Source of the DNA: Deltaproteobacteria bacterium
GTDB lineage: Bacteria > Myxococcota > UBA796 > SXON01
Reading direction: 5' to 3'
Assembly: GCA_947483545.1 (NCBI GenBank)
Contig: CANKNP010000032.1
Location: 1 to 22,294 of the forward strand
Length of the DNA stretch: 22,294 nucleotides
The number at the start of each line of letters is the position of its first letter. The first letter of the stretch is position 1. This document shows, one piece after another, positions 1 to 22,294 of this stretch. Both the position numbers and the translations under genes were made by a program. Under the pieces are notes generated by a model. That model was not told where the DNA came from. It searched no databases and saw only the letters and a list, made by a program, of their open reading frames with translations.

Positions 1-278
1 ACGGTCGAGCGCAGGAGCCAGGCCTGGTCGGCGGTCAGGCACATGTCCTCCGTATAGGTGCCGCTGAGCACACAAGCGCCGTTCTCCTCCACGCAGGCGG
101 TGGGCTCCCGATCCGGGTCGGTGTCGGTGTCCGTGTCCGTGTCCGTGTCCGTGTCGGTGTCCGTGTCCGCGTCCGTGTCGGCCGGGGAGTCGTTGGTGTC
201 CGTGGCGTCCTTGGGGGTGCAGCCGGCGAGCGCGAGGAGCACGAGGGGAGAAGCAGAAAACATAGGAAAAAGGTGCAT
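1..278 (-). CDS. Lipoprotein with Thr-Asp repeat spacer (3' end outside window)
   Basis: The frame reads leftward from an ATG at 278 and runs off the window edge, so the C-terminus is missing. GGAGG sits about six bases upstream of this ATG, which is why I prefer it to the in-frame ATG at 263. The protein opens with a short hydrophobic signal ending in the lipobox LAGC, so a lipid-anchored envelope protein is expected. After the cysteine comes a low-complexity stretch alternating Thr and Asp, the kind of flexible acidic spacer common behind lipidated cysteines in Myxococcota. It then enters a cysteine-containing segment (ACVEENGACV). Nothing visible identifies a function. It is divergent from the response regulator gene. 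The gene model is secure; the role is unknown. Confidence 0.8.
   Translation of the reverse strand, partial: MHLFPMFSASPLVLLALAGCTPKDATDTNDSPADTDADTDTDTDTDTDTDTDTDPDREPTACVEENGACVLSGTYTEDMCLTADQAWLLRST
121..180. repeat. Hexanucleotide microsatellite encoding the Thr-Asp spacer
   Basis: Ten consecutive hexamers of the form GTGTCC/GTGTCG (one GCGTCC) encode the (TD)n spacer of the lipoprotein on the minus strand. Copy number could change by slippage without breaking the frame, because the unit is six bases. Confidence 0.85.
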
Positions 279-362
279 CGAAGCCTCCGGGGTTGAGCCT
301 GCCGTGGGCCAGCAGGTTGGTGCCGGCGGGGCTATCTGTCCCCGTCCGTCGAATGAGTGACG

Positions 363-391
363 CTCGGTGACGGTCAGGTGGCGTCACCGAG
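363..391. promoter_or_regulatory. Perfect 10-bp dyad in a divergent intergenic region (possible operator)
   Basis: CTCGGTGACG at 363-372 is followed, after nine bases, by its exact reverse complement CGTCACCGAG at 382-391. It lies between the divergent starts of the lipoprotein gene (278) and the response regulator gene (535). A dimeric regulator site is plausible, possibly autoregulation by the response regulator, although OmpR/PhoB proteins usually prefer direct repeats. A hairpin in the regulator's leader RNA is the alternative. I see no convincing -35/-10 pair in 279-534. Confidence 0.4.
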
Positions 392-534
392 TCGTTGCGT
401 GCGTCCCTTGGCCGTCACATCCGCGACGGTTGCGCTCGTTTCCAGATCGTGACACCGCGTTCACCGCGTTGACACCGGCGGGGGCGGGCTTCCAGGCAGG
501 TTCGGATAGAGCGGCCGTTTCGCGGGTGCGCCTG

Positions 535-1257
535 ATGGTTGAACGTGCCGGTCCGATCCTTGTTGTTGACGACGAAGACGACATCCGAAACCTCCTGCTG
601 ATCCAACTGCAGCGGGAGGGGTTCAGCGCCATCGCCGCTTCGAACGGGCCCGATGCTCTGGAGATGGCGCGTCGCGTCGCACCATCCCTTGTCATCCTCG
701 ACCTGATGCTGCCGGGCCTGTCCGGGACTGAGGTCTGCCGCCGGCTTCGGGCGGAGCCCGCAACGCGCGACGTGCCAATCATCATGCTTTCCGCGCGTAG
801 CGGGGAGATTGACCGGGTCGTTGGCTTTGAGGTCGGAGCGGATGATTACGTCACGAAGCCGTTCTCCGCGCGCGAGCTGCTCCTCCGGGTTCGGGCGGTG
901 CTCCGCCGAGCTCCTGCGCCGGACGACGTTGGCGATGCCATCTTCACCGGGCCCGACTCGCTCCTCCAGATCGACGAGCCCGGGCACCGCGTGTACGTGC
1001 TCGGCGAGGAGATCCCGCTCACTCCGATCGAGTTCAAGCTCCTCCTCTCGCTCGTCCGGCGGGCCGACCGGGTGAGGACCCGAGGTCAGCTCCTGAAGGA
1101 GGTGTGGTCCATGCCGGCGGACCTCAACACCCGCACCGTGGACACCCACATGAAGCGGCTCCGCGAGAAGCTCTTGGGCGCGTCGGCGCACATTGAGACC
1201 GTGCGGGGTGTCGGGTACCGGTTCCGGCGGGAGCCGGAGCCGGCCGGTTCGGCTTGA
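535..1257 (+). CDS. OmpR/PhoB-family two-component response regulator (orphan)
   Basis: The protein is 240 residues, normal for the family. Residues 6-125 form a receiver domain with the acidic pocket VVDDEDD (Asp12/Asp13), phospho-acceptor Asp56 in VILDLMLPG, Ser86 and Lys108 (VTKPF). Residues 135-232 form a winged-helix DNA-binding domain with the signatures LTPIEFKLL, RTRGQLLKEVW, RTVDTHMKRLREKL and IETVRGVGYRF. It should be a phosphorylation-controlled transcription factor. I chose ATG 535 because it begins just before the receiver strand; the frame is open further upstream, but that stretch looks non-coding. GTG 526 is an alternative. No histidine kinase gene is adjacent, so the partner and regulon are unknown. 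It converges on purK with only nine bases between stops. Confidence 0.93.
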   Translation: MVERAGPILVVDDEDDIRNLLLIQLQREGFSAIAASNGPDALEMARRVAPSLVILDLMLPGLSGTEVCRRLRAEPATRDVPIIMLSARSGEIDRVVGFEVGADDYVTKPFSARELLLRVRAVLRRAPAPDDVGDAIFTGPDSLLQIDEPGHRVYVLGEEIPLTPIEFKLLLSLVRRADRVRTRGQLLKEVWSMPADLNTRTVDTHMKRLREKLLGASAHIETVRGVGYRFRREPEPAGSA

Positions 1258-1266
1258 GGCCGTCCC

Positions 1267-2424
1267 CTACCCAAACCCCAACCCCCCGTGCGCCTTCAAA
1301 ACCCGCTCCAACGCCTCCTCCGCCGTGGCGCCCAACGCGGTGACGTGCCCCATCTTCCTGCGCTTCCGCACGTCCTTTTTCCCGTACAGGTGAACGTGGG
1401 CATCCGGCACGGCAAGCGCACCTGCCATCCCGGTGACCATCGTCGTCGCCCGGGATTTGTCCCCGAGCAGGTTCACCATCGCCGCGGGTCTTCGTAGCGT
1501 GGTCTCGCCCAGCGGCAGACCACAAATCGCGCGGATGTGTTGCTCAAACTGCGAGGTCACGCACCCCTCGATGGTCAGATGCCCCGAGTTGTGAACCCGC
1601 GGGGCCAGCTCGTTTACCCAAACCTCGGGGATTCCGGCGCCGCTTGGCACCACAAAACATTCAACGGTGAGCACCCCGACAATTTGGAGCGCCTCGGCCA
1701 CCGTCCGGGCGATGTCCTCGGCCTCGCGGGCCACCGCTTCGGGGATTCGGGCGGGGCAGCGGGTCAGGTGCAGGACACCGTCATGGTGCTCGTTCTCGAA
1801 GATCGGGAAGACCTTCACCTCGCCCGTGGTGCTCCGGGCCAGCACAACTGAAATCTCCCGCTCGAACGGGACCTCGCGCTCCCAACGGTAGGCGGTGCTG
1901 CCGTTCATGGTTGGGAGGCCCCCCAAATCCGCTTCCGTTCGCAACTTCCATTGGCCCCCGCCGTCGTAGCCGCCGCGGGCGGTCTTGAGCCGGGCTGGGA
2001 GTCCCACCGTCTCGATGGCCGTGACCAGATCTTGCGCGCCGCGGACACCACAGGCAGGAGCCGTCTGGATCCCGAGACGCTCCAACAATGCGCGTTCAGC
2101 CAGCCGATCCTGGGTCACCCGCAGCACGGCGGCGGACGGATGGCAAGGCCGATGCTCGGCCAACACCTCCACTGTCTCGGCCGGCACGTTCTCCCACTCC
2201 AGCGTCACGCGGTCGCACACCCGCATGAACTCGATGGTGCCGTCCAGATCGCCCGGCGCGTGGGTGAGCACCTGATCCGCGATTCCGCGCGCGGGGGCAT
2301 CGAACGGGCCGGCCCAGACCACCACGCCGTAGCCGAGCGACCTCGCGGACATGCCGAGCATCCGCCCGAGCTGACCGCCCCCGAGGATGCCTAGGGTCGC
2401 CCCCGGCTCACAGAGCTCGTTCAC
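1267..2424 (-). CDS. purK: N5-carboxyaminoimidazole ribonucleotide synthase
   Basis: PurK is a cytosolic ATP-grasp enzyme of de novo purine synthesis that carboxylates AIR to N5-CAIR using ATP and bicarbonate. The N-terminus has the nucleotide-binding loop [12 protein letters not shown]. The ATP-grasp body includes [10 protein letters not shown] and EREISVV, and the C-terminal part carries the PurK signature [12 protein letters not shown] followed by [14 protein letters not shown]. At 385 residues it has the usual length. I place the start at GTG 2424, whose bases overlap the purE stop (GTGA, four-base overlap). This gives a proper N-terminus just before the Gly loop and implies translational coupling. 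It is the last gene of a four-gene minus-strand run. Confidence 0.95.
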
Positions 2425-2903
2425 GGCTGTCCGAGCGGAGGGGTGCCCGCGATGGCGGCTTCGGCCTCTGCCAGGGTCCAAGCCTCAAGTCGGGCGGCCA
2501 GCGCGGGATCGTGGACGGCGAGTATCCGCACTGCGAGCAGCGCCGCGTTGCCTGAGTTCCCGATCCCTACGGTCGCCACCGGTACCCCCTTCGGCATCTG
2601 CACGATCGAGAGGAGGGAGTCCATCCCGTTCAGCGCTTTGGACGGCACGGGCACGCCGATCACGGGCAGTCGCGTCATCGCCGCGATCATGCCCGGTAGG
2701 TGCGCAGCCCCGCCCGCCCCGGCGATGATCACGTGCAGCCCTCGCTCAGCGGCGGACTTCGCGTAGCTGTACATCCGGTCGGGTGTCCGGTGTGCGGAGA
2801 CGACCCCCATCTCGAAGGTCACGCCCAGCGCCGTGAGCAGGTCTGCCGCAGCCTGCATCGTCTCGGTGTCGGTTCGGCTGCCCATGACGATGCCGACACG
2901 CAC
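2421..2903 (-). CDS. purE: N5-carboxyaminoimidazole ribonucleotide mutase
   Basis: PurE isomerises the N5-CAIR made by PurK into CAIR; together they replace a one-step AIR carboxylase. The 160-residue protein matches class I (bacterial) PurE in length. It shows MGSRTD near the N-terminus, the AHRTPDRM loop, [13 protein letters not shown], and the [22 protein letters not shown] active-site region split around Ser-Lys and Asp-Ser, followed by [14 protein letters not shown]. It overlaps purK by four bases and starts 11 bases after the outer-membrane protein gene ends. Co-transcription with two envelope genes is therefore likely. Confidence 0.96.
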
Positions 2904-2914
2904 GCCGGCGCCGG

Positions 2915-4261
2915 TCAGAACCGCACCGCGATGCCGCCCGTGATGCGCAACAGGCCATCCGTCTCGTCGAGCGCCGTGGGCTCAGCCTCCACGTCCGCGC
3001 TGTTCACCTCTTTCCCGCCGTCCGCCAGCGTGATGCTGTACGGCACCTCGATCAGGAACGACAGGTTGGGCACCACGTCCAGGCTCACGCCGCCGCCCAG
3101 GACCAGGCCGACACCGGCGCCTCCGGGGCTGTTCGGGTAGTCCACGCTCGATCCGTCGGGGACCTCAAAACCGTCCCAGAGGCGCAGGTGCAGCCCGGCG
3201 AGCACGTAGGGTTTGACGTACCCGGTGGCGATCGGCAGGACCCGGGCGCGCGGCTCGATGAAGCCCTGCACGCTGTTGACCGGCTCGTAATCCTGCACGT
3301 CGGAGGTCTCGGCGCAGTCGGTGCTCGGGCACTCCCAGCCGGCGTTCAGCGCCTTGGTGCCGAGGACGAGCCCGAGCTGGAGCGAGGTCTCCAAGAACCA
3401 CGCGGGCGTGTAGGTGATCGCTGCTGCGCCGGCGAACCCTGCGCCGGGGCCAGGGCCCTCGACCGTGGAGGCCGCGAAGGTCTCAAACCCGTCCGTGCCG
3501 TCTTGGATGGCCACGCGCACGCCGTAGCCACGGTTCACGTCGCCGAGGCCATAGCCGCCGAGCAGCTCAATGGACACCTTGCCAGTGCGCACGCGCTGCT
3601 GGTTGAGCCACTCCCGACGCGACAGTCCGCTCTCCCGGAACTTGGTGTATGCCCAGCCTGGGACCCCCATGTGGGCCTGCTCGTCGTCGGCCGTGTCCTC
3701 GGGGGCCGCGGGCGCTTTCGGCTTCTTTTCTTCCTTTTCCTCTCGCTCGTCCGGCTCCTCTTCGGGCTCTTTGCTCGTCGCCTTGGGCTCGCTCGTCGTC
3801 TTGGGCGCGATCCTCGCCGGCTCGCTGTCCCCGTTGAGGCCCGCTGCGATCCCCGCGATCTTCGCCGCCAGCTTCTCCTCCGCGCCGCCCGCTACCGTCT
3901 CGATGATCTCCTCAGCGGGCTCGTCCTCGCCCTCTTTGTAGATCCTCGCCGTGACCGAGAGCCCGTCGTCCGTCTGCCCCACGCCGAGCACGACCAGCAC
4001 GGTCCCGCCCTCTTCGTGGTCCCAGATCAGCCGCGGACAATCTGGGTTGTCGTAGCAGGCGTCCGCGTCGCTGGCTGCCCAGGGACGCATCCGATCCGCG
4101 TCCTGCACGTTCAGCCCGCGGTCCCGCAGTTGGGTGAGCACCATGTCGTAGAACAGATACGCGACGCTGAAATCGGAGAGTTGTGCGGGGGTCGCCTCGG
4201 GCACGAGCACATCCCCGGCGTGGGCCGAACGCAGGTGCAACGCGAGGAGGGTCAGCAGCAT
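2915..4261 (-). CDS. Predicted outer-membrane beta-barrel protein with charged linker
   Basis: The 448-residue protein starts with a signal peptide ([15 protein letters not shown], likely cut after AHA) and ends in Phe preceded by alternating hydrophobic residues (GGIAVRF), the usual C-terminal signature of barrels inserted by BAM. Residues about 16-140 look like a soluble periplasmic domain containing one Cys pair (ACYDNPDCP). Residues about 155-195 are an extreme Glu/Lys/Pro-rich linker. From about 225 onward there are repeated amphipathic strands rich in Gly and aromatics. It is not a family I can name. It lies three bases after the upstream lipoprotein gene and 11 bases before purE, so it is probably in one operon with both. 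Confidence 0.8.
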
Positions 4262-4264
4262 GGG

Positions 4265-4771
4265 TCAGCGATCCCGCAGGTTCCGACACCACTCGGCCGT
4301 GAACTCGCCGCTCACCGAACCATCCGTGAAGGTCACCGCGTCGAACGAGCCGGTCGCAGACTTCTCGTCCACCAGCGTGTCGATCGTGATGGCGCCGGCC
4401 GTCGCCCGCTCAAAGTCGACCTGGGTGCCGTCGGTCGCCAGGACCAGGGAGGTCACCTCGGCGTCGGTCTCCGCGATGGACTTGACGCCCTCGGAGACCG
4501 CGCCGCTCACGTAGGTGAACTGCAGCATCTCGACCGCGTCCGTCGTCGGGGCGACGTCCTCCTGGTAGGTCGTGCGGGTGAACGCGACGCCCTCGCAGTC
4601 GGTGTCCTCTGTCGTGACCATGACGATGTAGGGCCCGCCGAAAAAGACCGTTTGGATGTTGGAGAAGTCGATACCGAGCACAGTGCCGGTGGCGTCCGCG
4701 CTGGAGCCCCCGCAGCCGGTCAGCAGCAGCCCGAGGGCGGCATAGGAGGCGGATCGGACGAGCGGGGTCAT
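4265..4771 (-). CDS. Small lipoprotein, first gene of the purEK operon
   Basis: The 168-residue protein begins at ATG 4771 with a hydrophobic signal ending in the lipobox LLTGC, followed by the Gly/Ser stretch GGSS. The mature part has a Cys pair (DTDCEGV and EWCRNL) and regularly spaced polar strands consistent with a small beta-rich domain. No family is recognised. The same frame stays open far upstream, but that part lies opposite the meaB-type gene and is a shadow. Its stop is three bases before the start of the outer-membrane protein gene, suggesting a functional pair. The 60-bp gap to the divergent GTPase gene must hold both promoters. Confidence 0.8.
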   Translation of the reverse strand: MTPLVRSASYAALGLLLTGCGGSSADATGTVLGIDFSNIQTVFFGGPYIVMVTTEDTDCEGVAFTRTTYQEDVAPTTDAVEMLQFTYVSGAVSEGVKSIAETDAEVTSLVLATDGTQVDFERATAGAITIDTLVDEKSATGSFDAVTFTDGSVSGEFTAEWCRNLRDR

Positions 4772-4831
4772 GCCGGCACCGTGGGAAAGAGCGCGGCTAA
4801 CAAGAAACGGCGAGCGGGGTATAGCGGTGTC

Positions 4832-5728
4832 GTGCAGACCCTGCTCGCCGCTGCCCGCGCTGGTGATCGTGGCGCCCTCGCCAGACTGATCTCGCGGGTG
4901 GAGGCCGGGGCGCCGGGGAGCCGCGAGCTTGTGCGGTCGTTGGCGGCCCGCCGATGGTCGGAGCCGGGCGCGCCGCATGTGGTCGGGCTCACGGGGCCGC
5001 CGGGCGCGGGCAAGAGCACGTTCACCGACCAGCTCGTTCGGCTCGCTCGATCGGCGGGCCAGCGGGTCGCGGTGGTGGCCGTCGATCCGTCGTCGCCCCG
5101 ATCCGGCGGTTCGATCCTCGGGGATCGCATCCGTATGGAGGCCCACGCGGCCGACCCGGGTGTGTACGTCCGGTCGCTCTCGGCCCGAGGGGCGGCGGGG
5201 GGCTTGTCGCGTGCGACAGGTCAAATCGTCGATGTGTTGGACGCGGCAGGTTTCGACCTTGTGTTGGTTGAAACTGTCGGGGTTGGACAAGGCGAGCTGG
5301 CCGTTCTTGGCGTGGCCGACACGGTGCTCGTGGTGCTGACGCCCGAGAGCGGCGACACCGTGCAGACGATGAAGGCCGGCCTGCTGGAGATCGCGGACGT
5401 GTTCTGCGTCAACAAGGCCGATCGCCCTGGTGCGGACGCGCTCGCGCGGGATCTGGAGCTGTCGGTCCACCTGGACGACCGGCCGTGGTCCGCGCCGGTG
5501 CACACGGCCTCCGCGTTGGCGGGGCAGGGGGTCGGCGAGGTCCTGGCGAGCGTGCAGGCCCATCGCGCCTGGTTGGTCGGGGCGGGGCGGCAGACCTGGG
5601 AGGAGCGGCGGGCGGAGGGGAGGGTGGAGGCGTGGCTGGCCATCGTCGCGGAGGAGGCGAGGGCGGAGGCGCTGAAATCGCCGAAGATCAGCGAGCTGCG
5701 AGCGGGGCGGGTGCGGCCGGAGGAGTAG
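4832..5728 (+). CDS. meaB: MeaB/ArgK-family P-loop GTPase (methylmalonyl-CoA mutase chaperone)
   Basis: MeaB proteins are G3E-class GTPases that load, gate and protect the adenosylcobalamin of methylmalonyl-CoA mutase. Residues 55-63 form the Walker A loop GPPGAGKST. The family-specific DPSSPRSGGSILGDRIRM segment follows, then ETVGVGQ (switch II) and NKAD (guanine specificity). The length of 298 residues is slightly short for the family (about 300-330), with a trimmed N-terminal arm. I use GTG 4832 as start because the frame further upstream lies opposite the divergent lipoprotein gene. No mutase subunit is in this window. The next gene, a decarboxylase-like crotonase, supports a role in methylmalonyl-CoA handling. 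Confidence 0.9.
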   Translation: MQTLLAAARAGDRGALARLISRVEAGAPGSRELVRSLAARRWSEPGAPHVVGLTGPPGAGKSTFTDQLVRLARSAGQRVAVVAVDPSSPRSGGSILGDRIRMEAHAADPGVYVRSLSARGAAGGLSRATGQIVDVLDAAGFDLVLVETVGVGQGELAVLGVADTVLVVLTPESGDTVQTMKAGLLEIADVFCVNKADRPGADALARDLELSVHLDDRPWSAPVHTASALAGQGVGEVLASVQAHRAWLVGAGRQTWEERRAEGRVEAWLAIVAEEARAEALKSPKISELRAGRVRPEE

Positions 5729-5966
5729 GCAGGCGGCCTTGGGGCCACCGGGAGTCGGTACCGCGGGCCGTCAAACGGCCGTGGGCATCGCGCGGACGGG
5801 GGGATCCTCCCGCGTGAGGTTCGCCGGTCTCGGCTCGCTCGGCGCGGGGGGGGGGACCCGCCCCGATTCGCAGCGGCGGTTCACGGCCCGGTCGTTCGGC
5901 GCGGCAAAGGGGCCGCAGCCGCCCGCCTGCCCGACCCACCCTGGGATTCGCAATACAACGGCCCCC
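5729..5966. other. Intergenic region with hairpin and G10 tract
   Basis: No gene is supported here. A short hairpin, GGCCGT-CAA-ACGGCC at 5766-5780, lies 37 bases after the meaB stop. It could help termination but has no T-run. A run of ten G residues occupies 5846-5855. No clear ribosome-binding site precedes the crotonase ATG at 5967, and no promoter boxes are obvious. Confidence 0.5.
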
Positions 5967-6737
5967 ATGCCCTTTCGCCAACGCGTCGCCGACCTCCCTC
6001 CGGGACCCGGTGAGATTCACCTCCGCGTCGATGATCGCGTCGCCATCGTGCAGATCGACCATCCGACGGCTCGAAACGCGCTGTCTCCCCGCATGATGGT
6101 GCAGCTCGCGGACATCGTGGCGACCCTCGCCGGGTCAGACCTCGCGGCGGTCGTCATCCACGGGCATGGCGCGTTCTGCGCCGGCGGGGATCTCCGCGCG
6201 GTGGAAGAGCACCTGCTCGCGCCTGGCGTTGCCGCTGAGATGCAGGCGTTCATGGCTGCAACATGCGACGCCCTGCACGCGCTCCCCCCCGTGATCCTCG
6301 CCGCCGTCGAGGGTCCGGCGCTCGGCGGGGGTGCTGAGCTCCTGACCGCCTGCGATCTGGTGTTCGCCGCTCCCCCCGCCCGCATTGGGTTCATCCAGGC
6401 GGCGATGGGCGTCTCGCCCGGCTTCGGTGGCGCGCGCCGTCTGCTCGCCCGTGTCGGTTCTGCACGCGCCCTCGATCTGCTCACCCGCGCCCGGCCGCTG
6501 ACCGCCGAGGAGGCGCTGCGCATCGGCCTCATCGACGAGATCGTCCCGGATCCCGCCACCCGCGCGCTTGAACGCGCCCGGGAGATCGCCTCCCTGCCCC
6601 CCCTCGCCTTCGCCGCGGTCAAGCCCCTGCTCCGGGGGTTGTCCGCCGGGGATCCCTCCGTTGAGGCCGCGACGTTCGCCTGCCTCTGGGGCGCCCCCGA
6701 GCACGTCGCCGCGCTCGCCCGGTTTCGTAGGCGGTGA
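5967..6737 (+). CDS. Crotonase-superfamily protein, resembling ethylmalonyl/methylmalonyl-CoA decarboxylase
   Basis: The 256-residue protein has the crotonase fold landmarks: HPTARNALS (31-40), first oxyanion-hole segment FCAGGDL (70-76), second oxyanion segment GPALGGGAEL (117-125) with Glu124, and a C-terminal trimerisation region. The second catalytic Glu of enoyl-CoA hydratases (Glu164 of the rat enzyme) is replaced by Gln144 (IGFIQAAMGVSP), so simple hydration is doubtful. From memory, LGGGAELLTACD, the GVSPGFGGARRL block and the C-terminal LWGAPEHVAALARF resemble mammalian ECHDC1, which removes CO2 from ethylmalonyl- and methylmalonyl-CoA. Position after meaB fits that. Generic enoyl-CoA hydratase or isomerase is the alternative. 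Confidence 0.85.
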   Translation: MPFRQRVADLPPGPGEIHLRVDDRVAIVQIDHPTARNALSPRMMVQLADIVATLAGSDLAAVVIHGHGAFCAGGDLRAVEEHLLAPGVAAEMQAFMAATCDALHALPPVILAAVEGPALGGGAELLTACDLVFAAPPARIGFIQAAMGVSPGFGGARRLLARVGSARALDLLTRARPLTAEEALRIGLIDEIVPDPATRALERAREIASLPPLAFAAVKPLLRGLSAGDPSVEAATFACLWGAPEHVAALARFRRR

Positions 6738-6767
6738 GCGCCCATCGTCTCTGGCCGTGGATCGGCG

Positions 6768-7035
6768 TCAGGTTGACCCCGGGCAGGGGCTGGGCAACAA
6801 TCGGTCCGCCAGCAGGGGAGGCTTAGGAATGCAGGAAGGGAAGAACACAGGAAGGGGAGACCGCCCCCTGTGCCGCGGACCGCAATCGCCCGAGCCTGCG
6901 ATTCCGTCTTCGGGGCGGACGTTTTTTTCGGCATGTTTCCTTGCTTCCTTTCCTCCTGCCTTCCTTAGCCTCTCCACTTTTGTGCGTCGGCGCTCGGCTC
7001 GCTCGCGGTGGCACAGCTTCAGGTTGACCCCGGGC
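6768..7035. repeat. Intergenic element: 17-bp direct repeats around an imperfect inverted repeat
   Basis: TCAGGTTGACCCCGGGC occurs identically at 6768-6784 and 7019-7035. Between the copies lies a purine-rich tract (about 6815-6855, GAGGCTTAGGAATGCAGG onward) that pairs imperfectly with a pyrimidine tract (about 6935-6978, ending CCTTCCTTAGCCTC). A smaller AATCGC...GCGATT hairpin lies in the middle (near 6885-6905). The layout looks like a small non-coding mobile or REP-like element. No protein-coding capacity is convincing here. Confidence 0.5.
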
Positions 7036-7224
7036 GGCCACGGGGGGCCAGCCCTACGCGGACAAGCAGCCGGAGCAGCCTCGCTGGAGGCCGGCGCTGT
7101 TCCCGTCGCCCGTGGCGCGTGGTCCGCAGCCCGTAGCCCGTCCCCCGCAGCCCGTAGCCCCTCCCCGTTCGCCCTCCTCCTCCTCCTCGCCTGCCGCCAC
7201 CCCCAGACCACCGCCCCCGCGCTC

Positions 7225-7665
7225 ATGCAGGAGGCTACGTGGGCGCCACCGCCTGTCGCGGGCTCGGTCACCGACGGGGTGTTCACCGATCACACCTCGC
7301 GCTTCTCGGTGCCGGTGCCCCCAGGCTTTCGCGCTGAGCCCGCAGCGTTGAACGACCAGACCCGCGTCGTGTTCATCGACCCCAGCGGCGACATCCGGAT
7401 CCGCGTCTCTCTCGCGGCGGACACAGCCGAGCGCGCCGATTGCGACTGGACCTTCACCGATGATGCCGCCAACGTGATCGGGCGGCTCGGCGCCGTTCGG
7501 ATCGCGACCTGCACCCCGCACGATGCCGATGCCCCGCGGATCTTCGCCTGGCTCGCGCCCACATCGAATCCACCCCTGCGCATCGAAGCCGACGTGGCCC
7601 AAGGCCACCTCGCCCGCGCCGACGAGGCCGTGGCGCTGGTGCTGGACGGGGTGATCACCCGCTAA
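7225..7665 (+). CDS. Small lipoprotein-like protein, start uncertain
   Basis: From ATG 7225 the frame encodes 146 residues with an even mix of strands and no recognised domain (TDHTSRFSVPVPPGF, DDAANVIGRLGAVRIATCTPH). The same frame continues upstream without a stop into FALLLLLAC, a lipobox-like segment with its Cys codon at 7192-7194. The real product is therefore probably a lipoprotein starting before 7225. No ATG or GTG stands at a sensible distance: the nearest GTG, 6982, would give an absurd 70-residue leader. The gap is filled by C-rich repeats of the type CCCGTAGCCC, which may have displaced the start. Its TAA stop overlaps the convergent ligase gene by 11 bases. Confidence 0.6.
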   Translation: MQEATWAPPPVAGSVTDGVFTDHTSRFSVPVPPGFRAEPAALNDQTRVVFIDPSGDIRIRVSLAADTAERADCDWTFTDDAANVIGRLGAVRIATCTPHDADAPRIFAWLAPTSNPPLRIEADVAQGHLARADEAVALVLDGVITR

Positions 7666-9118
7666 CTTTGATCCAGCCTTTCTTGATGTTTTCGGTGACC
7701 ATGTCCGCCAGGATCGCCCTCGCTATGGCCTCCGTCGGCGCCTGCCGCACCTCTCGCTCGAGCGGGGTCTTCCGATCCGGGGAGTAGTCCGTGTAGTGAA
7801 CGACGAACGCCGGGTAGTCGGGCTCGGCCTCTTTGTTGGTCTTCCAGAGCAGGAATTTCCGCACCGAGACTTTGCCCTTCGCGTCCTTCTTGTGGACTTC
7901 CCGATGGATTTTCTCGCTCTTGGGCCGGTCGGTCGCGTTCACGGCCCGTGTCAGATCCCGAACCGGGACCCGCTCGGTGAGCTGGGACAGCCGAATGTCC
8001 ACCGGATCGGCCTTCTTGTCGCCGCGAATGCGCTGAAACACCGGATGCAGCACCGTCGCCCCCGGCATCGGCGCGATTTGGGTCCAGCCGCCGGAGCCAA
8101 AGTTCAGCACCATCTTCGGGATGAAGTTGCCAGCGGTGTCCTCGGACTGCACGTCGGTCACGCGCACCTCGATGATCATCTCCGGGCGTACAAAGCGGTA
8201 GAGCTCCCCGCTGCTGGAGGCGTAGCGGAAGGTGCTCGGGGACTGCATCGGTACGAGCGCGGCGTAGAGTTGCCCGCGCATCTCATCTCCGCCGAAATTC
8301 CCGCAGGAGGATGTGATTTGGAACGTGCCGTCCTCCCGCATCAGCCCGAGCAGGACCGAGCGGACCTGGTTCGGAATATCCGCCCGCTCGGTGAACCCGA
8401 TGATCGCGGCGTCGAACGAGAAGAAGGGCTTTACCTTGTAGATTCGGTGGTCGAAGGAGCGGACGACCAGCCCCTCGCCCTTTCCGCCCTCTGCCCACTC
8501 GCCGTAGAGCCTCGCGACTTCGCCCTGGCTGGACACGGTCTCGGTGTGGATGGCGCGGAGGCGTTTACCGGCGTCAAACCAACGTTTGAGCACCGCGAGT
8601 CTTTCGGCGTAGGACTCTGAAACCTCCGGCGCTTCGGCATCGCCGCCCTCCAGCAGCTCGAACGCCGCAAAAACGATCCGCTGCACCTCTGCAGAGGCCT
8701 CTCCGCCCATCGCAACCGCGAGGTCTCCGCACCGTACCCGATCCGCAGAGGCCGCCTTCGCCGCGAACATCTCGCCCGCGATGATCGTCCTCCCGTTGAG
8801 CTTCCCGCCCAGCGCCGCTCGCGCTTCGACGAGGAGCGGCAGATCCCCGACCACGACCGCCCCCTTCGGGCTCGCCAGCACGAACTCCTCCCCATCAACG
8901 ATGAGAAACCACAGCTCCCCGTCGATCTTCTTGGACACATGCAGCGTGCCGGGCGGGAGGGACGGCACCTCTTCGGAGGCGAGCGCCTTGTATTGGCTGG
9001 CGACCTGCCGCTTGAACCCGACGAGCCGGGCGACAAGCTCGGGGTCCGTCAGCGCGTTGAGGCCGGTCTGCTGCCCTTTTCCGAGGGGGCGGGCCCCTTG
9101 CAGGGAGTAGAAGCTCAT
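7655..9118 (-). CDS. ATP-dependent DNA/RNA ligase-type nucleotidyltransferase
   Basis: The 487-residue protein carries the covalent nucleotidyltransferase motifs in order: motif I KIDG with predicted adenylated Lys64, FAAFELLEG (motif III, 150-158), EGLVVR (motif IV, 215-220) and KVK (motif V, 228-230). An OB-fold-like region follows. The last 70 residues (KFLLWKTNK ... ENIKKGWIKV) resemble the end of a WGR domain, known from PARP-type nucleic-acid-binding proteins, but the Trp-Gly-Arg itself is absent. I infer sealing of nicked DNA or RNA. It is not LigD or NAD-dependent LigA. ATG 9118 overlaps the stop of the upstream gene (ATGA), so it is coupled to two unknown genes and is the last of three. 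Confidence 0.82.
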   Translation of the reverse strand: MSFYSLQGARPLGKGQQTGLNALTDPELVARLVGFKRQVASQYKALASEEVPSLPPGTLHVSKKIDGELWFLIVDGEEFVLASPKGAVVVGDLPLLVEARAALGGKLNGRTIIAGEMFAAKAASADRVRCGDLAVAMGGEASAEVQRIVFAAFELLEGGDAEAPEVSESYAERLAVLKRWFDAGKRLRAIHTETVSSQGEVARLYGEWAEGGKGEGLVVRSFDHRIYKVKPFFSFDAAIIGFTERADIPNQVRSVLLGLMREDGTFQITSSCGNFGGDEMRGQLYAALVPMQSPSTFRYASSSGELYRFVRPEMIIEVRVTDVQSEDTAGNFIPKMVLNFGSGGWTQIAPMPGATVLHPVFQRIRGDKKADPVDIRLSQLTERVPVRDLTRAVNATDRPKSEKIHREVHKKDAKGKVSVRKFLLWKTNKEAEPDYPAFVVHYTDYSPDRKTPLEREVRQAPTEAIARAILADMVTENIKKGWIKVSG

Positions 9119-9822
9119 GGGGTCCCCGGGCGCTTCAGCGCCTGTTTGGAGAGGTGCAAAAGGAGCTGGTATTTGCCGGCGTTCTCCCCGGTGCCAATGC
9201 GACCCTCCAAGAATCCGCGCCAGCCGACGCCATTCGTCTGGAAGATCAGCGGGTCGCGGCCCTTCGGCCCGGCGCCCAGCAGCACCATCACGCCTTCATC
9301 CGAGAGGTCCTTGGCCATTGCGTAGAGCCAGTCGAATTCAAGTCCGCTGGTGTGTCGGATCTGAATCGTGCGGCCGAATACGAACCCGCGGATCGCGTCG
9401 GTGATCGGATACTTCTTAAGCCACCGGATCGGGGCTTCCGGGGCGTCCACATTTCCGATCTGGTCCACGGGGGTCCTCCGGTCGGTCTCAGCGCCGTCCG
9501 TGCCGTACGTGATCTCCACGATCTCTGGCGCCGCGTACAACACCTCGCCGGTCGCCGACAGAAACACGGTGTCGGTCTCGCCGATCGCCCGCCCGACGAT
9601 CTCCATGTCGATCTCGGGATCCCCGTCGATCAGCGCTTGCGCGTAGTCATCGCCAAGCCGCAGCTTCAGGTCGCTGTCAGAGCGACCATCTCCCGCTGCG
9701 AGGTAACGGCGGAACGTGACGGGGCGGCCCTCCTGACCCAAACGGGGCGGAGCAGCGGGCTGGAGCGTGGCGCCATCCGGGTTGCCATCCCGGTTGGCCG
9801 CGTTGGTGAGCCGGAGCTTCAT
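9115..9822 (-). CDS. Unknown protein in the ligase operon
   Basis: The 235-residue protein has no signal peptide or membrane segment and is rich in charged residues, so it should be cytosolic. The N-terminal 35 residues look disordered (Asn/Pro/Gly-rich). The middle contains alternating acidic and hydrophobic strands (DTVFLSATGEVLYAAPEI). The C-terminal half has a conserved-looking core with LKKYPITDAIRGFVFGR, EFDWLYAMAKDL and GVGWRGFLEGRIG. I do not recognise the family. ATG 9822 shares one base with the previous stop (TGATG) and its own stop overlaps the ligase start by four bases. Co-production with the ligase is very likely, and a subunit or adaptor role is my inference. Confidence 0.78.
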   Translation of the reverse strand: MKLRLTNAANRDGNPDGATLQPAAPPRLGQEGRPVTFRRYLAAGDGRSDSDLKLRLGDDYAQALIDGDPEIDMEIVGRAIGETDTVFLSATGEVLYAAPEIVEITYGTDGAETDRRTPVDQIGNVDAPEAPIRWLKKYPITDAIRGFVFGRTIQIRHTSGLEFDWLYAMAKDLSDEGVMVLLGAGPKGRDPLIFQTNGVGWRGFLEGRIGTGENAGKYQLLLHLSKQALKRPGTP

Positions 9823-10481
9823 CAGAACATCTCGAAGTCGAGGTCGTCGTCGGGGTTTTCCTCGGCGGCGGCAGGGGGAGGGGAGTCGAGGCCGGACCAG
9901 ACGGTGGGCGGGGTTGGCTTGCCGATGAGCGCGAAGAGGCCGCCATCTCCGGGGGCCGCAACGAGGAAGCCGACCTCAGGGCGCCAGTCCGCGCGATAAT
10001 TGAAGGAGAAGCAGAACAGCTTGCCGGCGAGGAGCTGATTCTTCAGCGCCTCGGGGGCCTCTCCGTCGAGCGCGTAGACCGTGCTGATCGCGTGATCCAG
10101 CACGTCTTGGGGGCTGGCCGGTGTCAGGGCGACGGGCATGCCCAGCGTGCTCTCGACCTTCGGGAGCGCCTTTCCATCCGGGCCAAGGCCGACCAGCTCG
10201 CTGTTCGGAACCCAGACGTTCTGGTCGTCGAAAAAGCCCTGGGCCGTCATGCCCGAGCGGATCAAGACGCTGCCGTCCCGTGTCAGGGCCGCGCGCGTGC
10301 AGGGCTGCTTGTCGCGATCGAGCGGGACGCGACGGCGCTTGCCGTACAACTTCTCGCGGTCAACCGACGATACGTCGAACGCCACATCGGCGCCGTCGAA
10401 CTGGAGGACGATCTGTCGAGCCCTGCGGGCAAGTATCGTAGGGGGAGGCGGGCGGCTCGCCCATCGGGCGATGCCGTCCAC
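9822..10481 (-). CDS. Unknown protein with SSB-like acidic C-terminal tip, first gene of the ligase operon
   Basis: The protein has about 219 residues if it begins at GTG 10481. The start is uncertain, as no ribosome-binding site is visible and the frame runs on upstream through the 52-bp repeats. The core reads as beta-rich (IVLQFDGADVAFDVSSVD, RDGSVLIRSGMTAQGFF, VWVPNSELVGL) with one C-terminal module containing FCFSFNYRADW. The last 13 residues are a Pro/Glu lead-in followed by DDDLDFEMF, an acidic tail closing on Phe. Bacterial single-strand DNA-binding proteins end in a similar acidic tip (DDDIPF), which docks partner proteins. A nucleic-acid-associated scaffold that recruits the ligase is my inference; the family is not recognised. 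Confidence 0.72.
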   Translation of the reverse strand: MDGIARWASRPPPPTILARRARQIVLQFDGADVAFDVSSVDREKLYGKRRRVPLDRDKQPCTRAALTRDGSVLIRSGMTAQGFFDDQNVWVPNSELVGLGPDGKALPKVESTLGMPVALTPASPQDVLDHAISTVYALDGEAPEALKNQLLAGKLFCFSFNYRADWRPEVGFLVAAPGDGGLFALIGKPTPPTVWSGLDSPPPAAAEENPDDDLDFEMF

Positions 10482-10522
10482 GTGGGCCGTGAACGCCGCT
10501 GGAAATCGGGAGTGGCGAGTCG

Positions 10523-10816
10523 GGTGGCGAACACTTCGGGAGTGGTGACCGCCACCGGGGGGCAAGACGACGCCGGTGGCGAACGCTTCGGGGGTGGTGA
10601 CCGCCACCGCGGCCAAAGACGACGCCGGTGGCGAACACTTCGGGGGTGGTGACCGCCACCAGGGGTCGAGAGGACGCCGGTGGCGAACACTTCGGGGGTG
10701 GTGACCGCCACCAGGCGGCAAGACGACGCCGGTGGCGAACACTTCGGGGGTGGTGACCGCCACCGCGGCCAAAGACGACGCCGGTGGCCAACACCTTGGG
10801 GGTAGTCACCGCCATC
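10523..10816 (+). repeat. Array A: six copies of a 52-bp tandem repeat
   Basis: Units begin at 10523, 10575, 10627, 10679, 10731 and 10783, an exact 52-bp period; the last is partial and diverged. Each has a 34-bp core starting GGTGGCGAACACTTCGGGGG and ending GACCGCCACC, plus an 18-bp spacer of similar sequence (AAGACGACGCC is typical). The core ends are complementary (GGTGGCG/CGCCACC), so each unit can form a hairpin. The spacers are related rather than unique, and no cas gene is near, so this is not CRISPR. It separates the divergent ligase operon and DGR target gene. Confidence 0.9.
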
Positions 10817-10864
10817 CGCCGGCGCCAACACCCGCGATAGATCCCCGAACTCCCTGTGCCACCC

Positions 10865-13800
10865 ATGCTCCTCGCCCTGCTCGCCTCGTGCATCTCCATC
10901 GACAAGGCCACGCTCGACGCCCGGCTCGATCCCGACGAAGACGGGGTGCCATACCCGGACGACTGCCAGCCCGAAGATGGGTCGATCTACCCAGGTGCTA
11001 TCGAGCTTTGCGATGGCATCGACCAGAACTGCGACCGGGCGGTGGACGAGGGGATCGTGATCCCGACCTGGTACACCGACGTGGTTGGCGACGGGTACGG
11101 CGACGGCGCCACGCAAGCTGCGACCGGCCAGAGGGCACGGCCGAGGTGGACGGGGACTGCGACGACGGGGATTCGGCCGTCAACCCCGGCGCCGAGGAGG
11201 TTTGCGATGGCATCGATCAGAACTGTACGGACGGGGCCGACGAAGGCGTGGAGTTGGAGCTGTACGTGGACGGGGATCGGGACGGATATGGGATCGGCGA
11301 CCCCGTTTTCGGGTGTACTGCGTCGGACGGACTGGCCATCTACAACGGCGATTGCGACGACCTGAACGACGCGGTCTACCCTGGGGCCGACGAGCTCTGC
11401 GATGAGGTTGACAACGACTGTGACGACCAAATCGACGAGGGTTTGGAGAGCACCTGGTATGTCGACACCGACGGTGATGGATTTGGTGACAGCCCTGTGG
11501 AATCTTGCGAGCAGTCCGAAGGCACCGCCGCGCTCGGCGGGGACTGCGACGACACCGATCCCGACTACAATCCCGACGCTTTGGAGCCCGACTGCACGGA
11601 CCCGAACGACTACAATTGCGACGGCAGCGTGAGGTATGCCGATGCCGACGGAGATGGTTTCGCCGCCTGCGAGGAGTGCGACGACACCAACGCCGCCGTC
11701 TACCCGGGCGCGACCGAAACGTGTGACGGGTTGGACAACGACTGTGACGGGACCGCAGACAACGGGGCGACAGACGCCCCAAGTTGGTACACGGATTCGG
11801 ATGGCGATGGATTTGGCGATATCGGCGGCGCGAGGACAGTCGCGTGTGAGCAACCCTCCGGGATGGTCGCCGATTCGACGGACTGCAACGACGCCTTGGC
11901 GGCTGTGAACCCCGCGGCGACCGAGATTTGTAACGATCTGGACGACGATTGTGACGGCACGGCGGATCTTGGGGCGGTGGACGAGATCATCTGGTACTAC
12001 GACGGCGACGGCGATGGCTACGGCGCGACCAGCTCGGTCAGCGAGTGTGACGCACCCTACGGCTACGTGGCTGCGACCGGGGACTGCGACGATACCAACG
12101 ACCAGGTCAACCCTGGCGCGACCGAGGTGTGCGGCGACGCCGACATGAACTGCGACGGCTCCGGGTTCGACGCTGATGGCGATGCCGACGGTTGGCAAGC
12201 CTGCGAGGACTGCAACGATGCGGACACCTTCGTGAATCCCTAAGGCGTGGAGCTTTGCGACGGCGCCGACAACGACTGTGACGGTTCTGTGGACAACGAG
12301 GCCGCGGACGCCACCTCTTGGTACGCCGACGCCGATGGTGACAGCTTCGGCGGGGCCTTCGACTCCGACGCCTGCGCGGCCCCGGCTGGGACGGTCTCGG
12401 ACGACTCCGATTGTGACGACGGGGATTCGGCGGTGAATTTCCTTGCGACCGAGACCTGCGACGGCGTTGATGAAGACTGCGACGGCGAGACCGACGATGG
12501 GTTGCCGCTCACGCTCTGGTACACGGACACGGACGGCGACAACTACGGAGATTCGACCGCGGAGATCGATGCCTGCGCTGCCCCGGCGGGAACCATCGGA
12601 TTGGCCGGGGATTGCAACGACGCCGACGCCGCCGTGAACCCCGGCGTGCCTGAGCTTTGCGACGGGATCGAGCAGGACTGCGACGCCGTTCCGGACGACG
12701 GCCTGACGCTCACGATGTGGTACACCGACGCCGACGGTGACGGCTACGGGGGTTCGGGGGTCGCTGCCTGCGCCGCCCGCCGGGACGATCGCGGATGGCA
12801 CCGACTGCGACGATGCCGACAGCAACGACCACCCCGGCGCCTCGGAGACCACCGGCAACGGTGACGACGACGACTGCGACGGGTTTGAGGTCTGCTACGA
12901 CGACGATGATGATGACGGCTATCTGGACGAGGATGGCGACGTTCGGGACTCGATCGACGCCGACTGCGCCGATGTGAACGAGGGCACGGACACGGATTTG
13001 ACGACGGACTGTGACGACAATGATGCCGGCGTCGTTGAATGTGAGACGTTTGTGGACTACGAGAATGCGTATGGGATGACGATGGTGGCGGTCACGGCGG
13101 GGACGTTCACCATGGGCGGGGGCGCCGGAGATCCCGATGGGAGCTACGTCGATCACAGCGTGACGTTGACCCATGATTTCTGCATTGGGGAGACGGAGAT
13201 CACGCGGGGGCAGTTGGAGATGGCGTCGGGGTTTTCGGGCTGGACGTACACGTCGATCAGCTACGGGTATGTCTGCTCGTTGGGGTCAGGTCAGGTGCGC
13301 TGGCGAACGCCAGCACGGATGGGGACTGCCCCGCTGATTCGATCTCCTGGTACGACGTGGCGAACTATGCGAACGCGATGTCCGCCGCCGAGGGCTTCGA
13401 CGCCTGCTACGCCGACAACGGCGATGGCACATTCAGCGCCCCGGCGGATCCGTACGCCTGTGAAGGCTACCGCCTCCCGACCGAAGCTGAATGGGAGTAC
13501 GCCGCCCGGGGAGGCGAGAACCTGGAGTTCTCCGGCTCGGCCACCGCCACCGACGTGGCCTGGTACTACGACAACGCCTACTCCGTGGGCACCTTTGCGC
13601 ACGAGGTCGCCACGAAGGCGCCGAACGCCTACGGGCTCTACGACATGTCGGGGAACGTGTGGGAGTGGACGCACGACCGGTACGACGGGAGCTACTATGC
13701 GGTGAGTCCGACCAGCGACCCAGCGGGCCCCGCGACAGGCTACTACCGGGTGATCCGGGGCAGCAGTTGGAGCAACGGCGCCACGGACGTGCGCGTCGCC

Positions 13801-13872
13801 TTTCGCCACAACGACGTCCCGAGCAACCGCTACAGCTACTTCGGCGCCCGCATTTCCAGGTCGAGCCCTTGA
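10865..13872 (+). pseudogene. DGR target: MopE-repeat lipoprotein with C-terminal FGE/C-type-lectin domain, broken
   Basis: Joined across its breaks, this is one protein of about 1000 residues. It starts at ATG 10865 (or GTG 10856) with the short lipobox-like signal MLLALLASC. Eleven MopE-type repeats follow (about 10917-12900), each with DCDD, a Pro-Gly turn and CDG.DNDCDG, likely binding divalent metal. From about 13070 to the end is an FGE-sulfatase domain (MVAVTAGTFTMGG, GYRLPTEAEWEYAARGG, NAYGLYDMSGNVWEW, RVIRGSSWSN). Breaks: a -1 shift at about 11117-11119; TAA at 12241-12243 inside repeat 8; a -2 (or +1) shift near 12775, in a C-run; a -1 shift near 13286-13297. The C-terminus is the variable repeat. 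The product is presumably surface-exposed ligand-binding protein. Confidence 0.8.
13736..13858 (+). repeat. DGR variable repeat (VR) at the 3' end of the target gene
   Basis: This 123-bp segment aligns without gaps to 14465-14587 (constant offset 729) and is identical at 106 positions. Of 17 differences, 13 fall where the other copy has A, and here the A is replaced by G, T or C. The other four are C or G in the template. It encodes the end of the FGE/C-type-lectin domain, where known DGR targets carry their ligand-binding variable residues. Twelve bases of coding sequence follow before the TGA at 13870-13872. Confidence 0.92.
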
Positions 13873-14214
13873 TTTTTGAGCCCTTTTGGCCTTGGTGCAT
13901 TTTGCATTTACTCAGCCTCGAAAGGGTGCTTGCCCCCCACCCACCCCGCCTGGGAGCGCCAGGCGGGGCCGGGGCCAAAGCCCGGCCCCAGCCTGAGCGC
14001 CGAGAGGTGGGGGGGGAGCAGGACGCACGTTCGACGATGCGCCACTCACCGCGTTCTTGACGGACAAAGACGCGCTCGACGCGACCGAGCATTGGTTCGT
14101 CCACGACGGGCTGCCCACGCTCACCATGGTTGGCCCTCCGGCGCGGGCGGAACGAGCGCGCGAAGCGAGACGGCCGGGCCCCTTACGTACCGTTCACGTT
14201 CACGAACAGCCGAC
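13873..14214. other. Region between VR and RT remnant: relatively AT-rich start, hairpins, unidentified fragment
   Basis: The first 45 bases after the target stop are visibly less G+C-rich than the surroundings. Two hairpins follow (annotated separately), then a run of eight Gs near 14009-14016. From about 14030 to 14131 one plus-strand frame reads like real protein (FDDAPLTAFLTDKDALD, HWFVHDGLPTLTMV), but it has no credible start and dissolves into a repeat-like Arg/Ala stretch. I do not recognise it. An accessory-gene (avd-type) or N-terminal RT remnant is possible but not shown. No intact gene is supported here. Confidence 0.5.
13944..13987. repeat. Strong GC-rich hairpins downstream of the VR
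   Basis: CCCCGCCTGG (13944-13953) and CCAGGCGGGG (13959-13968) form a perfect 10-bp stem with loop GAGCG. A second stem overlaps its edge: GGCCGGG (13967-13973) with CCCGGCC (13981-13987). In the Bordetella phage DGR, a hairpin just downstream of the VR promotes mutagenic homing; here the stem lies 71 bases after the target stop. There is no T-run, so ordinary intrinsic termination is only a second option. Confidence 0.7.
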
Positions 14215-14406
14215 GACCCGGGCCAGAGCGTGGACGCGGCGCGGGTTCGCCGCCTGCGTCGTCGCCTTCGGACCCTCGACCGGCGGCGAGGTCGGGGCCT
14301 TGACGACGACGACGTACAACGCCCGGCCGGCTCCATCGTGGCCTGGGCCTCGCACGCGAACACGCTGCGGTTGCGGCGGAAAATCGCGGAGACCGGCCAT
14401 AAGTGA
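14215..14406 (+). pseudogene. C-terminal remnant of a DGR-type reverse transcriptase
   Basis: The frame reads DPGQSVDAARVRRLRRRLR, then a Gly/Asp-rich joint, then SIVAWASHANTLRLRRKI and a TGA at 14404-14406. An Arg-rich helix (RVRRLRRRL) followed about 25 residues later by a W..HA.T.RLRR motif is how I remember the thumb and C-terminus of DGR and related bacterial reverse transcriptases. Nothing upstream in any frame supplies the palm, and no YxDD motif is visible. Only about 60 residues remain, so this is a truncated, inactive copy. Its position, 58 bases before the template repeat, is the independent support. Family assignment rests on memory of the motif. Confidence 0.6.
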
Positions 14407-14464
14407 CGCCCCGGGGTTAACGATGCGAGCCCGCCGGGACATGAGACCGCAGGCAAGAAGGAAG

Positions 14465-14587
14465 CAGGCTCCAACCGGGTGATCCGGGGCGGCAATTGGA
14501 ACGACGACGCCACGAACGTGCGCGTCGCCTATCGCAACAACAACGACGCGAGCAACCGCAACAACAACATCGGCGCCCGCATTTCCA
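14465..14587 (+). repeat. DGR template repeat (TR)
   Basis: This is the partner of the VR at 13736-13858, same orientation and no gaps. It is rich in AAC triplets (14536-14544 and 14560-14568), and a conceptual translation is full of Asn (NWNDD, RNNNDASNRNNN). AAC codons are typical of DGR templates because adenine mutagenesis of them yields many residues but never a stop. By my count it has 33 A among 123 bases; 13 of the 33 A differ in the VR, against 4 of 90 other bases. It has no start codon context of its own and is read as a non-coding template. Confidence 0.92.
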
Positions 14588-14758
14588 ACTCACGACCGCT
14601 CCGGCGTTCCGGCGCGGGGCCACACGGCCCTCGTTCACGGACGAGTGCCCCGCGCCAGGGTCCTGACCATTCTCCCTCCCAGCCTGCGCGGCACAACACC
14701 GCCGAAGACCAAAGCAGCCCGCTCCGCTCTCGGTTCACCGGCCCGGGGCGGGCATATT
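14588..14758. other. Structured region after the TR
   Basis: GGCGCGGGGC (14611-14620) pairs perfectly with GCCCCGCGCC (14647-14656), and the intervening 26 bases contain a smaller CTCGT/ACGAG stem. Folded RNA directly downstream of a TR corresponds in position to the spacer that primes cDNA synthesis in the Bordetella DGR; that equivalence is inference. A transcription terminator is the alternative. The rest to 14758 shows no gene; a plus-strand frame is open but starts inside the TR and has no protein-like features. Confidence 0.5.
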
Positions 14759-14917
14759 TGCGTCGTCTTTGCCCCCGGTGGTGTTCACCACCCCGGAAGT
14801 GTTCGCCCCTCGCGTCGTCTTTGCCCCCGGTGGCGTTCACCACCCCGGAAGTGTTCGCCCCTCGCGTCGTCTTTGGCCCCGGTGGCGTTCACCACCCCGG
14901 AAGTGTTCGCCCCTCCC
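14759..14917 (-). repeat. Array B: three inverted copies of the 52-bp repeat
   Basis: Units begin at 14777, 14829 and 14881, again exactly 52 bp apart. Read on the minus strand they contain GCGAACACTTCCGGGGTGGT and end in CGCCACC (CACCACC in the first copy on the plus strand), with spacer GGGGGCAAAGACGACGCG. This is the same family as array A in opposite orientation. The copies here are closer to each other than to array A. It ends 52 bases before the metalloprotease start. Confidence 0.88.
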
Positions 14918-14969
14918 CGAGCGAACCACCCAGGCATCGTTCGATCCTAACCCACGCTACGCTGGCCGG

Positions 14970-16442
14970 ATGATCTTGCTCCTCGCCCTCCTTCCCTCCG
15001 CGGACGCCACCCCTTGGTGCCGCACGCTCGACCACCTCGCGCTGCATCCGCCTCGCGCTGAGCGTAGCGAGCCCCCGCCTACGCGGCCTCAGACCGCGGT
15101 GCCGGAGACCTGCATCGATCCTCAGGAGCTTGCGGATGCGGAGAATCTGGACGGCACCTTCGACTCCGTCCGCATCACCACGCACTTCGCCATCGCCTGG
15201 GACGCAACCGATCCGGCGGTTACGGAGGCCGCCCTCGACACCTACGAGGATGCGCTGGAACGCTCCTGGGAGGTCGAAGTTGACGAGCTGGGGTGGCTCG
15301 CTCCGGACGAGACCGAGAACTGCTTGATCACGGTGCTGATCGCGGCGTTGCCTGCCTCCTGGGGCGACACCGGGGGGTACACCAACGTGCAGCAGTCCGG
15401 CACAGTGCCGTTCATGGTGCTGAACACCGACTGGATCCAACACGGCGACGTCTGGGCCGAGACGCTCGTAGCCCACGAATTCAATCACGCGACCCAGTTC
15501 GCCTACGACGTGTTCTGGGACGAAAGCGACTGGTGGTATTGGGAGGCGACCGCCGAGTGGATGACGGACTCAGTCTACGACGATGGGGACACGTACATCT
15601 GGAGCCTCTGGTCCTACCTCGCGGCCCCGGAGCTCGGCCTGGAATCCTACGAGGAGTACGTCCAGTACGGGCACTTCGCGTTCAACACCTACCTTGCGGA
15701 GAACGTGGACCCCGCCGCTCCACGGATGATCTGGGAGGCCGCCGGGCCGGCTGCGAGCGTGCCCTCGGCGCTGGACCAGGGCCTCAGCGGCGCGGGCGAG
15801 TCCTTCGAGGATGCCGTGCTGGGCTACACGTCACGGGTCGCCGCGATGGACGTTTCGGAGCGACAGGTGTGGCTCGACGCCCTCGGGTATTTTGAGGTAG
15901 ACCCCTGGCGGGCGCACGTCGAAGAGTACCCCGCGGACGGGGACTACGACGCCCACACGCCGGAGGCGTTGGGTCAGAATTTCATGCATCTGGGCGGCGC
16001 GCCGGGGGGAGACCTGCGCTTCAGCTTCGCCGGGGAGGCCGAGGTCGGCGGGGCGAGCCCGGAGTGGGGGATCACCGTCGCCTCCGTGGACGACGCGGGG
16101 GCGGTGACCCACGAGGTCATCCGCGCGGATGCGTCGGGCGGCGCAGAGGTGGTGATCTCGGGCCTGGGCGTCGATCTCTCGGACGTCTACATCGGCGTGG
16201 TGCCCATGGGGGACATCGGGACGAACGCGGCGGCGTGGTCCTGGAGCGCGGAGGTGGTGAAACCAACGGACACCGACGAGGTTGTGGACGAGGAGCAGGT
16301 GGCGTGCGGGTGCACGAGTGGGAACAGCCGGGGGGCGGGGCTGGGTGGGTTGATCCTCGCCTTGGGGTGGGCTCGGGGTCGCCGTGACCCCCGGCGCATT
16401 TCCCTTCTCCCCTTTGGGGTGATCCAAAACTCCAGGCGCTAG
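14970..16442 (+). CDS. Secreted HExxH zinc metalloprotease with probable MYXO-CTERM anchor
   Basis: The 490-residue protein begins with a short signal (MILLLALLPSADA). Residues 168-173 (AHEFNH) give the zinc motif HExxH with His169, Glu170 and His173; Glu192 or Glu196 (WEATAEW) is placed as third ligand, as in gluzincins. The 200-450 region is acidic and aromatic-rich. The C-terminus has Cys-Gly-Cys, a short hydrophobic stretch (GLGGLILALGWA) and a basic run (RGRRDPRR), the three parts of a MYXO-CTERM sorting signal, pointing to surface display. The tail continues 14 residues past the basic run, which is unusual. Residues about 26-45 (PPRAERSEPPPTRP) look like a repeat inserted in frame. Confidence 0.85.
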   Translation: MILLLALLPSADATPWCRTLDHLALHPPRAERSEPPPTRPQTAVPETCIDPQELADAENLDGTFDSVRITTHFAIAWDATDPAVTEAALDTYEDALERSWEVEVDELGWLAPDETENCLITVLIAALPASWGDTGGYTNVQQSGTVPFMVLNTDWIQHGDVWAETLVAHEFNHATQFAYDVFWDESDWWYWEATAEWMTDSVYDDGDTYIWSLWSYLAAPELGLESYEEYVQYGHFAFNTYLAENVDPAAPRMIWEAAGPAASVPSALDQGLSGAGESFEDAVLGYTSRVAAMDVSERQVWLDALGYFEVDPWRAHVEEYPADGDYDAHTPEALGQNFMHLGGAPGGDLRFSFAGEAEVGGASPEWGITVASVDDAGAVTHEVIRADASGGAEVVISGLGVDLSDVYIGVVPMGDIGTNAAAWSWSAEVVKPTDTDEVVDEEQVACGCTSGNSRGAGLGGLILALGWARGRRDPRRISLLPFGVIQNSRR

Positions 16443-16470
16443 CCCCGACGCGGGAGTACCCGCGCCGGGG
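16443..16470. terminator. Hairpin after the metalloprotease gene
   Basis: CCCCG-A-CGCGGG (16443-16454), loop AGTA, and CCCGCG-C-CGGGG (16459-16470) form an 11-bp stem with one mismatch, directly at the stop codon. It lacks a T-run, so it may need Rho or act as an RNA-stabilising end. Confidence 0.5.
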
Positions 16471-16497
16471 GCCCGGGCGACCTTGAATTCTGCGGCT

Positions 16498-16548
16498 CCG
16501 GGAGCAGCCGCGGCGCCCGCTGCGAGCCCTCGCGGGCGGCGCTCCCGG
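16498..16548. repeat. Large inverted repeat upstream of the kinase gene
   Basis: CCGGGAGC (16498-16505) pairs with GCTCCCGG (16541-16548), with an inner GCCCGC/GCGGGC stem. It sits in the 240-bp gap between the metalloprotease and kinase genes. Function is unknown; a REP-like palindrome or a leader structure are both possible. The rest of the gap (16549-16683) shows nothing convincing. Confidence 0.5.
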
Positions 16549-16683
16549 GGTATGAACTACGGACTCCTAGACCCCGCCGATTCCCACGGGCGTCCCACGG
16601 CCCCGACCTGCTCGCGCCGATGGCCCCAAGCCCGCCCGCCCCCGTCCCTCCCTTCCGTGCTACATCCCCGCACGGAGCCGCCC

Positions 16684-18399
16684 GTGGTCACTGGAAACGT
16701 TCGCTACCAGATCACCCGGGTCGTCGGTGAAGGTGCGTTCGGGGCTGTCTACGAGGCGCAGCGGGTAGGCGAGGGGCTGTCGCGCCGCGTGGCGATGAAG
16801 CTGCTTCACGCCGCACATGCCGGAAAGGTGGGGATCGAGCAGCGACTTCGAGACGAAGCACGGATGCTCTCGCTGATCCACCACCGGGCGATCGTGCGCG
16901 TGGACGATTTGATCCAGGTCGAGGGCGCCTGGTGCGTGGTGATGGAATTCGTAGACGGGCTCGACGTCGCTGGGCTGTTGGAGCAGGGGCCGATGCCGCC
17001 TCGCGCCGCGTTGCAGGTCGCGGAGGAGATCGCCAACGCGCTGCACGCCGCCTAAGCACAGGTTGGACCCGATCGCCAGCCGTTGCACCTCGTTCACCGG
17101 GACATCAAGCCCGCGAACATTCGGATCACGCCGCAGGGCGAAGTGAAGCTGCTCGACTTCGGCATTGCACGCGCTGAGTTTCAGTCCCGCGAGGCCGCGA
17201 CCGTCGCGGCTGGGTTTGGCACGTTGATGTACATGGCTCCGGAGCGTTTTCGCGGGGAGGACACCGCCGGCGGGGATGTGTACGCGCTGGCGGTCACGCT
17301 CTTCCAGATGCTCACGGGCGAGGTTCCGGGCGAGAGCGCCGGCGACGTGGACCGGCGCCCGCCTGGAAAGCGGCTGCGACCGCAGTGGGCGTGGCTTCAG
17401 GAGCTGAGCCCGGACCTGGTGGCGCTGCTCGTGGAGATGCTACAGAACGAGCCCGAGGATCGCCCCAACGCGCGGGACTGTGCGCGGCGGATGAGCCGGA
17501 TCTCCCAAGCGCTCTCCGGAGAGGTCCTGGAGGATTGGGCGCCGGAGCACGTACCGGCCGCCACGCCGATGTCGCGGCCCGACAAGCCGTTGAGCCAAGG
17601 CACCCATTTTCGCGTGGGGATGACCATCGGCGGGGGTGGGGCGCGATCGGACGTCGGCGGCGCCGCCGCGACGATGTCGGCGTTCACGTCGGAGATCCCG
17701 ACCAGCTCGGGGGTGCGGGCGCCGAAGCCCAAGACACAGGCGCGCGGGGGGATTCTGCTGCTGCTGCTGTTTCTGGCAGGCTGCGCAGCGCTTTTGTTCG
17801 TGGTCACGGCAACGACCGGCGTCTGGTATTTTGCTTCCCCGGGGAGCGAGGTGGCATCGGTGACGGTGCCCGCGCCGACGGAAGCGGTGGCGCATGCCCC
17901 GGTGCCAGGGGCGCTGCCGGCGAGCACGTCTTCGGCCAGCCCGGCGGTGTTCTCCGCGGGCGCACCTGAGGCGCAGAAGGCGGGCGCACCTGTGGCGCAG
18001 AAGTCCTCCACCGCGGGTTTGCCCCCGCCGTCCACGAAGTCGTCCCCCGAGCGGATCGCGGCCACGAGCACGCCGACGGCCCCTCCCAGCGCGCCGGTTC
18101 CGACCCCGGAGGTCGCCCCCGTCCCTGAGGAGGCACCGGCCCCGGTTGCAGCCCCGGCGCCGCCGCCCAAACCAGCCGCCCCAACCACGGGCGTGCTCGC
18201 GCTCTCTGGCGATGCGCTCCGCATCTCCGTCGCGGGGATCTCCTCGCTATCGGCCGTGCCGCCAGGCACGTACGCAGCGAAGGTGACCTTCTCCTCGGGG
18301 GTCGTCGACGTGCCGGGTGTGACCATCGTGGCGGGGAAGACCACGCGGGTCACCTGCATGGAGAAGTTCGCGACGTGCCGGGTTTCGCCCGCGCAGTAG
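16684..18399 (+). pseudogene. Membrane-anchored Ser/Thr protein kinase, interrupted by in-frame TAA
   Basis: Read through the TAA at 17053-17055 (codon 124), the protein has 571 residues. It shows the Gly loop GEGAFGAVYEA (15-25), Lys39 (VAMK), HRDIKPAN with catalytic Asp140, DFG (158-160) and MAPERF. After residue 290 a Ser/Thr-rich segment leads to one membrane helix (GILLLLLFLAGCAALLFVV), then a long Ala/Pro linker and a C-terminal PEGA-like domain. This is the PknB-type layout common in Myxococcota. The stop falls just before the catalytic loop, where relatives tend to have an aromatic residue, so TAC/TAT to TAA is possible. I start at GTG 16684, just before the Gly loop. It could be a recent pseudogene, read-through or a base error. 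Confidence 0.82.
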
Positions 18400-18426
18400 C
18401 CCGCGGGAAACGCTACACTCTCGCCC

Positions 18427-18717
18427 ATGACCCCTCCGGCCGACTCGCCTTCGTACACCCGCCGCCTGCTCCTCCTGTTTGGCGGGGTGGGCTTCGCGTT
18501 CTCGTCCTGCATCGCCGGTGGCTTCTCGGAGACGCCCCCCATCCCTGAGATTCCTGCGCCGCCTACGCCGCCCGCCGAGCCCACGCCGCCGGCCCCGCCG
18601 ATCCCCGAGGTCCCCACCACCCCGCCGGTGATCCCCGAGGTGCCCACCACGCCGCCCACGGATCCCCCGCCGCCCCCGCCCCCTCCTGAGCCCCAGTACC
18701 CGCACCCGGTGACGTGA
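18427..18717 (+). CDS. Proline-rich lipoprotein
   Basis: The 96-residue protein has a twin-Arg n-region followed by a hydrophobic core (RRLLLLFGGVGFAFSSC) with a weak lipobox ending at Cys35. The remainder is almost wholly Pro, Glu, Thr and Ile in imperfect repeats (PPIPEVPTTPP, PPVIPEVPTTPP) ending in a poly-Pro run. It should be an extended periplasmic or surface stalk with no enzymatic domain. It follows the kinase gene by 27 bases and its stop overlaps the next start (GTGA), so it is coupled to the membrane protein gene. Confidence 0.72.
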   Translation: MTPPADSPSYTRRLLLLFGGVGFAFSSCIAGGFSETPPIPEIPAPPTPPAEPTPPAPPIPEVPTTPPVIPEVPTTPPTDPPPPPPPPEPQYPHPVT

Positions 18718-19907
18718 CGGTGAGCACGGCGGGCGCACCGCTGGCGCGGGACTTCTGGGCGGTCGCCTCCCCCGCGGGGTGGCTCCACAGTCGAGCTTTC
18801 GACGTCGGCCTGATCGGCGGGGTGCTGGTTTTCGCGCTGGGTCTCGGTTGCCTCGCGAACGCGGGGGCGGGTTGGTTCGCCGCAGTGCTCTGGATCGACT
18901 TCTGGCTGATCGCCTACCCGCACGTCGCGGCGATGTGGACGCGGGTGGCGTTCGATCGGGCGAACGCCCGACGATATTGGTTTTTGTGGACCGGATTGCC
19001 GCCGTTGGTGCTGTTGGGCACGGCGGGTCTCGCGAATTGGGGTGGCGCCCTGGCGTTGAACACGCTCTACTACCACTGGCAGTCGTACCACTATACACGG
19101 CAAAGCTACGGAATCGCGCGGGCTTACCAACGCGCGGGGGAGGCAGCCCGGGCGCTCGGCACACAACACCGCCCCAAGTCCCCGGAAGGACTTGACTTGG
19201 AGCCGGGCTGGCCCCAACCCGCACCGTTCCAGGTGGAAGGCGACGGGCTCAGGAACGGTGCAAAGACGCCGCCGATCCGCGCGCGAGGTTCGCCGAGCGC
19301 GCGGATCGGTGTCACTGGGCGCGATTGGCTCACGGATTCGGTGGTGTTCGTGTTTCCGATCTGGGGATGGCTCCATCGGTGCGCACAGGGGCACACGAAC
19401 TTTTTTGGCGGGGCGCTCTGGCTGCCGGCTGTGCCGGAGTTGCTTGCGTCGGCGATCGGTGGAGTCGCTGGGTTTTTACTCGTTATCTGGGGGATTCGCG
19501 CCCGGTGGGAGACCGGACATGCGTGGTTCGTGCTCTCGCACGTGCTGCTCACGTTCGTGAGCTACGTGGCTGTCAACGAGATCACCCGGGGTTGGATCTT
19601 CGTGAACATCTGGCACAACGCCCAGTATGTGCTGTTTGTGTGGGCGAGCAACGTGCGGCGATTTGCGGGGCAGGGAGGCGCAGCTCCCCGGACGTTGGCC
19701 TGGCTTTGTCAGCCGGCGAACTGGAAGATGTATGCGCTCGTGTGCTTCGCGCTTTCGACGGCCGGATTCGCGCTCCTGGGAGCGACCGTCGAGGGCTTCG
19801 CAGCCATCGGGATTGGGGCGAGCCTCGTGATCTACCAGACGTTGAACTTTCATCACTACGTCGTGGATGCGGTGATCTGGCGGTCTCCGGCTGCGCGGGG
19901 GGTGTGA
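18714..19907 (+). CDS. Polytopic membrane protein with conserved-looking histidines
   Basis: The 397-residue protein has about eight hydrophobic segments, so it is an inner-membrane protein. Histidines cluster beside membrane segments: YPHV (His70), HWQSYHYTRQSYG (His121, His126), NIWHNAQY, and NFHHYVVDAVIWR near the C-terminus. Such spacing suggests metal or cofactor binding, as in membrane desaturase or oxygenase families, but I cannot name the family. GTG 18714 overlaps the previous stop; GTG 18720 is an alternative. Residues about 154-199 are low-complexity and encoded by three DNA palindromes (annotated separately), probably an in-frame insertion in a loop. It converges on the next gene with no spacing between stops. 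Confidence 0.8.
   Translation: MTVSTAGAPLARDFWAVASPAGWLHSRAFDVGLIGGVLVFALGLGCLANAGAGWFAAVLWIDFWLIAYPHVAAMWTRVAFDRANARRYWFLWTGLPPLVLLGTAGLANWGGALALNTLYYHWQSYHYTRQSYGIARAYQRAGEAARALGTQHRPKSPEGLDLEPGWPQPAPFQVEGDGLRNGAKTPPIRARGSPSARIGVTGRDWLTDSVVFVFPIWGWLHRCAQGHTNFFGGALWLPAVPELLASAIGGVAGFLLVIWGIRARWETGHAWFVLSHVLLTFVSYVAVNEITRGWIFVNIWHNAQYVLFVWASNVRRFAGQGGAAPRTLAWLCQPANWKMYALVCFALSTAGFALLGATVEGFAAIGIGASLVIYQTLNFHHYVVDAVIWRSPAARGV
19175..19309. repeat. Three successive palindromes inside the membrane-protein gene
   Basis: CAAGTCC/GGACTTG (19175-19181, 19188-19194), GCACCGTTCC/GGAACGGTGC (19221-19230, 19252-19261) and CCGATCCGCGCGC/GCGCGCGGATCGG (19272-19284, 19297-19309) are all perfect. They coincide with a hydrophilic loop that interrupts a hydrophobic protein. 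Palindromic elements inserted in frame within genes are known from other bacteria (for example Rickettsia palindromic elements); the same process here is inference. Confidence 0.75.
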
Positions 19908-20573
19908 CTACCCCTCCCCCACCCGCAGCCTCCGCGCCCGATACCCCTCGCCCTCTGGCACCGGCGCACCCGCGTACCAGTCCAGGAGCGCGTAATCGCC
20001 CGCCTCCAGGGTCACGCTCAGCCAGTCGCGGCCCGGCGCCAGCTCCCGTTCCCGCGTGACGGGGATGCCCTTGCTCGGGCTCGTCCACCACTCGCCGTTT
20101 CCATGCTGCAGCTCGTACGCGCAACGGTCCGCGTCCAACGCGAACAGTCGCCAATCGACCTCGTGGTTGTCGAGCAGCGTGAGGGCACCAGGGGCGGCGG
20201 TGACGGGCTCCCCGGCGTCCGGAAAGCAGAACTTCCAGCCGGTCGTCTCGTCGCCGGTACGGGTCAACGCCGCCGAGGTCAACGCGAGCAACGCGTCGCC
20301 CCGCTGGACGTAGACGCCCGGTGCGGTCGGGATCGGCGAGAGGGTGGCCAGGACAGGCCCCTTCGCCCAGGTCACCTTGGCGGGGGTGAACGCCGGGTGG
20401 CTCACCTCAAACACCCGTGATGCGGGAGAACAATGCACTTGAAACGTGCCCTCCGGGCCGCTCACCGCCTCGCAGTCGGGCGCCATGACGCGGGCGCCGG
20501 AGATCGGCGCGCCATCGGCCGTCTTCACCGAGCCCGTGAGCGGCTCCGCGCACCCGAGCAAGAGCCAGAGCAC
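19908..20573 (-). CDS. Lipoprotein with carboxypeptidase-regulatory-like domain
   Basis: GTG 20573 starts a very short signal with lipobox LLLGC. Residues about 10-75 (LTGSVKTADGAPISGARVMAPD, split by turns, and SGPEGTFQVHCSP) match the beta-sandwich carboxypeptidase-regulatory-like domain seen in many envelope proteins. The rest (about 76-221) is a mixed domain with Cys in FCFPDAG and RCAYEL and no recognised motif. The start directly abuts the stop of the small upstream gene, so translation is likely coupled. An envelope location is well supported; the function is unknown. Confidence 0.78.
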   Translation of the reverse strand: MLWLLLGCAEPLTGSVKTADGAPISGARVMAPDCEAVSGPEGTFQVHCSPASRVFEVSHPAFTPAKVTWAKGPVLATLSPIPTAPGVYVQRGDALLALTSAALTRTGDETTGWKFCFPDAGEPVTAAPGALTLLDNHEVDWRLFALDADRCAYELQHGNGEWWTSPSKGIPVTRERELAPGRDWLSVTLEAGDYALLDWYAGAPVPEGEGYRARRLRVGEG

Positions 20574-20795
20574 CTACTTGTAGACGAGGTGGTCAACCTT
20601 CGAGTCCGGGATCAGCAGATCCCGAGGCTCGCCCGTCAGCTCTTTGCCCCTCTCGTCGAACCAGCCGTTCACCTTCACCCGCACACCGAACGCGTTCACC
20701 TCGACGAGATCGCCGTCAAGGATGGCCGCCGCCGCGGGGACGTGCTCGCCCTTCATCGAGAACAGGGACTGGCGCAGGAAAACTCGAACCTTCAT
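20574..20795 (-). CDS. Small conserved-looking protein (73 aa)
   Basis: ATG 20795 is preceded by GGAG five bases upstream, which decides the start; a longer frame from 20861 would overlap the divergent gene. The protein is soluble and strand-rich (VRVFLRQSLFSM, GDLVEVNAFGVRVKVNGWFDE) and closes with DLLIPDSKVDHLVYK. It may be a small beta-barrel or a modulator of the adjoining lipoprotein, but there is no recognised family. The 46-bp gap to the divergent HExxH gene must contain both promoters. Confidence 0.7.
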   Translation of the reverse strand: MKVRVFLRQSLFSMKGEHVPAAAAILDGDLVEVNAFGVRVKVNGWFDERGKELTGEPRDLLIPDSKVDHLVYK

Positions 20796-20841
20796 CACGA
20801 CTCCAAGATGCTCGGGCGCGTATCGCGGATAGAGCCGCGCC

Positions 20842-21489
20842 GTGTATGACGTCTGGTCCACACCCTATGAGCGCCCGATCCGGTCCCGGTACCTCGACCC
20901 GGCCGAGGTCGTCTGGCTCGCGACCGCGAGGCGCTTGGGCCTTCGGGTGCGCAGGAACCCAGCGATCTTCTCCTCGACGGACGGGCGGGGACTGCTGGAG
21001 CTTGGCCCGAAGACCACGCTCGATCCCGATGACAGCACGGCTCAGATGATCTTCCACGAGGTCTGCCACTGGATCGTGAACGGCGTCGAGGCGTTCCACC
21101 ACCGCGACTGGGGCTTTGCGCTGGACGCGGAGCTCGACTGGCGGGAGCACGCCGCGCTGAGGCTGCAGGCTGCGCTCGCGGATCGGTACACCCTCCGGCA
21201 GGTGCTCGCCCCGACGAGCCAGTTTCGGGCCTACTTCGATGCGATCCCCGCCGACCCGCTCCAACCGCTCCTGACTCCGGAGGAGTTTGGGAGCAGCCAG
21301 GAGCGCGAAGCTCGGGTCTGCGCGCGTGCCGCGGGAGCGATCGAAGACGCAGGCCGAGAACCCTGGAGCGAGGCGCTCGGCGCGGCGCTCGTGGCAACCG
21401 CCCATCTTCGAGACACGCTGGCCCCCTTCCTGGCGAGCTACGCGAGCGATCTCGACGACGACCCTCTGCCCTCTCTCTGGGGGCGTTGA
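20842..21489 (+). CDS. HExxH-containing putative metalloprotein, coupled to aat
   Basis: The 215-residue protein starts at GTG 20842. Residues 69-80 (MIFHEVCHWIVN) contain HExxH with His72, Glu73 and His76, preceded by LDPDDSTAQ. Downstream FHHRDWGFALDAELDWREH supplies further His and acidic candidates for a third zinc ligand. No signal peptide or membrane segment is visible, so it should be cytosolic. A zinc peptidase is plausible, but the family is not recognised. Its TGA shares a base with the aat ATG (TGATG), so the two are translationally coupled. That suggests a link to N-terminal protein processing or degradation. Confidence 0.78.
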   Translation: MYDVWSTPYERPIRSRYLDPAEVVWLATARRLGLRVRRNPAIFSSTDGRGLLELGPKTTLDPDDSTAQMIFHEVCHWIVNGVEAFHHRDWGFALDAELDWREHAALRLQAALADRYTLRQVLAPTSQFRAYFDAIPADPLQPLLTPEEFGSSQEREARVCARAAGAIEDAGREPWSEALGAALVATAHLRDTLAPFLASYASDLDDDPLPSLWGR

Positions 21490-22184
21490 TGCCTGTCTTT
21501 CGGCTGAACGAGCTGCCGATCTTCCCCCCGGCGCACCTCGCCGAGCAGGGGCTGATCGCGGTGGGTGGGGATCTGTCCACGCAGCGGCTGATCGCCGGGT
21601 ATCAAGCGGGTATTTTCCCCTGGTACAACGAGGGGGAGCCGATCTGGTGGCACTCCCCGGATCCGCGGTTTGTGCTGGAGCCAGAGCGTTTGCACGTGCC
21701 GCGATCGCTGGAGAAAATCCTGCGGCGCGGGGACTACGAGATCCGGTTCGACACGGTTTTCCCCGAGGTGATCCGGTCCTGCTCTCAGCGCGCACGGCCG
21801 GGCCAGCGGGGCACCTGGATCACCAAGGGCATGCAACGCGCCTACACCGCGCTGCACGAGCTGGGCTTCGCGCACTCGGCCGAGGCCTGGCAGGACGGAA
21901 AGCTGGTGGGCGGGCTCTACGGCGTCAGCCTTGGGGACATGTACTTTGGGGAGAGCATGTTCGCGCATGCCCCGGATGCGTCGAAGTGTGCGTTCATCAC
22001 GCTCATGCGGTGGTTGACGGCGTCGGGGGTAAAGCTCGTCGATAGCCAGGTTCATACCGAACATCTCGCACGATTTGGTGCTGCGGAGTGGCCTCGGGAG
22101 CGGTATCTGGCTCGGTTGGCGGAGCTGGTTCACGCGCCGACGCGCTGCGGGAAATGGGACGTTCGGGTGCCGCAGATCGGCTAG
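21489..22184 (+). CDS. aat: Leucyl/phenylalanyl-tRNA--protein transferase
   Basis: Aat adds Leu or Phe from charged tRNA to N-terminal Lys or Arg, marking proteins for ClpS/ClpAP degradation (N-end rule). The 231-residue protein has normal length and the family signatures: FPPAHLAEQGLIAVGGDLS split around the Gly-Gly-Asp, GYQAGIFPWYNEGEPIWWHSP, TWITKGMQRAYTALHELG, and the C-terminal GLYGVSLGDMYFGESMF with LVDSQVHTEHLARFGA. I start at ATG 21489, which overlaps the upstream stop by one base; an adjacent TTG adds one residue. It is a cytosolic enzyme. Confidence 0.97.
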   Translation: MPVFRLNELPIFPPAHLAEQGLIAVGGDLSTQRLIAGYQAGIFPWYNEGEPIWWHSPDPRFVLEPERLHVPRSLEKILRRGDYEIRFDTVFPEVIRSCSQRARPGQRGTWITKGMQRAYTALHELGFAHSAEAWQDGKLVGGLYGVSLGDMYFGESMFAHAPDASKCAFITLMRWLTASGVKLVDSQVHTEHLARFGAAEWPRERYLARLAELVHAPTRCGKWDVRVPQIG

Positions 22185-22192
22185 AGTGTGCC

Positions 22193-22294
22193 ATGCGCAC
22201 TTCCCTCCTCTGGCTTCCCCTCGGACTCCTCGCCTGCACCGGAAAGGAGGTTCCCGAAAATGAGCCCCCCACCTGTCTGATCGTCTCGCCGACC
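22193..22294 (+). CDS. Lipoprotein (5' end only)
   Basis: Thirty-four codons are visible before the window ends. ATG 22193 opens a signal with lipobox LLAC (MRTSLLWLPLGLLAC), followed by a polar stretch and PPTCLIVSP, reminiscent of the start of Ig-like or PKD-type domains in myxobacterial lipoproteins. It begins eight bases after aat, so it may be co-transcribed. Function cannot be judged from this part. Confidence 0.7.
   Translation, partial: MRTSLLWLPLGLLACTGKEVPENEPPTCLIVSPT

Follow-up and report, generated by a model that had tools for sequence, protein, structure and literature searches.

Degenerate loci of diversity-generating retroelements (DGRs) have been published before. In Thiohalocapsa PB-PSB1 (PMC10907252), loci are described in which key machinery is missing or pseudogenised and at which MITE-like repeat arrays have replaced the reverse transcriptase (RT) or the template repeat (TR). 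Natural diversification is reported for most of these loci, and in two cases it probably proceeds in trans. In T. denticola (PMC4891356), an HRDC accessory gene is reported next to the RT gene, between it and the TR, as are DGR remnants in some isolates; eight isolates listed there as lacking a DGR have neither RT nor TR. Finally, the cyanobacterial locus all3226 (PMC7517822) is a remnant of homology between a TR and a variable repeat (VR) that adjoins no working RT and has no RT gene or pseudogene nearby. No paper naming both 'diversity-generating retroelement' and 'Myxococcota' was found under those words; papers on 'myxobacteria' exist.

The locus considered here lies in a 22,294-nucleotide stretch of a deltaproteobacterial contig, the whole of which was analysed and is called the window. 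Like the Thiohalocapsa loci, it has missing or pseudogenised key machinery and MITE-like arrays, but the arrays flank the cassette, and the target gene is broken. As in T. denticola, an HRDC gene adjoins the RT, although not between TR and RT. As at all3226, VR/TR homology persists without a working RT; in contrast to that locus, the window keeps an RT tail. The features are as follows.

10522..10833, minus strand: left 52-bp repeat array, five units plus one diverged unit
10895..13872, plus strand: broken target (variable protein) gene, with MopE-type repeats (PF11617) followed by an FGE/C-type-lectin domain (PF03781) that has the VR at its end
13736..13858, plus strand: VR, 86% identical to the TR, with a TR adenine at 13 of the 17 mismatched positions
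14025..14130, plus strand: HRDC accessory gene, first fragment, 80% nucleotide identity to 3157-3262 of the relative L146 (reverse complement)
14132..14197, plus strand: HRDC accessory gene, second fragment, in another frame, 76% nucleotide identity to L146 (reverse complement) 3392-3457
14230..14406, plus strand: C-terminal tail of a DGR RT, including the stop codon at 14404-14406
14465..14587, plus strand: TR, starting 58 bp past the RT stop
14588..14753, plus strand: conserved 3' flank of the cassette, homologous to L146 until 14696 and to the relative L170 until 14753
14760..14915, plus strand: right 52-bp repeat array, three units of the left-array repeat in reversed orientation

The first-pass annotation, made from the letters alone, had postulated a DGR from a gap-free 123-bp pair in which 13 of the 17 mismatches coincide with an adenine of the downstream copy. 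Realignment of 13736-13858 with 14465-14587 gave the same pair and counts, with the adenine mismatches at the same 13 positions, and a repeat search of the window recovered it independently (family D14). Since 33 of the 123 TR positions are A, at least 13 of 17 mismatches at A has a hypergeometric p of 5.3e-6; the reverse test, using the A residues of the upstream copy, gives 3/17 (p = 0.66). In the frame of the VR, every one of the 17 mismatches falls on codon position 1 or 2. The VR stops 11 bases 5' of the stop codon at 13870-13872, and the frame that it ends carries a PF03781 (FGE-sulfatase) domain at E = 8e-29, as expected of a lectin-type target with its VR at the 3' end and in agreement with the domain assigned to the upstream copy by that annotation. 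The two repeats form a VR/TR pair of the DGR type, their differences directed at adenines.

The further claim that the downstream copy is non-coding fares less simply. This copy lies inside an open frame (14407-14973, with a GTG start at 14479). However, a scan for near-repeats at 13 related loci revealed an adenine-biased pair in eight, and in five of these eight (L146, L147, L152, L155, and L077) the equivalent repeat follows closely and directly 3' of the stop of the RT frame. The TR is thus likely to be non-coding. The same open frame would favor a reading in which there is no DGR at all, but rather a duplicated lectin-domain tail that has diverged by ordinary substitution. Such a reading is extremely improbable, given that the adenine bias runs in one direction (p = 5e-6), that an RT tail and HRDC fragments occur in the expected order, and that the eight related loci have similar TRs and place 114 of their 121 VR/TR mismatches at A. 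In the remaining loci of the scan, no pair was found in L140, L151, L153, or L154, and L056 has a pair without adenine bias; L149, L155, and L077 have further unbiased repeats besides their adenine-biased pair.

The closest relative with all parts is L146 (contig C2 of genome G202), whose RT is 100% identical to P0025 of the Deltaproteobacteria bacterium record LBMAG42. Its order is target with VR, HRDC (PF00570, E = 3e-19), avd (PF22296, E = 7e-12), RT (RVT_1, E = 3e-15), and TR, and its VR/TR mismatches lie at A in 19 of 20 cases over 126 bp and in 19 of 19 over 124 bp. The window shares with it an FGE/lectin target ending in the VR, the HRDC gene, a TR close past the RT end, and the 3' flank; from the RT tail through the TR, nucleotide identity is 72% over 472 alignment positions. 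However, HRDC, avd, and RT are complete in L146, whereas the window has fragments only, and the starts of VR and TR are separated by 729 bp there, as against 2,234 bp in L146.

Nucleotide and protein alignments place the HRDC fragments and the RT tail in the order of L146. The L146 HRDC protein matches the open frames 13997-14479 (first fragment; phmmer E = 4e-16) and 14061-14300 (second fragment; E = 2e-7). Positions 14230-14397 correspond to residues 265-321 of the 324 residues of the L146 RT (tblastn, 61% over 57 aa, E = 2e-15) and to positions 302-358 of 362 in an HMM built on 11 RTs (E = 5e-8). The tail is also matched by 117 of 120 full-length RTs (the best 120 of 1,512 RTs at E <= 1e-40 in the protein collection). 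The nearest of these 120, P0028, is 75% identical over 57 aa; no intact RT of the same species was found among them, nor does any close relative among them date the decay. The tail is clearly recognisable only when the RTs of relatives serve as queries: between VR and TR, no RT family of Pfam, NCBIfam, or PADLOC matched at E up to 5, and PHROG 1423 (reverse transcriptase) matched weakly (E = 0.003).

The rest of the machinery was not detected. With the 11-RT HMM, no RT core was found in the 431 open frames of the window on both strands, the next match after the tail having E = 3.2. The catalytic [YF]xDD and SQ motifs, present in 120/120 full-length RTs examined, are absent between VR and TR in all three forward frames. 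The L146 Avd protein has no match at E up to 1 in the window open frames. An Rfam scan of the window returned nothing at gathering score, and plasmid records contained no match to 14057-14973.

The target gene itself has suffered. Its domains are clear (PF11617 at E = 6e-49 and 1e-19, besides the FGE domain), but tblastn with the L146 target protein reveals three frame breaks, within 11110-11116, 12774-12776, and 13279-13315, and a stop at 12241-12243 interrupts the frame as well. Five coding lesions were noted in the window, and these are four of them, in a gene that occupies 2,978 of the 19,770 coding bases; the corresponding p of 0.002 comes from a test that uses hand-set gene bounds and counts the breaks noted, as opposed to a systematic scan of the other genes. 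The fifth is a stop at 17053 in a kinase gene outside the cassette. When a close allele was sought in the protein collection, the best other target-like proteins, among 17, were 51-60% identical.

Thus, the proposed DGR is upheld as to its VR/TR pair in an FGE/lectin target, but the window holds no working one, and the layout of the BPP-1 type suggested for it does not apply: the RT is cut to its C-terminal tail, HRDC is reduced to two fragments in two frames, no avd was found, and the target is broken. Because only HRDC fragments and a 57-residue RT tail remain between VR and TR, the locus is likely a decayed DGR, no longer able to mutate its target on its own. It also resembles the published degenerate loci (PMC10907252) in keeping VR/TR homology although key machinery has been lost or pseudogenised. 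In this model, which draws on the relatives and on established knowledge of DGRs, the RT of the intact element, acting with Avd, would have copied TR RNA and made errors at adenines; the resulting cDNA would then have taken the place of the VR at the 3' end of the lectin-type target. Comparison with L146 suggests that at least three deletions would have followed, taking the start and middle of HRDC and then the HRDC end, avd, and about four-fifths of the RT. The target gene would have gained its frameshifts and stop, and VR and TR would have diverged at non-adenine sites.

It should be noted that the deletions and frameshifts rest on one contig, and that the window protein P0001 is known from a single contig (24,264 bases). 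This source, together with the further stop in the kinase gene, could be taken to mean that the DGR is intact in the organism itself, the lesions being due to misassembly or sequencing error. However, a collapse between repeats would have fused VR and TR, yet both are present; the junctions, near 14022/14025, 14130/14132, and 14197/14233, lie outside VR and TR, around and within HRDC and RT; the HRDC remnants are ordered yet in different frames; the noted coding lesions are concentrated in the target gene; and a relic cut at other points is present in a second assembly. An artefact is consequently quite improbable.

That other relic, L170 (contig C39), is a second cassette in the genome of L146. 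It shares with the window the VR, the RT tail, and the TR, its RT core was not found, and its target gene lies in two frames. Unlike the window, it has other breakpoints, a TR with an internal deletion, and about 570 bp of unaligned sequence, and no HRDC piece in it aligns to L146.

The mismatches off adenine bear on the decay. There are four of them, and the TRs of the relatives indicate which copy changed: at 14471 and 14491 all eight match the window TR, placing the change in the VR, whereas the window VR is matched at 14548 by all eight and at 14503 by seven of eight, placing the change in the TR. Two changes in each copy are the pattern expected with drift of both, and the drift invoked in the first-pass annotation therefore fits. 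The proportion off adenine (4/17) exceeds that pooled over the eight relatives' pairs (7/121; Fisher p = 0.03, which is weak, the mismatches being non-independent events). The same test for the L170 relic gives 3/14 (p = 0.07).

These mismatches could alternatively reflect a different template. It may be postulated that the cassette is dead but the target alive, with an intact DGR at another place in the genome rewriting the VR in trans and the local TR a bystander; the agreement of the window VR, but not its own TR, with the relatives' TRs at 14503 and 14548 would be explained in this way. Trans action has been proposed for the degenerate DGR 4 and 5 of Thiohalocapsa PB-PSB1 (PMC10907252), and remote VRs exist: in G001, a TR on contig C185 differs from a VR on C221 at 14 positions, 13 of them at A (three other TR/VR combinations there give 14/33, 15/36, and 18/35 at A). 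Furthermore, an intact DGR and a truncated one coexist in G202. Within the first 81 bp, the VR of the truncated locus has 12/13 of its mismatches at A when compared with the intact TR, a better fit than with its own TR (11/14). However, drift of the truncated locus's TR accounts equally for the better fit, and against the intact TR this VR has two non-adenine differences over 110 bp and four over 124 bp, whereas the intact locus's own VR has zero over 124 bp; recent rewriting is thus not evident there. In the window, recent rewriting would have erased the VR changes at 14471 and 14491, unless an unseen TR carries both, and the target gene shifts frame 5' of the VR. Rewriting in trans is therefore rather unlikely; were it true, a DGR target could outlast its own cassette.

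The left and right 52-bp arrays bracket the decayed cassette in inverted orientation, their arms 84% complementary over 152 nt; a search of 14 related genomes, which had no positive control, did not recover the unit. It is conceivable, if highly improbable, that the target and its own TR, lacking an RT and framed by these MITE-like arrays, constitute a non-autonomous cassette. Such a unit would spread within the genome as one piece and would rely on an intact DGR elsewhere to diversify it in trans, in the way that a MITE relies on its parent transposon.

The window locus is likely the dead remnant of a system of a familiar type. As a decayed DGR, it offers a clear case of an end state in which the RT core is lost and VR, TR, and RT tail can still be read, and the same outcome with other breakpoints is seen in a second genome (G202, L170). 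A DGR finder that takes an RT gene as its starting point would probably miss it; surveys built in the same way probably overlook such relics, so that DGR loss would seem rarer than it is.

Wider sampling began from FGE relatives, at least 558 of which were confirmed in genome contigs and the best 80 used. An RT motif scan of these 80 gave four matches; L056 and L077 were taken to be DGR RTs, and L018 and L029 were set aside as chance matches. Five genomes with several FGE matches but no match to the L077 RT at E <= 1e-25 (G194, G305, G156, G118, and G151) yielded no close TR copy, some of their loci having been compared with the window TR. Of 17 chosen genomes subjected to a TR search, 8 had matches at E <= 0.001. 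Across the class of G222, the L077 RT had matches in 7/71 genomes at E <= 1e-25, and the TR search, limited to 12 scored candidates per genome, likewise had matches in 7/71 at E <= 1e-5, some of which are VRs.

Two 123-bp segments of the window, 13736-13858 and 14465-14587, had been proposed in the first-pass annotation to be the variable repeat (VR) and template repeat (TR) of a diversity-generating retroelement (DGR), a class of element whose type system is that of BPP-1. Re-alignment bore out both sets of coordinates and the adenine-directed character of the differences: 13 of the 17 mismatches lie at A of the downstream copy (hypergeometric p = 5.3e-6), which contains 33 A in 123 bp, whereas in the converse test 3 of 17 coincide with adenines of the upstream copy (p = 0.66). 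Each of the 17 mismatches lies at the first or second position of a codon in the VR frame. As had also been claimed, the upstream copy is the end of an FGE domain, closing an FGE-sulfatase domain (PF03781, E = 8e-29). The DGR claim stands for the VR/TR signature but not for a working system, from which the window departs in its reverse transcriptase (RT), its accessory protein, and the intactness of its target gene; the single feature tested for a degenerate DGR was found. These results suggest that the window probably holds a fossil DGR, inactive in cis. The target-gene 3' flank contains a strong G+C-rich hairpin at 13944-13968, 86 bp past the VR. An overlapping stem is preferred when a longer stretch is folded, and a terminator and a target-site structure are both candidates.

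Proteins related to the target or to DGR RTs led to relative DGR loci, and a near-repeat scan revealed adenine-biased pairs in 8 of 13; pooled, 114 of the 121 mismatches in these eight coincide with adenines of the template copy. Five of these loci (L146, L147, L152, L155, and L077) are arranged as VR, RT, TR, with the TR close after the RT frame. The RT frame starts past the TR in L148 and L149, and in L150 it overlaps the TR and continues beyond it. The nearest relative, L146 (contig C2 of genome G202), has the order VR, HRDC gene (PF00570, E = 3e-19), avd gene (PF22296 bAvd, E = 7e-12), RT (RVT_1, E = 3e-15), and TR. One locus, L077, has a single TR (1776) and three adenine-biased VRs (153, 3127, and 6275), with 14/15, 16/16, and 12/12 mismatches at A, respectively. 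A remote target was seen in genome G001, where the TR is on contig C185 (L154) and the VR on C221 (L172), with 13 of 14 mismatches at A. Another genome, G194, holds 11 FGE-domain matches to the target (E up to 1e-20); a search of it for a DGR RT (E up to 1e-25) found none.

Alignment of the window to L146 indicates what is left between the VR and the TR.

Features in and around the cassette (positions of the whole window)
10522-10833 and 14760-14915: 52-bp repeat arrays in opposite orientation around the cassette, arms 84% complementary
13738-14022: VR and 3' flank, aligned to L146
14025-14130: first HRDC fragment, 80% nucleotide identity to L146
14132-14197: second HRDC fragment, 76% nucleotide identity to L146
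14970-16442: DUF6055 protein gene

From 14022 to 14025, 116 bases of L146 are skipped, and a further 129 are skipped between the two HRDC fragments, which are in different frames. Past 14197, 35 window bases stand against 1,303 bases of L146, comprising the remaining HRDC, avd, and RT to about residue 264. From 14233, a single alignment of 472 positions (72%, E = 4e-63) spans the RT tail, the TR, and the 3' flank as far as 14696. The tail consists of 57 residues, 61% identical to the L146 RT (E = 2e-15) and 75% identical to the best among 120 full-length RTs. It was the sole match (E = 5e-8) to an HMM built from 11 RTs among the 431 open frames of the window on both strands; no second RT was found there, the next match having E = 3.2. 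The L146 Avd protein, searched against the open frames of the window, gave no match at E up to 1.

The target gene (10895-13872, + strand) changes frame at 11110/11116, 12774/12776, and 13279/13315, as judged by tblastn with the L146 target protein, and contains a stop codon at 12241-12243. Four of the five noted coding lesions are in this gene, which represents 15% of the coding length (p = 0.002, with gene bounds set by hand and only noted lesions counted). This clustering disfavours evenly spread sequencing error. The fifth lesion is an in-frame stop at 17053-17055 in the protein kinase gene at 16483-18399.

The earlier suggestion that the four non-adenine differences reflect drift fits these loci, two being assigned to the VR and two to the TR when polarity is judged from the TRs of the eight relatives. 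The window TR has the base shared by all eight at 14471 and 14491, and consequently it is the VR that changed; at 14548, the base common to the eight is that of the VR, and thus the TR changed. At 14503, seven of the eight have adenine, as in the VR (L149 has G), and from these sequences, an adenine was most likely lost from the window TR. The non-adenine share is raised in the window (4/17 versus 7/121 in the relatives), but only at p = 0.03. Non-adenine changes in both copies would be expected once homing stops cleaning the VR and the TR is unconstrained.

A TR search of related genomes revealed a second DGR locus, L170, in the same genome as L146, on contig C39 (reverse complement 2029-3100); the intact DGR is on contig C2. 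L170 contains a VR and a TR, their starts 972 bp apart and the TR with an internal deletion, as well as an RT tail that matches positions 298-359 of the 362 in the HMM (E = 1.5e-8). Its target gene has a frame change upstream of the VR (open frames, read by eye), and no piece of HRDC in it aligned to L146. The same outcome has thus arisen with different breakpoints. This locus also bears on another explanation, that the VR of the window is still served in trans. Over its first 81 bp, the L170 VR is closer to the intact TR (12/13 mismatches at A) than to its own (11/14); trans rewriting would give this result, but drift of the L170 TR would suffice as well. On the other hand, the L170 VR has non-adenine differences from the intact TR (2 over 110 bp, 4 over 124 bp), whereas the VR of the intact locus has 0 over 124 bp from its TR, and recent rewriting of L170 is consequently disfavoured. 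For the window, service in trans is considered unlikely, and a fossil DGR, inactive in cis, is the preferred reading.

The cassette lies between the two 52-bp arrays. The left array ends about 60 bp ahead of the start of target-gene homology (10895), and the right array starts 7 bp past the end of L170 homology (14753). Individual units show weak folding (z -1.9 and -2.4), and a search of 14 related genomes gave no copy of the repeat. The arrays may have moved the cassette or may be ordinary intergenic repeats of the source genome. For Thiohalocapsa PB-PSB1, degenerate DGR loci are described in which the RT or TR is replaced by MITE-like arrays (PMC10907252). Other reports describe DGR remnants and "suspicious" targets in T. 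denticola, together with an HRDC accessory gene (PMC4891356), and leftover homology between TR and VR in a cyanobacterium (PMC7517822). Given that both degenerate loci and an HRDC accessory have been published, the window joins a known kind.

The DUF6055 protein of the window is recorded from one contig of 24,264 bases, and its relatives make an uncultured member of the phylum to which genome G003 belongs the most probable source; G003 carries the relative locus L034. The 24 listed relatives of the protein, self included, comprise six with organism names (3 Myxococcota, 2 Pseudomonadota, and 1 Deltaproteobacteria), and matches occur in 53 of the 377 genomes of the G003 phylum.
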